Below, piece after piece: positions 1 through 64,000 of a stretch of 64,000 bases of DNA. Source of the DNA: a virus; IMG/VR virus record IMGVR_UViG_3300015360_000041, positions 1 to 64,000 of that record; one strand, 5' to 3'. Position 1 is the stretch's first letter; every line of letters starts with the position of its first letter. Made by a program: the position numbers and the translations under genes. The notes beneath the pieces were generated by a model. The model saw nothing but the letters and a program-made list of their open reading frames with translations. It was not told the DNA's origin and did no database searches.

Positions 1-12
1 ACAGGTTACATT

Positions 13-309
13 ATGAAACTAAATAAAACTACAAAAATTATGCTATTGATAACTGCAGCAGTAGCATTTGCCTTAACGTCGTGCACTAAATTTGACGATG
101 TGAGAGCCGGCACAGACGGCACGCATGCTGTCCAGAAGATTCCTGTTGGAATGGAGATAGTCAATGCGACATGGAAAGACGCCGGTTTGTGGGTACTTGT
201 GCGTAAGCGGACGACTGCCGAGCGTGCTGACACGATGTTCTTCGATTGTTACGAGGGGTTTGAATCTGACACGTCGTATTCGAGTCGTCTGATATTGATT
301 GAACAGTAA
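13..309 (+). CDS. Small predicted lipoprotein
   Basis: A 98-aa protein with a bacterial lipoprotein signal: a charged start (MKLNKTTK), a hydrophobic stretch at about residues 9-21 and a lipobox LTSC with the lipidated Cys at about residue 24. The mature part is about 75 residues, has two further Cys and no recognisable domain. It should be exported and anchored in a membrane of the infected cell. Phage lipoproteins of this size sometimes block superinfection, but nothing in the sequence proves that role. Its stop overlaps the start of the next gene (TAATG), so the two are probably translated together. The upstream promoter lies outside the window. Confidence 0.7.
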   Translation: MKLNKTTKIMLLITAAVAFALTSCTKFDDVRAGTDGTHAVQKIPVGMEIVNATWKDAGLWVLVRKRTTAERADTMFFDCYEGFESDTSYSSRLILIEQ

Positions 310-665
310 TGGAGAAGATATGCTGGCATAGGTACCAAATGAATAATAATGTATGTTATGAAGGCAGGATAGACAGACAAATCATGTACGTTTTTTCCGT
401 TCACCGGTCGAACAATTACATCTCGATGACTTACGCAAAATATGCAGGAATTTTGAATTGTGATATACCCGTGTATCACAAGTTCAGAGACACTAACGAC
501 GTGAGACTAGTGAAGAAGATATGTGCAGATGACGCGAATAGCGAAGACCGCAATTTTCTTGCGCAGTATAAAGATTTCGAATTTTATGATATGCATGAGC
601 GTTCCTCGAAATTGATAGAAGACACAGACAAATTCATAAAAGAATTAAAATCTAAGACAAAATGA
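309..665 (+). CDS. Hypothetical protein, translationally coupled to the lipoprotein
   Basis: A 118-aa soluble protein with no family I recognise. The first ATG overlaps the stop of the lipoprotein gene as TAATG; a second ATG at position 339 (MNNNVCYEG) is a possible alternative start. It is rich in Tyr, Asp and Lys and ends in a charged helix. The tight coupling suggests a shared transcript and perhaps a shared role with the lipoprotein. Function unknown. Confidence 0.6.
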   Translation: MEKICWHRYQMNNNVCYEGRIDRQIMYVFSVHRSNNYISMTYAKYAGILNCDIPVYHKFRDTNDVRLVKKICADDANSEDRNFLAQYKDFEFYDMHERSSKLIEDTDKFIKELKSKTK

Positions 666-711
666 TTTTTATTCGGAGTTTATACGCATCACGCGGACCT
701 AGACATACACG

Positions 712-1203
712 ATGACAAGGATAAACGCGAACATAAACCCAGAGCATCTCATTGACCAGCACTTGGTCGCGGAGTACCGAGAGATAATCCGCATACCCAA
801 TGCGGTGTTGAAGATTCGACGGACTGACGCGCACAGGAAATACCCAGACAGTTTTGTGCTGGGCAGCGGACACGTCCTGTATTTCTATAACAAGATTAAA
901 TTCCTGCATAAACGTTTTCTTAGTTTGAAACGCGAGATGGACAGGCGAGCGATGGCTAACAACATCGGCGACGACATGTTTGAGACATTCAAGGATAATG
1001 TAGAATACATCGAAAGCTACAGGGACATATGCCACAACGAGTTGCTGGACGCAAACAACATGATAGTCGAGCGCATACTTGAACGCGTATCGACCATGAA
1101 ACGTGCGCCTACAATAAACCGTGAGCGTGTAGACCTGGACTTATACAGGCGAATGCTGACCTCGTCCTATTGTCAGCGTTACCAAGCAAATCAGGACATG
1201 TAA
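712..1203 (+). CDS. denV: DenV-type pyrimidine dimer DNA glycosylase / endonuclease V
   Basis: A 163-aa protein that aligns from its first residue with T4 endonuclease V (138 aa). It starts MTRIN, giving the Thr2 whose alpha-amino group is the nucleophile in this family, followed by DQHLVAEYREI; the Glu of AEYRE (residue 24 here, Glu23 in T4) is the catalytic acid. LGSGHVLYFYNK matches the T4 stretch LGAGHVTFFYDK. In T4 the enzyme cuts the glycosidic bond of cyclobutane pyrimidine dimers and then nicks the backbone, starting repair of UV damage. The C-terminal half is longer than in T4 and diverges. UV repair suits a phage exposed to sunlight. The start is fixed because the mature N-terminus must be Thr2. 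Confidence 0.93.
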   Translation: MTRINANINPEHLIDQHLVAEYREIIRIPNAVLKIRRTDAHRKYPDSFVLGSGHVLYFYNKIKFLHKRFLSLKREMDRRAMANNIGDDMFETFKDNVEYIESYRDICHNELLDANNMIVERILERVSTMKRAPTINRERVDLDLYRRMLTSSYCQRYQANQDM

Positions 1204-1210
1204 AATAAAT

Positions 1211-1245
1211 TTTTTTATTCCAAATATTATCACTATATTTACAGT
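1211..1245 (+). promoter_or_regulatory. Promoter with TATATTTA -7 element, 4 nt from the ATG
   Basis: A T-run at 1211-1217 is followed about 17 nt later by TATATTTA at 1234-1241, which fits the Bacteroidota -7 consensus TAnnTTTG. The ligase ATG follows after exactly 4 nt, so transcription should start at or next to the start codon. The same arrangement recurs at 48269, 50511 and 52879, and with an aborted ORF at 42613. Confidence 0.6.
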
Positions 1246-3135
1246 ATGATAAAAACCCAGAAGTACACAGCAGACGAAACGCTTTATTTAAAAGCCAAAG
1301 AAACATATTATGCGGGTCAGCCCATAATGACCGACGAGGAATTCGACATTCTCGAGGACATGCTTAGAGCACAGGACTCGTTCGTATTAGACATGGTGGG
1401 AGCCGGTACGAAAAAGAAGAAGGGCGTGGTACAGCACAACAGCGTCATGGGGAGTCTCGCGAAGATCCAGTTCAAGCCCGGGTTCGTCCCGTACTCGGAT
1501 TTTTCCGCATGGTTGTCACAGATTCCAGCAGGCACAGAAACCCACGTATGTTTCGAACCCAAACTCGACGGTAACGCTATAAACATAGAATACGTCGATG
1601 GCAGATTGAAACAGATTGCGTCACGCGGCGACGGGAAAATAGGACAGGACTATACCGAGAAATTGAGAAAACATTTCCCTGCAGTAATCAAGGGCTTCAC
1701 CGGAGAGATTCGCGGCGAGGCTGTGATAGACCAATACCTGTTCGAGCATGCGTACAAGAAGAACGGCGCCGACCTGACTCGGAAATACACCAATGCACGC
1801 AACTTCGTTGCCGGCTCATTGACGTCTGGTAACTATCTCAACGACATCGATGTCATAGCATTCGAAATTGTCGGGTTTTCCGGAGACACGAAGTCACAAT
1901 TGGTGGGATGGGGATTCAACGTGCACGATTTCGACATGGTTTTCGAATCGTCACAATTGAGCGAGAGTAATTTTGTGAAGATATACGAGAAATTCAGGAC
2001 GCACAGAGCGACGTGCAAATACCAATTAGACGGTATCGTCGCGAAAATGACAGAGGACATCAGGCCGCTCATCGGGCGCAACGACCACCACCCGTTCTGG
2101 GCCATGGCCATAAAGTTTGAGACTAAAGTGGCAATCACGAAAACGACGGGGTACGAGTTGACGTTAGGCAAGAGAGGACAATTGACCCCGATCGCAATAT
2201 TGGAGCCAGTGGAATTATTGGACTCAACTGTACAACGAGCGAGTCTGTATAACATGTCGTGGATGATTGCGAACAAGTGTTTCCCTGGGGCTACCGTGTC
2301 GTTGGTGAAGTCCGGAGACATTATCCCGAAGATTGTTGAAGTCGTGACTCCGTCTGAGACGCAATTCGACATGCCAACGGAGTGGAACGGTAAACCGGTG
2401 TTCTTTGACGGCGTTAACTTAATGTTGACAGATTTCGAGAATACTGAGGAATACAGGTCCATAAAATTATCGAACGCGATAGTCGCATTAGGAATAGAGG
2501 GAATCGGTCCTGCGACGTGTGAGAAACTTACTGCTGCGGGGATGGATTTGAAGTCTATTCTGTGCACCAACCCAGACGGTCTCAGAATGCAATTGTTACA
2601 ATCGGGTTTATACCGTGATGGCAGAGAATTGGAATTACTTGTCGAGAACGTGTTCGCATTGAACGAGGTCGAACTGTGGCAAGTCATATATGCGATGCAG
2701 TACAAGAACTGCGGTCGCACCATTTCTAAGCAGTTGGCAAATTGGATGGTTAAGATACCACACGATTTTGCAGGATTGCAGAAGTCTGTTGTCGAGAGCT
2801 TTGTGACGCATTCTGGGCCACAGGACGAGGTCAAAGCTCTCGTGGGCATATTACTTGACAACAACGTGAAGATAATCAAACCTGAGCCGGCCAAAGTGGG
2901 TCTGATCACTTATTGCATGACAGGCTCTCCAAGTTCTGGACATTCCACGAAAGGCGAATACTCGAGGGAAGTGGAAATGTCAGGGAAATGCAAAGAAGAA
3001 AGTCTTTCGAAGTCGACCAATTATTTAGTGACAAACTCTAAGGCGTCGATAACGACAAAAATGCAGAAAGCCGAGAAGAATGGGACTATCATCGTCGAGT
3101 ACCAAGAATTTTTAGATATAATCACAAAACTATAA
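1246..3135 (+). CDS. ligA: NAD+-dependent DNA ligase, zinc-finger cysteines absent
   Basis: A 629-aa LigA-type ligase that seals nicks in duplex DNA using NAD+. In order: an N-terminal Ia-like segment (Tyr-rich helices, residues 1-40), the nucleotidyltransferase domain with KLDG (adenylated Lys about residue 106) and SRGDGKIGQD, an OB fold (TLGKRGQLTPIAI, LVKSGDIIPKIVEV), helix-hairpin-helix repeats (IEGIGPATCEKL) and a C-terminal BRCT domain (about 545-625). Bacterial LigA has a four-Cys zinc finger between OB and HhH; here that segment (about 382-405) contains no Cys, so the finger is lost or replaced. T4 itself uses an ATP-dependent ligase, so this is a different choice of enzyme. Transcribed from its own promoter just upstream. 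Confidence 0.93.
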   Translation: MIKTQKYTADETLYLKAKETYYAGQPIMTDEEFDILEDMLRAQDSFVLDMVGAGTKKKKGVVQHNSVMGSLAKIQFKPGFVPYSDFSAWLSQIPAGTETHVCFEPKLDGNAINIEYVDGRLKQIASRGDGKIGQDYTEKLRKHFPAVIKGFTGEIRGEAVIDQYLFEHAYKKNGADLTRKYTNARNFVAGSLTSGNYLNDIDVIAFEIVGFSGDTKSQLVGWGFNVHDFDMVFESSQLSESNFVKIYEKFRTHRATCKYQLDGIVAKMTEDIRPLIGRNDHHPFWAMAIKFETKVAITKTTGYELTLGKRGQLTPIAILEPVELLDSTVQRASLYNMSWMIANKCFPGATVSLVKSGDIIPKIVEVVTPSETQFDMPTEWNGKPVFFDGVNLMLTDFENTEEYRSIKLSNAIVALGIEGIGPATCEKLTAAGMDLKSILCTNPDGLRMQLLQSGLYRDGRELELLVENVFALNEVELWQVIYAMQYKNCGRTISKQLANWMVKIPHDFAGLQKSVVESFVTHSGPQDEVKALVGILLDNNVKIIKPEPAKVGLITYCMTGSPSSGHSTKGEYSREVEMSGKCKEESLSKSTNYLVTNSKASITTKMQKAEKNGTIIVEYQEFLDIITKL

Positions 3136-3144
3136 TACACAGAG

Positions 3145-3351
3145 ATGAAAGACAGGGATAAAATTGAGGAGATGGCGCAGAAGCTAGTTATTGCGAACTT
3201 GACGGCAACCGACGAGAAAGTCCGTATAAGTGATGTATACGAGAGTACTCGTATAAATGTCGTTAAAGTTTCGGTGAGCGTCGCCATAGACTTCTATAGG
3301 GAATTGGACACCCAACTGTGCGTAAAACCAGAGCCGGATAAGACTAAATAA
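3145..3351 (+). CDS. Small hypothetical protein
   Basis: A 68-aa protein, mostly predicted helix-strand-helix, with no motif I recognise. It lies 9 bp after ligA and is probably on the same transcript. Sequence features such as VYESTRINVVKVSVS suggest a small folded domain. Function unknown. Confidence 0.55.
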   Translation: MKDRDKIEEMAQKLVIANLTATDEKVRISDVYESTRINVVKVSVSVAIDFYRELDTQLCVKPEPDKTK

Positions 3352-3373
3352 ATCACATCAAGTAAAACATATC

Positions 3374-3697
3374 ATGAAGAAGACGAAAGTATACACAATC
3401 ACAAAAAATAAAGGCACGCTCCACGAGTATGACATCAAATCGTACAAGAAGAAACAAGATGTCATACACGAGCTGTACTATTCAAAAAACAATATATGGT
3501 CGTCTAATGCCAGAGGGAGACTGATATTGTCGGTCACTGACAGTGCCGACGATTTCGACTTGAAATTCGAGTTTGATGACGAGTTTCACAATAAATTAAA
3601 TTTAAGCACATTAGAACACGATAGGGCGGCATACATGTTCGTCATACTGAAACACATACAGAAAATTCATAAAATGCACAGGATAAAATTCAAATAA
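3374..3697 (+). CDS. Hypothetical basic protein
   Basis: A 107-aa protein rich in Lys at both ends with an acidic middle (about residues 55-75). No known domain seen. It follows the previous gene by 22 bp with an A/T-rich start region, as is usual in this window. Function unknown. Confidence 0.55.
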   Translation: MKKTKVYTITKNKGTLHEYDIKSYKKKQDVIHELYYSKNNIWSSNARGRLILSVTDSADDFDLKFEFDDEFHNKLNLSTLEHDRAAYMFVILKHIQKIHKMHRIKFK

Positions 3698-3707
3698 ACA
3701 TAATCAT

Positions 3708-4130
3708 ATGGACATAACTAAATTAGAGTATAGACCGGAAGCACATCCGTTGGAATTTGTCGGGTGTATCGTAGAAGACACGGAAGGTACTGAAATCATC
3801 AGCGAGATGATCGGCGGTTTTGACTCGTACATCAAGCAGATTCTGATGGAAGACGACAAATACGTATACCACGCTGTCTACCGGGTCGGTTACGTAGTTT
3901 TCGTATACTTCTACAAGAGGGAGCGTTCGCTGCGTGACATTGTATTGAATTGCAAGGACTACACAATCTGCCGGACACACTATGAGACTGGTGGAGTCGA
4001 ACACACCGGTAAGATGAATGGAAACCTGGTGGAATTCACCAGCGAGTATGGGCCTTTGGAAGATACCATGTACAAGGAAGAAATATCTACTGAGTATGCC
4101 AAACAAATGGCAGAAAAACTCGTAAAATGA
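3708..4130 (+). CDS. Hypothetical protein
   Basis: A 140-aa protein of mixed alpha/beta composition with many aromatic residues and no recognised domain. Its stop overlaps the start of the next gene (ATGA at 4127-4130), so it is likely co-translated with the CYTH-domain gene. Function unknown. Confidence 0.6.
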   Translation: MDITKLEYRPEAHPLEFVGCIVEDTEGTEIISEMIGGFDSYIKQILMEDDKYVYHAVYRVGYVVFVYFYKRERSLRDIVLNCKDYTICRTHYETGGVEHTGKMNGNLVEFTSEYGPLEDTMYKEEISTEYAKQMAEKLVK

Positions 4131-4828
4131 TAAGTACTCAAATGTGCTTATCAAAAATTATGAAGAAAACAATAGCGTTTGTTCCAGTATGGGTATTATA
4201 TTACATCGGTGACATGACTGCGAAGACTTTCAAGTACTTCGATTCGACACTATTATACATGCTCTACAACTGGTGCGTGTGTAAATCTGGTGACATGCAG
4301 GATTGGTCCGGTCTGACAAGGCCCTGGCTGAAACCGGAGAATCTGGAGATTGAACGCAGGTGGCTAATAAAAAAATTGCCAGTGAATACACAGTTCGAAG
4401 AGCTGTTGCACATCAAACAATATTACACAAAAGACGGCAGATTTAGAAAATCTTTTGACGGTGCAGAAATTACGTGCTATCATACAGTCAAGAAGTATAT
4501 ATCTTTCGGAGTTAATGAGGAGATTGAACACAAGATAACACAAGAACAATTTGAAAAAGCTATAATCGGCGATACTTTGCACAACGGCAGCACGACAAAA
4601 TGCATGTTCAAACACCGTTACAAAATAAAGATTGACGGATTGGTCTATGAATTCGACGGGCTGCTTTTCGATGAATTACATTCGACGCCATCTATGTGGA
4701 TTCTCGAGATTGAATTGAAAGACATAAACCAGAGAATAGATATGCCAGAATTTGTGAAGAGTTTGATAGTGAAAGAGATAACCGGCGATAAGAGTTATTC
4801 TAATTACTCTATGTCAGTTAATGTTTAA
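4127..4828 (+). CDS. CYTH-domain (triphosphate tunnel) protein
   Basis: A 233-aa protein. The N-terminal 60 residues contain hydrophobic stretches (about 14-28 and 40-50) that could touch a membrane. From about residue 70 it shows a CYTH domain: the hallmark ExExK motif reads EIERR (Glu74 and Glu76, with Arg for Lys), followed by alternating charged beta strands such as FKHRYKIKIDG and the acidic ILEIELKD near the end. CYTH proteins bind triphosphorylated substrates in a beta tunnel and include inorganic triphosphatases, RNA triphosphatases and adenylate cyclases of class IV. The substrate here cannot be told. The ATGA overlap couples it to the upstream gene. Confidence 0.75.
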   Translation: MISTQMCLSKIMKKTIAFVPVWVLYYIGDMTAKTFKYFDSTLLYMLYNWCVCKSGDMQDWSGLTRPWLKPENLEIERRWLIKKLPVNTQFEELLHIKQYYTKDGRFRKSFDGAEITCYHTVKKYISFGVNEEIEHKITQEQFEKAIIGDTLHNGSTTKCMFKHRYKIKIDGLVYEFDGLLFDELHSTPSMWILEIELKDINQRIDMPEFVKSLIVKEITGDKSYSNYSMSVNV

Positions 4829-4837
4829 AACAAGATT

Positions 4838-4855
4838 ATGATTTAAAATAATTAT
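4838..4855 (+). repeat. 18-bp intergenic motif, copy 1
   Basis: ATGATTTAAAATAATTAT lies directly after the CYTH gene. Identical copies occur at 6759 (+) and 49778 (-), all three just after a gene end. It contains the palindrome ATAATTAT. Confidence 0.6.
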
Positions 4856-4897
4856 AAAAAAGCTGCATAGGAATAAATTTCTATAAAACTTGTAACT

Positions 4898-5431
4898 ATG
4901 ACGAAATTAGATGAATTTGACATTGGTTGTGGTATAATATCAGAGTTCTGTAAGAACAATGGAATCAAGGTTCCGGAAATTATAATATCTGACGAGATAG
5001 AGCACATCGGATATTACAGGTTCGATAGACCTGACGCAATATACGTGAATGTGAAGAGATGTAACAGAACGAGCAAAAATGACCACCCGATGATGATTTA
5101 CGAGACGAACGTGATAGGCACAATGTTACACGAGTTCGGGCACTACGTGCATTTCAGTCTTTTCCCGTGGTTGACAAAGAAATTCGGCGCGATAAAGAAC
5201 GAGCCATTCATAAAATTCTGGGAACGCAGTGTCGATGAGGACATCGCCGAGAACATAAGGCTGTTCGTCTTGAACCCGCCGATGTTGGCCAGAGGCCGCA
5301 AGAAGCGCTTCGAGATTCTGTCAAAACACATGTTACACGGAGTCGGGCGCAATACCCTGGCGGTGTACGATTTGTACGACAAAAAGAATGAAAAAATAGA
5401 CATAGACAAGTGGGAATTGTTTTTGGTTTAA
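4898..5431 (+). CDS. Putative zinc metallopeptidase (HExxH)
   Basis: A 177-aa protein with the zinc-binding motif HEFGH at residues 78-82 inside a predicted helix (GTMLHEFGHYVHF). A downstream Glu in DEDIAENIRLF (about residue 112) could be the third ligand. The layout (small, soluble, single HExxH) is like the M48/M78-type peptidase domains found in several phages, where they cut host regulators or virion precursors. No signal peptide is seen, so it should act in the cytoplasm. It is preceded by its own A/T-rich intergenic region and starts a new group of three genes ending at 6706. Confidence 0.65.
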   Translation: MTKLDEFDIGCGIISEFCKNNGIKVPEIIISDEIEHIGYYRFDRPDAIYVNVKRCNRTSKNDHPMMIYETNVIGTMLHEFGHYVHFSLFPWLTKKFGAIKNEPFIKFWERSVDEDIAENIRLFVLNPPMLARGRKKRFEILSKHMLHGVGRNTLAVYDLYDKKNEKIDIDKWELFLV

Positions 5432-5441
5432 TATATAAGTT

Positions 5442-6338
5442 ATGGAATTTTACAAGAAACAACTATATAACGCGAATAAAGACCTAATATTCCTCATGAA
5501 ACCGACATTTCTGATGAGAATCAACGAGAATGACACCACATTGGTGCCCAGGTTCTCTCTGAAGAACTCTGACGTCTTCGACGACTTTCCGGCAAACACT
5601 CACGTGAAGTTCTCACAAGAGCTGATTGAGAAGGCCATACAATGGGGTATGATTATACAAATCGACTACAAGGGAGACGATGACGGACAGATGCAGGGAC
5701 ACGAGAGAACGATATACCCGATGGTGATAGGAAAATCTAAGGATGACAAGTTCTTGATTAGAGGTTACCACCTTAACGGATGGTCTGTCAGCAATGGCGG
5801 AAACGTCGAGAAGGAATGGAGATTATTCAGAGCTGACAGGATTCTCAGTATGACTTTCACCGGTGCATTCTTTAGACTTGCCCCGGCAGGATACAACGAG
5901 ACCGGAGATAAGGCGATGGCGAAGATAATTGCGCAAGCCGACTTCAACAAGATACGCAACAACCAACAGACGTTGTTACAGAAGAACCAGATCGACACTG
6001 TAGACCGGGTCATATTGAACAAGATTAAGGAGGTGGAAGTGAAAAATCTTAACTACAACCTGAAACTTATGAATCCGTGGGCCGGAAGCGTCATACCCAA
6101 GAAGGACTCTAAGAACATACGTATAACGTTCGCCAAGCCTGTAATAGGAAACGGACAGTGGGTAGCCCTGATAGGCACAAGCATAGAACCTAACAACATA
6201 TTCAAACTGAAGGAAGACAACAGCATCATAGCGTCTTACAAGAGTGTGAAGTGGATAATGGCAGACGAACTGGACAAGTTGAACACGCTCGAACAGCAGG
6301 TGGAGTTCAAGACATACATGTTTTTAAAAGGTAAATAA
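5442..6338 (+). CDS. Protein with WYL-like domain
   Basis: A 298-aa protein. Residues about 68-145 resemble a WYL domain: a first strand IIQIDYKG, an Arg-Tyr-Pro pairing in ERTIYPMVIG, then LIRGYHLNGWS and WRLFRADRILSM, the last matching the usual FRxDRI end of that domain. WYL domains bind nucleic acids or nucleotides and commonly regulate transcription or defence systems. No helix-turn-helix precedes it, and the C-terminal half (about 190-298) is unassigned. It lies 10 bp after the peptidase gene and 2 bp before the next. Confidence in the WYL call is moderate because the central residues are diverged. Confidence 0.5.
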   Translation: MEFYKKQLYNANKDLIFLMKPTFLMRINENDTTLVPRFSLKNSDVFDDFPANTHVKFSQELIEKAIQWGMIIQIDYKGDDDGQMQGHERTIYPMVIGKSKDDKFLIRGYHLNGWSVSNGGNVEKEWRLFRADRILSMTFTGAFFRLAPAGYNETGDKAMAKIIAQADFNKIRNNQQTLLQKNQIDTVDRVILNKIKEVEVKNLNYNLKLMNPWAGSVIPKKDSKNIRITFAKPVIGNGQWVALIGTSIEPNNIFKLKEDNSIIASYKSVKWIMADELDKLNTLEQQVEFKTYMFLKGK

Positions 6339-6340
6339 CA

Positions 6341-6706
6341 ATGATTGAAGAAAGTAATAAAGTATTGAATGTGTTGTTTTACAAGGACAACGATTCTAAG
6401 TGGTACGCAGACGTGCCAGAATGGACAGGCGAGAAGTGGGAGCTCGAGATGGTCTGTGGTGCAGACACGATGCTCGAAATAGTGTCTCAAGGGGAAGACA
6501 AAGTACGTCTGACACTGAGCACAGCGATTTTTGATGACCATAATTTCACGCTCGATAAGATTAAAGACACCCCAGACATCGGCGGTGCACTTTACAAGAT
6601 GAATGAATACAATGGCATACCTTTTGACATCGAAGTCTGGCTTTGTCATGTGACTGGTTTCGTGTTCGGGCATCTTCCTGAAATAATATATATATCGCAT
6701 GATTAG
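6341..6706 (+). CDS. Hypothetical protein
   Basis: A 121-aa protein starting 2 bp after the WYL-like gene. It is a mainly beta-strand protein with a recognisable conserved-looking core (GEKWELEMVCGADTMLE) but no named family I can assign. Probably the last full gene of the 4898-6706 unit. Function unknown. Confidence 0.6.
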   Translation: MIEESNKVLNVLFYKDNDSKWYADVPEWTGEKWELEMVCGADTMLEIVSQGEDKVRLTLSTAIFDDHNFTLDKIKDTPDIGGALYKMNEYNGIPFDIEVWLCHVTGFVFGHLPEIIYISHD

Positions 6707-6767
6707 AGTTATAAAACTGCTGTTCTGGACCATGTGCCTGGACGAAGTAGAATCCCACATGATTTAA
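6699..6767 (+). CDS. Possible 22-aa peptide at the convergent junction
   Basis: A short ORF (starts MIRVIKLLFW) overlaps the end of the previous gene by 8 nt and ends inside the 18-bp repeat. It has a short hydrophobic stretch. It may be translated by coupling but could equally be chance. Confidence 0.25.
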   Translation: MIRVIKLLFWTMCLDEVESHMI

Positions 6768-6776
6768 AATAATTAT
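6759..6776 (+). repeat. 18-bp intergenic motif, copy 2
   Basis: Exact copy of ATGATTTAAAATAATTAT seen at 4838 and (reverse) 49778. It sits in the 104-bp gap between the convergent genes ending at 6706 (+) and 6811 (-). Confidence 0.6.
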
Positions 6777-6810
6777 GCCATATGCCAAAATTATTTTTAG
6801 ATTTGCGTAT

Positions 6811-7179
6811 TTATCTAAACAGTACATTAACATCTGCGATTCCCAATGAAATAGCTACTACGCCGACGTCTTGCGTCTTGCCAGGCAATATGTAAACGTT
6901 AATGTTATAGTCACCCACATTCAGTTCGGGTATAAACCGTGCGAACTGGTCCGCGATGTTTGCCTGTATCGTAGAAGCTGGAAATTTTGTCTTCCACAAA
7001 TACTTTGGGATGTCCGCACCGAAGTCTGGTGAGCCCATAACGTCGCCCTTATTGGTCATCAGTATCATGTATATCTTGGCCACGACAGCGTCGATGTACG
7101 TCACGTTCTCTACCCTGAAATCATCAAAGTTTGGGTCGAATTTCCCTTTTATGTAAATGTCTGATATGTCTTGTGCCAT
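6811..7179 (-). CDS. gp25-like baseplate wedge protein
   Basis: A 122-aa protein of the GPW/gp25 family. The central block NKGDVMGSPDFGADIPKYLW matches the family signature (a turn, then xPxFGxxL), followed by an amphipathic helix and a C-terminal strand pair. In T4, gp25 is a conserved part of the inner baseplate, where it holds the wedge core and starts sheath assembly. Length is close to the usual 120-135 aa. It is the last gene of a leftward operon; the upstream neighbour at 7240 is probably also a virion protein. This is the clearest evidence in the window for a contractile tail. Confidence 0.88.
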   Translation of the reverse strand: MAQDISDIYIKGKFDPNFDDFRVENVTYIDAVVAKIYMILMTNKGDVMGSPDFGADIPKYLWKTKFPASTIQANIADQFARFIPELNVGDYNINVYILPGKTQDVGVVAISLGIADVNVLFR

Positions 7180-7239
7180 AGTTTTATTTTTCTATTATTG
7201 TGTGATAGTTAAAAAACTTATTTCCTTATTAAAGAAAAA

Positions 7240-7995
7240 TCATCTTGTTTTGTTGAAGAAGAATCCGCCCCTGGTGATATTTTTTATATAGTCTTTGACT
7301 TCCTGCACCATCTTGTCGCCACGGTCGTATATCCTGTCAGTACTGATTTTTGTATTGCCTGCGAGTTGCATGTCAGTGAAAGACAGGTGTGTCGCGTAAT
7401 CCATCATGGCCATGCCTGTAACGTACTTCAGGAAATAAGGGTCTCCGAATAGATACTCTTCAGGTATGTTTGCCCACACTTCCAGAATCAGGTTCCTGCG
7501 GAGACTCGTCTGCACTTCGAAACGCTTGCTGTTCGGGTCGAAACTGAATTTTACAGTGTTCTTGTTGAACGTTGCCAGGGCGTCCTGCATGTTCTGCATC
7601 ACCGCCATAGATTCGGCGAACTCTCCGACGTTTATCGCAGCAATGTAGGGCTGCGAAGTTTGACCAAAGCTCACACCGCCTTTAGGCAGTAGGTAACCGA
7701 GATTGTGCATGTCTCTGTAATTGACCATGTAAATCCATCGCACTGCCTCTATCTCGTCCGGTAGTGTCAGGAATTTTATGTCAGTAGATTTGTTCTTCCA
7801 CATTGAAAGCAAATCTATATAGTAATAAGTCTTCTGGTTTGCCCATTTGTACTCGCGGTAGAAATATCTCAGTGCGTCGTATTTTATGATACGCTCTACG
7901 TTCTCACTGCCGAGAGTGTATGGTAACCTACAGCTAAGCGTAACGTTCTGTCTCACAACGTCTAATATCTCGTCTAAATTTAATCTCTTTTCCAT
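7240..7995 (-). CDS. Probable virion (neck or tail) protein
   Basis: A 251-aa protein with many aromatic residues and a helix-strand pattern typical of phage neck or tail completion proteins: N-terminal helices, a beta region (about 120-180) and C-terminal helices. I do not recognise a named family. It lies 60 bp upstream of the gp25-like gene on the same strand, which supports a structural role. The start follows an A/T-rich stretch. Confidence 0.5.
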   Translation of the reverse strand: MEKRLNLDEILDVVRQNVTLSCRLPYTLGSENVERIIKYDALRYFYREYKWANQKTYYYIDLLSMWKNKSTDIKFLTLPDEIEAVRWIYMVNYRDMHNLGYLLPKGGVSFGQTSQPYIAAINVGEFAESMAVMQNMQDALATFNKNTVKFSFDPNSKRFEVQTSLRRNLILEVWANIPEEYLFGDPYFLKYVTGMAMMDYATHLSFTDMQLAGNTKISTDRIYDRGDKMVQEVKDYIKNITRGGFFFNKTR

Positions 7996-8019
7996 CGTTA
8001 TTTTTTGTGGTGGTTTTTC

Positions 8020-9360
8020 TTATTTCTTCAATCCCTTTATGAGCTTGTCGTTTGGTGATATTGCCCAGAATGTGTCCTTGTTTGCCATCTTGACAGTCAT
8101 GTCTATATGTGCGTTGGGACCAATCTCGCCAGAACGAAATACGCCGTCTTTCATGATGCAATCTATCAAACCGCCATCGAACATGCACTTTGTCAATTCT
8201 GCCCAGTCTTTGGCATCACAATTTGATAATCTGCACGCTTCCAATTTACTGTCGAATATTTTTGAATTGTATATGTGACCGCCGTTTATTTCTGTATCTA
8301 CGATATGACAGTCATATAGAGTACATTCCTTAATCCGACAGTTGACAAAATCAACACTTTTTAGATAATGTATGTTACTTATTAATGCGTCCACGACTTC
8401 CACCCTGTTAGTTGTTGAATTGTAATTTATAGTGGCATTCTTTATGCTGTCACATGACTTTATTATGTCGAACAGTTTGTTCTTTACCTTATCCCAAGAC
8501 GCTATAACTGCGTCATATTCCGGCACCTGGTCAATCTCTATGTTTATGCCGTCTATGTTCGCTAGGAAGTCGTCGTAAGTCTTGTACTGTTTAAACCAGT
8601 TGATGTTGTCCTCGAGATAGCTGAGCAGTTTTATATTGTCCTCGGGCAGTAACTCTTCTGTTATTGCTTTCCTTGTCTGCATTATGAAATAGTCCATAAG
8701 CGTTAATATGTCATCCGTTTTATTCTCGTAATCTGCTCCACCGATGTACCTGAATTCCAAATAGTTCATCCACATCTTCTGTATGTTTATACCGTAGTAT
8801 TTAGTATCATCTGGAATCTGTACACACTGTATAATGGAATTCAATGCGACCTCTGAGTCTTCCCAGTCTTCGAAAGGTACCACCCATTTGACTGAACGCG
8901 CGTATATATTGTTCCGACGTGATGGAAACTTATCGTATACAAAGTCTTCGTTGAAATTTAATATCAGTTTTATCGGATTCATCTGCTTGACATGCATGTC
9001 TGTGAACGATATGTTGATGTGCACAGAACAGTAATCGTTAGTGTAACCGTATTTCTTTATGAAGTTGAGTGCCTTGATCAATATGATTCTAGCATCGACC
9101 CAGTTGATTGGCCCTGTTATGAGCTCAATCATCTCAGAACCTCCAGAGTAATCTGGTTCTATCTTGAACTTCTTATCAGTCACTGTGAAGTCAGAATGGT
9201 ACTGGTTGAAACCCCATACTTCAATCGGCGAGAACTCTAAATTGATAAGTTCCATTGTCTTGATGTAAGAATGGTTCGAGAAGAATTCGAATTCGAAACC
9301 CAACACTGCTGTCTGCAGGTCTTTCCAGTTATTTATAAATCTGTTATTGAACGTGTTCAT
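8020..9360 (-). CDS. Amidoligase-like protein with C-terminal pentapeptide-like repeats
   Basis: A 446-aa protein in two parts. Residues about 15-130 resemble the amidoligase family (glutamine synthetase / glutamate-cysteine ligase fold): GFEFEFF at the start, then IEPDYSGGSEMIELITGP (the usual D-S-G-x-E-x-V block) and CSVHINISF (the His-x-Asn/His block). Such enzymes use ATP to join a carboxylate to an amine, and in phages and mobile elements they are predicted to modify peptides, proteins or cell wall. Residues about 335-430 form a run of five-residue beta-helix-like repeats (NCRIKECTLYDCHIVDTEI). The gene overlaps the next upstream gene by 17 bp. Catalytic activity is inferred from motifs only. 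Confidence 0.6.
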   Translation of the reverse strand: MNTFNNRFINNWKDLQTAVLGFEFEFFSNHSYIKTMELINLEFSPIEVWGFNQYHSDFTVTDKKFKIEPDYSGGSEMIELITGPINWVDARIILIKALNFIKKYGYTNDYCSVHINISFTDMHVKQMNPIKLILNFNEDFVYDKFPSRRNNIYARSVKWVVPFEDWEDSEVALNSIIQCVQIPDDTKYYGINIQKMWMNYLEFRYIGGADYENKTDDILTLMDYFIMQTRKAITEELLPEDNIKLLSYLEDNINWFKQYKTYDDFLANIDGINIEIDQVPEYDAVIASWDKVKNKLFDIIKSCDSIKNATINYNSTTNRVEVVDALISNIHYLKSVDFVNCRIKECTLYDCHIVDTEINGGHIYNSKIFDSKLEACRLSNCDAKDWAELTKCMFDGGLIDCIMKDGVFRSGEIGPNAHIDMTVKMANKDTFWAISPNDKLIKGLKK

Positions 9361-9949
9361 GTTTGTTGTTTTTGTCGTATAATTTTATGTATCTGATATT
9401 GGTCGTGTCGTACAGTACCATCAGTTTCTTGCCAGTCTCCATGACGCCGCTGTATTTGTTGGCTCTCATGTAAGGCACTACAGCCTTGGTACCTATCCTG
9501 TCTGTTATCCCAAAAGTGTTTATGTAAGATGAAACATCGAGATAGCGCTCAATAGGCTTGCCTGCACCGAGGTACAGGTATCTACCGTTCTCAGAAGCGT
9601 TGTTCTGTGCCGCAAGTCCTATGATATTTCCAGGAATGACGCTGACGTTGTTTATGTTTACAGGCGCCGATTGTGTGTTTATATTGACCGCTGATGTAGC
9701 CGTTATCTTGGACATGTGATCTGTGAGCAGTTCTTGGAAATTTTTTACGAAGAGTATGCCATCCAGATTCTTGAAATGCACTCTGGTCACTATGTTTTTC
9801 TCGTCAAAATTCACGTTAGGCCGGCCAGACATATACAGACAGAACCCGTATTCACTGGCTGTATTGTAATAGTCGTATGACAATCCTTTTTTTAGGATGT
9901 TTTCCAATTCATAACTGTTTGTTCTGTAGTAATAATCCAGGTTGCCCAT
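9344..9949 (-). CDS. Possible ADP-ribosyltransferase-fold protein
   Basis: A 201-aa protein. The N-terminus (YYYRTNSYELENILKKGLSY, then EYGFCLYMSGRPNV) looks like the first strand, helix and strand of an ADP-ribosyltransferase fold, where an Arg/His-Thr pair binds NAD+. The later catalytic Glu is not obvious, and there is an Asn/Val/Ala-rich middle (about 90-130). It overlaps the amidoligase gene by 17 bp, so the two are co-expressed and perhaps act together. The fold call is weak; a plain hypothetical protein is the alternative. Confidence 0.35.
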   Translation of the reverse strand: MGNLDYYYRTNSYELENILKKGLSYDYYNTASEYGFCLYMSGRPNVNFDEKNIVTRVHFKNLDGILFVKNFQELLTDHMSKITATSAVNINTQSAPVNINNVSVIPGNIIGLAAQNNASENGRYLYLGAGKPIERYLDVSSYINTFGITDRIGTKAVVPYMRANKYSGVMETGKKLMVLYDTTNIRYIKLYDKNNKHEHVQ

Positions 9950-9966
9950 AAATTTATATATTAAAA

Positions 9967-9992
9967 AAAGGTCTCGAATAATCGAGACCTTT
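9967..9992 (-). terminator. Intrinsic terminator (leftward)
   Basis: An 11-bp stem (AAAGGTCTCGA / TCGAGACCTTT) with a 4-nt loop. On the minus strand it runs into a T-tract, so it ends the small-gene operon to its right and separates it from the 9344 gene. Confidence 0.8.
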
Positions 9993-10090
9993 CATTAATT
10001 TGATACGTAAATACATTATTTTTTGTCAATTACTTGGCCCTGACGGCCATAATCTGTTTTTTGACAGTTGCACATATGATGATTTGTTCG

Positions 10091-10339
10091 TCATTTTTTA
10101 GACATGTCGTTCAACATACCTATCTTGTCTCTTATGCTGTCCTGCAAACATTCTGACAGTACAGTACTCTCAAACTGTATGTTGTCTAGGTTTAGTTTTC
10201 GGTACACCTTGTTGTAGACAAATTTGTAATTATCCTCGTCGGCATTCAGGAAAGTCAATAAATCTTCCGGGTTGATACCTTCCAAGATGTATGAGTCTAG
10301 AATATCGTTGATGATAAAGTATATTTTATTCAAGTTCAT
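10091..10339 (-). CDS. Small hypothetical protein
   Basis: An 82-aa, mostly helical, acidic protein with no recognised domain. It is the last gene of a leftward run of small genes (10091-12065) closed by the terminator at 9967. Function unknown. Confidence 0.55.
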   Translation of the reverse strand: MNLNKIYFIINDILDSYILEGINPEDLLTFLNADEDNYKFVYNKVYRKLNLDNIQFESTVLSECLQDSIRDKIGMLNDMSKK

Positions 10340-10352
10340 GATATATGTATAT

Positions 10353-10643
10353 TTATTTTGTCATATATTCTTTGTAGTATTCTTCTTCTTTTTCACTATA
10401 CTGAATATCGTCAGTGTATACCGTATCTACGACGTATTCTTGCACCTGTTCTTGTTCTGTAGCTGGCATGGATTTAGTGAATACTAGATACATGCAGTAT
10501 GAAAATAATATGAATAAAAGTATGCCCCAATGTTTTTTTAGAATTACTTTGAGTTTTGTCAATACATTGTCGGCAACATCCAATTTCTTTGATATATCGT
10601 TTGTGTCCGAACAGTTTGTAGACTTTACATCATTCGCATCCAT
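10353..10643 (-). CDS. Single-pass membrane protein
   Basis: A 96-aa protein with one strong transmembrane segment at about residues 39-56 (WGILLFILFSYCMYLVF), a 38-residue polar N-terminus and a very acidic C-terminus (EKEEEYYKEY). Without a signal peptide and with positive charge before the segment (KLKVILKKH), the N-terminus is probably cytoplasmic. Small one-pass phage proteins include spanins, antiholins and exclusion proteins; nothing here picks one. Confidence 0.6.
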   Translation of the reverse strand: MDANDVKSTNCSDTNDISKKLDVADNVLTKLKVILKKHWGILLFILFSYCMYLVFTKSMPATEQEQVQEYVVDTVYTDDIQYSEKEEEYYKEYMTK

Positions 10644-10645
10644 TT

Positions 10646-10996
10646 TTACTTGTTGAAGTACATACGTAATCTTGTGGCAACCATAGCCTTGTAGTAGTCT
10701 TTCATGTTTGCAGTTTTGTCTTCGTATGCTGTAATGATGTCATTGTACGTCGATTGTGCAATTTCTTCGTCATCAGCGCCTTCTAAGAAGTTCTCCTGTA
10801 CGCCGGATTGAACTTCTTCAATATTGCCGATTTCATAACTTACCATATTTGTTATAGTATCGATTTCTTTGTCAACTAATTCCCCGGCATCACTTTCAGA
10901 CATTGCTATTACATTACCTTCAATGAGGACTGTCGCTGTGTATTTGTATTTCTTAGTTTCGTTATTCTCTTTTATGAGAGATGTTAGGTTTTTCAT
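10646..10996 (-). CDS. Hypothetical protein with CTS-like N-terminus
   Basis: A 116-aa acidic helical protein starting 2 bp upstream of the membrane-protein gene. Its N-terminus (MKNLTSLIKEN) resembles those of the next two genes upstream and, loosely, the capsid-targeting leader of T4 internal proteins (MKTYxEFIxE). The rest has no recognised domain. It may be a virion-internal protein, but this is inference. Confidence 0.5.
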   Translation of the reverse strand: MKNLTSLIKENNETKKYKYTATVLIEGNVIAMSESDAGELVDKEIDTITNMVSYEIGNIEEVQSGVQENFLEGADDEEIAQSTYNDIITAYEDKTANMKDYYKAMVATRLRMYFNK

Positions 10997-11001
10997 ATTA
11001 T

Positions 11002-11481
11002 TTATTTTGCTATTTTATTTATTATATTTGTTACTACACCCTCTAGTTCACCGCCTACTGCAATACTGTAATCGTTGCTGCCGTCTTCTGTGAAGAGAGT
11101 TATGCTTTCTATCGTCATGTGTGACTCAGACTCGAATTCCGGTGGGGTGTCATAGTCGCCAGGGTTATCGTGTGTGGTCTTGCCGTAGCCTGTCACGTGT
11201 ACCATTATGCTGTCCTGCCCGTTTATGCTGTGCAATGTTATCTCTGTGTCGAGTGTGTCGTCTTCCGATTGTAGTTCAGACGTGTATACGGACCCTTCGA
11301 TTTGCCAATCGCCAGCGTTAACCATTTTAACATGTTTTGTATCTATCTCTTTGACTCCGTTAGTATTCAGGTACTCAAGGATGTACTTGCAGTACGCTAG
11401 TACATCGGCATAATGGTTCGCATTATCTGACTTGAATTCCTCGAAAGTCTTGAGAGTTATTAAGCGATTTTTCTTTTCCAT
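11002..11481 (-). CDS. Hypothetical protein with CTS-like N-terminus
   Basis: About 159 aa from the preferred ATG at 11481 (MEKKNRLITLKTFEEFK); an in-frame ATG at 11514 would add 11 residues. The LKTFEEFKSD stretch resembles the T4 capsid-targeting leader. The body is a beta-rich domain with many acidic residues (about 60-150). The preferred start overlaps the end of the upstream gene by 22 nt. Function unknown. Confidence 0.5.
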   Translation of the reverse strand: MEKKNRLITLKTFEEFKSDNANHYADVLAYCKYILEYLNTNGVKEIDTKHVKMVNAGDWQIEGSVYTSELQSEDDTLDTEITLHSINGQDSIMVHVTGYGKTTHDNPGDYDTPPEFESESHMTIESITLFTEDGSNDYSIAVGGELEGVVTNIINKIAK

Positions 11482-12065
11482 TTCAGTGTATTGCTTATAT
11501 TTTTTGCATTGCATTCGGAGAGTATGTTATAAACGACATCCTTGTTTTTCTCGTTCAACTTGTCTAATGAGTTTATGAAGAATATGCCATTCTCGTATAT
11601 CGCCTTGAATCCGTCTTTCTTAATCTGTGTATTGAGTGATTCTGCCAACATCGATATTTTGCTAGAGTCTGGAACAAACATCGCACACTCGAAAGGTAGG
11701 TCATTTTTCTCCATGTCCATTGTGTAAGAGTAACCTGTTTCTGGAAAATCTGAGTCAGGTAACGATTCGATGTACTGTGTTATTTCACCCAAGTGTGCCT
11801 GTACGAAAGCCACAGAAATATCTTCTGGAACATGTGCCGGGTCTATAAATATCGTCGATATGACGTCTATAGTCTGGCCCTTAGTCAATTCTAGAGATTT
11901 GGCATACTCGCCAATCTTTATGATGTTGTTTAAGGTGTCTACATCCGCGTGCGGTACATTTATAGGGTCTGCCTGCTTTCCCGGAATACTGACAGGTAAT
12001 CCGTTTTCATTAACTGTATTATTCTTGGAATTTTGTTTCTTCCACTCGTTTATCGATGTAATCAT
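11460..12065 (-). CDS. Hypothetical protein with CTS-like N-terminus
   Basis: A 201-aa protein starting MITSINEWKKQN, again similar in pattern to the leaders of the two downstream genes. The body is alpha/beta with no recognised domain. It is the first gene of the small-gene operon. A 50-bp A/T-rich gap separates it from the gene at 12116. Confidence 0.5.
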   Translation of the reverse strand: MITSINEWKKQNSKNNTVNENGLPVSIPGKQADPINVPHADVDTLNNIIKIGEYAKSLELTKGQTIDVISTIFIDPAHVPEDISVAFVQAHLGEITQYIESLPDSDFPETGYSYTMDMEKNDLPFECAMFVPDSSKISMLAESLNTQIKKDGFKAIYENGIFFINSLDKLNEKNKDVVYNILSECNAKNISNTLKWKRKIA

Positions 12066-12115
12066 ACGGATACTTAATAAGGTTAATATTTATATATTAT
12101 ATATTTAATTTTTAA

Positions 12116-12397
12116 CTATATTTTTATACTTTTAGTGCGAATAATGTTGTTTAAGCCGCTTATTGTGCGTACTGGATACCTTATATCGGTATTGTAGTCC
12201 AATAACGACCATTCATGGTCGCCGTTGTTAAACAATAACCATTTGTGACCAACAATGCCCTGGTCAATACATGCGCCTAACTTGTCATTAATCCATAACT
12301 CTTTAATACTTGCATTATTTGATGGACGCCAGCCGGCATTTTTTAGCTGGTCGATTGCTTGGTGTATTCCACCTTTCTTCAATTTACTTGTCGTCAT
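12116..12397 (-). CDS. Small hypothetical protein
   Basis: A 93-aa basic protein with a possible helix at the start and a beta-rich, Trp-containing C-terminal half. It lies 2 bp after the nrdB stop on the same strand, so it is probably on the nrd transcript. Function unknown. Confidence 0.55.
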   Translation of the reverse strand: MTTSKLKKGGIHQAIDQLKNAGWRPSNNASIKELWINDKLGACIDQGIVGHKWLLFNNGDHEWSLLDYNTDIRYPVRTISGLNNIIRTKSIKI

Positions 12398-12399
12398 AT

Positions 12400-13470
12400 T
12401 TACATTTTAAAATCTCCGTAATCAACATCTGACGAGTCCTGTTTGAACGCGCCCGTGGTGTATGTCACTATCTCAGTCTCTTGTGGTGCTTCCTGCATCG
12501 ATTTGCTTTCGGTCCAATTGGTAATCCAACTTATTGGATTCTGTACCTTATCGAATATCGGTTCCAATTTTATGGTTTTCATCCGGCTATTAGTGAGCCA
12601 TTTCATGTACTGGATGAGGATGTCAGCATTCATTCCAATCATGGCGCCGTCTTTGAAAAGGTATTTCGCCCACTCAATCTCTTCGTCTGCCGCGTCCTGG
12701 TACATTTTTATCACAGTCTTTTCACATTCTGCTGCAATCTTTTTGAATCCCTCAGTCTCGTCTTCTGCCAAATATTTGAGTATCAACGACGAACACCCCA
12801 TGTGTAGGTTCTCGTCGCGGTTTATTAGCGATATGATTTTCGCATTGCCTTCCATCTTTTTGTTCTGTGCGAAACAGTATGAACACGCGAAAGACACGTA
12901 AAAACGTATGCCTTCGAGTATGTTTATGGAAACTAAAGTCAGATAAAGTTTCTTCTTGCGATTCTTCAATGTGTCATCAGGAATGGCCTCGATAAGCTCG
13001 TCATAATACTTGGTCACGGACGACGTGCGTTTGATAATTTCCGGGTCATCAAGTATGGTATCGAACACCTCAGACGGATTAGTGTAAATCTGTTTGATGA
13101 TGTATGTATACGAGTACGAGTGTAACGTCTCGAAGAACTCCCAAGTTTTGGCAAATGCCTCGATCTCCGGATTCGAACAGTCTTTCAGCAAATGTGAAAT
13201 TCCCCTGGACTGTACAGAATCTAGTAATATCTGGTACCCGAGGTTTTTTGTAAAAATGAAACGCTCGTGGTCAGACAACGACTGAAAGTCGGATTTGTCC
13301 CTGCTCAAATTAATTTCTTCCGGTCTCCAGAAGAAAGATATTTGTTGTTTGAACATGTTGAAAATCTTCTCGTATTTAGGCTGGTCATATCGTTGTAACG
13401 ACAATTCTGCACCAAAGAACATCGGTTCCTTTCTGTAATCTATTTGCTTTGTGTTTATGATGTTTTTCAT
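12400..13470 (-). CDS. nrdB: Class I ribonucleotide reductase, beta subunit
   Basis: A 356-aa NrdB. All iron ligands and the radical site are visible: the first Asp in LLDSVQSRG, the Glu/His pair and radical Tyr in ETLHSYSYTYI (E-x-x-H followed by Tyr, as in E. coli E115, H118, Y122), the Glu in LEGIRFYVSFA and the Glu/His pair in RDENLHM. It supplies the tyrosyl radical that NrdA uses to reduce ribonucleotides to deoxyribonucleotides. Length is typical (350-390 aa). It lies 16 bp downstream of the nrdA C-terminal fragment. Confidence 0.95.
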   Translation of the reverse strand: MKNIINTKQIDYRKEPMFFGAELSLQRYDQPKYEKIFNMFKQQISFFWRPEEINLSRDKSDFQSLSDHERFIFTKNLGYQILLDSVQSRGISHLLKDCSNPEIEAFAKTWEFFETLHSYSYTYIIKQIYTNPSEVFDTILDDPEIIKRTSSVTKYYDELIEAIPDDTLKNRKKKLYLTLVSINILEGIRFYVSFACSYCFAQNKKMEGNAKIISLINRDENLHMGCSSLILKYLAEDETEGFKKIAAECEKTVIKMYQDAADEEIEWAKYLFKDGAMIGMNADILIQYMKWLTNSRMKTIKLEPIFDKVQNPISWITNWTESKSMQEAPQETEIVTYTTGAFKQDSSDVDYGDFKM

Positions 13471-13486
13471 ATCTTATATTTTTTTT

Positions 13487-13990
13487 TTAAATTGAGCATG
13501 CGCCAGAATCACAACCGGAGTCTTTACCCATCTCATCGATGTCATCGGATTTCTTGTCGTCAGTGTTTGCATAGTATAAGGTCTTTAGACCGTATTTGTA
13601 CGCGTATAACAAGTCTTTGATAACACCGCCCAGAGAGATACCGTCATTACTGTACTCGTAGTAGTGATTTGCAGACACCGACTGGTCGATCCATTTCTGG
13701 ATTACCGCAACGATGTTAGTGTAACCCTTGTTGTCGCCCATGTCGTAAGCCAGCTGGTATTTGTTCTTCAATTTAGTTATCTCCGGGACAACCTGTTTGA
13801 CTAGACCCGACTTGGAGCGCTTTGTCGTCACCAATGCTCGTACAGGTTCCATACCGTTAGTCGCATTCTGTACTACTGCGGAATTATGTGATACACAACC
13901 ATTATCTAATATATAATTATGTTGATTTAATACTTCTATATCATAAGTATGTTCTTGTTCTTGTAATTTTGTGATTTTTGTAATTCTCAT
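13487..13990 (-). CDS. nrdA: NrdA C-terminal fragment preceded by C-terminal half of split intein
   Basis: A 167-aa protein. Residues 1-36 (from MRITKITKLQ to GCVSHN) are a textbook C-intein: 36 aa, block F YDIEV....HNYIL, then the terminal His-Asn. Residue 37 is Ser, the +1 nucleophile, and starts the C-extein SAVVQNATNGMEP, which matches the active-site region of class I NrdA. The protein ends with the redox pair in CDSGACSI, as in E. coli CESGACKI. Trans-splicing with the product of the gene at 14134 would give a 762-aa NrdA, close to E. coli's 761. The ORF starts with its own ATG and A/T-rich start region, 143 bp after the N-terminal gene stops. Confidence 0.92.
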   Translation of the reverse strand: MRITKITKLQEQEHTYDIEVLNQHNYILDNGCVSHNSAVVQNATNGMEPVRALVTTKRSKSGLVKQVVPEITKLKNKYQLAYDMGDNKGYTNIVAVIQKWIDQSVSANHYYEYSNDGISLGGVIKDLLYAYKYGLKTLYYANTDDKKSDDIDEMGKDSGCDSGACSI

Positions 13991-14005
13991 ATTTTATTTT
14001 TGTTT

Positions 14006-14107
14006 TTATTTTATGTGTTGTTGATTAAACATTTGTAATTTATATTCTAATTCTTCTATAGTATGACTGCATTTTATTTTTTTACTGCTATTTACAGATA
14101 ATGACAT
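14006..14107 (-). CDS. Possible 33-aa ORF between the split-intein halves
   Basis: A short ORF (MSLSVNSSKKIKC...) that fills most of the 143-bp gap. It ends in a predicted helix (IEELEYKLQMF). In other fractured genes this gap holds a homing endonuclease gene, so this may be a remnant of one. It may also be chance. Confidence 0.25.
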   Translation of the reverse strand: MSLSVNSSKKIKCSHTIEELEYKLQMFNQQHIK

Positions 14108-14127
14108 ATATTCTAAATTTAGAATAT
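14108..14127 (-). repeat. Perfect 20-bp palindrome next to the N-intein gene
   Basis: ATATTCTAAATTTAGAATAT is fully self-complementary and lies 6 bp after the stop of the N-terminal nrdA gene. It could form a hairpin that ends or slows transcription, or be a protein binding site. Confidence 0.55.
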
Positions 14128-14133
14128 GCCGGC

Positions 14134-16374
14134 TTATTCAAAAATATTAATAATATCGTCAAATTCTTTCAGTTCATCAACTCGCGTCCATATTTCGATA
14201 TTATCTCTATTAACTAAGAGCTTATGATTTGCTGTCATTTTATATGTTTTACCGTCAGTGAATTCTATTTCATATAATGATTTTAATCCATTATAATAAA
14301 ACTTATTACATATATCAGAACTATCTTTAGTTTTAACATTGAATGGAGTCTCAAATTCATACCAGTTTGATATTCCGTTCTTTTCTATTTTTTCAACATC
14401 TATATTTTGTTCTTTGAAAATTTCAGTATACGATTTAATATCGCCATTTTCTAATATTATTTTAGTATCTTTTGTAACGCAAGATTCCGCAGGCATGACG
14501 GCTGTCAATACCGAGTTGCGTAAACCCGCTCCCGTTTTGAGGTCGAGTTTCACTCTCAGCCCCTCCCAGTCGCACGAGTGTGTGCGTTTCACTAAGTCAT
14601 CTACATTCTTGTTATATCTGTCTATTGGCAAGACGCCTTTGCTGTACGTCGTCTTATCGTACCATTCACACGCGCCCAACTCTTCCGCTAATTTATTAGA
14701 TGCCACCAATAGAGAATACTGTATGTGCTCGAACAATTCGTCTACGGCAGTCAGAGACTCGGCGTCAGTGTATTTCAGGTCTTGTTTGGCCAACCAGTAT
14801 GCGAAATTTGTGATACCGACACCTATGCTTCTGCGTTTCAACATCTTCTTAGACGCGTTAACCGGGTAGTCCTGGTGGGTTATAACAAAATCTAATAATC
14901 TCACAATGTATTCGGACGCCTTGTATAACTCTTCGTTGTTCTTTATGGTGCCCAAGTTGTGTGCTGCGAGAACACATAGGGCAATCTCGCCTTCCGAAAG
15001 GTGTTCAGTTTCCGGTTTGTCATCAAAATCGTATATCGATTTTAGTTCGCTGGTAACAAGACAAATTTCCACGCAAAGATTCGACATTTTCACGCACTCG
15101 ATGAACGGAGAATTCGAATTCACATTATCGATATTCATCACATAAAGACGTCCCGTTCCGATGCGTTCCTGCGCGAAACTGTTCATCAGGTCGCGGGCTT
15201 TCACTGTCTTGCGTACAATCTTTTTGTTAGCCTCGTATTTCTCATACAGTTCGTCAAACTTCTCGTTGACGCCAAAGCTATCGTATAAACCCGGCACGTC
15301 GTGCGGACTGAATAGTGATATGTCTTCGTTATCGATGAATCTCTTGTAGAACATCTTAGAGAACTGGATGCCGTAATCCATATGTCGTACACGGTTGTCG
15401 TCAGTGCCCTTATTATTCTTCAACACCAATACGTCTTCAATCTCTTTATGCCACCACGGGAAATATACTGTTGCGGAACCCTTTCTGATACCGCCTTGGG
15501 AACATGAATGTACCGAGCTTTGCATCTGTTTCAAGAACGGGATTACCCCGGTGTGTACAATCTCTCCGCCGCGGATTTTAGAGCCTACTGCACGGATTTT
15601 ACCGACATTGATGCCGATGCCCGCGCGCTTGCTCACATATTTAGTGATTGCCGCGTTTACGTATATGATGGAATCTAATGAGTCGCCAGTTTCAATTAGC
15701 GTACATGAGCTGTACTGCCTGTTCGGTGTCCTGATCCCGGCCATAATCGGCGTAGGCAGTGATATTTTCTGTAACGATATTAGGTCGTATAGTTCCTTGA
15801 TATGTTTGAAACGTGTGTCCTTGTCGTAATCCATGAATACTGTCATAGCTATCAACATGAATGCGTATTGCGGCGTCTCGTATATCTTACCGACAGAACG
15901 GTCTTTGACCAGGTACTTGTCCATCAGCTGTTGAAGACCGGCGTAAGTGAAATCGTAATCTCGCTTGTGTTTGATGTACAGGTTGATGACAGATATTTCT
16001 TCGTTCGTGTACTTTTCCAATATGACCGGGTCGTATACCTCAGCCTTGACATTATTGGTTATGACGTTCCACAGGTGGGGCATCTCGGTCTTCACCTCGA
16101 ATACCTCCTTACGCAACAGGTAATTTAAAAGATTTGCTGCAACATATTGGTAGTTTGGTGTTTTCTCGTTTGTCAGGTCGACTGCAGACTGTATCAATAC
16201 ATTATGTATCGCGCTGGTCTTTATTCCTGAAAAGAATTGAATGTGTGAGTTCATTGCTACATCGCTTGCAGACACCCCAGAAAGACCTTCTGTCGCCCAC
16301 ATTAAAACTTTGTTGATTTTCTCGGCATCGAAACTTAGCTTTTCCCCGTTTCTCTTGGTAACGTTTGAATCCAT
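14134..16374 (-). CDS. nrdA: Class I ribonucleotide reductase alpha subunit, N-terminal part fused to N-intein
   Basis: A 746-aa protein. Residues 1-631 are NrdA: an ATP cone at about 1-95, then the ten-stranded barrel with SSCTLIETGDS, KRAGIGINVG and NLCVEICL (active-site N-x-C-x-E). The extein stops at PAES. Residues 632-746 are a 115-aa N-intein beginning Cys-Val-Thr-Lys, with block B TANHKLLV (T-x-x-H). The natural stop follows directly, so the protein cannot finish NrdA alone; it needs the C-intein protein at 13487. The insertion point lies in the conserved PxES/SxxxxNATNG active-site loop, a known intein site in RNR. The two genes are adjacent, same strand, followed by nrdB. Confidence 0.93.
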   Translation of the reverse strand: MDSNVTKRNGEKLSFDAEKINKVLMWATEGLSGVSASDVAMNSHIQFFSGIKTSAIHNVLIQSAVDLTNEKTPNYQYVAANLLNYLLRKEVFEVKTEMPHLWNVITNNVKAEVYDPVILEKYTNEEISVINLYIKHKRDYDFTYAGLQQLMDKYLVKDRSVGKIYETPQYAFMLIAMTVFMDYDKDTRFKHIKELYDLISLQKISLPTPIMAGIRTPNRQYSSCTLIETGDSLDSIIYVNAAITKYVSKRAGIGINVGKIRAVGSKIRGGEIVHTGVIPFLKQMQSSVHSCSQGGIRKGSATVYFPWWHKEIEDVLVLKNNKGTDDNRVRHMDYGIQFSKMFYKRFIDNEDISLFSPHDVPGLYDSFGVNEKFDELYEKYEANKKIVRKTVKARDLMNSFAQERIGTGRLYVMNIDNVNSNSPFIECVKMSNLCVEICLVTSELKSIYDFDDKPETEHLSEGEIALCVLAAHNLGTIKNNEELYKASEYIVRLLDFVITHQDYPVNASKKMLKRRSIGVGITNFAYWLAKQDLKYTDAESLTAVDELFEHIQYSLLVASNKLAEELGACEWYDKTTYSKGVLPIDRYNKNVDDLVKRTHSCDWEGLRVKLDLKTGAGLRNSVLTAVMPAESCVTKDTKIILENGDIKSYTEIFKEQNIDVEKIEKNGISNWYEFETPFNVKTKDSSDICNKFYYNGLKSLYEIEFTDGKTYKMTANHKLLVNRDNIEIWTRVDELKEFDDIINIFE

Positions 16375-16496
16375 ATTTTTTGTTGTTTTTATTTAGTGTT
16401 TGTATATCTATATATTGCAATATTCATGAAATGTTTTGAAAAATAGAAAATAATTATTCCGTATTATGTGTCCTTTATTTCACAAATTAATATCTA

Positions 16497-17702
16497 TCAA
16501 ATTATATTTTTAACATACACGAATACTTTTACGCCGGCGTTAGGGACGCATATTACATTTCCGTTTGCGATCTCGGATTTTACCGCGGAGTGTTTCATGG
16601 GCTGCCTGTGTTTTATTTCATCTGTATGTACCCAGTAATTCATAACCCCGCCCTTCGAGTAGTTTACGAACGTGAACCCAATATCTTCCAGGCTGCCGCC
16701 GATATTGTGGTCGTAGTCGGAATAGAACTTGATTTCGTTCACCTGTATAGATTTCTTGCCAACTTCCAGGAACTCATGGTTGTTTATGAAATGTCTGAAC
16801 AGTCTAGAGCTTCCGCCGACGACAGAGTGATATTTCAATGTACCGACGCGTATGATTTCTATCACCCCGGGTTTCTTGGCGAAAAAATTGTAGCCGAATG
16901 TGTATAACATGACTAGAGTGCCGGCTTTCAAACTATTTCTGTCTTTTTTGAGAACCATCCCGAGATTTAGAGACGCACCTCTGCTGCCATAGAAACAGTT
17001 CTTCTTTTCAAATTCCCTGGCGACCGCGCCATCTACGACCACTATCTCACAGTCCCTCGCGTATATCCTGTCGATAGTCTTGTGCGCGGCGTGTAAGATA
17101 TACGATTTCAGTATTTCTTTTTTCGCCGGGTCATTCCACTCGAAGTCTTTTACCCACATTTTGAACGAGTTATTCTGCTCTGACTGTAACGACAAATTGA
17201 AAAAATACGACTTGTCTATGTCGTTCAACGAGTGTTTCGAACTGTCGATATAGCATATCTCATATCTCATGCCAGATCTAGTATGGAAATAATATTGGTT
17301 GTTTTCGACGGTATAATCAATTTTGCTGATATTCAGAAACGCTGTCATCTCGTTATTATATAACGTGTGTTTCGCCTGTAACGAATACACCGTGTACCCA
17401 CAATCGTATATCTTGAAAATGTTGTCATTTAATATTTTTACGGCATCGTTATTATATTTTAGATCGATAACACTGTTTTCGTGTAAAATTGTGTCCTTGC
17501 TGTTAGAATCAAAATATTTATAGTTCGGCTGTTCATATTTGACAAAATTTAATTTCCCGGTATCCAAGAATATGTTATTGTTGTCGTGTGTGTAATAATA
17601 CGCGTGTAGATTTAATTCATTTACGAATATATCGAATATATCCGTGGGGTCATATGCGGCGTCGAAATTGAAGTATGTTATCGTATTGTCGTCTACTGAC
17701 AT
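16497..17702 (-). CDS. Homing-endonuclease-associated protein (Hef-type C-terminal domain)
   Basis: A 401-aa protein with A/T-rich codon use. Residues about 205-380 show the domain often fused to the C-terminus of phage Vsr-like/Hef homing endonucleases: RIYARDCEIV, a GSRGASLNLG turn, a strand LVMLYTFGY, then VVGGSSRLFRHFINNH, IKFYSDYDHN and a GFTFVNYS end, a pattern like a GNAT fold. The N-terminal 190 residues are unassigned and may be a decayed nuclease part. The next gene upstream (17729), 26 bp away, encodes the nuclease itself, so the two may be parts of one former endonuclease. No clear catalytic motif is seen in this part. Confidence 0.55.
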   Translation of the reverse strand: MSVDDNTITYFNFDAAYDPTDIFDIFVNELNLHAYYYTHDNNNIFLDTGKLNFVKYEQPNYKYFDSNSKDTILHENSVIDLKYNNDAVKILNDNIFKIYDCGYTVYSLQAKHTLYNNEMTAFLNISKIDYTVENNQYYFHTRSGMRYEICYIDSSKHSLNDIDKSYFFNLSLQSEQNNSFKMWVKDFEWNDPAKKEILKSYILHAAHKTIDRIYARDCEIVVVDGAVAREFEKKNCFYGSRGASLNLGMVLKKDRNSLKAGTLVMLYTFGYNFFAKKPGVIEIIRVGTLKYHSVVGGSSRLFRHFINNHEFLEVGKKSIQVNEIKFYSDYDHNIGGSLEDIGFTFVNYSKGGVMNYWVHTDEIKHRQPMKHSAVKSEIANGNVICVPNAGVKVFVYVKNII

Positions 17703-17728
17703 GTTTGCTATGGCGGTGTCACCTACAG

Positions 17729-18898
17729 CTAATTCGTAGTTGTATCGACTAATACGGCCGTAGAAATATCGGTATATTTGATTTCGTCTTGTGTAATTTC
17801 ACTGACGGTGTAGCTTGTAAATTTATCATGTGATTTATTGATATGATTACGTAATAGCGTTTTTATATTGTTGCTGTTATGTTTCCACTCGTTTTCAAAA
17901 ACGTGGAATAATTTTATGTTTTGTTTACTTGCGGCTGTGGATTTATTGTAATGATAGTTCGTGTCCGTTTTATATTTCTCTGAGTGCCAGAATACGCCGT
18001 TGTACTCTACTGCCAGATTTACGTCTTTGCAGTATATGTCTAAGTGCTTGCCGTTCAGTATTGTTTTATTTGTCTGCTCGGTATTCGTAAACTGTTTTAT
18101 GTAGTCAAATAACTCGAGTTCCGCGCAAGATATGTTACTGTTGATGGGATTACACTCGGTACACGGGCACACGTCGTATAACTTAACTCGCTGGTACAGT
18201 AATTTGTACGGTATTTCATAATATCTGTCACATTTTGTGCACAATATCTTTAACAAGTTTTCATTCAATATTTCAAAATTATGTATGTCGTAATCTCTCG
18301 GCAGTTTATACATGTAAAAATTGACCCAGGTTTTTTGGATTTTGTTTTTAAAATATACTGATTTATTGAAACTTGCCGCCCCGTATCTTTTCATGTTTGT
18401 CGCAACCGACTTAGTTTTTATGTCTAAATGCGTCAGTGGCGATTTGCTGTTATACTTGAGTATGCAAGTGTTCTGTTTTTTCTGCTGGATGTCATGTACC
18501 AATAACACATTTTCCACGCCGTATCTGTCCATACACGTCTGCCTGTATTTCTCTTTGCCCTCGTCACTCTGCATATAACTATCGTGACCGAATAACATGT
18601 TATTGGTTATTTTAGCTTTACCGCGCGAGCACGCTTTGCAGGTATAAAACCCGTGTCTGTTAACATTCTGCACGTATTTGTAATACATTAACGATTTTTC
18701 TGCGTCACATTTAGTGCAAATCGCAGTAATGGCTGCATGCGAATTCGTAGACAAATCATGTATCTTGACGTCTGCAGTGTAAATCACACCCTGCGCCGTC
18801 TTATCGCCATTTTCTAATTCGTATCCCTTGCTGAGAAAATAGCTTTTGTTTGTATTATTGATTTTTATCTGTATCTTTTCTTCTTTAATCATATGCAC
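17729..18898 (-). CDS. Vsr-like (EDxHD-type) homing endonuclease
   Basis: A 389-aa protein. The N-terminal half has several Cys pairs (ICTKCDAEKS, FYTCKACSRG, KILCTKCDRYYE, CPCTECNP), probably zinc-binding DNA-recognition modules. Residues about 255-340 form a Vsr-like nuclease: CAELELFDYI, then LDIYCKDVNLAVEYNGVFWH and FHVFENEW, giving the catalytic Asp, Glu and His pattern of the EDxHD family. That family was first described next to split inteins and fractured phage genes. Here it lies between split nrdA and the truncated DNA polymerase gene, which is divergently transcribed 84 bp away. Codon use is more A/T-rich than in core genes. Confidence 0.7.
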   Translation of the reverse strand: MHMIKEEKIQIKINNTNKSYFLSKGYELENGDKTAQGVIYTADVKIHDLSTNSHAAITAICTKCDAEKSLMYYKYVQNVNRHGFYTCKACSRGKAKITNNMLFGHDSYMQSDEGKEKYRQTCMDRYGVENVLLVHDIQQKKQNTCILKYNSKSPLTHLDIKTKSVATNMKRYGAASFNKSVYFKNKIQKTWVNFYMYKLPRDYDIHNFEILNENLLKILCTKCDRYYEIPYKLLYQRVKLYDVCPCTECNPINSNISCAELELFDYIKQFTNTEQTNKTILNGKHLDIYCKDVNLAVEYNGVFWHSEKYKTDTNYHYNKSTAASKQNIKLFHVFENEWKHNSNNIKTLLRNHINKSHDKFTSYTVSEITQDEIKYTDISTAVLVDTTTN

Positions 18899-18982
18899 TA
18901 TATATAGTATTATGTATTATATAATATAATTATTATTTGTTTAAAAATAAACTAATAAACAATTATATTATATAACAATTAT

Positions 18983-20311
18983 ATGGAACGCATGATTATC
19001 GATAGGAAAAAAAAGCAATTATCTACAGATGAAATATCATATTTAGATACGCTTAGTGAATACGATGTTATTGCGTTAATGAAAGAATGTAACGACAAAT
19101 ATAATTACCATAACGCCGTTCAGACAGGATTAAAATTAATTTTAAACTCTGTTTATGGTGCATTCGGTAACGAGTTTTTCGTGTGTTCCACGACTGATAT
19201 TGCAGGGGCCATCACGGCGATGGGTCGTGACCTTATCAAATACATGGATACTATTAATGAGACGTATTGGTACGAGTACTGGCATGAAGACGATGAGCTG
19301 CACGAGCATTTAAAAATAAGCGATGTCGAAAAAATACCAGATAACTGGATTCACAGAGAGTCGAAGACACTGCACGAAGGCGAAGTCACCCAGTTAGATA
19401 TGGAAGACGGCACGTACCAGAGAGAAGTGTCTGTGAGTAACTATGTTGATACTGATTCTTTATTTTGTTCATTCGAACCGGCAATGAATAGCGCTAAATG
19501 GAAAGGCGATGAACAAGATTTCATCACAAAAATAGCTGAATTCAGACTGGAGCCGTTGTTCAAATCGAAGCTCAAGGGTTATGCGAAGAAATACCGTGTC
19601 GAAAATATACAGGAGTTTGAATTAGAGAATATTAATGAGTCGGTAATATTTTTGACGAAAAAGAAATACATCAAGCACACGATACGGGAAGATGGCACGC
19701 AATACCCGAGACTGCAGAATATTGTGCCGAAAGGCGTGCAGCTTATTCAGAAGGGGACACCTAAATTCGCCAGAGAGAAAGTCATGCAGATTATCAATTA
19801 CTTGTTTGATAATTCAACATCGTATAATATCAAAGACCTGTTGAAATTTGTCAGGGACCTGAAGAAGGAATTCGAATTGACAGATATTAACGATATTGTA
19901 CAGTCTACGAATATAAACAATTACTGGTCTAGCAAGTTGATTGTGGACGGCCAACTCACAGATGGTCCTGGAGTAGTACATGACAAAGACAAGCTCATTT
20001 ACGGCAAGGGCACGTATTACACAATAAAGGCAGCTGGTCTATACAATAACTTGCTGTACAAACACGCTGAGCTGATTAACACATACGAGGTCATAAAACC
20101 CGGTACAAAAGTAAAGATATACCCGTGTCTCGACAGTGAGAATGATAAATTTTGTTACATATTGGGCAAATATCCGAAGGAATTCGCGCCGGCCGTCGAT
20201 TATGACGAATTATTTCAGAAAACGATAGCAGCCCAGGTTAATACATATATTAGTGCGTTAGGTCTGCCGGAACTGAATAAGCGTCTAAAGGTCGTAATAT
20301 CACTGTTTTAA
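18983..20311 (+). CDS. Family B DNA polymerase, C-terminal fragment only
   Basis: A 442-aa protein holding the later part of a T4 gp43-like polymerase: motif B in KLILNSVYGAFGN (about residues 51-63), motif C in NYVDTDSLF (usual YxDTDS), KKKYI of the KKxY block, and the thumb. The 3'-5' exonuclease domain and motif A (DxxSLYPS) are missing. The protein begins directly upstream of motif B with its own ATG and no intein sequence. The missing N-terminal part must be encoded elsewhere in the genome, because a phage with this set of replication genes needs it. Split gp43 genes are known in some T4-like phages, usually beside a homing endonuclease as here. Confidence 0.85.
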   Translation: MERMIIDRKKKQLSTDEISYLDTLSEYDVIALMKECNDKYNYHNAVQTGLKLILNSVYGAFGNEFFVCSTTDIAGAITAMGRDLIKYMDTINETYWYEYWHEDDELHEHLKISDVEKIPDNWIHRESKTLHEGEVTQLDMEDGTYQREVSVSNYVDTDSLFCSFEPAMNSAKWKGDEQDFITKIAEFRLEPLFKSKLKGYAKKYRVENIQEFELENINESVIFLTKKKYIKHTIREDGTQYPRLQNIVPKGVQLIQKGTPKFAREKVMQIINYLFDNSTSYNIKDLLKFVRDLKKEFELTDINDIVQSTNINNYWSSKLIVDGQLTDGPGVVHDKDKLIYGKGTYYTIKAAGLYNNLLYKHAELINTYEVIKPGTKVKIYPCLDSENDKFCYILGKYPKEFAPAVDYDELFQKTIAAQVNTYISALGLPELNKRLKVVISLF

Positions 20312-20329
20312 AAAACAACTATAAATAAT

Positions 20330-21436
20330 ATGACGAATATAAATTTCGACCCGACATATGACGATTACATCTTGAACAAAATTTATGACAGAATAACAGA
20401 TTTCTCTGTCAATTCTGTGTATCTTGAGATAAACAAGGAGAAATTTGAAGAGATAATAGAAAATAATTTCTTAGAACTGGACGCATACGAGAAGACTGAG
20501 CATGTGTATTCTAAATCGACTAACAACTTAGAACCGTACACGACCAGGGCACTCATGTCAAAGGAATTTGCTGTAGTGTATTCCATAACGAATCACAACG
20601 AGAAGTCTGAGACAGACAAGAATTTCGATTACGACAAAGACGGCATATGGACTGCCAGTAATTTCACGTTCTATTACGACAACAAGAACGCGTCAAAGAT
20701 AAAAACCGTGATTTCCCAACTGAAAGAAAATATAAGAACACAGGAGATAAAAAATAGATTTTATACGATAGGCGCAGATTCTACAGGGTTTGTTTTAAAT
20801 GCAGAGAAAGTGAATACTATGACATTAGACTTGGCGTTGAATTACGGCTCAAAATTTGTTGTGGCGCACGACGAGATTTACGAGGCGTTAAAGACACAGT
20901 TTTCTGGTCTAATATTACTGCACGGGACTCCAGGAACTGGCAAGACTACTTACATCCGACATTTGATTAAATTATTATGCAACGACAAGACGATAATATA
21001 TGTCCCGACATACATGGTGGAACAACTGGCAAATCCTGAATTTATATCGTTTATACAGAGATTCAAGGAGGCGATACTCATATTGGAAGACGCCGAATTT
21101 TGTCTACAAACAAGGGATGACGAACGCGGCGGTGCGCAAGCTGTTTCGAATCTTTTGAACATCACAAACGGGCTTTTAAACGACGTCACAAAGATACAGG
21201 TGATTGCGACTTTCAACATGGACAAGAAAAATATAGATAAAGCATTATTACGTCCGGGTCGTTTATTGAAAGAATGGAAGTTTGATAAGTTATCTATGGA
21301 AGAATCGATTAATCTGTCAAAGTCTTTGAACAAAGACATCAGCATAACCACGAACATGACGCTTGCCGAGATTTATTCCGGCAAGACGCAGACTACGAAA
21401 ACAAAAAAACGCATTGGAATTAAAGACGAAGAATAA
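20330..21436 (+). CDS. AAA+ ATPase
   Basis: A 368-aa protein. Residues about 190-335 form an AAA+ domain: Walker A GTPGTGKT (199-206), Walker B ILILEDAEF, sensor 1 in IQVIATFNMD, and an arginine-finger/sensor region LLRPGRLLKEW. The N-terminal 180 residues are unassigned. The closest layout I know is the BCS1/proteasome-type AAA group, which remodels proteins. It follows the polymerase fragment by 18 bp, so it may work in replication or virion assembly. Partner unknown. Confidence 0.8.
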   Translation: MTNINFDPTYDDYILNKIYDRITDFSVNSVYLEINKEKFEEIIENNFLELDAYEKTEHVYSKSTNNLEPYTTRALMSKEFAVVYSITNHNEKSETDKNFDYDKDGIWTASNFTFYYDNKNASKIKTVISQLKENIRTQEIKNRFYTIGADSTGFVLNAEKVNTMTLDLALNYGSKFVVAHDEIYEALKTQFSGLILLHGTPGTGKTTYIRHLIKLLCNDKTIIYVPTYMVEQLANPEFISFIQRFKEAILILEDAEFCLQTRDDERGGAQAVSNLLNITNGLLNDVTKIQVIATFNMDKKNIDKALLRPGRLLKEWKFDKLSMEESINLSKSLNKDISITTNMTLAEIYSGKTQTTKTKKRIGIKDEE

Positions 21437-21726
21437 TGTGGTCAACTGATGATATTTTAAGAACAGAAAATTTCAATGACTTAAGCAAGTCCCAGCTGCT
21501 TGATATAATATCTGTATTGCGCAATGACCTGAAATACCACAAGTATCGCAGAGACGTGGCACAAGAGCAATCGCAGACGCTCATAACATCACTGAACGCA
21601 CAACTGGTCGCAGAAAAGAAAGATTTCGAGAGAATAAAACAGTCCAATGTAAATTTTTATAATAAAATCAGCAGACAGTTGACTCTATGGGAGCGTATAA
21701 AAGGCCGAATAGACCTCAAGAATTAA
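21436..21726 (+). CDS. Small coiled-coil protein
   Basis: A 96-aa protein with a long predicted helix (about 20-75, heptad-like Leu/Ile spacing) and a basic end. Its ATG overlaps the last base of the AAA ATPase stop, so the two are coupled and may interact. Function unknown. Confidence 0.6.
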   Translation: MWSTDDILRTENFNDLSKSQLLDIISVLRNDLKYHKYRRDVAQEQSQTLITSLNAQLVAEKKDFERIKQSNVNFYNKISRQLTLWERIKGRIDLKN

Positions 21727-21857
21727 AATATGTAATAACACTTTAAAAATTAATAAATTTATAAAAAGAGAAGAATTATTAAAATATTTGATTTTATGCT
21801 GGAGTAATGGATATAAAAGAATATATAAATTTGAAAACAAAAATAACATAACATACT

Positions 21858-24800
21858 ATGGCAAGTACCTCACGCAAATATTCTAGTATAAACGACCAAA
21901 CTGCGCAGCAAATACGCAACAATCAGAACACCCTAGAGATTTTAACTAAAATGGACCAGGCGTTACACAGCACGGAATCTTTCGTGACGGTGAAGACGAC
22001 TGACGCCACGGGCAAGGAAACTACGTCGCAGATAATCACTGTGGGATACTTCAAGCAGAAACTCGACCAGCTATTCAAGATGGTGAAGGTGCTGTCTGGA
22101 GTAGACGGCAATCCCGCGGCGTTGCAGATTGCCAACAACCAATTCAAAAGAATTGTTGTTGCCGATTTGAATTTAGAGCCTAAGCCAATCCCAGCAATAA
22201 CACCGGTGACGACTTTCAGGGCCGACCCAAACTGGATATTCGACGCATTCCTAAATCCAAAGATTTCTGTGGAACTTGACTTGACGGACAAGATTGACGA
22301 CGACACAAAGACGATACAGTCTAAGCGGTTCATCGTAGAATTTGACAGAGTTGTCACGTTAGACCCTAACGGCAACGAGTCAATACAGCTTACGCCTGCC
22401 GGAGCTGCCAGGAAGATAGAATTTGAAGCAAAGTACAAAGGAAAGAGCAACATCGACATGGTCGAGTTCATAACATGGCTAGACACTCCTGGACTGGTAA
22501 ACCGCGTGGACGACACATTGTTGGACCAAGACTTTTTCAGAGTGGAGCCGAACAGACTGCAACACAAAGGAGACTTCACCATATCCGGTACGGACATCGA
22601 CACGCTAAACAAGAAATTATGGTATCTTTTAGATACCCTCACATATTACGACATATCTGACCCTTACAATCCGCCGAAACCAATCGATTTGAAAATCGGA
22701 GACTCGGTGAACGTAAACCCAAACCTTGCAGGTGTTCAATCTACCACTGTATACAAGGTCGTAGAAATATCCACAATCACATCCGAGTACAGAGTGCGTT
22801 TCGAACAGATGTACGGCGAAGAACCGATTCCCGTCAGACTAAACGCATTGAGCATATATTCGGACAGAGTTAAAAACAGGTCGGTTAAAATATCGGTAGG
22901 CTTCGACGACCACTGCGTCATATTCGTAAGACAGATAGATGACACGAACAACTTGGTCGGATTAGACTGGAGTCCTGGTGTCGGTTTCTGGACGAACGAC
23001 TTAAGATTAGACAACGCGAACGGAGAGCTTTTCTCGGAATTCTACATAAAGAAAGTTTACGATTACGGCCTCGTCATAGATGATTTGGTTTCTAAGAAAG
23101 TGCCTAACTACTATGGCATTAAACCGAGCGCGCCAAAACTCGATGTTACTAACTTCAAGGTAGTACAGATAAACGCACACTTGACGCAGACTGTGGAGGC
23201 TGAGCAGATACGCGACTTACACAACAACAAGAACAACCTAACGTCTGAGATTCAGCAGATTCAAGACACTGTCGAGAAGACCAACAGACTGATACAGACG
23301 ACGGTATTCGATTCGGCAGCAGACAGAAAGCGTTCTGAGGACGAACTATCATTGTTGACCAATAAATTGAACACTAAGAACCAGACAAAGTTCTCTGTAG
23401 TGCAGGACATCCTCGCAAGCAAGAAGAACCTAAACAAGATTGCGCCTACATACCACGCCAGGGGGTTCTTCCCTATGCCCGAGGCTGTAGACTCAACGAA
23501 GACGTCACCTCAGGAAGTTGTACAGTTCGAGATTTGGTACCGCAAACTTTCAACGTCAGGCGCGGAGAATCCGATTCTCACAATTCCAGACTTGAACAAC
23601 AGCGCTGCGAGGTCTGCCAATTCTGCGACTACACTGGCTAACGCAAACATAAGCAAACCGAAGACTGTAAACGGCGCCTTCTCTAACTGGCAGAAATACA
23701 AGTCAGATTCTAGAAAGCGTTCGCAAGACCCAATATCTGGAGACTGGTTCTGGCACATAGAGGACGTCAGCGACGCAAACACACCGAACATAAACCAGAT
23801 AGACATTCCGATACTCCCTGGCGAGAAGATTCAGATAAGAGTGAAATCCCTATCGGAAGTAGGTTGGCCTGAGACTCCCGTAGAGTCAGACTTCAGCGAG
23901 GTGATTACTGTGGAATTTCCTAGCGATTTGAACAACGTCTTAAACGAAGACGAGTTCATCCTCAAGGAAGCACAGGCCGACGACATCAAGGTGAAATTCG
24001 AGAGAGACTTGGAATCCCGCGGTTTAAACTTACACCTCAACTCAGCACTGAGAGACGGCGACATATATTACGCGCACAGGTCCGATGCCATCGCATCAGG
24101 TTTCAAGGATACCAACAACAAGAACATAAATCTGTACGACCAACTAGTATTGATGGTCGCGACCATCAATACTCTCGAAGAGACTGTCAACAGGGCCAAG
24201 GGTATTCTCGAGGTTTACCTGGTAAAGTCCGGAAACAAGATTAGACTGTTTACCGGTAACAACCTGACTTACAACATCAACCTGGAAGACTACATGACTA
24301 AGACCAAAATCGGCGTCGTGTCTGACCCGAGAGACAGTACGTCTAGGACTTACACGAACGAGACACTCCAGATAAACGACTTCTCGATATTGGTGAAGAA
24401 TTCTGCTGCTGTAGCGCCGCTAGGACTATTGTCTTACCGCGGTTACGGGCAGCCAGCTGGTCTCACTCCGTCGCGTTTCGCTTATGACGGCGAGTCGATT
24501 ACTGCGGGAAAAGGCGTACAGCCTATATGGGTTCAGAGCGATTCTTCCATATTGAACGCTGAGATTCCGGGTAACTCTGCGGTGTCATACCTGACGGCAC
24601 CTAGATACGCGACGCAACAGAACAACCAGTGGTTGTGGCTGCAGGTCCGCGACTTGAACGGTAACTACATATACGATTCGACCACAGGACAACCTGCTAA
24701 TATTTTATGGGATTCTTTTTTAAATGTTGCTTTTGGCACAAACACATATGCTGGTGGCGCCGGTCCAGCAGTTCAGAATTGTGCCACACGTATAATAGAC

Positions 24801-25757
24801 GCTATACATTCCACAGATTATAATGTAGGTTTCTACAGTAGTGGCTCGGTACAGGCCAAACATTCGCCAATACCTGGTACATATGCGCCAGTGACTAAGA
24901 TAACAAACGAACTAAACTGGTCTATAGCCGAGGGACACAGCACCGGTGGAGATACCACAATGTTGACAACCGTCGGTAAAGGTGACATGGGCTCTACGAT
25001 TCACCCGGTTGTTTCAGGATTCGGAGACATCGTGGACACGTCAACACAGTTGACTAAATACATAAAGACCGGAGACACCAACTCGGTGCTTGTGCCCATT
25101 TATATTTTCGCTAAGGCATACACAGGGACCAAGGTATTATCGGCAGTAGGACAAACTTTAGATAAAAATAAGCCGTTCGTTGATACGGCAACCCAGGCGT
25201 CTTCTGGAGATTTCCCGGGCATAACAACGAGCACAAGCGCTCCTGTAGGCAAGTTGGTAATTAACGTATCGTCAAATGCGAATAACACAATAAGAATAGG
25301 CGACAGGATAGTTCTTTCTGGATTGGTTACTCCATCATGTGTCGCAGCAAACAATAAACCGTTGAGAGTTACAAACGCGACTGCTGGTGGTATGATAACT
25401 ACCGACTATACATGTGTTGCATTTATCGGAGCAGCCGGGAATGAACCTACTATTGTACTCCAACAATTACACAAGAAATATGTCAATGTCGACTCAGGCC
25501 CAGAATTACACGCATATAATGTCTTAGGTCAAATAGGAGGGAACACACGATACGTCACTAATTATGTCGAGATAGTCACTACTACTGTGGCACCCAAGCC
25601 TAAAATACACACAAAGAAATTACGTTTCTACCTCGAAGACGAGAATAACATACGTCCGTTCGAGTTCCAGTTGAACTGGATATTGACACAATACAAACCG
25701 GTACAGTTATCAACTGTATTTAGCAGTGGCGGTGGCGGTCCATCTAGTTCTATCTAA
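21858..25757 (+). CDS. Large virion protein with FN3-like and coiled-coil parts
   Basis: A 1299-aa protein. The N-terminal part (about 1-60) and the stretch at about 440-520 have coiled-coil character (NLTSEIQQIQDTVEKTNRLI). Residues about 555-695 resemble fibronectin type III-like modules (IEDVSDANTPNINQ, LPGEKIQIRVKSLSEVGWP). The C-terminus is Gly/Ser-rich (SSGGGGPSSSI). This layout fits a tail, baseplate or adhesion protein. From about 24700 the codons turn A/T-rich for a stretch within a Gly/Ala/Thr-rich segment, suggesting an exchanged domain. It is followed by a terminator. Its exact place in the particle cannot be told from sequence. Confidence 0.6.
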   Translation: MASTSRKYSSINDQTAQQIRNNQNTLEILTKMDQALHSTESFVTVKTTDATGKETTSQIITVGYFKQKLDQLFKMVKVLSGVDGNPAALQIANNQFKRIVVADLNLEPKPIPAITPVTTFRADPNWIFDAFLNPKISVELDLTDKIDDDTKTIQSKRFIVEFDRVVTLDPNGNESIQLTPAGAARKIEFEAKYKGKSNIDMVEFITWLDTPGLVNRVDDTLLDQDFFRVEPNRLQHKGDFTISGTDIDTLNKKLWYLLDTLTYYDISDPYNPPKPIDLKIGDSVNVNPNLAGVQSTTVYKVVEISTITSEYRVRFEQMYGEEPIPVRLNALSIYSDRVKNRSVKISVGFDDHCVIFVRQIDDTNNLVGLDWSPGVGFWTNDLRLDNANGELFSEFYIKKVYDYGLVIDDLVSKKVPNYYGIKPSAPKLDVTNFKVVQINAHLTQTVEAEQIRDLHNNKNNLTSEIQQIQDTVEKTNRLIQTTVFDSAADRKRSEDELSLLTNKLNTKNQTKFSVVQDILASKKNLNKIAPTYHARGFFPMPEAVDSTKTSPQEVVQFEIWYRKLSTSGAENPILTIPDLNNSAARSANSATTLANANISKPKTVNGAFSNWQKYKSDSRKRSQDPISGDWFWHIEDVSDANTPNINQIDIPILPGEKIQIRVKSLSEVGWPETPVESDFSEVITVEFPSDLNNVLNEDEFILKEAQADDIKVKFERDLESRGLNLHLNSALRDGDIYYAHRSDAIASGFKDTNNKNINLYDQLVLMVATINTLEETVNRAKGILEVYLVKSGNKIRLFTGNNLTYNINLEDYMTKTKIGVVSDPRDSTSRTYTNETLQINDFSILVKNSAAVAPLGLLSYRGYGQPAGLTPSRFAYDGESITAGKGVQPIWVQSDSSILNAEIPGNSAVSYLTAPRYATQQNNQWLWLQVRDLNGNYIYDSTTGQPANILWDSFLNVAFGTNTYAGGAGPAVQNCATRIIDAIHSTDYNVGFYSSGSVQAKHSPIPGTYAPVTKITNELNWSIAEGHSTGGDTTMLTTVGKGDMGSTIHPVVSGFGDIVDTSTQLTKYIKTGDTNSVLVPIYIFAKAYTGTKVLSAVGQTLDKNKPFVDTATQASSGDFPGITTSTSAPVGKLVINVSSNANNTIRIGDRIVLSGLVTPSCVAANNKPLRVTNATAGGMITTDYTCVAFIGAAGNEPTIVLQQLHKKYVNVDSGPELHAYNVLGQIGGNTRYVTNYVEIVTTTVAPKPKIHTKKLRFYLEDENNIRPFEFQLNWILTQYKPVQLSTVFSSGGGGPSSSI

Positions 25758-25787
25758 TTTTTAATATATTGATTACTAATAAGTTAC

Positions 25788-25822
25788 AAAAAATCCGGAA
25801 AATAACTCATTCCGGATTTTTT
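25788..25822 (+). terminator. Intrinsic terminator after the large virion gene
   Basis: A 12-bp inverted repeat (AAAAAATCCGGA / TCCGGATTTTTT) with a T-tract on the plus strand. It separates the virion gene from the T9SS cargo gene. Confidence 0.85.
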
Positions 25823-25840
25823 TATATGGAAAATAATACA

Positions 25841-25848
25841 TATCTTTA
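25841..25848 (+). promoter_or_regulatory. Candidate -7 element TATCTTTA for the T9SS cargo gene
   Basis: TATCTTTA matches TAnnTTTR and has a T-run about 20 nt upstream that belongs to the terminator. It would give a 5' leader of about 28 nt before the ATG at 25881, so this promoter is of the ordinary kind and not leaderless. Confidence 0.45.
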
Positions 25849-25880
25849 CTCTATATTAACAACCTAAAAATCAAAAAAAC

Positions 25881-26567
25881 ATGAAAAATCAAATCTTATC
25901 TTTAATCTTTGTGATTAGTGCATTAACCGGTTTCTCTCAGACGTTGCCGACATACAAGACTACATCTAACTTGACGCCAATCCAAATCAGTGCGTGCGGT
26001 AACGAAAATTTCCAGACACCCGACACGTTGTTAGTTCCTGTAGGAGACAGTGTTTGGGTTGGGAATATAAACGTTTGGAATTACAACTGGCTCGGTTATG
26101 ATAGTATCGAAAAATTTTACCTTTTTAAACAAAATTTAATAACATCTATCGGTATTTGTATCGACACGGTGATTATAGGCAACAACGAAGATTTCCGGTT
26201 CAAGGTGACGAACACGACTAAATACAGATATGCAATTGTCCACATATTTCCGTTTCATACAACACATATGATATTTTATGTACGTGGGACTATGGGATTG
26301 ACCACTGGCATTCCGAGTCGTGACAACAGTAAAGCCGTGCTGAACGCGTTTCCTAATCCGGCGTCGACTGAATTGACGCTGACCTTCAATACGAACAAGC
26401 ACGACGAGAAAATAGAGCTGCTCGACATACATGGACGCATAATCATACAGAACACCGATGAGCGCGAGCTAGGCCGCAATACCGTTAAATTAGACGTGTC
26501 GCAACTTAGTGCAGGAATATACACCGCACGAATCGGTTCTGAAACTATCAAGTTCATGAAGATATAA
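25881..26567 (+). CDS. Secreted protein with type IX secretion (T9SS) sorting domain
   Basis: A 228-aa protein with a Sec signal peptide (MKNQILSLIFVISALTGFSQ, cleavage after about residue 20) and a C-terminal T9SS type A sorting domain at about 155-228: AFPNPASTELTLTF, IELLDIHGRII, LDVSQLSAGIYTARI and the end KFMKI. These are the standard blocks PNP, G-R and L-x-x-G-x-Y of that domain. The protein should cross the inner membrane by Sec, then be taken by the host's T9SS to the cell surface or medium. The middle (20-150) is unassigned. The gene has its own promoter and terminators on both sides, so it is a self-contained added unit (moron). Confidence 0.85.
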   Translation: MKNQILSLIFVISALTGFSQTLPTYKTTSNLTPIQISACGNENFQTPDTLLVPVGDSVWVGNINVWNYNWLGYDSIEKFYLFKQNLITSIGICIDTVIIGNNEDFRFKVTNTTKYRYAIVHIFPFHTTHMIFYVRGTMGLTTGIPSRDNSKAVLNAFPNPASTELTLTFNTNKHDEKIELLDIHGRIIIQNTDERELGRNTVKLDVSQLSAGIYTARIGSETIKFMKI

Positions 26568-26587
26568 CGGATTAGTCATTCTCACAA

Positions 26588-26618
26588 AAAGACCTTCAGT
26601 TTCTGAAGGTCTTTTTTT
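26588..26618 (+). terminator. Intrinsic terminator after the T9SS cargo gene
   Basis: A 12-bp stem (AAAGACCTTCAG / CTGAAGGTCTTT), 3-nt loop and a run of T. Confidence 0.88.
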
Positions 26619-26655
26619 ATTCGCATAATTGTAGAAATAACATATAAATAAAAAC

Positions 26656-27108
26656 ATGAGCTATCAAGAATTCAAAGCAGAGATACAGCAGTCTATAAAG
26701 GAAGCGATGCTTGCAAAAAATCAACATCTATTGGACACACTGCGTTCAATTTCTGCAGGTCTTACGAATGCAGAGAAGTCCGAGAGGAACATCGGCAAGG
26801 AGTTGGACCCGTTGTCAGTTGTGGCTGCCCTGGCCAGGCAGAGACAGCAAAGCATAATTGCGTATACCGAGGCTGGAAACAAGGCGATGGCGGACTCAGA
26901 ACAGACCGAATTGGGCATCATAGAATCTTACCTACCTAAGAAGTTGACGGAACCAGAGATAGACGGTGTCATATCGCTGATGGTTACATCGGAATTCATT
27001 GGTGCCACGGCAAAGGACAAGGGCCGTGTGGTTAACGCGTTCAAAGAGAAGCATTCGGCACAGAACATGCAGCACGTCATGGCGGCGATTGCGAAATATT
27101 TGAAATAA
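26656..27108 (+). CDS. YqeY-like (GatB/YqeY domain) protein
   Basis: A 150-aa protein that matches the YqeY family along its length: an N-terminal helical part (LLDTLRSISAGLTNAEKSE), a second block ALARQRQQSIIAYTEAGN and the linker ESYLPKKLTEPEI before a three-helix tail. The tail part is shared with the tRNA-binding end of the GatB amidotransferase subunit, so YqeY proteins are thought to bind tRNA, though their role is not settled. Phage copies are uncommon. It lies between two terminators and probably has its own promoter. Confidence 0.85.
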   Translation: MSYQEFKAEIQQSIKEAMLAKNQHLLDTLRSISAGLTNAEKSERNIGKELDPLSVVAALARQRQQSIIAYTEAGNKAMADSEQTELGIIESYLPKKLTEPEIDGVISLMVTSEFIGATAKDKGRVVNAFKEKHSAQNMQHVMAAIAKYLK

Positions 27109-27135
27109 AACTTAGTGCAAATTTAAACAATACTG

Positions 27136-27168
27136 CCCGTTCATTAATATATAATATTAATGAACGGG
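27136..27168. terminator. Long hairpin between convergent genes
   Basis: CCCGTTCATTAATAT pairs with ATATTAATGAACGGG around a 3-nt loop. It sits between the ends of the YqeY gene (+) and the GIY-YIG gene (-), so it can stop transcription from both sides, although the flanking T-tract is weak. Confidence 0.65.
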
Positions 27169-27198
27169 TCTATTTCATTACTAAGGGCCAATCCGGCC

Positions 27199-28266
27199 TT
27201 AACAACCTTTTGATTTATGTTTTTGATACCAACCATTTTGTAAATATTCATTAAGTTCAACAGATTTTATCATTTTTCTTTCACTGGTATTTTTGTCAGT
27301 TACCCATAATTTTCCAAATGATGGATTTTTATTACCTTTTCGTAATTTTGCTTTTTCACTCATTTTTTGTTTTGTAATATCACTATGTTTTTTACCCTTA
27401 CCAACAAATAATAATTCTCCAGATAAATAACGACTATCGTCTTTAAAGACATTAAAAATATTGTTATTATTATCTTTTACTGTAACCATATTTTTTGATG
27501 ACCCAAAAAATTCACCGGATAAATATCTAATGTCATCAGAGTTTACTGTATATTTATTTCCGTGTATATCTTGAACGTGTACTATATTAGTATTTGGATG
27601 ATATAATTCGCCGGATAAATAACGTGGGTCGTTTAATTTTACTTTATAAAAATTTCCATTTTTATCAATTAATGTTATTTTACCCTTTGTATTTCCGGAT
27701 ATTTCCCCGGATAAATAACGTGGGTCATTTTTATGAACTTGCATAGTTTTACCAGTTTCATCGATAGCTGTAAATAAATCAAGTGTTATGTGTTTAAGTT
27801 CGCCTGCTAAATATTGTTTATCGGTAACATCAACTCTGGAAGTATTGCCAAATTTATCTTTAACTGTTACAAAACCAGTATTTATATGTAACAATTCGCC
27901 AGATAAATAACGTGGGTCATTTTTATGAACTTGCATAGTTTTACCAGTTGTATCTTTTACACAAACTGTATCTTGTACATTAAATTGACCACCGCCCAAA
28001 ATTATATTATATGTATCATTTCGTGCAATAAAATATTTATTTACTAATTCTTTCTCTTTCAAAAGCATATCATGTTTATTATCAAATATATACAATAATA
28101 ATTTATCAAAATTATGTAAACCATATTCCTTAATTGCCTTTTTAATATTTGTCCCAGAACCCATGTATGTGTCATTTCGTGTTTTTGTCGCATGTACACC
28201 AATATAAATCATGTTATTTATTTTATTTGTTATTTGATATACTACATATTTCATATTTCGTGCCAA
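27199..28266 (-). CDS. GIY-YIG homing endonuclease with six 32-aa repeats
   Basis: A 355-aa protein. Residues about 6-95 are a GIY-YIG nuclease: VYQITN, MIYIGVHATKTR (the YIG with catalytic Arg nearby) and the later Glu and Asn of the fold. Residues 101-292 are six tandem repeats of exactly 32 aa with the core DPRYLSGEL. Residues about 296-318 match NUMOD3 (HSDITKQKMSEKAKLRKG, NPSFGK), a DNA-binding module, and the last 30 resemble another NUMOD (WVTDKN, LQNGW). The gene is A/T-rich, alone on the minus strand between late-type genes, and flanked by a hairpin: a typical free-standing homing endonuclease. Confidence 0.85.
   Translation of the reverse strand: MARNMKYVVYQITNKINNMIYIGVHATKTRNDTYMGSGTNIKKAIKEYGLHNFDKLLLYIFDNKHDMLLKEKELVNKYFIARNDTYNIILGGGQFNVQDTVCVKDTTGKTMQVHKNDPRYLSGELLHINTGFVTVKDKFGNTSRVDVTDKQYLAGELKHITLDLFTAIDETGKTMQVHKNDPRYLSGEISGNTKGKITLIDKNGNFYKVKLNDPRYLSGELYHPNTNIVHVQDIHGNKYTVNSDDIRYLSGEFFGSSKNMVTVKDNNNNIFNVFKDDSRYLSGELLFVGKGKKHSDITKQKMSEKAKLRKGNKNPSFGKLWVTDKNTSERKMIKSVELNEYLQNGWYQKHKSKGC
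27391..27966 (-). repeat. Six in-frame 96-bp repeats inside the GIY-YIG gene
   Basis: The repeats encode 32 aa each. Repeats 1 and 3 are nearly identical in DNA over about 50 bp, while the others have diverged, which points to a recent duplication or gene conversion. Confidence 0.8.
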
Positions 28267-28339
28267 TTACTTTTGTATTTTTATATATTATATTTGAACA
28301 GTTATAAAATCAACTTATATTTTTTTAATATATAACAGC

Positions 28340-31300
28340 ATGAATGGTTCAATATCCTTATTGCGTGCAAATCCCAGTTTAACGACCAACATAAAACTGG
28401 TAGTCGATACTCAATACAATCTGTATTTTGAGTCGTACTCTGCCAACCGAGAATTGTCTGACAAGAGTTTCAAGAAATACCAGATAACCGCGGATTCCTT
28501 CCTGTCCCAGAAAATTGCGGCATTCTACAAGGGATTGCCGACTGACATCGCGTTCGACGTCAAAAACGACATCAATCCCGACGTTATACAATCCGACTAC
28601 AACAAACAGTTTGATGACATCTACTATTCCGGCGGTCGAAACGTGGAAGATACCAGATACCTGGAGGAATTCCAGTACAACACGACGTTGAAGATTGTCC
28701 CGAACAACATGCCTAAGTATTTCATGGTGTTCCGTGTCGACGGCCCGGGTACCGAGGAAATGGTTAACTATAATGAGACAGTTGCACCGCTCGACCCGAG
28801 CAATACGACAAACCCGATGAGTTACATATCGTCAGCAAAGCTCATAAGCACTTTCGACCTGACTCCGAAGACTAACCTAGGCAGATTGTGGAAGAAGAAC
28901 TACATCGACGACGACTTGCTGTTGCGCTCGCCTGTCGAGTTCAATTTCAAGCAGTACGAGTTCAGTAAGTGGAACGGTTACGACTACCACACAGGCGGCA
29001 CTGTATCCAAATCGTTATTCATGAACGAGTACATGCTAAACCAGACGACGCCATTTGATATTGAATCGTTCATAACTGACGGGTTCAAGAAGAACTCTGT
29101 GGTGTCTTCTCACTTCACCAACATATCTTTCCTGTACGACGACACGGTCGCCGGGGTGTTTTACAAATCGGACACACCTGGGCAGTTCGTATATTACGAG
29201 AAAGATTATCCGTTCATCACTAAATACATACATGAGGGTTTCATAAAGTCTACGCAGTACACCAGGTTCATAGAACCTGTCACCAATGAAATATATTACA
29301 CGTTCAGCGAGCATGTCACTTACCGCAGGAAGTGGACCATAAACAGGTACACCGGGTTTTACATAGACGAACTGATTGGGACCGATGTAGTGTCGCCATA
29401 TGTGCCGGTACAATTCGAATACGGTAAGGGCATATACATAGTGTCGAACGTATTCAGGAATGCGAATACACCGGCCGCACCATCTGTTAGCCCTGTCAGC
29501 GGGACGTACAACGCACAGCTTCCAGTATATTTCAAGATTGACACACAGCTATTCCTTGTAGAATTCCAGAACAACGAGTACGTGTTGATTAGCGACACTG
29601 TGCATTCAGGTATGATGGATTCCTTCATCGATGCAGCACAGAAGCCAATAAAGATCGAGTATGAGAACGACGAATGGAGTATATCAGTACCGACGCTTAA
29701 TGACACATTCAGGGCGTACATAAAGAACACTGACAACACATATTACCAAAAGTTTGAGGTATCGCGTAACATTAATTCTATATACGTCATAAAGATTGTG
29801 GACAGATACTACCGCATAGGCGTAGACGCATACAACAACAGGCTGTTCGTACAGACTGACGATTACATAACTTGTGATTCGTCTATACTGTACCGCAAGT
29901 TGGGTTTCGATGGTCTTAGGGTAGATAACATCCAGGTGTTGACCAAAGACAACGACGTCACATATTTCCAGATTTACAAATTAAAACTGACAGAGATTGG
30001 CGACTGGGATTTCACACGTGAGAACACAACATATGCAGGAATAGAATACAACAAGACTGACAGCGTGTCACACGGCAGGCCTTTCCTTTTCCAATTGGAT
30101 GTCAAGGACACGAACGTGCCCAAGGACCATTACTCGGAGAAATACTATAACATATGGGTCGACGACCAGATCGTGACGATGAGCAACTACCTGTTGTACT
30201 CCGGACAATTCGTGTTACCACAGGCCAGCGAGTATGCTGCTAGCGGCGACTTGTACATGCTTGACAAAATGAGTAACCTGACTCGCATCTGGAATGTCAA
30301 CCAGAGCGTGGCAAAATGGGGGATATACCAGTCGATAAACAACATGTCAGTGCCTTACAGCATAAACAATTCGCTTGATGTTTGTGGGCCGTACAATTTC
30401 ACACCTAACATGTACTCGCCGTTCGTGGACATTAAGGAACTGACGCTAGACTGGTTCTACACCCTGGGAAAACCGGTAAATTACAGTGCCGATGATTATT
30501 ACGGGCTGACGTATTTCAGCGGAAATAATGTGTGGAACGTGACCGAACGCACACTCAACATAGATTTACCTACGCTGTCTACGCCATACATATTAAACCC
30601 ACAATTCAGACTTGCTTACAAGTACAAAATAGACATGGAGTACTACAAGAACCCCGGGGCGGTGATAGACTATTTCGATTACGTGTTCAACCAATCGGTC
30701 GAGATTGACGATTCCGATGGTGATTTGTTGATGCTGCAGTACTACAAGCGCATCGCGTATTTCACAGAGAGTGACAGAGTGAACGGTCCTGCAGTATTTT
30801 TCAAGGGGTTGTCTGCGTCCATACAGTATGTCGATACGGCGGACCCTAACACTAATAGCAATTTCAAAGTATCCCCGGCAAACGACCTGTCAGGATATGG
30901 ATTCTCTATACTGTTCAGCCCGAGATTCACGACCTCGCCATTGCTGTTGGGCAAGGCAGGCATCGAGATTATACTGAACAAGATTTACAACAACGTCATG
31001 ATAAACATGTACGTGTACACGCTGCCGGGTACTTACACATCGCTGTGTTACAAAGAACGCGACAGGGTTTACAACGACTCGTTCGTACAGTTCACAGGGT
31101 GGGCCGACCCGTCAATCATGTCGGTTTACACGTTCTACGACAGTGAATTACCGACACAGTCGCTGACACTCAAGACCATCACCGACATACTTTCACAGAA
31201 CATGCACACGCACCCACATTTCAGCCAAGGAATAAAATACACTGTCGTTGAGAATGTCGTTGAGTATCCTCTGGAATCGATAACGTGCGATTGGCTGCCA

Positions 31301-32503
31301 TTGGCTAACCGGTCTGTAGTGACATTAAAGTTCCTGAAGGACATACCGTTGAAGCACGGCGACTGGATATTCATACAGAACACGACTTACGCGGTGTTCG
31401 ACACTAACCTACAGATTGATACAAAGAAACACAATCGTTCTGTTACCGTAGTTGTAGACAATGACCAGACCACACAAGTGGGCATCATGAACAACGCACT
31501 GTATAATAACTCGTCTAATATAAAAGTTACGAAAGAGAAATCTGTGTACCCGTTCAGGTTGAAAGTCAACAAGCCTGACAACATAAAGATAAACCGTTCG
31601 TCTAACATGGTCGCCGGCGATACCTCGTGTCCCGTCAAACCTAGGAATACTTTCAGTGTAAACACAGACATAATAGTAAGTAACGAGAACTACTATGAGC
31701 GTGTTCCATACGTGTACGTAGACGATAACATAAGCAGACGATTGATGAAATCGAATACGAAGGAATTACCACACTCGGTACTTGACGGTCTTCCGTCAAT
31801 ATTCAGGTACAGCGCAGATTACGAACCTATATTAAACACCGTAGACATGTTCAAACAGTCGGCATTGACTTCATACAATAACGCGCACACGATCGGAATC
31901 AGCATGCCTGCGGGAACCGCGTTCTACATGGAGTCAGACATCATAAACAACAAGTATCACATATCGGTCCACGTCACTGACGTACTGAATCAGCTATATG
32001 ACAACGTGACCGGGCTTCAGATCATAGCAGTCGGTGACGCGTTGTATGTGCATGACACTAACGATTTCCCTTGGGCTGAATATAGGACGGGCCACGTCAT
32101 AGCAGTATCGGAATCAACACTTGGCCCTGTAGGACCAAACAAGTCGTATAAGATAACGCTGAGTTTCGAGTTCACATTTTTGCCAATACTGACAGACATA
32201 GATTTTGCGATAACGCCGAAGACTTTCAGGATGTACCTATTCAAGTATTCGCAAGCTAATACTGCGTTCGAGTACCAGTACGCGAATTTTGGCAAGACCC
32301 GCGAGACCATGATAAGCAAGGTGTACACGGGAGTGAACCCGCTGCAGACCAGCAACCAGATATGGAAGACGACCAACAAGTACCCGATGATAGACGAGCA
32401 CGGCATGACGACAATATCGCGAAACCTGTTCAAGTCGTCATGGGACCCTAATTACTATTACAAGACAATCTCGAAAAAACACGAAGTAAAACCATTATCA
32501 TAA
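28340..32503 (+). CDS. Large virion protein
   Basis: A 1387-aa protein, mostly beta-strand with many Tyr, Asn and Asp residues and no transmembrane segment. I see no named domain. Its size, beta-rich character and place directly upstream of another probable virion gene (2-bp gap to 32505) suggest a baseplate, tail or fibre component. It follows an A/T-rich region after the divergently placed GIY-YIG gene, which was probably inserted into this junction. Confidence 0.55.
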   Translation: MNGSISLLRANPSLTTNIKLVVDTQYNLYFESYSANRELSDKSFKKYQITADSFLSQKIAAFYKGLPTDIAFDVKNDINPDVIQSDYNKQFDDIYYSGGRNVEDTRYLEEFQYNTTLKIVPNNMPKYFMVFRVDGPGTEEMVNYNETVAPLDPSNTTNPMSYISSAKLISTFDLTPKTNLGRLWKKNYIDDDLLLRSPVEFNFKQYEFSKWNGYDYHTGGTVSKSLFMNEYMLNQTTPFDIESFITDGFKKNSVVSSHFTNISFLYDDTVAGVFYKSDTPGQFVYYEKDYPFITKYIHEGFIKSTQYTRFIEPVTNEIYYTFSEHVTYRRKWTINRYTGFYIDELIGTDVVSPYVPVQFEYGKGIYIVSNVFRNANTPAAPSVSPVSGTYNAQLPVYFKIDTQLFLVEFQNNEYVLISDTVHSGMMDSFIDAAQKPIKIEYENDEWSISVPTLNDTFRAYIKNTDNTYYQKFEVSRNINSIYVIKIVDRYYRIGVDAYNNRLFVQTDDYITCDSSILYRKLGFDGLRVDNIQVLTKDNDVTYFQIYKLKLTEIGDWDFTRENTTYAGIEYNKTDSVSHGRPFLFQLDVKDTNVPKDHYSEKYYNIWVDDQIVTMSNYLLYSGQFVLPQASEYAASGDLYMLDKMSNLTRIWNVNQSVAKWGIYQSINNMSVPYSINNSLDVCGPYNFTPNMYSPFVDIKELTLDWFYTLGKPVNYSADDYYGLTYFSGNNVWNVTERTLNIDLPTLSTPYILNPQFRLAYKYKIDMEYYKNPGAVIDYFDYVFNQSVEIDDSDGDLLMLQYYKRIAYFTESDRVNGPAVFFKGLSASIQYVDTADPNTNSNFKVSPANDLSGYGFSILFSPRFTTSPLLLGKAGIEIILNKIYNNVMINMYVYTLPGTYTSLCYKERDRVYNDSFVQFTGWADPSIMSVYTFYDSELPTQSLTLKTITDILSQNMHTHPHFSQGIKYTVVENVVEYPLESITCDWLPLANRSVVTLKFLKDIPLKHGDWIFIQNTTYAVFDTNLQIDTKKHNRSVTVVVDNDQTTQVGIMNNALYNNSSNIKVTKEKSVYPFRLKVNKPDNIKINRSSNMVAGDTSCPVKPRNTFSVNTDIIVSNENYYERVPYVYVDDNISRRLMKSNTKELPHSVLDGLPSIFRYSADYEPILNTVDMFKQSALTSYNNAHTIGISMPAGTAFYMESDIINNKYHISVHVTDVLNQLYDNVTGLQIIAVGDALYVHDTNDFPWAEYRTGHVIAVSESTLGPVGPNKSYKITLSFEFTFLPILTDIDFAITPKTFRMYLFKYSQANTAFEYQYANFGKTRETMISKVYTGVNPLQTSNQIWKTTNKYPMIDEHGMTTISRNLFKSSWDPNYYYKTISKKHEVKPLS

Positions 32504-32504
32504 G

Positions 32505-33281
32505 ATGAAAAAAAATGCGATAGTCAAGGATTACGATAATCTGCCAGTGTCCGGTGTATACAACATGCAGGAGAAGTCAAACATGCTCGTAAGTAAGATG
32601 ATGGACATAGAGGATGTCATGCGTGTGAGCTACAATTTCACGCCAGGTGATATGTCCACGCTGCTGACCGCCGCGAATAGGCCCATAGCAGATTCACTAT
32701 ACAACAACTCGCATTCTTTCGCGAAAGAGAGCGCAGTCACGTCTGTCACACTAGACAAGTCGCAGACTGAGCTAGACTCCAACAACCTGTCGAAATGGGT
32801 GTTCGAGTTCGACAGCAAGTACCTGTTGCGCGAATACCTGTATAACGAGATATACACGCTAAACCCGCAATCACCTTTCAGGACTATTCCCATGAACAAT
32901 ATTCCGGGCGGCAAGATTAACAAGTTGTGCTACGACTACATAAACAAGAACATCTTGGATAGATACAGGCTCAAGGATTTCATACTCTGGACGACGTTCC
33001 ACGAGCTGAAGAACAATACAGTGCCGGGTTCTGGCACTGACCCAGTACTCAATCCTGAGATAAAACTGTTGTACAGGACTCCGGTGTTCTCGTTCAATGC
33101 CATACCAAACATTGGTTCTGGGACATCGCACACTACCGGGCCTGACATAGACAAGCAGAAGGAGACAATATACATGAAACAGTACAACGACGGCATGTAT
33201 GAGATTAACTACAAGCAGAAGAAGTCCAGCCAATACTACACGTTCTTGTGGTATTATGACGCAATTTTCGAGAGAATTTAA
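32505..33281 (+). CDS. Probable virion protein
   Basis: A 258-aa protein starting 2 bp after the 1387-aa gene, so the two are surely co-transcribed. It contains Asn/Pro-rich loops and a C-terminal basic end (EINYKQKKSSQYYTFLWYY). No family recognised. Its place between a large virion gene and uvsY suggests a baseplate or tail role. Confidence 0.5.
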   Translation: MKKNAIVKDYDNLPVSGVYNMQEKSNMLVSKMMDIEDVMRVSYNFTPGDMSTLLTAANRPIADSLYNNSHSFAKESAVTSVTLDKSQTELDSNNLSKWVFEFDSKYLLREYLYNEIYTLNPQSPFRTIPMNNIPGGKINKLCYDYINKNILDRYRLKDFILWTTFHELKNNTVPGSGTDPVLNPEIKLLYRTPVFSFNAIPNIGSGTSHTTGPDIDKQKETIYMKQYNDGMYEINYKQKKSSQYYTFLWYYDAIFERI

Positions 33282-33328
33282 AACATTTCGGCCATACTGT
33301 CATATAAATAATTAAATATTGATATTGT

Positions 33329-33826
33329 ATGGCAACAAAAGCAAACTATAACACGGAACTTGTAAGCATCACTGACGAGAAGAAGAAAGAGTGGGCAACC
33401 AATCTGAAAGACCTGAGCCCACTGATACGCTCGAAACAACCGCACGACATGACTGACGCTTCGGCTTTGGCGCTATCCTATCGCACGATGATACTCGAGG
33501 AGATTTCATATTTCCTGAGAGAACTTGCACAGGAACAGAAGATTCTGAAAGAACTCAAGCGAGACAAATTCATATTGTACACTACCGGGCTATTGCCTAA
33601 CGGCACTAGGCCCACGGGAAACATACTCAACCACCCGCTCATAGGCAATTCCAAAATATCTGGGGGACAGAAAGAGATGGTCATTTCAGGTGACCTGTCG
33701 GACTACGAATATACCACAGACATACTCGGTCAGACCGTAGACTATCTCAGGGAGTGCATCAAGACCATCGACCAATACATGTACAGCATTAAGAACAGGA
33801 TAGAACTGTTCGGAATATTCAAATAA
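33329..33826 (+). CDS. uvsY: UvsY-like recombination mediator
   Basis: A 165-aa helical protein. The pattern of an N-terminal region, a long helix with Tyr (LEEISYFLRELAQEQKILKEL), a YTTG turn, a Gly-rich loop (SKISGGQKEM) and a C-terminal pair of helices (YLRECIKTIDQYMYSIKNRIELF) matches T4 UvsY in layout. T4 UvsY is a 137-aa protein that loads the UvsX recombinase on single-stranded DNA. Gene order supports the call: in T4, uvsY is followed by two small genes and uvsW, as here (33838, 34181, 34553). Sequence identity is low, so the name rests on pattern and synteny. Confidence 0.6.
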   Translation: MATKANYNTELVSITDEKKKEWATNLKDLSPLIRSKQPHDMTDASALALSYRTMILEEISYFLRELAQEQKILKELKRDKFILYTTGLLPNGTRPTGNILNHPLIGNSKISGGQKEMVISGDLSDYEYTTDILGQTVDYLRECIKTIDQYMYSIKNRIELFGIFK

Positions 33827-33837
33827 AATACACACAA

Positions 33838-34104
33838 ATGACAAAGATAAGTAAACGCATACTCAACCGGGTTGAGATTAATATCACAGACGACAATTCA
33901 TTGCCAGTGTACAAATTCTACCAGGACTGGCTGAAATTGATTCAGATGAAAGAAGAGATCGACATTAAACCGAATGTCATAGAATTCGATTTCTTGCCTG
34001 GATATAAATTCCACGGACTCAGAATGCAAGAATCTGAGGAAATAAATAATAGCCCACTCACATTCAATTTCGTATGTGATGCGTGGGAGAAAAAAGATCT
34101 ATAA
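33838..34104 (+). CDS. Small hypothetical protein between uvsY and uvsW
   Basis: An 88-aa protein with no recognised domain, starting 11 bp after uvsY. It takes the place of a T4 uvsY.-1-type gene, but I see no sequence match. Function unknown. Confidence 0.55.
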   Translation: MTKISKRILNRVEINITDDNSLPVYKFYQDWLKLIQMKEEIDIKPNVIEFDFLPGYKFHGLRMQESEEINNSPLTFNFVCDAWEKKDL

Positions 34105-34180
34105 ATTATGTAGACGAAAAATTTTTAAGCACAAATGACAAAGATAAATGCGAGAACAATAAAAACAATACACATACAGA

Positions 34181-34519
34181 ATGAACAATCCTAAATTATT
34201 GGAGGCAGTGACACCTGCAGCGACGTACAAGATACCGACGTATCTTGTCAGTGACAACGGCATAGAAGACGGCGACGGGCTTACAATACACTTCTGCAAA
34301 GGCAACAAGTCCGACATCTCTCACCTGAGACAGGAGGGTGTCTTCACGGAGACACTCATACAGCTGGCTAAGGAATACTTACAGGAAGTTAACCAAGGCG
34401 AACTGAAGACAGATGACACGACCCAGGCGATAATAAAACTTGAGGAAGCGTTGATGTGGATTAACAAGCGCGCGGAAGACAGGAAACTCAGAAATGTACA
34501 GGCTACATACAAAAAATAA
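34181..34519 (+). CDS. Acb2-like cyclic-nucleotide sponge candidate
   Basis: A 112-aa protein. The C-terminal half (GVFTETLIQLAKEYLQEVN, then KLEEALMWINKRAEDRKLRN and a VQATYKK end) follows the pattern of the Acb2 family: two helices, the second reading LxxALxxLxxRxxxRxxRxVxGT. Acb2 proteins form hexamers that bind cyclic di- and trinucleotides and so block CBASS (and some Thoeris) defence signalling. The N-terminal half is a short beta region. The gene sits between uvsY and uvsW. Structural modelling would be needed to confirm the hexamer and its pockets; the alternative is a hypothetical helical protein. Confidence 0.55.
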   Translation: MNNPKLLEAVTPAATYKIPTYLVSDNGIEDGDGLTIHFCKGNKSDISHLRQEGVFTETLIQLAKEYLQEVNQGELKTDDTTQAIIKLEEALMWINKRAEDRKLRNVQATYKK

Positions 34520-34552
34520 ACGATAGACCAGACTCGTCTGTCACTAGATACT

Positions 34553-36148
34553 ATGAAATTAGAATACATGCCTGGCGTAGAACGCATAAAGATATTGCCG
34601 GAAAACAACACGGAAGCCAGAGGCATAAAGAACTGGCTCGACAGATATGTCGATGGTTACATGTTTGACCCGGCATACAAGAATAGGCTTTGGAATGGCA
34701 AGAAAACACTGTACAACAAAGAAGATGACACGATCCCGATGGGGCTGTGGCGCGAGGCCTTTAAATGCTGCGAGGAGTTCGGGTATACTTTTGAATTTGT
34801 CAATAAAGACGAGTTCCCACTAAATAGGGAAATTAAAAAAATTAAATTTGAGACGTTTATTAAGGAATGGTTCGGCGGATATAAATTTGAGCCCAGAGAA
34901 TATCAAATACGGGTAGCGTATAATATACTTAAAAATAGATATTGTAATATAGAAGTTGCTACAAGCGGCGGTAAAACATTAATTTACAGCATGACGTTGT
35001 TTTATCTATTGACACACAACCCGCAGGCAAAATTTTTATTAATCGTTCCATCCAAAACACTGGTAACTCAATTTTATAACGACATATTAGAGTTTAACTG
35101 GGATAATCGGCTAGCGATCAATATACAAGAAATTTTTGACGCCACGGAAAACCCCAGACACACTGATCCGAGTAAACCAGCAAATTTAGTTATTGGTACT
35201 TTTCAATCATTGTCTGACGCTGTAAAATTTCCAAAAAAATATTTTATGCCATTTTACTCGATAGTCGGCGACGAATTTCATAAGGGAAGAAATAACTCGT
35301 ATAGAAAAATATTTAAAAAAACAATAGGCACAGCATATTACAGATGGGGCATGTCTGGCACATTTCCAAAAGACGAGACATACGAGATGTTAGAAATTAT
35401 GGCAAAAACCGGACCAGTTGTGGATATAGTTAAAGCTAAAGAATTAATGGACGTCGGTTTTATTACTAAAGTTAAAATAAAACAAGTTTTTATGTACCAC
35501 AATAACTGGGAATTTGCCGAGAGACTTGAAATAGTCGCAAGCAGAGATAAAAAATCGGCGTATGACTTAGAAGTACAAAAAATACAGGAAACCCCGGAGC
35601 GTTTAGATATTATAAACAAAATTGTTAGTCAGTGTAAGTCTAACACACTAGTTTTATTTCACAACACTGATTACGGACAAAAAATTTTAGAAAAATTAAA
35701 ATTAAATAACCCCGAAAAAGAATTTTATTATATCGACGGGTCTGTAAAAAATAATGGCAATAGCAAAAATATAGAAAATAATAGAACTTACATTAAATCA
35801 CAGATGAATTTATCAGACGGTAAAGTTAAAGTATTAGTTGCAAGTTTTTTCACGTTGTCTACAGGTGTAAGTATTAACGCCATTACCAATGTTATATTCT
35901 GCCAATCGTTCAAGAAAGCACAGGTCATCATTCAAAGTATTGGTAGAGCATTAAGGTTACATGAAGACAAAAAATATGCATATGTGTTTGATTTAATTGA
36001 CGTGTTTAACCATGATGATTTCGCAAAGAGGACTAAATCTAAATTCAAAAATATACTATTAAATCACGGGAAAGAAAGATTAAAAATTTATGAGCACGAA
36101 CAATACCCGACAGACAGCATAGAAATACAATTAAAACCAGCAACATGA
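34553..36148 (+). CDS. uvsW: UvsW-like DNA/RNA helicase
   Basis: A 531-aa superfamily 2 helicase. An N-terminal UvsW-type domain (1-110) is followed by motif I ATSGGKT, motif Ia LLIVPSKTLVTQF, motif II DEFH, motif III MSGTFP, then the second RecA domain with LVLFHNTDYG, motif V FFTLSTGVSI and motif VI QSIGRALRLHED. T4 UvsW unwinds branched DNA and R-loops and helps switch from origin- to recombination-dependent replication. Codons are clearly more A/T-rich from about 34820 onward than in neighbouring genes, suggesting recent acquisition of part of the gene. Its stop overlaps the next small gene (ATGA). Confidence 0.88.
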   Translation: MKLEYMPGVERIKILPENNTEARGIKNWLDRYVDGYMFDPAYKNRLWNGKKTLYNKEDDTIPMGLWREAFKCCEEFGYTFEFVNKDEFPLNREIKKIKFETFIKEWFGGYKFEPREYQIRVAYNILKNRYCNIEVATSGGKTLIYSMTLFYLLTHNPQAKFLLIVPSKTLVTQFYNDILEFNWDNRLAINIQEIFDATENPRHTDPSKPANLVIGTFQSLSDAVKFPKKYFMPFYSIVGDEFHKGRNNSYRKIFKKTIGTAYYRWGMSGTFPKDETYEMLEIMAKTGPVVDIVKAKELMDVGFITKVKIKQVFMYHNNWEFAERLEIVASRDKKSAYDLEVQKIQETPERLDIINKIVSQCKSNTLVLFHNTDYGQKILEKLKLNNPEKEFYYIDGSVKNNGNSKNIENNRTYIKSQMNLSDGKVKVLVASFFTLSTGVSINAITNVIFCQSFKKAQVIIQSIGRALRLHEDKKYAYVFDLIDVFNHDDFAKRTKSKFKNILLNHGKERLKIYEHEQYPTDSIEIQLKPAT

Positions 36149-36300
36149 AGAAATTACAGAAGATATTACACGACAAGATCATGCAGACGTCAGCTTACAT
36201 AAACAGGATAAACGTGTTCGGACATCCGGCGGTTGAGACTGTGGACGGCATAGAAGTATACAAAGATACCGGTAACGTATGTCCGGTGGACTTAAAGTAG
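36145..36300 (+). CDS. Small hypothetical protein coupled to uvsW
   Basis: A 51-aa protein (MKKLQKILHDK...) whose ATG overlaps the uvsW stop as ATGA. The first half is a basic helix and the second half contains a single Cys (NVCPV). Codon use is normal for the phage, unlike uvsW. No function can be given. Confidence 0.5.
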   Translation: MKKLQKILHDKIMQTSAYINRINVFGHPAVETVDGIEVYKDTGNVCPVDLK

Positions 36301-36321
36301 AAACAGCTACACGACAATGTA

Positions 36322-36597
36322 ATGATGAAATGGTTGCCTGTTGTAGAAAAAATGATGGGAACTAGTAATCCGGAAAAGAATGCGATATTTGCCGAATACG
36401 CGCAAGCACAATATGACGCTATGCCCAGTCACGATGTGTTACAATTTTTAACTCCAAAGGTGCAATTAAAGGATTTAGGGTTTTTTCCAAGCAGTCTGAA
36501 AATACTCGCGATGACGCATCTCGATAACGATTTTAACGGCCCGGTTAAACCGCCGGGTATAGACAATGTAGATACAAATGTCGACGACCACTTTTAA
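36322..36597 (+). CDS. Small hypothetical protein
   Basis: A 91-aa protein, helical at the start, with a Pro/Asn/Asp-rich tail (VKPPGIDNVDTNVDD). There are two consecutive Met codons; either may be the start. Function unknown. Confidence 0.5.
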   Translation: MMKWLPVVEKMMGTSNPEKNAIFAEYAQAQYDAMPSHDVLQFLTPKVQLKDLGFFPSSLKILAMTHLDNDFNGPVKPPGIDNVDTNVDDHF

Positions 36598-36626
36598 AAT
36601 AAAACTAAAATGCACATAATTGCATC

Positions 36627-37445
36627 ATGACAGAAAACAAAGACACATCGGATTACAAGATTATAAACATTGTCAGGGATTTCAAGACTTCGTTAGGTGA
36701 TAAGAACACAGTGTTCGCGTTACTGCTGAGGCTGAAACGGTCTCTGGAGTTCAACGGCACTGTCAGTTGGACGAACCTATATACAGAACTCGGTGAGTTC
36801 TACAAAGACTTCAGGCCGTACTACAGCTCAGGTGTTTACACGCCCGACCCGATAAACAAGGACGCGATGACAGAAAAAGACATATTCGTGTTCGGCTCAA
36901 ACACGGAAGGCCGTCACGGTGGCGGTGCTGCCAAAGCGGCGCTTGACCATTACGGAGCCGTATATGGCCAGGCCCGCGGTCTACAGGGCAATTCGTATGC
37001 CATTGTTACCAAAGACCTGAACGTAGGCGAGAGGAGTATCGATGTACTGGAGATTGAGAAAGAGATTAACGCGTTGATCGAATTCGCGTTGGACAATCCA
37101 GACAAGACGTTCTTCGTCACTAAGATTGGTTGCGGCCTGGGAGGATTCGACCTGAAAGACATCGCCCCGCTTTTCTCGAACAAACTGATACCGAACAACA
37201 TTATTCTGCCGGTTGAGTTCGTGTCACCTCAATATTCGCGGTCATATTTTTATTCGGCAAAGAACAAGAAGTTCTTCCACATTAAAAATAATAACCATAT
37301 AATTGTGATCGGTGTCGGTAATACGAAAGAGATTACAGAGGTCAAGATGAATAACATCATAGCTGAACTGCCTGACGATATTACGTCATGCGACAGAGAC
37401 GATTTCATATTGGCATCTGAAGAGGTGTTGAAGGCATTGTACTAG
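36627..37445 (+). CDS. Macro-domain-like phage protein
   Basis: A 272-aa protein. Residues about 85-195 carry a set of motifs found in a phage-associated macro-like family: DIFVFGSNTEGRHGGGAAKA, GLQGNSYAIVTK and FFVTKIGCGLGGF. Macro domains bind ADP-ribose or related nucleotides, and many remove ADP-ribose from proteins or nucleic acids. The Gly-rich loops (HGGGA, GCGLGG) are the expected ligand-binding loops. The first 80 and last 70 residues are unassigned. It is followed closely by a 2H phosphoesterase gene, also a nucleotide-handling enzyme, which suggests a defence or counter-defence context. Confidence 0.65.
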   Translation: MTENKDTSDYKIINIVRDFKTSLGDKNTVFALLLRLKRSLEFNGTVSWTNLYTELGEFYKDFRPYYSSGVYTPDPINKDAMTEKDIFVFGSNTEGRHGGGAAKAALDHYGAVYGQARGLQGNSYAIVTKDLNVGERSIDVLEIEKEINALIEFALDNPDKTFFVTKIGCGLGGFDLKDIAPLFSNKLIPNNIILPVEFVSPQYSRSYFYSAKNKKFFHIKNNNHIIVIGVGNTKEITEVKMNNIIAELPDDITSCDRDDFILASEEVLKALY

Positions 37446-37463
37446 ACCGGAAACTGAGATTGC

Positions 37464-37934
37464 GTGTTAGACATAAAAACTTCCATAGAATTTGACCCAG
37501 CCAACATGACGGCCAAGCACGAGAAACAGTCGGATTGGAAGCGCACTGCACTTTGTCAGATAGACGGAGACATCGACAAGTACTATTCGTGGTTTCTGAA
37601 GAGGCGTTTCGATTTGGAGTTAAACAGGCCAATACGCAAGGCGCACATAACTGTGATAAACGACAGAGTTTTAGATGCGGTGAAATATAACCAGGCCAAG
37701 GAGATATTTGATGGTAAGGAGATAGTGTTTAAGTACGACCCTGCAGAGATTCGCACGAACGGCGAGCACTGGTGGGTCAAGGTGTACAACACTGACATAG
37801 AGGCAATCCGTGAGTTCGCCGGACTACAACGGAAGCCGCATTTCAATTTGCACTTGACGTTGGGTTATGCGAATAACAAGAACATGCACCACTCGGAATA
37901 CATACTGAGGCAGATAATGAAATTTAATTTATAA
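37464..37934 (+). CDS. 2H phosphoesterase (Acb1-like anti-CBASS candidate)
   Basis: A 156-aa protein, GTG start. It has the two His-x-Thr motifs of the 2H fold: HITV (His61, Thr63) and HLTLG (His130, Thr132). The flanking text (DIDKYYSWFLKRRF, then NGEHWWVKVY and FNLHLTLGY) fits the family that includes T4 gp57B, now known as Acb1, which cuts cyclic di- and trinucleotides and stops CBASS signalling. Length (about 155 aa) also fits. RNA-end-processing 2H enzymes are the alternative and would fit the RNA-repair genes further along. It lies 18 bp after the macro-like gene and 18 bp before a VWA gene. Confidence 0.7.
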   Translation: MLDIKTSIEFDPANMTAKHEKQSDWKRTALCQIDGDIDKYYSWFLKRRFDLELNRPIRKAHITVINDRVLDAVKYNQAKEIFDGKEIVFKYDPAEIRTNGEHWWVKVYNTDIEAIREFAGLQRKPHFNLHLTLGYANNKNMHHSEYILRQIMKFNL

Positions 37935-37952
37935 ACCAAAAAATATAACAAA

Positions 37953-38696
37953 ATGGGCACAACAGTAGCATCACCAATCAATCTGAGAAAAGAAATCGTT
38001 AGCCAGGTGGTTAAGGAGAAGGGAATCACCGGCGTTAAGGCGCAAGTCGTTCTAGTCATGGACTATTCCGGTTCTATGGACCACTTGTACAGGTCTGGAT
38101 TTGTTCAACGTGTTATGGAACGACTGGTTCCGATAGCGATGCAGTTCGATGACAACGGCGAGATGGAACTTTACATGTTTCAGAACAATTGCATCAAGCA
38201 CCCGAACAACGTCACTGCGGTGTCGGTTGACGGAATCGTGAAAAGAGAGATTACAGGAAAGTACGATTTCGGCGGCACACAATATGCTCCGGCAATCAGA
38301 TCGATACTGGAGGACTACGTTCCCTCGTCGGTTACCGAAAAGAAAGGTTTTTTCGGTAGTATGTTCGGCGGAAAACCGAACGTCACGGGAAATATTACAG
38401 ACCCGGTGTACGTCATATTTGTCACTGACGGCGACAACTCGGACAAGCCAGCGGCGGAAGCGGCGATAAAGGAAGCGTCAAAATACGGTGTATTCTTCCA
38501 GTTCGTGGGAATCGGTAACGCGTCAATGGCATTCTTGGACAAGCTGGACACCATGCCAGGTCGCGTTCGAGATAATGCTAATTTTTTTCAGGTCAACGAC
38601 TTGGACAAGATTGGTGACAAAGACTTGTACGAGAGATTATTATCCGAATTTCCGTCATGGATTGAAAATGCCAGAAAAGATGGTTTAATAAAATAA
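37953..38696 (+). CDS. TerF/TerY-type von Willebrand A protein
   Basis: A 247-aa VWA-domain protein. It starts with the linker seen before VWA domains of TerF proteins (NLRKEIVSQVVKEKGITGVKA), followed by the metal-binding MIDAS motif DYSGS (37-41), SGFVQRVMERLVPIAMQFDD, the Thr of FGGTQYAP and the Asp of VIFVTDGDNSDK. VWA proteins of the Ter stress-response network act as metal-dependent scaffolds next to TerD-, TerC- and TelA-type proteins. TerC and TelA genes lie about 21-24 kb downstream in this window. The gene follows a 2H phosphoesterase gene. Confidence 0.85.
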   Translation: MGTTVASPINLRKEIVSQVVKEKGITGVKAQVVLVMDYSGSMDHLYRSGFVQRVMERLVPIAMQFDDNGEMELYMFQNNCIKHPNNVTAVSVDGIVKREITGKYDFGGTQYAPAIRSILEDYVPSSVTEKKGFFGSMFGGKPNVTGNITDPVYVIFVTDGDNSDKPAAEAAIKEASKYGVFFQFVGIGNASMAFLDKLDTMPGRVRDNANFFQVNDLDKIGDKDLYERLLSEFPSWIENARKDGLIK

Positions 38697-38719
38697 TAAT
38701 ATCAATTAAAAATACAGAC

Positions 38720-39517
38720 ATGAATACAAAGGAATTAAATAATCCCATATCGTATACGTCGTTAAACACATTAGCAAATAAAAATCTGTGTGTGATTAAG
38801 TATATAAAGGAAGGTCACTCTCCGTTATTGTCTATGACAGTTGGCGACTATTATATTGCCGAAAAGACGGTAAATGATGAAGGCACACTGATATATAAAT
38901 TACTGAACAATGATATTATGGACCGTAAAGGCACAGAACCGATACGAGTTTATAGATGTGTTAATGGCGTCGATAGATTTGCCGAGTACGAGATTAAAGG
39001 ATGGATTGAAGAGAACAATCTCGAACATGCAACTGACGTTAATTTATGTCCGTTGATTACTGTTACTGGTCGAGTGTATGGGTTTATTAACCCATTAACG
39101 GACGGGGTAAAACGAGTGCTAGACAAAAGCCACAGTGTGTGGCATGTAGGCATGTCTGTTGATATTTATAAAAAGAATTTACAAGGCAGACCAGGATACC
39201 AGGTACTGTCTGACAATACGTTCGGAAAGGTCGACACTACATGTGATGTTTTCAAAGATGTCCGCCATAATAATAGCCCGTTGAGTGATATGTTAAAACA
39301 GAATTACTCGACACTGAAAGCTGGTCACAGGATCATGGTAAATTCTGTATATGGTCGTTCGTACGGCAATGATCCATCCACATTCGATCATAACACATAT
39401 ATCTCTGACTCTGACGACGAACGAGAGCGCAGAATAAATCACGACAACGCCCCGATACAGAGACACGTTTGCGACGAAAGTATAGGACTAAATGTAGAGT
39501 ATTTACTGATTAAATAA
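38720..39517 (+). CDS. Hypothetical protein
   Basis: A 265-aa protein of mixed composition with A/T-rich codons and no recognised domain. It lies 23 bp after the VWA gene and 19 bp before a small helical protein, so it may belong to the same transcript and process. The C-terminal 40 residues are strongly charged (DSDDERERRINHD). Function unknown. Confidence 0.55.
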   Translation: MNTKELNNPISYTSLNTLANKNLCVIKYIKEGHSPLLSMTVGDYYIAEKTVNDEGTLIYKLLNNDIMDRKGTEPIRVYRCVNGVDRFAEYEIKGWIEENNLEHATDVNLCPLITVTGRVYGFINPLTDGVKRVLDKSHSVWHVGMSVDIYKKNLQGRPGYQVLSDNTFGKVDTTCDVFKDVRHNNSPLSDMLKQNYSTLKAGHRIMVNSVYGRSYGNDPSTFDHNTYISDSDDERERRINHDNAPIQRHVCDESIGLNVEYLLIK

Positions 39518-39536
39518 CAAATAAAAACAAATAAAA

Positions 39537-39821
39537 ATGAAAACAAAAGAGAAAACACAGAAGTTAATCGACATCTTACGTAACGCTAAGGATTCGAACG
39601 AAGAGACAGCATTGGTCGCACAGTCGGCTCAGGCGAGTATAAACACGCAGCAGGAGATTCTGAACTTACAAGGACAGATTAACCAACAGAATGCGGTAAT
39701 CAGTTTGGCAATACAGGCACCGAGTTTTTCGGCGGCCAAGGTTTACGCGGCGCGCAGAGACATGGAGCTCTTAGAAGTGAAATTAGCCGGTATCCAGGGT
39801 ATTTTCGCAGAGCTGTTTTAA
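39537..39821 (+). CDS. Small helical protein
   Basis: A 94-aa, almost fully helical protein with Gln/Ala-rich coiled-coil pattern (about 30-70). It is the last gene before a strong terminator. No function recognised. Confidence 0.6.
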   Translation: MKTKEKTQKLIDILRNAKDSNEETALVAQSAQASINTQQEILNLQGQINQQNAVISLAIQAPSFSAAKVYAARRDMELLEVKLAGIQGIFAELF

Positions 39822-39838
39822 TATAATTTCGGATTAAA

Positions 39839-39868
39839 AAAAGAGGGACCCAGTCAGGTCCCTCTTTT
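39839..39868 (+). terminator. Intrinsic terminator
   Basis: A 12-bp stem (AAAAGAGGGACC / GGTCCCTCTTTT) with a 6-nt loop. It closes the unit that includes the VWA gene. Confidence 0.88.
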
Positions 39869-39894
39869 AATATATAAAGATAAAGGATTAAGAT

Positions 39895-40254
39895 ATGCAA
39901 CTAATTGATAATAAGATAAAGCTGAAAGACTACATACAGGTAGACATGAAAGACCCGAATTTCGACGATACTGATAATGCCGAAGTGACAGTAGAAGTAA
40001 CGTTCTCTGTGGACGTCGCAAATCAGGGTATAGTTTTTGAAGTATACGACATAAAATCTGTCACTTGGTCTTATACCGGGGTGACGTTCACTGACGACGA
40101 AAACGAGACTAGTGATATTACAGGCGCTTCTGACGACACGTGGACGGTGAACACGACGAAGTCCAAGACAAAAGATGAGAACTATGGGCTTTACCTGTCT
40201 GATGTGTATGTCAACATTGCGAATAAAGTTATAGACATAAATTTTGAGTGTTAA
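39895..40254 (+). CDS. Hypothetical acidic beta-rich protein
   Basis: A 119-aa acidic protein with alternating strands (VEVTFSVDVANQGIVFEVYD) and no recognised domain. It begins just after the terminator at 39839, so it starts a new unit. Function unknown. Confidence 0.55.
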   Translation: MQLIDNKIKLKDYIQVDMKDPNFDDTDNAEVTVEVTFSVDVANQGIVFEVYDIKSVTWSYTGVTFTDDENETSDITGASDDTWTVNTTKSKTKDENYGLYLSDVYVNIANKVIDINFEC

Positions 40255-40276
40255 TTATTATTCATGATATTGTATA

Positions 40277-40597
40277 ATGAAAATAAGTTTTGACGTGGAC
40301 GGAACACTGTTGTTAGTCGGCCAGTTCGTGGATAGGTTCCAGCGATTCGGCGACGACGTGTACATTGTTACATCTAGAGACGGCGGGAAACCGAATCTCG
40401 ATTTGCTAGAGCTGGCGTCAAAACTTAACATAGCACATGATAAGATACATTATACTAACAACCAATTGAAATTAGACAAGCTCGAAGAACTCGGGATTGA
40501 ATTTCACTTCGACGACGACGTCATCGAGGTCGACGAGATTAACAGGTACTCGACGACATGCAAGGCGCTAGCTGTTAATTTCAAACACATATACTGA
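40277..40597 (+). CDS. HAD-like hydrolase, small
   Basis: A 106-aa protein with the HAD nucleophile motif SFDVDGTLL at its start, a second motif VTSRDGG and the acidic pair in HFDDDVIEVDE near the end. This is a cap-less minimal HAD fold as in phage 5'-nucleotidases or polynucleotide 3'-phosphatases. Substrate unknown. It is preceded by TATTGTATA-type sequence next to the ATG. Confidence 0.65.
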   Translation: MKISFDVDGTLLLVGQFVDRFQRFGDDVYIVTSRDGGKPNLDLLELASKLNIAHDKIHYTNNQLKLDKLEELGIEFHFDDDVIEVDEINRYSTTCKALAVNFKHIY

Positions 40598-40710
40598 TAT
40601 GAGTGACATTTTTTTTTGAACGAGACTGACGTGTGTTGCTAATCGACACAAGTTTAATTTGCTAAATTTTAAAACTTTCTTCAAAAAAAAACGTATAAAT
40701 ATTATAAATT

Positions 40711-41052
40711 ATGAAAGACAATCACATAAATCACAGGGATACACAGTTTATCGTATGGATTAAAAAAATTTTCACAAAGCCAAGGCATGTAATGGCCGGC
40801 GACCTCGGTATATATCACTACATATGGGGGTGTGACACGTTCCACGAGGACAGTCACGGGTTGAAGTACGACGTGTACGCGAAGATAAAGTCGTTGGATG
40901 TCTACGAGACTCTGATAGAGATTGAGGCCATCGACATCAAGATAAACGACTCGGCCAGCACAGAGATACAGAACATCATAAAGAACAATTTCCCTAAGTA
41001 CGTCAACCCCAAATACGTCAAATGGCAATTGAAATCGACACAGCAAAAGTAG
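40711..41052 (+). CDS. Hypothetical protein
   Basis: A 113-aa protein with no recognised domain, with strand-rich middle and basic end. It is preceded by about 110 bp without a gene that is A/T-rich. Function unknown. Confidence 0.5.
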   Translation: MKDNHINHRDTQFIVWIKKIFTKPRHVMAGDLGIYHYIWGCDTFHEDSHGLKYDVYAKIKSLDVYETLIEIEAIDIKINDSASTEIQNIIKNNFPKYVNPKYVKWQLKSTQQK

Positions 41053-41144
41053 AGATTATATCGGGACACGACAGATACCTAGAAGTCAAGCACCACGGGT
41101 ATAATAAATTATTAAAAATAAAAACACAGAGATTATGGGATTAA
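41022..41144 (+). CDS. Possible 40-aa protein overlapping DHFR start
   Basis: A short ORF (MAIEIDTAKVEIISGHDRYL...) that overlaps the previous gene by 31 nt and the DHFR gene by 10 nt. It could link translation of the two. It is basic and strand-rich. Weak support. Confidence 0.3.
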   Translation: MAIEIDTAKVEIISGHDRYLEVKHHGYNKLLKIKTQRLWD

Positions 41145-41659
41145 AGATTAAACTTATGATAGCGGTCGACCGCAACGGTGTGATGGGCGACAAGAACACG
41201 CTTCCGTGGAAACTGAGCGACGACTTGAAGCAGTTCAAGAAAGAGACGGTAGGTTCGCCATTGATAATGGGTTCTAACACGTTCAAGTCGCTTCCAGGCA
41301 TTCTGCCAGGCCGAGAGCACTTGGTGTTGTCAACGACGATGTACGGCGACAACGACAAGTCAGTGTTCACGAGCATGAAGAACGCGTTGGATTACCTGAG
41401 TGATTCCGGATGCGAGAAAGTGTACGTCATAGGCGGCGCCAACGTCGTGAAACAATTTGCATCGATGAACATGTTTGACGAGTTAATAATAACCCACGTC
41501 GAGTGCGCCATAAAGGGCGACACCATACTAGACCTTGACGAAGACTTAGGTTTGGAGAACTGGCACATGTACAAGTCTGATGTTTATGAACAGTCCGACA
41601 AGAACCAGTACGGGTTCATAGTGAACCGGTATTTAAAGAAGAAAAAAAGATTCTACTAA
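41135..41659 (+). CDS. Dihydrofolate reductase
   Basis: A 174-aa DHFR. Visible are the N-terminal strand and Met20-like loop (MIAVDRNGVMGDKNTLPW), the acidic residue of DDLKQFKKET, the NADPH-binding IMGSNTFKSLPGILPGR and VYVIGGANVVKQF (GGxxxxxxF). It reduces dihydrofolate to tetrahydrofolate, needed for thymidylate synthesis; a thymidylate synthase is not in this window. In T4 the gene is frd. The next gene overlaps its stop (TAATG). Confidence 0.93.
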   Translation: MGLKIKLMIAVDRNGVMGDKNTLPWKLSDDLKQFKKETVGSPLIMGSNTFKSLPGILPGREHLVLSTTMYGDNDKSVFTSMKNALDYLSDSGCEKVYVIGGANVVKQFASMNMFDELIITHVECAIKGDTILDLDEDLGLENWHMYKSDVYEQSDKNQYGFIVNRYLKKKKRFY

Positions 41660-41925
41660 TGAACAAGATAACATCAATAAATTACGAGAACTTCTACGAC
41701 AATCTTGAGTGCAAGATATTAGAGACATACGGTTACACTAATATGTTGACGGCATACCCAGAATATGTAAGCAAACACGGACTGGACGCATTGGAATACG
41801 ACGCTAAATCTCTCGACAAGGTAAGACTGCTCAAAAATGAAACGCTCACACTCGACACTTACATGATATGTGCATACCTGCGCGACATCGAGAACGAGAT
41901 AACAAGGGTGTTAAATAATATTTAG
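41659..41925 (+). CDS. Small hypothetical protein coupled to DHFR
   Basis: An 88-aa helical protein whose ATG overlaps the DHFR stop. No recognised domain. The coupling suggests co-expression with DHFR, but no shared function can be shown. Confidence 0.55.
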   Translation: MNKITSINYENFYDNLECKILETYGYTNMLTAYPEYVSKHGLDALEYDAKSLDKVRLLKNETLTLDTYMICAYLRDIENEITRVLNNI

Positions 41926-42015
41926 TACAAGTTTGTGCGGAATATATACAACACAGTTTTTTAAAAAATATATGCCCAATAGGTTAGGCGCGCAACATAT
42001 AATAAACCAAAAAAC

Positions 42016-42372
42016 ATGGCAAAACAAGAAAAATCTATAGACCTTAGAAAAGAAAAGACCGACGAATTTTCTGACACGGTAAATCCTGTGCCCGCAGATG
42101 CTATGCATTCTGCGTTAGCCGTGCAGAACGCGCTGATTGACGAGACCCGAGTGCCCAAGAAACTGCCAGCACTAAAGCAAGGCGAGAAGCAGATTTGCGT
42201 AATAATATACCTGAAGCTGATAAACGGCGATGATGATTTCGTTGAGACATTGACGTTGAACATGGTTTCACAGATCAACGCCGTGATATGTAATACGAAC
42301 AAGCACACCAAGACGCCGGGCGGGTACACCGTTAATAAAGTTAAATTAAACACCGAAATAATATGCAGATAA
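42016..42372 (+). CDS. Hypothetical protein
   Basis: A 118-aa protein with a charged, probably disordered first 40 residues and an alpha/beta C-terminal domain (QICVIIYLKLINGDDDFVE). Not recognised. Overlaps the next gene by 10 nt. Confidence 0.55.
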   Translation: MAKQEKSIDLRKEKTDEFSDTVNPVPADAMHSALAVQNALIDETRVPKKLPALKQGEKQICVIIYLKLINGDDDFVETLTLNMVSQINAVICNTNKHTKTPGGYTVNKVKLNTEIICR

Positions 42373-42608
42373 AAATGAACGAGATTTATGTCAATTTAGA
42401 TATTTGTGAATGTCATGAGATATTCGATAAACACTCATACTGTAGTGCCGAGTCATGTATAACGGCCGGTGTGACCGAAATACTTTATGACCAGGAGTCC
42501 GGTGATATATTGGCGACAGTACAAAATGGCGAATTCCTCACGCTAGACGAGAAATATACGAGCGAAAATATAAAAACTTTCACGAATATTTCCGAATTAC
42601 GAAAATAA
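42363..42608 (+). CDS. Small hypothetical protein
   Basis: An 81-aa protein with three Cys in the first third (DICECHE, YCSAES, SCITAG), so zinc binding is possible. An internal Met at residue 5 (position 42375) is an alternative start. It is the last gene before the tRNA leader region. Confidence 0.5.
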   Translation: MQIKMNEIYVNLDICECHEIFDKHSYCSAESCITAGVTEILYDQESGDILATVQNGEFLTLDEKYTSENIKTFTNISELRK

Positions 42609-42612
42609 TTCG

Positions 42613-42620
42613 TATATTTG
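42613..42620 (+). promoter_or_regulatory. TATATTTG -7 element upstream of the tRNA leader
   Basis: TATATTTG matches TAnnTTTG and is followed after 4 nt by ATG-ATC-TAA at 42625. The same element-to-ATG spacing occurs at four gene starts. Transcription would start near 42625, 49 nt before the leader ORF. Confidence 0.55.
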
Positions 42621-42673
42621 CGTTATGATCTAAAAACAGATTAAACTTTTTTACTATATAATATATAATTAAT

Positions 42674-42760
42674 ATGAAAACAACTAGCAATATATCACGC
42701 CGCTCGAGTTCGTCAAGACGAAGCGGATATGTATTGCCTGGATGTGGACGTATGAAGTAA
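42674..42760 (+). CDS. Ser/Arg-rich leader peptide (28 aa) upstream of Ser/Arg tRNA genes
   Basis: A 28-aa ORF with seven Ser and five Arg; nine of the ten residues 8-17 are Ser or Arg apart from none other (ISRRSSSSRRS). The codons are TCA, TCG, AGC, AGT, CGC, CGA and AGA, all readable by the four tRNAs encoded just downstream (anticodons TGA, GCT, TCT, ACG). A hairpin TTCGTC/GACGAA lies within the Ser/Arg codons. The ORF is followed after 27 bp by an intrinsic terminator. This is the layout of a leader peptide that controls attenuation. A small basic protein with its own role is the alternative. Confidence 0.55.
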   Translation: MKTTSNISRRSSSSRRSGYVLPGCGRMK

Positions 42761-42797
42761 TTAGAAATACTATCATTTGTTTTTTTTAAACCCAGGC
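42736..42797 (+). promoter_or_regulatory. Possible antiterminator pairing
   Basis: GCCTGG at 42736-42741, just after the Ser/Arg codons of the leader ORF, is complementary to CCAGGC at 42792-42797, in the 5' arm of the terminator. The two structures exclude each other. A ribosome stalled on the early Ser/Arg codons would leave GCCTGG free to pair and prevent the terminator. Confidence 0.45.
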
Positions 42798-42816
42798 CGA
42801 AACGTCTGGGTTTTTT
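42788..42816 (+). terminator. Intrinsic terminator between leader ORF and tRNA genes
   Basis: An 8-bp stem (AAACCCAG / CTGGGTTT) followed by a T-tract, 59 bp before the first tRNA gene. Confidence 0.8.
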
Positions 42817-42874
42817 ATTTTATAGCAGTTTACATGAGCAACGTTCTGAAAATTAAAAATTGGAGCTCGACATT

Positions 42875-42964
42875 GGAAGGTGTAGCAGTCTCATGGAGAG
42901 GCGATTAGTTTTGAAAACTAAACAGCGGGTAATGCCGCTCGGGGGTCGGGTCCTCCACTTTCCG
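42875..42964 (+). tRNA. tRNA-Ser (TGA)
   Basis: Seven-pair acceptor stem (GGAAGGT / ACTTTCC, one G-T), anticodon stem TTAGT/ACTAA with loop TTTGAAA giving anticodon TGA, a long variable arm (class II, as in serine tRNAs) and a T-arm. The D-stem is weak. The 3' CCA is not encoded. Confidence 0.82.
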
Positions 42965-42983
42965 CAGTGAACATGATTGTAAT

Positions 42984-43056
42984 GCAGACATGGTGTAAGT
43001 GGAAACACGTTGGGATTCTAACCCAAAGACTCTGAGTTCGAATCTTGGTGTCTGCG
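42984..43056 (+). tRNA. tRNA-Arg (TCT)
   Basis: Perfect acceptor stem GCAGACA / TGTCTGC, D-arm GTGT/ACAC, anticodon stem TTGGG/CCCAA with loop ATTCTAA (anticodon TCT), and T-arm with TTCGAAT loop. No encoded CCA. Confidence 0.92.
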
Positions 43057-43095
43057 CAAGATTTTCGTATTAGATTACAAATACGATTGAGTAAT

Positions 43096-43181
43096 GGAAA
43101 AGCCAACTGTTGGGGAAACAGACTTGCCTGCTAAGCAACGTGTCCGGGAAACCGGATTGGGGTCGGAACCCAGGTTTTCCG
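43096..43181 (+). tRNA. tRNA-Ser (GCT)
   Basis: Acceptor stem GGAAAAG with GTTTTCC (six pairs, last position mismatched), anticodon stem TTGC/GCAA with loop CTGCTAA (anticodon GCT), long variable arm with TCCGG/CCGGA stem, and T-arm. Class II serine tRNA. No encoded CCA. Confidence 0.87.
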
Positions 43182-43190
43182 CGTGAATAT

Positions 43191-43261
43191 GTGTCTATAG
43201 TTTAATGGAAGAACGGAAGAATACGAATCTTTTGGTCTGGGTTCGAATCCTAGTTGACACA
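43191..43261 (+). tRNA. tRNA-Arg (ACG)
   Basis: Acceptor stem GTGTCTA / TTGACAC with one T-T mismatch, D-arm with TAGTTTAATGGAAGAA, anticodon loop ATACGAA (anticodon ACG), and T-arm CTGGG/CCTAG with TTCGAAT loop. An ACG anticodon normally needs A34-to-inosine editing to read CGC and CGA. Confidence 0.87.
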
Positions 43262-43276
43262 CAATAAAACATAAAA

Positions 43277-43702
43277 CTAATTAACGTTACCTAACGAATT
43301 ACTATCAATCTTCACTGAATTTATTTGTGTCGGATTCACATTCCCCTGTAATTTTACCTTGTCTCGTGTTACGGCATCATTGACGTTTTTAAAATCCGGC
43401 ACCGTAGATTTTGTAACTTCCGGGTTAACATTGTCGTCGGACAATTTCTCTAATTTTATCTTAGTTTCATCGGTCACATTCAAATTCGATGGCTCTAATT
43501 TCTCTGTTTTTTTTACAACGGCGTTCAAATTATCTTTTTCCAACTTCGATTTCGTTGATTTAGAACTTGCCGTGTTTAAAGTCTCGTTCTTGAGTTTCTT
43601 TTTTTCTGCAGGTTTATCACTAATATTGCTGTCGTCCAACACAGATTTGCGTATTTTTGATTGGTCGTCCTTATTAAGGTTTGAGTTAATTTTGTTTGTC
43701 AT
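43277..43702 (-). CDS. Low-complexity repetitive protein
   Basis: A 141-aa protein made almost only of Lys, Asn, Asp, Ser, Thr and Val, with the motif N-[LV]-N recurring every 15-18 residues (DNLNA, SNLNV, DNVNP, KNVND, GNVNP). It is surely disordered. It is transcribed toward the tRNA genes from the opposite strand. The repeats could act as a flexible linker, a target for modification, or a DNA/RNA-binding tail. It may also be an ORF without a protein role, though the ordered repeats speak for translation. Confidence 0.45.
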   Translation of the reverse strand: MTNKINSNLNKDDQSKIRKSVLDDSNISDKPAEKKKLKNETLNTASSKSTKSKLEKDNLNAVVKKTEKLEPSNLNVTDETKIKLEKLSDDNVNPEVTKSTVPDFKNVNDAVTRDKVKLQGNVNPTQINSVKIDSNSLGNVN

Positions 43703-43755
43703 TAAACTTTTCGGTTATTATTTACAATAATGTTATATATTAAAATTATACCATT

Positions 43756-44772
43756 ATGAGGTTATATATAACGGAATCGTCCGTACAGACGATGACATCA
43801 TTCTTCAAATATTCCGATATTGAGATAGTCAACAATCCGCAGACGTATTTCATGCGTAACAAACAGCATTTCAACTTCGACGCTGTCCTGATACTGGACG
43901 GAACCCCCGGAAACGATGCTACACTGAACATGGCCAGGCTTGCAGGCGTGCCGGTCTATGGCATACACAGGTACGACAAGACCGAACAGTCGGTCATGAT
44001 GAGCGCGGCGAGCATCAACATGCCAGACACGTGGTTCTCGGGGTACCTGAATAATTGCAACGATTTCGTGTCGTTGATGAAAGACGTCAAAGACGATGAA
44101 CGAGTGATAATAAAATACAGCCTCGGCGCGAGGGGTTTCGGTCAGATACTGCTGACTAAACGCGAGCTGATCGACTTGTTCGACAGCGACGACGATGTAT
44201 TAGTCAGATTGCTCGGCGAATCGTATTCGAAAGCACACTGCACGGACGAAGGTTTGGAGCAAACGACGGCAAAGAAACTGTCGGAGACAGATAAGCAACT
44301 CGAGAAATTCAAGAATATCAAGATAAATAAACACGACTGTCTCTTGAGCGCCATAAGACGCCGTAATGATTTAATAGTGCAGAGATACATACCGAACAGA
44401 GTCGAGTGGCGGATGCTCTGGTTTTACGACCAATTTCCAATCCTGGTGAGACGGAATTTCGACGACGGTACTTGGCAAGCCAATGCGTGCAATAACACGT
44501 CTGGGTCGTCCACTGTCGTCGATATGCGAGAATTGAAGGACTATGCCATAGACTACGAAAAGATCGACGGGTTTTTCAGTGAGATGAATGCGCCGTTCAT
44601 GAGCGTGGACATATATTACGATACAGACACTCACCAATGGGGGCTATTCGAGTTCCAGATGGAATTCGGGTGGACCAACACTGTGGGCATGGACTCGAGT
44701 TCTCTCAGTGTCAAGATGACAGAGGCTGTACATTCCATAACTAACAAACAAAAGCACACTCTCGCAGTATAA
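43756..44772 (+). CDS. ATP-grasp-like protein (Ter-associated candidate)
   Basis: A 338-aa protein. The first 100 residues look like the pre-ATP-grasp Rossmann part (VLILDGTPGNDA, GVPVYGIHRYD). The central and C-terminal parts show ATP-grasp features: RVIIKYSLGARGFGQILL (Lys and Gly-rich loop), LIVQRYIPNRVEWRMLWFY, and FMSVDIYYD....WGLFEFQMEFGW, where the usual E/N metal ligands lie. The nearest group I know is the RimK-like ligases. ATP-grasp enzymes are a regular part of the predicted Ter-linked biosynthetic module, with HAD and PRTase enzymes as found at 59763 and 60437. Substrate unknown. Confidence 0.68.
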   Translation: MRLYITESSVQTMTSFFKYSDIEIVNNPQTYFMRNKQHFNFDAVLILDGTPGNDATLNMARLAGVPVYGIHRYDKTEQSVMMSAASINMPDTWFSGYLNNCNDFVSLMKDVKDDERVIIKYSLGARGFGQILLTKRELIDLFDSDDDVLVRLLGESYSKAHCTDEGLEQTTAKKLSETDKQLEKFKNIKINKHDCLLSAIRRRNDLIVQRYIPNRVEWRMLWFYDQFPILVRRNFDDGTWQANACNNTSGSSTVVDMRELKDYAIDYEKIDGFFSEMNAPFMSVDIYYDTDTHQWGLFEFQMEFGWTNTVGMDSSSLSVKMTEAVHSITNKQKHTLAV

Positions 44773-44777
44773 TAGAC

Positions 44778-45068
44778 ATGGGTGAAGAATTATTTATAAA
44801 TATTTGGGACGCGTTATATGACTGGTCTATCAAGTCTAAGCATTTATATTTTTCGGGCATAGACGTTACGAAATATGATAAATTGCCATACGATATAATA
44901 ATAAAATTGTTATCATGTCATTTTGATGAACCGCAAATAGATTTGATAATCTGGTCCATATATGACGAAACCCCAGAGCTTGCAATAAATGAAGACCAAA
45001 AAATATTAGTTGATAATGCGCATACCTGCTGGGAATATATAAATAAATTAAACACTCAAAAATTATGA
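44778..45068 (+). CDS. Small hypothetical protein
   Basis: A 96-aa acidic helical protein, A/T-rich codons, no recognised domain. It starts 5 bp after the ATP-grasp gene and overlaps the next gene by 4 nt, so all three are one operon. Function unknown. Confidence 0.55.
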   Translation: MGEELFINIWDALYDWSIKSKHLYFSGIDVTKYDKLPYDIIIKLLSCHFDEPQIDLIIWSIYDETPELAINEDQKILVDNAHTCWEYINKLNTQKL

Positions 45069-45394
45069 AATATAAAGTAGAAATGTTTTACACATTAAAT
45101 GAAGACACGACATTCAGATATGACATGAATTGCAAAACATTCATAGAGTATGTGGCTAACGGTGTTATTATCGTAGCTGACACTTATTTGGTGCAAGTTA
45201 AATTGCAAATACTATCTTTATTAATTGAATATTCAGAATATACATCTATCCCGGCAATATTGCCTGCGTCATTCGATGTCAGAGTGTCAGAGTTATTAGG
45301 TGTAAACAATTTGATAAGTGCAATAATCCCAAATACTCAAGTGCCTAGTGACTTGATACTTGTGTATCAAGGTCCATTAGTAGACATGTTATAG
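45065..45394 (+). CDS. Hypothetical protein
   Basis: A 109-aa protein with hydrophobic C-terminal half (LVQVKLQILSLLIEYSEY, LISAIIPN) and no recognised domain. It overlaps the previous gene by 4 nt (ATGA). Function unknown. Confidence 0.55.
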   Translation: MKYKVEMFYTLNEDTTFRYDMNCKTFIEYVANGVIIVADTYLVQVKLQILSLLIEYSEYTSIPAILPASFDVRVSELLGVNNLISAIIPNTQVPSDLILVYQGPLVDML

Positions 45395-45431
45395 AAATAA
45401 ACAAATAAACAAATACATAAACAAATACAAG

Positions 45432-46313
45432 ATGAATAACTATTTAGATTTTTTGATTGATCTTTGGAAAATAACCAAAGAAGACGGCGGTTTCAGAGCG
45501 TATTCCGCGTTGATTGCTAAACATAAAGTTAACAGGAGCATTTCAGTCGTTCTCGGCGAAGACTTAGAATGGGTCAGTGATGACGGAAAGTTGTACATCT
45601 GGTCCGGAAAGAAACCGACTAAAAAAGACGCAGAGACCGCACACTTGATGCTGAAGAACCGCATAATGAAGCAGAAGAAAGACGCAGTCAAATTGGGAAA
45701 AATAGAAATCAAAAAATCAGACGATGTATTCCTTAACCGTCTCGCCAAACGCGGCGTAGACATGTCTAAGAAGACTGATAAGCTAGTGTGCGAGATTGCA
45801 GATTTGGGTGAGAGTATAAGCAACATGACAGTGCCATTAGTCAAGATTGATGATGCGACAAAACTCCCGTACACTGACGACGAGCTGAACAATGACGTCA
45901 ATAACCTGTTGGACGAGACGATCAAGGGAATTGCCGAAACCTTACGTATACTGGAACAGAATTACGCGCAATCAGAGCAGCAATTGAAAACGGAGCAGCA
46001 ATTGAAAACGGAGCGTGAAAGATATTTCGACGAGATTGACAGATTGACTAGCGCTAATGAATCGTTGGCAGCGCAGATGACCAATCTGAACGTGATAAAC
46101 TCGGAAGTGCGTGAGAAGCTGACAAATTGCGTGAATCGTATAGAAGTATTGGACAACGAGAATGCGCAGATGAGAAATCACATCAATTCGCTGCACACAC
46201 AGTTGGAAGAGCGCAACGACAATCTGTCAGAGACTAGAAAATTGTTACATGACGCGAATTATGAAATAGACAACACACTAATAAACAGGATAAAAAAATG
46301 GAGCCGCAGATAA
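45432..46313 (+). CDS. Coiled-coil protein
   Basis: A 293-aa protein. Residues about 1-90 form an N-terminal domain that resembles a small winged-helix-like unit (WITKEDGGF..., DGKLYIWSGKKPT in pattern) and residues about 170-280 are one long coiled coil (LTSANESLAAQMTNLNVIN). Two identical copies of an 18-bp segment (45975-46010) give EQQLKTEQQLKTE inside the coil. The end is basic (INRIKKWSRR). A structural, scaffolding or DNA-linked role is possible, none proven. Confidence 0.6.
   Translation: MNNYLDFLIDLWKITKEDGGFRAYSALIAKHKVNRSISVVLGEDLEWVSDDGKLYIWSGKKPTKKDAETAHLMLKNRIMKQKKDAVKLGKIEIKKSDDVFLNRLAKRGVDMSKKTDKLVCEIADLGESISNMTVPLVKIDDATKLPYTDDELNNDVNNLLDETIKGIAETLRILEQNYAQSEQQLKTEQQLKTERERYFDEIDRLTSANESLAAQMTNLNVINSEVREKLTNCVNRIEVLDNENAQMRNHINSLHTQLEERNDNLSETRKLLHDANYEIDNTLINRIKKWSRR
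45975..46010 (+). repeat. Tandem 18-bp repeat inside the coiled-coil gene
   Basis: GAGCAGCAATTGAAAACG occurs twice in direct tandem and keeps the reading frame. It lengthens the coil by six residues, a likely recent slip duplication. Confidence 0.8.
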
Positions 46314-46468
46314 TATTCATGATACTGCAGTTGCTGAGTTCTATGGTGACTTTCGCTGCTTATGCTAAAGAAAATAAATGGAAGGAATTGAAGTGGTACG
46401 TAATAGGACTCATCATAACCAACGCATTGTTGATTTGGGGCGGGTTCTATGTGCCGCTTATGCGCTAG
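46298..46468 (+). CDS. Small two-transmembrane protein
   Basis: A 56-aa protein with hydrophobic segments at about 4-20 and 36-53, joined by a charged loop (AKENKWKELKW). It overlaps the last residues of the coiled-coil gene by 16 nt and the convergent gene at 46458 by 11 nt. The size and two-segment layout are seen in some phage holins and antiholins, but no lysis enzyme is nearby, so this stays open. Confidence 0.5.
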   Translation: MEPQIIFMILQLLSSMVTFAAYAKENKWKELKWYVIGLIITNALLIWGGFYVPLMR

Positions 46469-47246
46469 CTGGAACGTCCGCTAAAATAATAATGTTATTT
46501 TGAAACCACTCAGAGCACTTATCATTGATGAGTGCTTTGTTAGTTTTGTACAGGTCCTTGAAGTACTGTTTGACTCTCTGACTACTTGCTTCCAAGAAAC
46601 TCGCACGCCAATCGTTTATGACTTCTATGAACTTTATGTCCATATCATTGTCTGTAGGATAGTCTAGGAACTGGTATAATTGTAATTTGTAATCGTTATC
46701 AGAAGCCAATACATCAGAGGACACTTCCTCTTTCATCAAGTTCAACAGAGGTTTCCGTATACCGTTTTTAGTATTGTGACCTTTCTTAATTATCTTCTTG
46801 AGTTGTTTCCTGTTGACCTTAGGTATTATCTCAAGACCGAAAGAATTAGCCAGCAATACAGAAGAACCTCCGCCGAAACTACCAATATCGCCTGAACCTG
46901 CAGAACTAGGTACTCCTGGAGTGCCAGACATTCCAGCACTCGATACGGCACCCATGTCCTCGACTATGCTCATTATGTCAGACTCTTTCACCAACCTGTC
47001 CATTAACCCACCGATTTGGTGTTTAAGGTCTTTTTCTGACACTGCGCACCTGATCATGAACTTATCTGTCACACAATCCTTGAATAGCGATAAAGGCAAC
47101 CTAATTACCTTATAGAGGAAATAATCCTTGTTTGCACCCTCGTAATACATGATGCGCACTTTAATATCTTGCCCGTCAATGTTTTTAACGTCAAAATACC
47201 ACTTATTGTTTATAAACAGCTGGTCGCCAGATTTTATGTTGTCCAT
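46458..47246 (-). CDS. Hypothetical protein with Gly/Ser-rich linker
   Basis: A 262-aa protein. Residues 1-90 are beta-rich, followed by a flexible Gly/Ser/Pro-rich linker (about 100-130) and a helical, basic C-terminal domain (KVNRKQLKKIIKKGHNTKNG). It is alone on the minus strand between two plus-strand units. No family recognised. A two-domain virion or DNA-binding protein is possible. Confidence 0.55.
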   Translation of the reverse strand: MDNIKSGDQLFINNKWYFDVKNIDGQDIKVRIMYYEGANKDYFLYKVIRLPLSLFKDCVTDKFMIRCAVSEKDLKHQIGGLMDRLVKESDIMSIVEDMGAVSSAGMSGTPGVPSSAGSGDIGSFGGGSSVLLANSFGLEIIPKVNRKQLKKIIKKGHNTKNGIRKPLLNLMKEEVSSDVLASDNDYKLQLYQFLDYPTDNDMDIKFIEVINDWRASFLEASSQRVKQYFKDLYKTNKALINDKCSEWFQNNIIILADVPASA

Positions 47247-47306
47247 ATCATATATATTTTTTATTTGACATTAAAAAGACACATAATTGTGTAAAACGAT
47301 ATAATT

Positions 47307-48218
47307 ATGGCGAAAGGTCACATAACATTACACAATACTATCATCACTGTAAATAACAGGGAGATATATAATTTATACATGCAGGAAATAAGACATTTCA
47401 GTAAATTGACGAGGGATGAAGAGTTTGAATATTTCAGGCAGTTGCGAGCAGGTAATACGAAAATGCACAACGAACTGATAAGTCGAAATTTATTATTTGT
47501 GATTTCTGTCGCAAAACAATATCAGGGATTGGCGCACGGCGCGTTGACGCTAGAAGACCTGATAGCCGAAGGAAATGTCGGCCTATGCCTGGCTATAGAC
47601 AGATATGACTATACTAAGGGTCACAAGTTTATTTCCTATGCAGTATTCTGGATTAAGCACGCGATTTTGGGTTGTCTTAGAGATAATATCAAAAACATAA
47701 GGGTTCCACAAAACAGACAAGCGATATTACACAAGCTAAACCAGCTCGAGAGAGAGATGGAGCAGCAACAAGATTATCACATCGACGTGACTACATTAGC
47801 ACTGCGTGCTGTAGAACTAGGATTACTTAGCGAACAAGATGCCGTATCAAATTTGTCGCGATTGAAAAATGATTGTGTAGACACTCGGTCATTTTCAAAA
47901 CCGATAAACAACCATAGCACTGGCGAAGAACTGACATTATTGGACGTTCTCACAGATGACAATTCTTTAGCGCCTGACGCGAGACTGCATGATGTAGATA
48001 TGAAGAGCGGTATTCAGGTTATGTTAAATACATTACCAGAGCATGTCAAATGCATGATTGAGCTATACCACGGAATTAACACGTACAAGTCTTTGAACTA
48101 TAAACAGATTGGTATGGTGTGCGATTTAACGTCCGAGAGAATCAGACAGCTTATAAACAAATATACGCGCAAGCTCTCTCGTAATTTCAGTGAAGAAAAA
48201 GAATACATGATGACATAA
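47307..48218 (+). CDS. Sigma-70 family RNA polymerase sigma factor
   Basis: A 303-aa sigma factor of the RpoD type. Region 1.2 (YNLYMQEIRHFSKLTRDEE), region 2 (NLLFVISVAKQYQ, LTLEDLIAEGNVGL, KFISYAVFWIKHAI) and region 4 with the -35-binding helix-turn-helix (YKQIGMVCDLTSERIRQLIN) are all present; region 1.1 is missing, region 3 is short. It would redirect host RNA polymerase to phage promoters. It is more like the short primary sigma factors of Bacteroidota than like T4 gp55. An ATAATTG-type promoter sequence lies upstream. Confidence 0.9.
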   Translation: MAKGHITLHNTIITVNNREIYNLYMQEIRHFSKLTRDEEFEYFRQLRAGNTKMHNELISRNLLFVISVAKQYQGLAHGALTLEDLIAEGNVGLCLAIDRYDYTKGHKFISYAVFWIKHAILGCLRDNIKNIRVPQNRQAILHKLNQLEREMEQQQDYHIDVTTLALRAVELGLLSEQDAVSNLSRLKNDCVDTRSFSKPINNHSTGEELTLLDVLTDDNSLAPDARLHDVDMKSGIQVMLNTLPEHVKCMIELYHGINTYKSLNYKQIGMVCDLTSERIRQLINKYTRKLSRNFSEEKEYMMT

Positions 48219-48268
48219 CGTAAAAATACACAAAATGATAATTAATTTTTTATTTCGTTAATAATTCA

Positions 48269-48276
48269 TATATTTG
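48269..48276 (+). promoter_or_regulatory. Promoter with TATATTTG, 4 nt from the ATG
   Basis: T-run at 48246-48251, TATATTTG at 48269-48276, then TAAA and the ATG of the kinase gene at 48281. Same arrangement as at 1234, 50511 and 52879. Confidence 0.55.
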
Positions 48277-48280
48277 TAAA

Positions 48281-48877
48281 ATGAAGACTGCATACATCCT
48301 AAGAGGAATACCAGGTTGCGGCAAATCGTCTCTGTCGGACGAGTTGCATTCAAACGCATCGATGACGGGCAGAACCGCATTAATTTGCAGTTCTGATGAT
48401 TTCTTCATGGACCACGATGGTAAATACAACTGGGATTTTGACAAACTCGGTCACGCACATATGTGGTGTAAGCAAGAGTTTAAGAACGGTATTGCCGAAG
48501 GCATAGACGTGGTAATTGTCTCTAACACGAACATACACACGTCCGACGTCAAGGCATACCACGACGTCGCCAAGGACGGCGGATACATGGTATTCGTTTT
48601 GACCGTCGAAAACTGGCACGACGGTACGGACATACACGATGTGGCGATAGAAGTGAAACTCGCCATGTCTGACACTCTCAGACAGAATATCAAAGGGTTC
48701 GCGATGCCAATGGTCGACGTGAAAGGCACCATGAAACCCAAGTACAAACGCAACAAAGACACAAACCTCTACGAGGTCTTCGACTACACAAAACAAGAAG
48801 TTGCCAGGGCGAGACGTGTGTACACGGCAGAAGAGATTGAAGAGTTGAAACGGTTGTCAAAAAAAACAAATAAATAA
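48281..48877 (+). CDS. P-loop kinase, polynucleotide-kinase-like (N4BP2/AAA_33 type)
   Basis: A 198-aa protein with Walker A RGIPGCGKSS (residues 8-17), an acidic pair SSDDFF where the acceptor 5'-OH is activated, and VVIVSNTNIH as the later strand. This pattern belongs to the small P-loop kinases near the kinase half of T4 polynucleotide kinase. It likely phosphorylates 5'-OH ends of RNA or DNA. T4 Pnk also has a HAD phosphatase half; here a separate HAD gene stands next to the RNA ligase at 54372-55939. Near-leaderless promoter upstream. Confidence 0.8.
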   Translation: MKTAYILRGIPGCGKSSLSDELHSNASMTGRTALICSSDDFFMDHDGKYNWDFDKLGHAHMWCKQEFKNGIAEGIDVVIVSNTNIHTSDVKAYHDVAKDGGYMVFVLTVENWHDGTDIHDVAIEVKLAMSDTLRQNIKGFAMPMVDVKGTMKPKYKRNKDTNLYEVFDYTKQEVARARRVYTAEEIEELKRLSKKTNK

Positions 48878-48881
48878 ATAT

Positions 48882-49496
48882 ATGAAAACAATTTCCAAAT
48901 TTATCCGGTACTGGGTGTACATAATCTATTACTACACCACGATCTGTTTCAGTTACGTGAAACACTACAGAGAACCTAAATTACGTTACTTTTACAAGGC
49001 ACGACTTTTCGCGTTGACTACACACCACAACGTGAGACAGAGTTACGACGGTTACCCGTACTTCTATCACATCGACATGGTCATGAAGTTTGCGCTGAAG
49101 TTCTCGCACATCATGGACAACAACATCAACGTCGTCATCGGTGCCATATTCCACGACTTGATAGAGGACTGCAGGCTGACTTACAACGACGTCAAAGATG
49201 AATGGGGAGTGGAAGTCGCTGACATAGTCTTCGCGTGTACCGAACTGCGCGGCAAGAACCGGGAAGAGAGACACGGTAAAGAGTACTATGATTTACTACA
49301 GACCACGGAAGAGGGTTCGTTCGTCAAGATTTGCGACGTTATCGCTAACATGACACAGGGCACGAATACAGGTTCTGGCATGTTGAAGAAATATCGTGTC
49401 GGTTATGCGAAATTTAAAGTGCTGTTGTACAGAGACAAGTTCAAAGAGATGTTCGATTATATCGAATCAAACTTACTGGAAGACAAGAAAACATAA
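48882..49496 (+). CDS. HD-domain protein, SpoT/MESH1-like (p)ppGpp hydrolase candidate
   Basis: A 204-aa protein. Motifs follow the alarmone hydrolase pattern: GYPYFYHIDMV (first His), GAIFHDLIEDC (His91-Asp92, Glu95-Asp96), WGVEVADIVFACTE and VKICDVIANM (the final Asp). These give the metal-binding HD residues and the ED pair known from SpoT/RSH and MESH1 enzymes, which remove the 3' pyrophosphate of (p)ppGpp. It lacks the synthetase domain. It follows the kinase gene by 4 bp. A phage enzyme that lowers alarmones would keep host synthesis active. Other HD phosphohydrolases remain possible. Confidence 0.72.
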   Translation: MKTISKFIRYWVYIIYYYTTICFSYVKHYREPKLRYFYKARLFALTTHHNVRQSYDGYPYFYHIDMVMKFALKFSHIMDNNINVVIGAIFHDLIEDCRLTYNDVKDEWGVEVADIVFACTELRGKNREERHGKEYYDLLQTTEEGSFVKICDVIANMTQGTNTGSGMLKKYRVGYAKFKVLLYRDKFKEMFDYIESNLLEDKKT

Positions 49497-49508
49497 AAAC
49501 ATAAAAAC

Positions 49509-49760
49509 ATGATTTGGTCAGTAATTAAATTAATATTCGCATTATCACATATTGTTAGTGCAACCGTATGTAACGCTATAACTTGGACTGTATATTTCGG
49601 ATGGGACAGAGACATATATCAAATGTATTGGACCGACAAGAAAACGAACATACAGTACACTTACCGCATTAATGCGTTTGCATGGGCGTTCAGAGTAAAA
49701 CGTCTAGCAGATTCAGCATTCGACATAACTAACAACCAGCACGTGACCGATAAAAAATAG
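49509..49760 (+). CDS. Small hypothetical protein with N-terminal hydrophobic segment
   Basis: An 83-aa protein with a hydrophobic N-terminus (about 3-28), either a membrane anchor or an uncleaved signal, and a soluble C-terminal half rich in Asn and aromatic residues. No family recognised. It follows the HD gene by 12 bp. Confidence 0.5.
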   Translation: MIWSVIKLIFALSHIVSATVCNAITWTVYFGWDRDIYQMYWTDKKTNIQYTYRINAFAWAFRVKRLADSAFDITNNQHVTDKK

Positions 49761-49777
49761 TCTCACTTTAATGTTGT

Positions 49778-49795
49778 ATAATTATTTTAAATCAT
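49778..49795 (-). repeat. 18-bp intergenic motif, copy 3 (reverse)
   Basis: Exact reverse complement of the motif at 4838 and 6759, again just after a gene end. The surrounding 106 bp hold no clear gene; a 19-aa ORF at 49798 is probably chance. Confidence 0.6.
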
Positions 49796-49878
49796 ATGCA
49801 TAACAAAGAACGACTTGAAGAAGATTTTACTGGGCACAGATATGAACAGAATTAAACTAAAACCACGTGTATAACATT

Positions 49879-50499
49879 ATGAAGAAAACTGAGATATTAA
49901 TCGTCGGCATCACGGGACTTATGGGTTCTGGTAAAAGCCACATAAGTCATATATTTGGAGAATGCGGCGCGATCATATACAACACTGATATAGTGTCAAG
50001 AGCCGTACAGATGAAGAACCAGGACTTGAAAACAAAACTCGTTGAAAAGTTTGGCGAAAAGTATTATGACGGGAAATTAATCAACGTCGAATATGCCAAA
50101 TCGCTGCTGTATGCAGGGACGCCGGAGTCTACGGAAAATCTGGAGTGGGTAACAACAGTCGTTGGCGAGTGTGTCAGACAGAATCTGTCAGAATACAAGA
50201 AGTCATTGGAAGACGCGGGCATCGAGAACTACATTCTCGTCGAATCTGCGATATTGTTCGAGACCGGTCTTGATAAGCACTGTGATTTAATAATCGGCGT
50301 TAAATCAACTAGCCCCATAGTCGCGACATACGGAAGGGATTACACGACCAAAGAGGAGTGGAAGATACGCATGGCGACGCAACTACCTGAATGTGATAAA
50401 AAATACGATTTCGTCATAGGCAACGAGTACAACAACGCTGTGGAAGCCAAGGTGCGAAAGGTTCACGAAGAAATAATGGAAAAATATTTCACAGATTAA
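49879..50499 (+). CDS. Dephospho-CoA kinase-like P-loop kinase
   Basis: A 206-aa protein from the ATG at 49879; a GTG 12 nt upstream could add four residues. It resembles CoaE: Walker A GLMGSGKS, the substrate Asp in IIYNTDIVSRAV, LVESAILFETGL, then the lid KIRMATQLPECDKKYDFVIGN, which matches the R-x-x-x-Q...K...D-x-x-I-x-N block. CoaE adds a phosphate to dephospho-CoA, the last step of coenzyme A synthesis. Phage kinases of this fold also act on deoxynucleotides, as T4 gp1 does, so the substrate remains open. Confidence 0.75.
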   Translation: MKKTEILIVGITGLMGSGKSHISHIFGECGAIIYNTDIVSRAVQMKNQDLKTKLVEKFGEKYYDGKLINVEYAKSLLYAGTPESTENLEWVTTVVGECVRQNLSEYKKSLEDAGIENYILVESAILFETGLDKHCDLIIGVKSTSPIVATYGRDYTTKEEWKIRMATQLPECDKKYDFVIGNEYNNAVEAKVRKVHEEIMEKYFTD

Positions 50500-50510
50500 A
50501 ATATTATTGC

Positions 50511-50518
50511 TATATTTA
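50511..50518 (+). promoter_or_regulatory. Promoter with TATATTTA, 4 nt from the ATG
   Basis: AATATTATTGC followed by TATATTTA (50511-50518), CATC and ATG at 50523. The 10 bases upstream of the element match those at 1221 and 52868 closely. Confidence 0.6.
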
Positions 50519-50522
50519 CATC

Positions 50523-51041
50523 ATGAAAACTATTTTTTATCATACAACAGGTACACGGTTCAAAATCGGAGATGTCATCGGTGGTCCGGGCAAGATAGTT
50601 TTCCTGCACACGAACCCAGTTCCACACGGAACGATACAGTCGATAGTCGCGGGCGGTTTCGCGTCGCACTCCAGTTATAATGCAGCAAGCAATAAAGCCT
50701 GGAATGATTATCAAATCGCTAAAATTGAATTCGATAAGACGAAAATCGGCGAAGCCCCAGTGTGTCCGTCAGATATATCGAACCCCAAACCCGTACCGCT
50801 TTTCGTGTACGAGATGAAACCTTACAACAAACCTGTATTCGGCAGCTGTAACGACGAGTATATCGTGTTCGACGATTTCGTCGAGGTCGTGCGCGTCGTT
50901 GGAAACGCAAAAGGCATACTGGACAACTTCAAGCAAAAATTTGGCGACGGTGCCAAGGCTTACCATTTCGGAGGCAAGGCGCGCAAGCCTAAGGGTCACG
51001 GCAAGGTAAGAACAAACTCAAATTACTCAAATGAATACTAA
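50523..51041 (+). CDS. Possible ADP-ribosyltransferase-fold protein (Arr-like)
   Basis: A 172-aa protein. The start FYHTTGTRFKIGDVI resembles the NAD-binding YHGT....L..GD.I block of Arr (rifampin ADP-ribosyltransferase) type enzymes, followed by FLHTNPVPHGTI and, later, LFVYEMKPYNKPVFGSCNDEY, which fits the strand before the catalytic acidic residue. The C-terminus is basic (KARKPKGHGK). If real, it would transfer ADP-ribose from NAD+ to a protein, nucleic acid or small molecule. Near-leaderless promoter upstream suggests early expression, as T4's ADP-ribosyltransferases have. Fold call tentative. Confidence 0.42.
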   Translation: MKTIFYHTTGTRFKIGDVIGGPGKIVFLHTNPVPHGTIQSIVAGGFASHSSYNAASNKAWNDYQIAKIEFDKTKIGEAPVCPSDISNPKPVPLFVYEMKPYNKPVFGSCNDEYIVFDDFVEVVRVVGNAKGILDNFKQKFGDGAKAYHFGGKARKPKGHGKVRTNSNYSNEY

Positions 51042-51273
51042 AGAAATACAGATCGGCGATGTCATAGAGATGTTCAACTGTACCGGGTCTTCGGACAGGG
51101 CGACAGAGCGTACTTATATCATAGACCGCGTGACTAAGACGTTGGCAAAAAGCGGCGAAATGCGATTCAATAGAGTGGCAGAACAGTGGCAAAAAGACGG
51201 AGAATATCTTGTCAAACACGTCGACGAAAGACGATGGTCTGTAAATGGACACAGATTACTAAAAACTGAGTAG
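51031..51273 (+). CDS. Small hypothetical protein
   Basis: An 80-aa protein with a beta-rich, SH3-like pattern (IQIGDVIEMFNC, RTYIIDRVT) and no recognised family. It overlaps the previous gene by 11 nt and abuts the nucleotidyltransferase gene with no gap, so it is in their operon. Confidence 0.55.
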   Translation: MNTKEIQIGDVIEMFNCTGSSDRATERTYIIDRVTKTLAKSGEMRFNRVAEQWQKDGEYLVKHVDERRWSVNGHRLLKTE

Positions 51274-52083
51274 ATGAACATACACTTCACAGACAAGGGA
51301 TTATTCGATAATCTCAAGAACGCGACTCTCGCGAAAGTGAGGGTCGGTTCTCATTTATACGGAACCAACACTGAGAAATCGGATGAAGATTTTTTGTACA
51401 TCTACGCGACGTCTGAAAACGAGCTCAAGTCCTTCGTGTGGACCAACCACCAGCTGCAGTACAAGGAAGAAGGCGTCGACCACAATTTCGTGTCGCTGCA
51501 CACGTTCGTCAGGAACATCATAAACGGCGACAGTACCATAAACTTCGAGGTCGTACATTCGGAGGAGCTGAAGAACACGTTATTGGGTTTCATGCACGTG
51601 TACAGAGACTATTTCAACACGTACACTATAATCAGGAGCTATAACGGCTTCGCGAGACGCGACTGCAAGCACTTCACGAAGGCGACGACGCCATACGAGA
51701 AACGCAAGCGGTTCGGGCACATAGTCAGGGGATACGTATATGCAAAGCTGTTGATGAACAGGGAATTCAAATTCAATATCGCGAACTACGCCTTTGTGAA
51801 GGTGTTAGATGAGATTATTGCGGAAGACGGAGATATAACAATGAACCACATCAATAAGTTCAAGGTTTTGCTGGACGAACAGCGCAAGGAACTGAACGCG
51901 ATGCTTGAACTCAAATCTGTCAAAATGGCGAAGATGATGGATGTCACAGACGCGACCGATATGGAAGTGTCCATGAGGTTGGTCCAAGACACGGCCGAGT
52001 TCAAGGGCAAACAGAGACGGTTGAAAGATTTCGACATGACAATATTTATTAACGCTTTTGAAAATTGGGTCAGCTATGATTAG
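51274..52083 (+). CDS. Nucleotidyltransferase (MNT/pol beta superfamily)
   Basis: A 269-aa protein with the nucleotidyltransferase signature RVGSHLYGTNTEKSDEDF (G-S...S-D-x-D in pattern; second Asp/Glu followed by LYIYATSEN) near residues 23-40 and a later acidic strand NFEVVHSEEL that may give the third carboxylate. The C-terminal half is helical. Phage enzymes of this type may add nucleotides to RNA or protein or repair tRNA ends. It overlaps by 8 nt with a second protein of related type at 52076. RNA ligase and kinase genes are close by. Confidence 0.68.
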   Translation: MNIHFTDKGLFDNLKNATLAKVRVGSHLYGTNTEKSDEDFLYIYATSENELKSFVWTNHQLQYKEEGVDHNFVSLHTFVRNIINGDSTINFEVVHSEELKNTLLGFMHVYRDYFNTYTIIRSYNGFARRDCKHFTKATTPYEKRKRFGHIVRGYVYAKLLMNREFKFNIANYAFVKVLDEIIAEDGDITMNHINKFKVLLDEQRKELNAMLELKSVKMAKMMDVTDATDMEVSMRLVQDTAEFKGKQRRLKDFDMTIFINAFENWVSYD

Positions 52084-52804
52084 ATACCAGATATTCGGTT
52101 CCGCGTCGTCGGTAGATTACGACGTGCTTGTTTTTGTCGATTCTCTTGGGACCATACAGGAGAACCACGATACAGTACACCACTATAATGACGAGCTCGT
52201 AAAATTGTTTGCAGAACTGAAAATGCCAGAGAAGAAGATGAATGCGAATCTCGGAGTGCTGGAAGACGGAATTGTCGTGAAGGTTTTCAAGGGTTATCCT
52301 TTCGAGGTGAACAACTCTTTGTTCACCACATACGGGTATCACAGACAAACTATTGACAACCAGGTGACTCGCATGTACGAGTTGACTGACGACATAAAAC
52401 ACTACAAGTTGAAACGTTGTTTCAGGTTCCTTTTGAGCTTTTATTCGAGAGTCCCGGAATGGCGCAAAGACATAAAACTGGCACTGATGGGAGACCTAGT
52501 GAAGAGGACTGATTGCGTCGCAAAGATAAATCTGTTCACGCACAAGGACTTTCCCGGAAAGAAGGATTCCGTGGCGGACATATACAAGACGTTCGCGTTC
52601 CAGTTGGCACAGACGTACCTGCTGATAAGGGACATAGAAGCATACTCGAAAGAGGACGTCATAAAACATCTACCGAAATTGGAGGGCTCTCTGATGCGCA
52701 AGGAAACAGGCATAACCGAGATGTCTATGATGCACGGACTGTTGAACTCGCTCATAGAATACTCGAGGGGCGAAATGAAACACATGAAATCGCTGGAAGA
52801 ATAA
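52076..52804 (+). CDS. Second nucleotidyltransferase-like protein
   Basis: About 242 aa from the ATG at 52076, which overlaps the stop of the previous gene. The start YQIFGSASSVDYDVLVFVD shows a GS....DYDVLV pattern as in nucleotidyltransferase folds, with Asp pair spacing one residue off the common G-S-x-x-x-x-x-D-x-D. The helical C-terminal half (about 110-240) could be the partner domain. It probably works with the 51274 product, either as a heterodimer or on the same substrate. The unit ends at a strong terminator. Confidence 0.55.
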   Translation: MIRYQIFGSASSVDYDVLVFVDSLGTIQENHDTVHHYNDELVKLFAELKMPEKKMNANLGVLEDGIVVKVFKGYPFEVNNSLFTTYGYHRQTIDNQVTRMYELTDDIKHYKLKRCFRFLLSFYSRVPEWRKDIKLALMGDLVKRTDCVAKINLFTHKDFPGKKDSVADIYKTFAFQLAQTYLLIRDIEAYSKEDVIKHLPKLEGSLMRKETGITEMSMMHGLLNSLIEYSRGEMKHMKSLEE

Positions 52805-52841
52805 AATAACGAAAGTCTTGGTTACCAAGACTTTCGTTATT
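52805..52841 (+). terminator. Intrinsic terminator
   Basis: A 17-bp perfect stem (AATAACGAAAGTCTTGG and its complement) with a 3-nt loop, directly after the nucleotidyltransferase gene. Confidence 0.9.
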
Positions 52842-52878
52842 TACGTGAAAATAATTTTTTTATTAAGAATATTATTGT

Positions 52879-52886
52879 TATATTTA
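52879..52886 (+). promoter_or_regulatory. Promoter with TATATTTA, 4 nt from the ATG
   Basis: T-run at 52854-52861, then AATATTATTGT, TATATTTA (52879-52886), CAGT and ATG at 52891. It drives a frameshifted short gene. Confidence 0.58.
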
Positions 52887-52890
52887 CAGT

Positions 52891-53024
52891 ATGGAATATG
52901 AATCTGATTTAATACGAAAGATTAATGGGATCAAGAACACAAGAAGATTAACATAGGACAACATGACGAGTTCATGGAAAAGTACAAGAATGTATTATTA
53001 ACCATAAAAACAACATTAATATGA
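52891..53024 (+). pseudogene. Short gene with an apparent frameshift
   Basis: An ATG at the expected promoter distance opens a 21-aa frame (MEYESDLIRKINGIKN...) that stops at 52956. A second frame starting near 52941 reads KKINIGQHDEFMEKYKNVLL and ends at 53024, overlapping the next gene's start as ATGA. The two frames together look like one protein of about 43 aa broken by a one-base change. It is either a decayed gene or a sequencing error. Confidence 0.45.
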
Positions 53025-53626
53025 ACGTAATGAAGAACCCGGTATTGAGTAAGATGTACGCACATTGCGGACTGACGCTTAGCGAGAAAGGCTTACAATT
53101 CTACATGAAAGACAACCCAGGTTATAATATTTTGATAACCACTGACCATGTGAGAATTGCGGAAATCATGGGGTTCAATTACCAGGAATTAGAAGATGCG
53201 AAGGAATATCATGATTTCTTCGAATTGCTTTTGGTAAATCAGTTCTTCAGACCCAGCAGATTTGCCGTGGATACCACGGACGGTGTTGTGAAGATGTTTG
53301 CGTCTCTGGCGGAATATTTGACTGAGAACCCGATCTACAAGGGATACACTTCAAGACAGGTCACGGACATGTTCCAGCCTTTGAATGAATTTGATTTCGA
53401 GACTCGTTACAAGCGTTTGCACGAATTGTACGATAATGCAAAGCACATAAAGAATAAGTTCAACGGTGGGACCGTATTGCGTTTCAGACCCGATTACGAC
53501 AAGCGTAACCTGGAAGCCGGATTCGACAAGTTCAACAACGGGCATTTCGCAACGATTGTAGAACGACTCGAGTTCATATACAGCCACACTGAAGAAGAGA
53601 TAGCGGAATTATTCGTAAAACTTTAA
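53021..53626 (+). CDS. Hypothetical protein
   Basis: A 201-aa helical protein with many Phe, Tyr and Asn residues and no recognised domain. A second Met (residue 4) is an alternative start. It begins in an ATGA overlap with the frameshifted short gene. It heads a run of three hypothetical genes before the RNA ligase gene. Function unknown. Confidence 0.6.
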   Translation: MNVMKNPVLSKMYAHCGLTLSEKGLQFYMKDNPGYNILITTDHVRIAEIMGFNYQELEDAKEYHDFFELLLVNQFFRPSRFAVDTTDGVVKMFASLAEYLTENPIYKGYTSRQVTDMFQPLNEFDFETRYKRLHELYDNAKHIKNKFNGGTVLRFRPDYDKRNLEAGFDKFNNGHFATIVERLEFIYSHTEEEIAELFVKL

Positions 53627-53629
53627 GAC

Positions 53630-53980
53630 ATGATAAGGACAAGGAAATTGATAGGAAAGGCGCAGCTGTTCGATTACCTAGGACAGCCTGAAATCTCTAA
53701 GATTGAGATTAATACGTGTAAACAGAAGACTCTCAAAAATAAGGAGATATGTTCCATATACATTTATCACAGAATCAACTGGGCAGACATTTGTTCGGTC
53801 ATCGGCAGGTGTGAGGCCGCAAAATTGGAAGACCTCGGTGCCGACGAATCGTATAAAGAATTCGTCACCAATTTTTGTTCTTGTAAGCGCGATGGTTTCG
53901 TGACTGCGAGTAATATAAATAAATTGGTGGAGATCGAAAAAAAAAACAGGGTATCATTTCAACATATCAAAACAAATTAA
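53630..53980 (+). CDS. Hypothetical basic protein
   Basis: A 116-aa protein with five Cys (NTCKQK, EICSIY, ADICSVIGRCEA, NFCSCKR in pattern) and a basic character, which could bind metal or nucleic acid. It starts 3 bp after the previous gene. No family recognised. Confidence 0.55.
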   Translation: MIRTRKLIGKAQLFDYLGQPEISKIEINTCKQKTLKNKEICSIYIYHRINWADICSVIGRCEAAKLEDLGADESYKEFVTNFCSCKRDGFVTASNINKLVEIEKKNRVSFQHIKTN

Positions 53981-53986
53981 GAATTT

Positions 53987-54355
53987 ATGCAAGCAGACAG
54001 AACAATAGTTATAGCAGATATAAAACCGTTTGGTAATCTCGAGTCCATGCTTAATACATTAGACGAAGAGATTAAACTGTGCGAGGCTGAGGGTTATACG
54101 AAAGAGGTCGCACGTCTATGTCGCCTGTTGTCTGAGTTCGGGTTATTAGCCCCCGGCAGTTGGTTCGACGAGATGGATGGCGAAGATGACAGACCTGAAG
54201 TCGAGATGGTCGTATTGTACTCGAGAAGCCTTTTGATACGCTTGAACAACATCGCACAGAAGGACCTGAACGGGTTCACAATGAAACCAACAGCTGAGCA
54301 GATGATGGATGACCAGGATTTGATGAAACATTTCAAGAACGTAACTTTTAAATAA
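53987..54355 (+). CDS. Hypothetical acidic protein
   Basis: A 122-aa acidic, helical protein with no recognised domain, 6 bp after the previous gene and 16 bp before the RNA ligase gene. Function unknown. Confidence 0.55.
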   Translation: MQADRTIVIADIKPFGNLESMLNTLDEEIKLCEAEGYTKEVARLCRLLSEFGLLAPGSWFDEMDGEDDRPEVEMVVLYSRSLLIRLNNIAQKDLNGFTMKPTAEQMMDDQDLMKHFKNVTFK

Positions 54356-54371
54356 ATAAAAATAAAACGAC

Positions 54372-55460
54372 ATGCAATTAGAGATACAAACATTACTCAG
54401 GGCACACGGACTTCAACACGTGCAAGATTTGCTTAAACTTGAGGTAAAGCGTAAGGACGACCTGGTGTTATTGAAATACAATACCATAGAGGCAGACTGG
54501 ACGAAATCCGCGCTGTACGACTGCCGTGGCATCATACTGGACAGTGCCGACGACTGGAATGTCGTTGCGTATCCGTACCGCAAATTCTTCAACGTGCAAG
54601 AAGGTTATGCTGCCAAAATAGACTGGTCAAATTCGGTCGTGTTCGAGAAAGAGGACGGCTCATTGATAACGTTATGGTATCACAGGGGCGAGTGGAGACT
54701 GTCCACGTCAGGCACCATCGACGCGGACACGACGTCGAACGGTGCGGAGTACACTTTCGCAGAACTCGTGTGGAACACAGCCGCGCTGATGTACGGCTCG
54801 AAGGAGTCGTTCCTAGCGAGACTGAACACAAAGCACAACTACATGTTCGAGCTTTGTACGCCGTGGAACATCGTGGTCACACAACACCAGACTTCTAAAT
54901 TGGTCCTTCACGGTGTGAGAGACATGAGCACTTATAAGGAATTACACATACACGATTTTGACCTAGTACAAGTCAAGGTGCACGACCTTAAAAACGAGGC
55001 TGAGATATGCGCGACATTTGCCGGAAAGTCCTGGCAGGAAGAGGGCTATATAGTTATGGACAAGACGACCATGGAACGCGTCAAGATCAAAAACCCGGCA
55101 TATGTTTCAGTTCACCACGTCAAGACAGGCGTGTCGCCGTATGAAATCGTGAATGTCATAAAGACGAACGAGATTTCTGAGTTCTGTGTGTACTTCAAGG
55201 AACGCACAGAGTTCATACTGAGACTGGACGAAGAGTGGGTGAAGCTTGAGAATATGCTCAATTCAAAATGGAAACACGTATTGAACGAGGGCCGATTCGA
55301 GACGCAGAAAGATTTCGCTATAACAATGATGAAGGAAGTCGAGAGACCGTTTCACAGCGTCATGTTCAACATGAAGAGTGGAAAGATTGACAATATCCGT
55401 GCTGGCATGTGCGCGCTAGATACCAAGTTCTTGTATTTCTACTTACAACCGGAAAAGTAA
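54372..55460 (+). CDS. rnlA: RNA ligase, T4 Rnl1 type
   Basis: A 362-aa RNA ligase close in length to T4 Rnl1 (374 aa). Motif I is KEDGSL with the adenylated Lys at residue 93 (T4 Lys99, KEDGSL). Upstream CRGIILD holds the conserved Arg, motif III is around NYMFELCTPW, motif IV is EEGYIVMD and motif V is VKIKNPAYV. The C-terminal third is the Rnl1-type tRNA-specificity part. T4 Rnl1 reseals tRNA cut by host anticodon nucleases. The stop overlaps the HAD gene by one base, so ligase and phosphatase are made together. Confidence 0.92.
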   Translation: MQLEIQTLLRAHGLQHVQDLLKLEVKRKDDLVLLKYNTIEADWTKSALYDCRGIILDSADDWNVVAYPYRKFFNVQEGYAAKIDWSNSVVFEKEDGSLITLWYHRGEWRLSTSGTIDADTTSNGAEYTFAELVWNTAALMYGSKESFLARLNTKHNYMFELCTPWNIVVTQHQTSKLVLHGVRDMSTYKELHIHDFDLVQVKVHDLKNEAEICATFAGKSWQEEGYIVMDKTTMERVKIKNPAYVSVHHVKTGVSPYEIVNVIKTNEISEFCVYFKERTEFILRLDEEWVKLENMLNSKWKHVLNEGRFETQKDFAITMMKEVERPFHSVMFNMKSGKIDNIRAGMCALDTKFLYFYLQPEK

Positions 55461-55939
55461 TGGACTACGGCAGATTCATAATATTCCTGGACGTCGACGG
55501 CGTGTTGTGTTCTTACGACGAGAACATATACACGCCTGACGCGAAGGACATGTACGACGTGGACGAAGAACACTTCTTCAAGTCTGATGCGATAGACGCG
55601 CTCAATGCTATAATAGAGCATTACGACGCCGACCTGTGCATGATTTCATCGTGGAACGGCAAGTTCAAAGACGAAGCCCACTACAAGGCGTTCCTTGTCC
55701 GACGCGGCGTGATTGTGAACAACTTGTATTTCGGAAACAAACACGACAGAGCGAATTACGTCATTGAGAATATAGACAACGGTATGACCGATTACATCAT
55801 AATAGACGACGAGGCAAACCAGTACTATAAACGCATCGACAAGATTGCGTACTCGCGCATACTGAAGACTGACCGCAACAGGTGTCTTGATAAGTATGAC
55901 GCGAAATTTGTAACGATTAATCTGAAATTAAAAAAATAA
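55460..55939 (+). CDS. HAD phosphatase of the RNA-repair type
   Basis: A 159-aa protein from the ATG at 55460 (TAATG overlap with the RNA ligase). It has HAD motif I FLDVDGVLCS, motif II in MISSWNGK and motif III/IV in YIIIDDEANQ. The short form with DVDGVL and SSW is found in HAD domains attached to RNA-repair proteins, where they remove 3' phosphates. Together with the kinase at 48281 it could do the two end-healing steps that T4 Pnk does alone, before Rnl1 seals. Confidence 0.78.
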   Translation: MDYGRFIIFLDVDGVLCSYDENIYTPDAKDMYDVDEEHFFKSDAIDALNAIIEHYDADLCMISSWNGKFKDEAHYKAFLVRRGVIVNNLYFGNKHDRANYVIENIDNGMTDYIIIDDEANQYYKRIDKIAYSRILKTDRNRCLDKYDAKFVTINLKLKK

Positions 55940-55942
55940 AAT

Positions 55943-56023
55943 ATGAGCAATACCACGTCCGGTCTTCCACACAAAATTAAACACATTTTCAGTAACATTG
56001 CTAACGATTTGGTCAATGCGTAA
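55943..56023 (+). CDS. Possible 26-aa peptide
   Basis: A short ORF (MSNTTSGLPHKIKH...) 3 bp after the HAD gene with an A-rich start region. Weak support; the 140 bp from 55940 to 56081 otherwise hold nothing I can name. Confidence 0.25.
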   Translation: MSNTTSGLPHKIKHIFSNIANDLVNA

Positions 56024-56081
56024 TAATAAACAATGTTAACACTAATTTCGATAATAAATAAAACAGTAAAACTCACAAAAC

Positions 56082-56453
56082 ATGATAATATCACCGGAAA
56101 CATACTACGCGTACAGCAGAAGCTGCATGGAAAAAATAGATTCATGCGTCGCGTTCTCTAGAATTTCTGCGGCGAGGACATTCGCAGACAAGAAACAGAT
56201 TAGTCTGAAAAACTGGTTGAAGATATACGTGACCTATGATTACAATGGCTACAGCTCGATGTATGGCAAGAACGTTTATTTCAAGAAGAACAGTGAGAAG
56301 CTGATTCAGTACAAGGTACTGAAAGGCGATTTGCTGGTTCTTCAACGATTTAACGATTCTGACGTATTGCCGGCGAAGGCCATGACCCGTACAAGTTTCA
56401 TAAGTTTCATGCGTTTCATGAAGCGTTGTGGGTATATTGTAGAGATAGAATAG
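56082..56453 (+). CDS. Hypothetical basic protein
   Basis: A 123-aa basic, partly helical protein (Arg/Lys-rich, MRFMKRCGYIVEIE at the end). No recognised domain; a nucleic-acid-binding role would fit its charge. Last gene before the convergent replication genes. Confidence 0.55.
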   Translation: MIISPETYYAYSRSCMEKIDSCVAFSRISAARTFADKKQISLKNWLKIYVTYDYNGYSSMYGKNVYFKKNSEKLIQYKVLKGDLLVLQRFNDSDVLPAKAMTRTSFISFMRFMKRCGYIVEIE

Positions 56454-56512
56454 CAGCCTGAAAAGAATTACATATTATAAAAACTGAAAGACTCGTAAGA
56501 GTACGTTTTCAA

Positions 56513-57244
56513 TTAATAAAAGAAATTAATTTTATCCATATCTGACAGCCCGTATTTGTCCTTCAGCTCTTTTATTATAATGCCCGAGTATTGTTTGTCT
56601 AGCAACTGGAACATGTTCCACACGTTGTCCGAGAAATATCCCGACAGCTCTATAAATATCTCAGTGCGTGTATAACCGTATTGTATAAGGTCTTTTAGAA
56701 GTATGCCGAAATAAGCATTGAAGTCTGTCTTCGCAGGCTTGCGTCTGTTTGTAGTGAAGTTTATGTCAGTGTTTGTCGATAACAACTTGTGCACTTCGTG
56801 TTTCAGTCTAATATCACGATACGCGTCTATGCTATTGCGTGACTCCTCTGACTCTAGGTCGCTGTCGTTAATGTCCAATGAACCACCGCCGTTTTTGATA
56901 ATGTGCTCTGACTGGTACTCTAGGTCTGCCACCGGTGCTACATTTTGTTTGCCTTTGAATATTGTGTCGTACGACAGCGAGTGCTTTCCAATCAATTTCG
57001 GTTTCTGAATGCCGCGCTTCTTCTTTGGTTTTTCTTCAGTCAATTCTTCGTCGTCGCCTTCTAACTCGTTGGCATATGTAGATTTCTTCTCATCGTCGTC
57101 GATATTGAAATTATCGTCTTCTGGCTCGTCATCGTCTTCCGTCTCGAATTCGTGTTTGTCAAATAGGCTGCCATCGTTTATGTACCTACCAGAACCGAAT
57201 TCTTCGGTATCATCGTCTACTTGTGAATTGCGTTTTTTTGCCAT
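56513..57244 (-). CDS. Acidic protein downstream of the replicative helicase
   Basis: A 243-aa protein in two parts: a disordered, very acidic N-terminal half (about 1-75, EDDDEPEDDNFNIDDDE) with a short basic stretch (KPKKKRG), and a helical C-terminal domain (about 140-243). It lies 22 bp after the helicase gene, on the same transcript, so it may load or regulate the helicase, a role T4 gp59 has. I see no sequence match to gp59. Confidence 0.5.
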   Translation of the reverse strand: MAKKRNSQVDDDTEEFGSGRYINDGSLFDKHEFETEDDDEPEDDNFNIDDDEKKSTYANELEGDDEELTEEKPKKKRGIQKPKLIGKHSLSYDTIFKGKQNVAPVADLEYQSEHIIKNGGGSLDINDSDLESEESRNSIDAYRDIRLKHEVHKLLSTNTDINFTTNRRKPAKTDFNAYFGILLKDLIQYGYTRTEIFIELSGYFSDNVWNMFQLLDKQYSGIIIKELKDKYGLSDMDKINFFY

Positions 57245-57266
57245 TGTTTATGTGTTGTGGTTGTTT

Positions 57267-58595
57267 TTACAGTAGTGTCGTCTCTATATAGTGGTCGTTA
57301 GTTACACGCAATATATTCTTGTTGAAACTGAATCCTACTCTCTCATAGTCAGTAGAGCAGTCACGCAGTTTAACGTGTTTCAAGTGGTACTTGTTCTCCA
57401 TCTTCATCAGCGGCGTCAATATGATTGCCCAGACCATGTCTGCGGTATCTGCAATCGCCTTGCTCTCCGGTATGTCGTTCAACGCTATGTCGTTGGCGCC
57501 GTACTTGTCTTTGGCGATCTGTGTTGCGGTCAACAGCGCGAGATTGAATTTCTGCGCGATTGCCCTCAATCCAACTGCCAAGTGCTCGCCCTTGAGGTAA
57601 AGCATGTTCCTGTCCACGCCCTTCTCAGTGCCCATGATTTGGATGTAATCGATGACTAGCATGTCAATATCTATGCCGGCCTCTTCCTTGACCTGTTTGA
57701 GATATTTCTCGACGTCTGAAATCGTGGCAGACCCGGACGGGTATTCTTTAATGAATAATTTACCGGGCTTGCTATCTATTATCCCCCCGCCATTACGACT
57801 GTTCATCTCTTGGATGCGTTGCTTCATGTACTCCTTGTCTTTAGCGAGCTCTGTATACTGGTTGATTGGAATCTCGAGTCTCATGCTTCCTATACGCTTT
57901 AGACATTTCTTGTCGCTCAGTTCTAGTGTGATGTATGCGACATTGTAACCGGCGTTCACAGCATTTACAGCGAAATTCTGCATCCACAGAGATTTGCCGG
58001 AACCCGGTCCGCCCATCAGAACGTTGAATGTCTTTCTGTCCCATCCGCCTTCTGTTATAGCATCGAGACACGGATAACCTGTCGTTATCTTGTTAGCCTC
58101 CAAATCCTGGTCGTGCGCGTCCTCGTCGTCGAAATCCAGTCCTATACTGCCCTTCTCGAGTTGGATGTTGATGGCATTATCTATTTTTAATCTTACTTTG
58201 GATACGGCTTCCTGCACTTTGTTGTAATCTGTCTTATCCAGACCCTTGATGTCGTCTATGCTGTCTACCAGGCCGTTTATAGTGGAATTAGACAAGACCC
58301 ACGCCTTGAACCGAGGTTCTATGAATTCAGGGCGGAACTCGTCCCAGTCATTCTTCAACAAGGCCTTTATGAAATCTAAAGGAATCTTGTCATCTTTGTC
58401 GTAGAGTTTGACCAGATTGTAAATCTCCTTCTTTCCAGGAACCACCTTGTCAGTACTCCCCATGTATTCTTCACGTATACAGTTGTATACGAACTTAATA
58501 TCCTCGTTTTCGAAGTAGAACCCTTGTACGTTTCTGAAGTGCTCAGGTTTCTTCAAAACCCAGTTCATGAATAATTTCTCGATGTTTGATGTCAT
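57267..58595 (-). CDS. Replicative DNA helicase, DnaB/gp41 type
   Basis: A 442-aa protein. The N-terminal helical domain (1-130) is followed by the RecA-like core: TTGYPCLD, Walker A GGPGSGKS (195-202), NVAYITLELS, Walker B DMLVIDYIQIM, LLTATQIAKD (motif with sensor Gln) and RDCSTDYERVGF near the end. T4 gp41 is the same kind of hexameric 5'-3' helicase of the replisome. Length is usual for this group (440-475 aa). Transcribed divergently from terC. Confidence 0.92.
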   Translation of the reverse strand: MTSNIEKLFMNWVLKKPEHFRNVQGFYFENEDIKFVYNCIREEYMGSTDKVVPGKKEIYNLVKLYDKDDKIPLDFIKALLKNDWDEFRPEFIEPRFKAWVLSNSTINGLVDSIDDIKGLDKTDYNKVQEAVSKVRLKIDNAINIQLEKGSIGLDFDDEDAHDQDLEANKITTGYPCLDAITEGGWDRKTFNVLMGGPGSGKSLWMQNFAVNAVNAGYNVAYITLELSDKKCLKRIGSMRLEIPINQYTELAKDKEYMKQRIQEMNSRNGGGIIDSKPGKLFIKEYPSGSATISDVEKYLKQVKEEAGIDIDMLVIDYIQIMGTEKGVDRNMLYLKGEHLAVGLRAIAQKFNLALLTATQIAKDKYGANDIALNDIPESKAIADTADMVWAIILTPLMKMENKYHLKHVKLRDCSTDYERVGFSFNKNILRVTNDHYIETTLL

Positions 58596-58793
58596 TTGTA
58601 TGCCTTTTATGTCTTTTTAGTGCTTGAGTTCATTGTATATTGTTTTATACCAGAATCCCCAAAATGTTTAACAATCACAAATATCTTTTGTGATATGACG
58701 TTTTATTACTCGACATTACGTGTGGATTTTTGAATATCGCGGATTACACATACACTTGTAACATATAAATCAAACCAATAAATAAAAATAAAA

Positions 58794-59561
58794 ATGACAC
58801 AATCAATTATGCAAATGTTCGCTGAGATTTTCAGCAACCCGTTATCGGCGGTGTTCTTGATCTTGAACATCACGTTGTTAGAAATATTATTATCAATAGA
58901 CAATGCCGCGGTTTTAGCGACGATGGTCATTGACTTGCCTGCGGAAAAACGTAACAGGGCTTTGAAATACGGCATCGTCGGCGCTTACGTGTTCAGGGGC
59001 TTGGCGCTGATTTTTGCAGGCATGTTGACACAGATATGGTGGCTGAAGCCGATAGGCGGTATATACTTGATGTGGATGACATATTCATATTTCAAGGGTA
59101 AGTCCACAGAGAAAACCGATGACGACGTAATCGACAAGAGTGGCAACTGGTTGTACAAGATGACTGTCGGGTATTTTGGAATCTTCTGGTCTACAGTTAT
59201 CATGGTAGAGGTCATGGACATAGCTTTCTCAATCGACAACATATTCGCTGTAGTTGCATTCTCTAATAACATGGTGTTGATATGCTTCGGCGTGTTCGTA
59301 GGCATATTGGCAATGCGATTCGTGGCACAGAAATTTGTATTATTGATGGAGAAATATAAATTCCTAGAGACATGTGCGTTCGTCGTGATCGGCATTTTGG
59401 GTTTAAAATTGTTCGCATCCGTATTGGTACACTTTTGCCCTGAAACGAAATGGATAGAGTCCGAGAATTTCGACTGGGTGATGTCAGGGGTGACATTATT
59501 GATATTTATAGTTCCGTTTATGTTTCACAAAATGGCGAGACACAATCAGGAAGCACGATGA
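58794..59561 (+). CDS. terC: TerC family membrane protein
   Basis: A 255-aa integral membrane protein with about seven hydrophobic segments. It has the two characteristic Ser/Asp/Asn motifs: LLSIDNAAVLATM near residue 35 and AFSIDNIFAVVAF near residue 147, whose Asp residues probably bind a metal. TerC proteins belong to the tellurite/stress network and are thought to move or sense metal ions at the inner membrane, with VWA (TerF/Y), TelA and TerD-type partners. The gene sits after a 200-bp divergent promoter region, at the head of a group with HAD, PRTase and TelA genes. Confidence 0.93.
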   Translation: MTQSIMQMFAEIFSNPLSAVFLILNITLLEILLSIDNAAVLATMVIDLPAEKRNRALKYGIVGAYVFRGLALIFAGMLTQIWWLKPIGGIYLMWMTYSYFKGKSTEKTDDDVIDKSGNWLYKMTVGYFGIFWSTVIMVEVMDIAFSIDNIFAVVAFSNNMVLICFGVFVGILAMRFVAQKFVLLMEKYKFLETCAFVVIGILGLKLFASVLVHFCPETKWIESENFDWVMSGVTLLIFIVPFMFHKMARHNQEAR

Positions 59562-59639
59562 TAGTTATTGTTTCTGTGTGAAAGAGTTATTCAGATTTCC
59601 GAATGTTTTTTACGCATTACTTGTAACACGAAAATATTC

Positions 59640-59732
59640 AAATTAACACTAGATAACGACCAGAGAGAACTGGCGTTCTATCAGAAGGCTTCATAGACAG
59701 ACGCAAGAGAGATTGCGAAATACTTGGATTAA
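59640..59732 (+). pseudogene. Possible remnant of a small gene
   Basis: The 200 bp after terC hold a frame reading KLTLDNDQRELAFYQKAS, then an in-frame TAG, then TDAREIAKYLD and TAA. The residues look like real protein and the frame has no start codon, which fits a decayed gene. Support is weak. Confidence 0.25.
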
Positions 59733-59762
59733 AAACAACATAACAAAGAAAACGAAATAGAC

Positions 59763-60419
59763 ATGACTGAAATAAAAACACTATCATTCGATTTGTGGGG
59801 CACACTGATTAAGAGTAATCCGAATTTCAGCGACGCGAGAGCCGAGTATCTCAAGCAATATACGCATATGACTGTTGAAGAGATACTCTACACTATCAAG
59901 AAGATAAAACATGACATCGATACAAAAGTCGAGTCATTCGGATTTCACTTCAGGTCTTTTGATGTGTATAGTATCATACACAACGAACTTGCATTATGTG
60001 ATGTCACTATCGAAGATGTAAGAAACAAGTGCACCGCATTATTCCTGGACAACATGCCAGAACTTATACACGGAGACATAGCAGAAAAATTAAACATTTT
60101 ATCAGATTATTACAAAATGTATATTTCATCAAATACTGTGTTACAGGACGGACAGTATTTGAGAAAGGTTTTAAAACACCACAACATCTTGAATTGTTTC
60201 AACGAGACATTTTTTTCTAACGAACTGGGATTTTCAAAGCCTGACCCTAGATTTTTCAGAGTTGTGCACATGGCAGCAATGTCAAAGTCTAGTTACATAC
60301 TACATATCGGAGACAACCTCGTGACAGATTACATTGGTTCTACAGCTTATGGATTTATGTCAACACACTTAAATGAAGATTGCAAGATAGAAAATGTACT
60401 AGAACAGTACGTCAAATAA
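59763..60419 (+). CDS. HAD-superfamily hydrolase of the Ter cluster
   Basis: A 218-aa HAD with cap domain: motif I SFDLWGTLI (nucleophile Asp10), an alpha-helical cap at about 20-85, motif II ISSNTV, motif III Lys in SKPDPRFF and motif IV IGDNLVTD. It is of the haloacid-dehalogenase/phosphatase type acting on small phosphorylated molecules. It directly precedes a PRTase gene by 17 bp. HAD and PRTase together are a known part of the predicted metabolite-making module linked to Ter proteins. The substrate is unknown. Confidence 0.85.
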   Translation: MTEIKTLSFDLWGTLIKSNPNFSDARAEYLKQYTHMTVEEILYTIKKIKHDIDTKVESFGFHFRSFDVYSIIHNELALCDVTIEDVRNKCTALFLDNMPELIHGDIAEKLNILSDYYKMYISSNTVLQDGQYLRKVLKHHNILNCFNETFFSNELGFSKPDPRFFRVVHMAAMSKSSYILHIGDNLVTDYIGSTAYGFMSTHLNEDCKIENVLEQYVK

Positions 60420-60436
60420 CCAGAAATTTATAAAAC

Positions 60437-61312
60437 GTGGAAACAATCAGAATAGCAGCGTACACGTTCACGAACGAGAACGACATACATTTCTTACCAG
60501 AAGAATATTCACAGTTCAAATTCGGCTCTAAGAGCATCGCACGCAAGTACGGTCACGAGCTGTGGACCAAGTTCGCAAGCACTAAGTTCTTCCTGGACAT
60601 ACTACAGCAATTGCAGAATGCGCCAGAGAAGCGTATCGTGGTAATGGCATCGCCTTTCGTGCACATTCCCACTGCGACTTGGGCAATGAAAGATTACTTC
60701 GTCAGACACCTGAATCGCTCGTTATACGAGTACGGATTGAAACCTGTCATAGAGACTAAGATATTCCGCGAGAGTTCTTATAAAGAGGAATACGGCGAGA
60801 TGAGCAAAGAGCAGCGAATGAAGGTCATGTCAGGCGATACGTTCAAGGTTGACGCAGAACTACTGAAAGACAACATATGCCTTTTCCTGGATGACATCGT
60901 CATCACCGGCGCGCACGAACACAGAATATGCCAGATGCTGAAGAAATACGGAATTGACAACGGACATAACTATTTCCTGTATTTCGCGGAACTGATGTCC
61001 GAGGCAAACCCCGTAATAGAGAATTACCTGAACTACTACTATGTCAAGAGTCTCGTGCGTCTCAACAAGATTATGGAGAACCACGAGTTCCAGATGAACA
61101 CTAGAGTCGTGAAGTATATATTGGACGCGAATTTTGATGACTGTACGTCGTTTCTGAACTACCAATCCGATACCATATTACAGACGTTGTATCACAACGC
61201 CATCGGCAACGAATATAACAAGATTGAGTCTTATGCCGACAACTTCCGTAATTTGGAAGAGAAGGTCAAGGCAATAGAGAGAAACTACAAACCTAGCAAG
61301 TTGGTGAAATAA
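60437..61312 (+). CDS. Phosphoribosyltransferase-like protein of the Ter cluster
   Basis: A 291-aa protein with GTG start. The PRPP-binding loop is LFLDDIVITGAHE (Asp152-Asp153, Thr157-Gly158), the usual DDxxxTG of type I PRTases. The region before (about 65-115) gives the PPi loop and hood, and the C-terminal 100 residues form a helical extension. In the Ter-linked module such PRTases are predicted to help make a nucleoside-like metabolite with ATP-grasp and HAD enzymes. All three enzyme types occur in this window. It is coupled to the HAD gene. Confidence 0.78.
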   Translation: METIRIAAYTFTNENDIHFLPEEYSQFKFGSKSIARKYGHELWTKFASTKFFLDILQQLQNAPEKRIVVMASPFVHIPTATWAMKDYFVRHLNRSLYEYGLKPVIETKIFRESSYKEEYGEMSKEQRMKVMSGDTFKVDAELLKDNICLFLDDIVITGAHEHRICQMLKKYGIDNGHNYFLYFAELMSEANPVIENYLNYYYVKSLVRLNKIMENHEFQMNTRVVKYILDANFDDCTSFLNYQSDTILQTLYHNAIGNEYNKIESYADNFRNLEEKVKAIERNYKPSKLVK

Positions 61313-61334
61313 CAAACGCCACAAATTAACTAAA

Positions 61335-61592
61335 ATGTGGGGTTTCTTAATATATAAACGCATGACGACAGAAGAATTAAAAACTTACTTATCGAGTTTC
61401 ACGAAATTCGTGATTGGAGGCAATACGTGTTTGCCCCCAATGGATAGGGCGACTTTGTATTTCGACAGGGCCAAGACTTTCGTAAATGAGATGTTCATTG
61501 AAGATGTGTATTTCGAGCGTGTAGGCGTTATAAGGATTTTCACAGAATCTTGCATAGGACATTCAGAACTATTAAAACTCACAAACAAATGA
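61335..61592 (+). CDS. Small hypothetical protein
   Basis: An 85-aa protein with no recognised domain. The ATG at 61362 (MTTEELKTYL) is a possible alternative start. Its stop overlaps the next gene by 4 nt (ATGA). It lies inside the Ter group, so may share its process. Confidence 0.55.
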   Translation: MWGFLIYKRMTTEELKTYLSSFTKFVIGGNTCLPPMDRATLYFDRAKTFVNEMFIEDVYFERVGVIRIFTESCIGHSELLKLTNK

Positions 61593-61834
61593 TGTTCGTG
61601 TCCATAAGTTGGGTTGGCTCGTTCTTATTGATACTATCGTATTTCTTACTATCTACAAATAGATTGAATCAGAATGACTGGAAGTACCACACATTAAACC
61701 TGTGTGGTTCTTTCATGTTCGTACTGTACTCATTCTCGATAAACGCGCCGGCATCAATGTTCATAAACTTAGTGTTCGTAGTCATCGCCATCTATTCTTT
61801 GATAAAAATAACGACATCTAAATACAGACAGTAG
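61589..61834 (+). CDS. Small membrane protein, three segments
   Basis: About 81 aa from the ATG at 61589 (ATGA overlap with the previous stop); an upstream ATG at 61550 is less likely because it overlaps the previous gene. Three hydrophobic segments (about 4-22, 32-52, 56-76) with Gly-Ser and Leu-Asn motifs (LNLCGSFMFVLY) resemble a small bacterial membrane family with a SWEET/PnuC-like half-transporter repeat. The role is unknown; its position in the Ter group suggests transport of the product or a metal. Confidence 0.55.
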   Translation: MMFVSISWVGSFLLILSYFLLSTNRLNQNDWKYHTLNLCGSFMFVLYSFSINAPASMFINLVFVVIAIYSLIKITTSKYRQ

Positions 61835-61929
61835 TTCACGATTATCGGGGTTTTCGCAAATATTACAGAATAAATTTCCGAATATAGTTATTTATCCACA
61901 TAATTGTATAAATTAAAAACATACCATAA

Positions 61930-63132
61930 ATGGACACAAATAACACGAGCATCGAGGACGCCCAGATTATTGACGAAACTCAAAAACCAGTAGTACAATC
62001 TGTACAAGTAGAACCTACAAACAAAGTAGTGAACGCCAACGCGGTTTCAATTATCTCTCTCGATAAGAGCGGTAAACCGGATCTATCTAAATACTCGTCA
62101 CAGGAGATTGACAAGTTTACGAAAATGGGCGATTCGTTGAAAACCAAGGACAGCAATTCGATTTTGAATTTCGGCCTGGAGTTACAGAACAAATTGGCCG
62201 GGCACTCAGACTCGTTCTTACAGAATGTTCGTTCTTTCGACGCCGGCGAGATTGGCGGTTCCATTAACAATTTGCTTGCAGAAGTAAATTACATCGACAT
62301 CGACCCGTCACAGCAGTCAGGATTGAAACGCATCATGATGCAGATTCCCGGGCTTAAGAACCTGATGATGAGCACTAAGAAGATTTTCCAGAAATACGAC
62401 ACAGTGTCGAACAACATCGACGGCATCGTGAAGAAGTTGGACCAGGGCCGTTTGACTATCATAAAAGACAACAACCAATTACAGAGCCTGTTCGAACAGA
62501 ACATAGAATACATCAAGGACCTCGAGCAGTTAATCGTTGCGGGTCACATAAAGTACGATGAGCTCGACAAGGAGTTGAAACTGATGGAAATGAATCCAGA
62601 GCAGTACGAAGATTATCAAATCTCGGACAGCAGAGAGTTCTTGAATCGCTTGAGCAAGCGTTTAGCGGATATGGCGATTACTCGGGTAATTACCATTCAA
62701 TCTTTACCACAGATTCGCCTCGTGCAGAACAACAACATGTCGATGGTCGAGAAGATCCAGTCGTCTGTAACGACGACCATCCCGTTATGGAAAAATCAAA
62801 TCGCCATCGCCGTTGCGTTGATGCGACAAAAGAATATCCTCGACGTGCAGGAAAAGATTTACGACACGACCAACACAATATTGAAGAAAAACTCCGAGAT
62901 GTTGAAAATAAACAGCATAGCAGTTGCCAAACAGAACGAGCGCGGCGTTGTCGCGATCGACACCCTACGCCAAGTGCAACAGGATTTGGTTTCTACTCTT
63001 AATGACATTAAACGCATAAAAGATGAAGGCGAGGTTACCCGCAAGTCTGCCATGAAAGAACTCGAGGTGTTGGAGAACGAATTGAAGAAGAATGTCCTAC
63101 AGCTGGGCACAGAAGGAAAAACTAATTACTAG
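61930..63132 (+). CDS. telA: TelA family toxic-anion-resistance protein
   Basis: A 400-aa protein of the TelA family, recognisable by its helical layout: ISLDKSGKPDLSKYSSQEI, FGLELQNKLAGHSDSFLQNV, VRSFDAGEIGGSINNLLAEV, then a coiled-coil core (about 170-330) ending in LEVLENELKKNVLQL. TelA is cytoplasmic and appears next to TerC, TerD and VWA proteins in stress-response operons; it is linked to tellurite and antibiotic tolerance, mechanism unknown. It has an ATAATTGTATAA promoter-like element about 20 nt upstream. A terminator follows, and the next gene is a helical protein of unknown type. Confidence 0.92.
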   Translation: MDTNNTSIEDAQIIDETQKPVVQSVQVEPTNKVVNANAVSIISLDKSGKPDLSKYSSQEIDKFTKMGDSLKTKDSNSILNFGLELQNKLAGHSDSFLQNVRSFDAGEIGGSINNLLAEVNYIDIDPSQQSGLKRIMMQIPGLKNLMMSTKKIFQKYDTVSNNIDGIVKKLDQGRLTIIKDNNQLQSLFEQNIEYIKDLEQLIVAGHIKYDELDKELKLMEMNPEQYEDYQISDSREFLNRLSKRLADMAITRVITIQSLPQIRLVQNNNMSMVEKIQSSVTTTIPLWKNQIAIAVALMRQKNILDVQEKIYDTTNTILKKNSEMLKINSIAVAKQNERGVVAIDTLRQVQQDLVSTLNDIKRIKDEGEVTRKSAMKELEVLENELKKNVLQLGTEGKTNY

Positions 63133-63150
63133 CCTGCCCGTGATTAGTGT

Positions 63151-63186
63151 AAAAAGACTTTGAGAATAATTCTCAAAGTCTTTTTT
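63151..63186 (+). terminator. Intrinsic terminator after telA
   Basis: A 15-bp stem (AAAAAGACTTTGAGA / TCTCAAAGTCTTTTT) with a 5-nt loop and T-tract. Confidence 0.9.
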
Positions 63187-63234
63187 ATACATCGTAATAA
63201 AATTGTATAATTGTTGTAATACAAACCGACAAAT

Positions 63235-64000
63235 ATGAAAGCGTTTACTTGGATTATAAACATATTCAGAAAGAAGAAAACTGACACGGTGACGTTACAG
63301 TTACAAGAAGATGGCACCATGTCATCCACAATCACGCAGCAGATAAAACAGGACCCTGCCGAAATCGTGCTTAAAGAGTCACAGGACAGGATAAACAAGA
63401 TGAAGATCTACGCCAGATATTTCGATAACCGCGTGCTCACTGACATCCTAAACCAGACGGAAGTAGTTCACGACGTGTTCGTCGACAACCGCGAGCTCAG
63501 CTACAACAAGCTGGAGCAGTATCACTATTACTACACAGACCACCTTGTCGAATTGCTACAGAAGCTGAAGACTTCCAAAGACGAGAATAACGGAGTAATA
63601 ACGTCTCAGGTCAAATCATTGGAGAACAAGATAGCCAACGGCAAGAAGCGGAGCTTACAGATACTGCACGAAAACATCAAGGCATTGAACAACGACAAGG
63701 CGCAGTATGCACAGTACATGTCCTTACAGCTGGCAAGCATATACAATTGCATGGTAGACAATTTCAACGATTTCAGGTACAAGAAGCGCGTGGCGTTGAC
63801 GACATACACCGCGAAGAACGGTACAGACCTGTCGTGGCCGTTACCCAGCGAGCTGTTCTTACAGCTCACGGATTACAAGTCCGAGAATCAGTACCAGTGG
63901 GAGGACTATCACATCGAGAGAAAGCTGATGGGCAGATTGCAAAAGAACCTGTTCCTTATCGATTTCGTGGGGACGTGTTTATCCGGGGACACGTACTTCG
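63235..64000 (+). CDS. Partial helical protein, runs off the window edge
   Basis: An open frame from ATG 63235 to the end of the window, 255 codons so far and no stop. The start (MKAFTWIINIFRKKKT) is amphipathic and basic, like a membrane-surface anchor. Residues about 60-160 are coiled-coil (LVELLQKLKTSKDENNG). It lies after the telA terminator. In bacteria a TelA gene often has a helical partner gene, so this may be a TelA partner, but I see no sequence match to one. Confidence 0.6.
   Translation, partial: MKAFTWIINIFRKKKTDTVTLQLQEDGTMSSTITQQIKQDPAEIVLKESQDRINKMKIYARYFDNRVLTDILNQTEVVHDVFVDNRELSYNKLEQYHYYYTDHLVELLQKLKTSKDENNGVITSQVKSLENKIANGKKRSLQILHENIKALNNDKAQYAQYMSLQLASIYNCMVDNFNDFRYKKRVALTTYTAKNGTDLSWPLPSELFLQLTDYKSENQYQWEDYHIERKLMGRLQKNLFLIDFVGTCLSGDTYF

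What the first reader, a model, noticed from the sequence alone, without database searches (positions are those of the whole stretch)
42613..43261. Ser/Arg-rich leader peptide, terminator and Ser/Arg tRNA genes: a possible attenuator for phage tRNA expression
The order is: promoter-like TATATTTG (42613), a 28-aa ORF (42674-42760) with 7 Ser and 5 Arg, an intrinsic terminator (42788-42816), then tRNA-Ser(TGA), tRNA-Arg(TCT), tRNA-Ser(GCT) and tRNA-Arg(ACG). The Ser/Arg codons in the ORF (TCA, TCG, AGC, AGT, AGA, CGC, CGA) are those that these four tRNAs would read. GCCTGG in the ORF (42736) can pair with CCAGGC in the terminator's 5' arm (42792), an antiterminator. Ribosome stalling for lack of charged Ser/Arg tRNA would then switch the tRNA genes on. 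Amino-acid attenuators are well known for biosynthesis operons; I know of none described for phage tRNA arrays. The logic is inference; the sequence elements are seen.
Basis: partly seen in the sequence, partly recalled or inferred. Interest (0 to 1): 0.85.

Follow-up and report, generated by a model that had tools for sequence, protein, structure and literature searches.

The report
Leader-peptide switches controlling phage tRNA operons
Huge phages appear to put each tRNA operon behind a tiny gene spelled mainly with the codons those tRNAs read, followed by a transcription stop signal, so a shortage of a given charged tRNA would switch on exactly the tRNAs that are missing; this control was known for amino-acid synthesis genes, but I found no report of it for tRNA genes.

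Summary
It also generalises well beyond this locus. Every listed element is present. The closest relative with a tRNA cluster (IMG/VR 3300002143_000235, 62% UvsW identity) has the same layout: promoter, Ser/Arg leader (MKTITNISSSSRSRRSSSRRSGYVL...), terminator, then Ser, Ser, Arg, Arg, Arg tRNAs, with a different but complementary antiterminator/terminator pair.
A composition-blind scan of 14 related huge-phage records found 60 such leaders. Leader residues match the downstream tRNAs (39% vs 17% expected; 0 of 20,000 within-genome permutations reach the observed score). The 3' end of the leader pairs with the terminator's 5' arm in 47/60, against 11% of control ORF-terminator pairs. Cognate codons pile up just upstream of the antiterminator and fall off at about -12 nt, where a stalled ribosome's front edge would lie.
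Matching leaders also precede tRNA operons in Prevotella phage Lak-A1, Bacillus phage G (gp86) and Agrobacterium phage Atu_ph07, but were not found in T4, Aeh1, phiCbK, Serratia BF or CBB. No earlier report was found in the library searched. Direction (starvation turns it on) and function (tRNA-depletion response) are inferred. No expression data exist.

The parts
42613..42620 (+). promoter -7 element TATATTTG (Bacteroidota TAnnTTTG type)
   Evidence: sequence; exact TAnnTTTG within 90 nt upstream of 22 of 60 leaders vs 2.0 expected from shuffles
42674..42760 (+). leader ORF, 28 codons, MKTTSNISRRSSSSRRSGYVLPGCGRMK
   Evidence: orthologous leader in L033:2539-2628; Ser+Arg enrichment p 7.7e-6
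42695..42724 (+). control codons 8-17 (TCA CGC CGC TCG AGT TCG TCA AGA CGA AGC), cognate to the four downstream tRNAs
   Evidence: sequence; cognate codons concentrated -48 to -12 nt from the antiterminator across 47 leaders
42736..42741 (+). antiterminator segment GCCTGG at the 3' end of the leader ORF
   Evidence: duplex with terminator 5' arm -12.4 kcal/mol
42788..42813 (+). intrinsic terminator hairpin AAACCCAGGCCGAAACGTCTGGGTTT, followed by TTTATTTTAT
42792..42797 (+). CCAGGC, part of the terminator 5' arm that pairs either with 42736-42741 (antiterminator) or with the terminator 3' arm
42875..42964 (+). tRNA-Ser(TGA), class II, atypical T loop
   Evidence: cloverleaf fold; orthologous tRNA-Ser(TGA) in L033; not called by ARAGORN or Infernal
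42984..43057 (+). tRNA-Arg(TCT)
   Evidence: ARAGORN, Infernal 58.4 bits
43096..43181 (+). tRNA-Ser(GCT), class II, atypical T loop
   Evidence: cloverleaf fold; orthologous tRNA-Ser(GCT) in L033; not called by ARAGORN or Infernal
43191..43262 (+). tRNA-Arg(ACG)
   Evidence: ARAGORN, Infernal 58.6 bits

Best explanation
This is a ribosome-mediated transcription attenuator that controls a phage tRNA operon, and one example of a system found throughout this group of huge phages. Transcription starts at the TATATTTG promoter. A ribosome translates the 28-codon leader while RNA polymerase moves towards the terminator. If charged Ser- and Arg-tRNAs are plentiful, the ribosome reaches the stop codon and covers the antiterminator segment (42736-42741); the terminator then folds and the tRNA genes stay silent. 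If any of the Ser or Arg tRNAs that read codons 8-17 is scarce, the ribosome stalls there. Its leading edge ends just before 42736, the antiterminator pairs with the terminator's 5' arm as that arm emerges, and polymerase reads through into tRNA-Ser(TGA), -Arg(TCT), -Ser(GCT) and -Arg(ACG). Shown by sequence: all parts, their order, the leader-tRNA match in amino acid and codon, the specific pairing, and the codon spacing. Inferred: the kinetics of the switch, that stalling means ON, and the purpose (restoring tRNAs lost to starvation, phage codon demand or host tRNA nucleases).
For: Orthologous locus with conserved Ser/Arg leader, terminator and Ser/Arg tRNAs but changed, still complementary pairing arms. 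A composition-blind rule gives 60 leaders in 14 phage records. Cognate fraction is 0.390 vs 0.175 expected; within-genome permutation observed 12.4, null 1.0 +/- 1.1, 0 of 20,000; 43 non-redundant leaders 8.1 vs 0.02 +/- 0.62. The antiterminator is significant in 47/60 vs 11% of 108 ORF-terminator pairs not before tRNAs, Fisher p 1e-18. Own leader pairs with own terminator far better than swapped ones: -755 vs -500 +/- 18 kcal/mol summed. Fraction of cognate codons by position relative to the antiterminator: 0.81 at -24, 0.55 at -12, 0.30 at -6, 0.15 at +6. Codon-level match: Ile(TAT) operons use ATA 12/18, Ile(GAT) operons 5/29, p 0.0013; Arg AGR vs CGN p 0.007. In the window, folding with a ribosome at codons 8-17 and the transcript ending at 42803 gives the antiterminator; with a ribosome at the stop codon only the terminator is possible. 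Similar leaders in phage G, Lak-A1 and Atu_ph07.
Against: No transcript, ribosome-profiling or reporter data. In the full-length window leader the terminator is more stable than the antiterminator even with a stalled ribosome, so the switch must be kinetic, as is accepted for other attenuators. The window's own pairing is only marginally significant by itself (p 0.03-0.11). There is no conserved 1:2 protector hairpin, so the fully untranslated state is unlike trp/his. A few detected leaders are poor matches (for example those before Met tRNAs). Transcription-translation coupling in the presumed Bacteroidota hosts was not tested.
Confidence: 0.92

Rival explanations
1. Unrelated neighbours: a small Ser/Arg-rich protein gene with its own terminator happens to lie in front of a separately transcribed tRNA operon.
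For: Short ORFs ending at terminators are common; the window's own pairing is only marginally significant by itself.
Against: The composition match repeats in 60 leaders with 0/20,000 permutations reaching it; the antiterminator is absent from control ORF-terminator pairs; terminator-to-tRNA gaps are often 6-22 nt, leaving no room for a promoter; the position of cognate codons follows ribosome geometry.
Confidence: 0.03
2. Homeostatic autoregulation rather than a shortage response: the phage tRNAs themselves relieve stalling, so the circuit mainly sets a constant tRNA supply during infection and does not answer to host defence or starvation.
For: Leaders use codons decodable by the operon's own anticodons (577/650; codon-level tests), so the products feed back on their own sensor.
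Against: This is the same switch with another purpose; nothing in the sequence separates the two. One leader often covers many amino acids (an any-of-many input), which suggests detection of any single shortage.
Confidence: 0.35
3. A tRNA-binding riboswitch (T-box-like) senses uncharged tRNA directly, and the ORF is incidental.
For: T-boxes also switch a terminator according to tRNA charging and also respond to a codon (general knowledge; PMC7583486 listed).
Against: No Rfam T-box or other riboswitch match at the locus, even at E <= 1; the leaders have many cognate codons in one open frame and no conserved T-box elements; pairing lies at the end of the ORF at a fixed distance from its stop.
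Confidence: 0.02
4. The leader peptide stalls the ribosome through its own nascent chain or an antibiotic-like effector (as TnaC or ErmL do), not by codon starvation.
For: Homologous leaders share some tail residues (GYVL in window and L033).
Against: Leader sequences differ completely from operon to operon and track tRNA identity, even at codon level; the shared tail residues coincide with the antiterminator-coding part.
Confidence: 0.03

Closest known systems
Leader-peptide attenuators of amino-acid biosynthesis operons (trp, his, leu, thr, ilv, pheA)
   Same: Short leader ORF rich in the relevant codons, antiterminator and intrinsic terminator that exclude each other, codons placed just ahead of the antiterminator, terminator immediately before the controlled genes.
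   Different: The controlled genes are tRNA genes, in a phage; one leader often reads three to ten amino acids; matching extends to the isoacceptor (ATA with Ile-TAT, AGA with Arg-TCT); no conserved 1:2 protector hairpin.
T-box riboswitches
   Same: Control of a terminator by the charging state of a tRNA, with amino-acid specificity set by codon(s).
   Different: No T-box found; sensing is by a translating ribosome, and the output is tRNA genes rather than synthetases or transporters.
Phage tRNA arrays as counter-defence against tRNA nucleases (van den Berg et al. 2023, PMC10264068; PMC11555353)
   Same: Same class of genes; proposed need to replace depleted host tRNAs.
   Different: Those reports concern tRNA sequence and function; the terms attenuat-, leader, terminator and operon do not occur in the searched text of PMC10264068.
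Huge-phage (Mahaphage, Lak) genomes, Al-Shayeb et al. 2020 (PMC7162821)
   Same: Relatives of the window's phage; tRNA counts up to 67, and hosts predicted Bacteroidetes for the >634 kb genomes.
   Different: No mention of leader peptides in the paper's main text.

Membership tests
Ribosome-mediated transcription attenuation (general) | short translated ORF upstream of the terminator, rich in codons relevant to the controlled genes | tested here: met
   window 12/27 Ser+Arg, p 7.7e-6; 60 leaders, permutation 0/20,000. Translation itself not shown.
Ribosome-mediated transcription attenuation (general) | intrinsic terminator between leader ORF and controlled genes | tested here: met
   gap stop-to-terminator mostly 18-36 nt
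Ribosome-mediated transcription attenuation (general) | antiterminator that excludes the terminator and is masked by a ribosome that finishes the leader | tested here: met
   47/60 vs 11% of controls; centre of segment median 18.5 nt before the end of the stop codon
Ribosome-mediated transcription attenuation (general) | control codons placed so that a stalled ribosome leaves the antiterminator free | tested here: met
   cognate-codon profile falls at about -12 nt
Ribosome-mediated transcription attenuation (general) | read-through rises when cognate aminoacyl-tRNA falls | not testable with these tools
   needs reporter or transcript data
trp/his-type three-hairpin attenuator | 1:2 protector (pause) hairpin sequestering the antiterminator in untranslated RNA | tested here: not met
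   mean z -0.09 over 47 leaders; the window leader alone shows one (-13.1 kcal/mol, p 0.01)
trp/his-type three-hairpin attenuator | controls amino-acid biosynthesis genes | tested here: not met
   controlled genes are tRNAs
T-box riboswitch | T-box/specifier-loop RNA structure | tested here: not met
   no Rfam match at gathering over the window, nor at E<=1 over 42600-43300
Mahaphage-related huge phages (source of the window) | core-gene relationship | tested here: met
   UvsW 44% identical to LR756502, 43% to LR745206, 38% to LR756501 (735 kb); clade placement and Bacteroidetes hosts from PMC7162821. Clade membership of the window itself not tested by a tree.

The most novel reading that the evidence does not exclude
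Huge phages carry a genome-wide, codon-resolved tRNA-depletion sensor. Each tRNA operon is gated by a leader whose codons spell out the operon's own anticodons (an any-of-many input), so loss of a specific charged tRNA, for example through a host anticodon nuclease, induces its replacements during infection. Because no protector hairpin is conserved, stopped translation also turns it on. It occurs in at least three distant phage lineages: Mahaphage/Lak relatives in Bacteroidota, Bacillus phage G, and Agrobacterium phage Atu_ph07.
Probability: 0.5. Interest if true: 0.97.

Novelty: new variant of a known kind. Interest (0 to 1): 0.95.

Why it matters
Why phages carry tRNA genes has been debated for decades, and it is rarely asked how those genes are controlled. 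A leader that names the tRNAs it controls says what the phage itself measures: the supply of particular charged tRNAs, at codon resolution. That makes the tRNA-replacement and codon-compensation hypotheses directly testable, including in phages that can be grown, since phage G's gp86 is such a leader. It also widens ribosome-mediated attenuation from amino-acid synthesis operons to tRNA genes and to viruses, and gives a way to assign functions to many unannotated short ORFs in huge phage genomes.

Tried and rejected
Relatives of the leader peptide by tblastn in the phage collection: none. Relatives of the downstream 338-aa protein (43756-44772): none. Close relatives by DNA pattern of the leader tail: the hits L207 and L209 are chance, with no terminator or tRNA. 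Pattern search with the tRNA-Ser start: nothing. A conserved 1:2 protector hairpin: not supported. Other attenuators elsewhere in the window: no ORF-terminator pair there has a convincing leader. Vibrio phage KVP40 group: a conserved 37-aa ORF with 19 of the 20 amino acids and a terminator before a 27-tRNA operon is suggestive, but no antiterminator was found and a composition test is meaningless for an operon with nearly all tRNAs; not claimed. T4, Aeh1, phiCbK, Serratia BF and CBB: no matching leader found. The Rfam hit 'Betaproteobacteria_toxic_sRNA' on the terminator is below its gathering score and dismissed. The scan rule (ORF 12-50 codons, gap 0-45 nt) was fixed after seeing the first clusters, so its geometry is not independent of them; composition was not used in it.

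Full report
Source of the window. The window is 64.0 of 66.9 kb of a linear virus record. It carries phage replication genes: a UvsW-type helicase, DnaB-type helicase, family-B DNA polymerase, ribonucleotide reductase and NAD ligase. Its UvsW protein is 62% identical to IMG/VR 3300002143_000235 (313.7 kb; G001) and 38-44% identical to the 634-735 kb genomes LR756502, LR745206, LR756504 and LR756501. Al-Shayeb et al. 2020 (PMC7162821) place their five genomes over 634 kb in the Mahaphage clade, with predicted Bacteroidetes hosts. The record is therefore most likely a fragment of a huge phage of this group. The TAnnTTTG promoter fits a Bacteroidota host (established consensus, from general knowledge).

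Check of the observation. ARAGORN and Infernal find the two Arg tRNAs. The two Ser tRNAs escape both programs but fold as class II cloverleaves with anticodons TGA and GCT. Ser+Arg makes up 12 of 27 leader residues against 0.11 in the window's long ORFs, p 7.7e-6. The antiterminator pairing GCCTGG/CCAGGC is exact (-12.4 kcal/mol) but by itself only marginally unusual (p 0.03; 0.06-0.11).

The orthologous locus. In G001, whose UvsW and dihydrofolate reductase regions are syntenic with the window, the stretch L033:2480-3152 reads: promoter TACATTTG, ORF MKTITNISSSSRSRRSSSRRSGYVLSEVF, terminator AAAGCCTCAGATATTATCTGAGGCTTT, tRNA-Ser(TGA), tRNA-Ser(GCT), tRNA-Arg(TCT), tRNA-Arg(ACG), tRNA-Arg(TCG). 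Its antiterminator is TGTCTGAGGTTTT against AAAGCCTCAGATA (-17.5 kcal/mol, none of 200 shuffles as good). The arms differ in sequence from the window's, yet complementarity is kept. LR756502 and LR745206 have further Ser/Arg operons with leaders MKTTIKNTSSRSRSSKSGEVRLYS and MKTINNTSKSSSRSSSMSEIRLYS and again their own pairing arms.

Generality. Nearly every tRNA sub-operon in these phages has the same design, and the leader spells the operon. Examples: MTTSFQQQQQQQINRTD before four Gln tRNAs; MKNLITLTIITLCTLMCNGLVVS before Leu, Ile, Thr, Cys and Met tRNAs; MKTFNKHNNNNFKFWSNDSGSEELI before Trp, Phe, Asn, Pro, His and Lys; MKAMILSLCLSLSLSLQKL... before Leu, Ser and Cys...KFTPAPAVAFRRGTGTGTGTCVPAGCG... 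before Arg, Thr, Val, Ala, Gly and Pro; MKAISVHIIHIWEHLLEEVNINIM before His, Glu, Val, Trp and Leu.

Statistics. A rule blind to composition (longest ATG ORF of 12-50 codons ending 0-45 nt before a terminator that lies at most 450 nt before a tRNA) gives 60 leaders in 14 records. The mean fraction of leader residues cognate to the operon's tRNAs is 0.390 against 0.175 expected. Permuting leaders within each genome never reaches the observed score (12.4; null 1.0 +/- 1.1; maximum 5.5 of 20,000). A non-redundant set of 43 gives 8.1 against 0.02 +/- 0.62. All 20 amino acids are more frequent in leaders whose operon carries their tRNA (Gln 13.5-fold, His 10.3-fold, Pro 5.9-fold, Phe 4.9-fold, Trp 4.5-fold). 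The match reaches the isoacceptor: operons with only Ile(TAT) use ATA in 12 of 18 Ile codons, those with only Ile(GAT) in 5 of 29 (p 0.0013); Arg AGR versus CGN follows the Arg anticodons (p 0.007).

Antiterminator. Leader plus spacer pairs with its own terminator 5' arm better than dinucleotide-shuffled leaders in 47 of 60 cases (median p 0.01). The same test on 108 ORF-terminator pairs not followed by tRNAs gives 11% (Fisher p 1e-18). Swapping leaders among terminators drops the summed pairing energy from -755 to -500 +/- 18 kcal/mol. The segment lies in the last part of the ORF, median centre 18.5 nt before the end of the stop codon. Cognate codons peak 18-30 nt upstream of the antiterminator (0.71-0.81 cognate) and drop to 0.30 by -6 nt and 0.15 at +6 nt. 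That is the spacing expected if a ribosome stalled on them just leaves the antiterminator free. In the window, the last control codon (17, at 42722) puts the ribosome edge at about 42735, and the antiterminator starts at 42736. Folding the RNA behind a ribosome at codons 8-17 with the transcript ending at 42803 gives the antiterminator (-16.0 to -18.8 kcal/mol); with the ribosome at the stop codon only the terminator remains. In the complete transcript the terminator is the more stable, so the switch must be decided during transcription.

Differences from classical attenuators. No 1:2 protector hairpin is conserved (47 leaders, mean z -0.09), although the window leader happens to show one (p 0.01). 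A leader that is not translated at all should therefore often give read-through, unlike trp. Many leaders monitor several amino acids at once.

Wider occurrence. Two leaders stand before tRNA operons in Prevotella phage Lak-A1, one of them MKTLNMTYGMHPVCGMVHMFPCGGGRPM... before His, Pro, Arg, Gly, Cys and Met. One stands in the isolate Bacillus phage G: gp86, whose first part MKCSWFEFDTDFTDVFYCEYTFYSLYTFL has 24 of 29 residues cognate to the Cys, Asp, Phe, Tyr, Glu, Thr, Ser and Trp tRNAs that follow (p 1e-6; antiterminator p about 0.01). One stands in the isolate Agrobacterium phage Atu_ph07 (24 of 29 cognate, p 3e-4; antiterminator TTCCGGTTCC, -17.0 kcal/mol, p 0.004). None was found in T4, Aeh1, phiCbK, Serratia BF or CBB.

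Novelty. Eight full-text searches of 5.39 million open-access papers found no report of leader-peptide attenuation of tRNA operons, phage or cellular. Subscription journals and preprints are largely absent from that library, and host chromosomal tRNA operons were not surveyed here. The mechanism class is known; the target, the multi-tRNA codon-matched design and the viral setting are new as far as tested. Hence 'new variant of a known kind'.

What is shown and what is inferred. Shown by sequence and statistics: the parts, their order, the amino-acid and codon match, the specific pairing and the spacing. Inferred: translation of the leaders, the direction of the switch (shortage turns it on), the kinetic decision, and the purpose (homeostasis, codon demand, starvation or host tRNA nucleases).

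Noticed in passing
window 14134-16374 (-) and 13487-13990 (-): The ribonucleotide reductase large subunit is encoded in two pieces: the first ends with an intein N-part (Pfam Intein_splicing, residues 638-741) and the second begins with the intein C-part (residues 1-35) followed by the rest of the enzyme; this looks like a split intein.
   Followed up: partly
window 18983-20311 (+), next to 16497-18898 (-): Only the C-terminal half of a family-B DNA polymerase is present as an ORF, beside two ORFs that match homing-endonuclease families; possibly a split polymerase gene.
   Followed up: partly
L195:1501-1663 (KVP40) and L192, L193, L194: Schizotequatrovirus-type Vibrio phages (50 records) share a 37-aa ORF with up to 19 different amino acids and a terminator before a tRNA operon with nearly all isoacceptors. 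It could be an any-tRNA sensor, but no antiterminator was found.
   Followed up: partly
L157:1101-1157 (G016): Leader MVLVFKHKFFHNHCKSRG with its own terminator precedes two His(GTG) tRNAs that ARAGORN misses, directly before the Lys/Phe leader and operon.
   Followed up: partly
L160:709-879 and 1311-1453 (G013): Two leader-terminator units stand in tandem before one large tRNA array.
   Followed up: no
window 42875-42964 and 43096-43181; L033 2709-2799 and 2832-2915: Ser tRNAs of this phage and its relative have atypical T loops and are missed by ARAGORN, and in the window also by Infernal at E<=1, so automatic annotation will understate tRNA sets in these phages.
   Followed up: yes
L066 (LR756501 690585-690737): Two tRNAs with anticodon CTA lie in tandem in the 735 kb phage; possible amber-suppressor tRNAs.
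   Followed up: no
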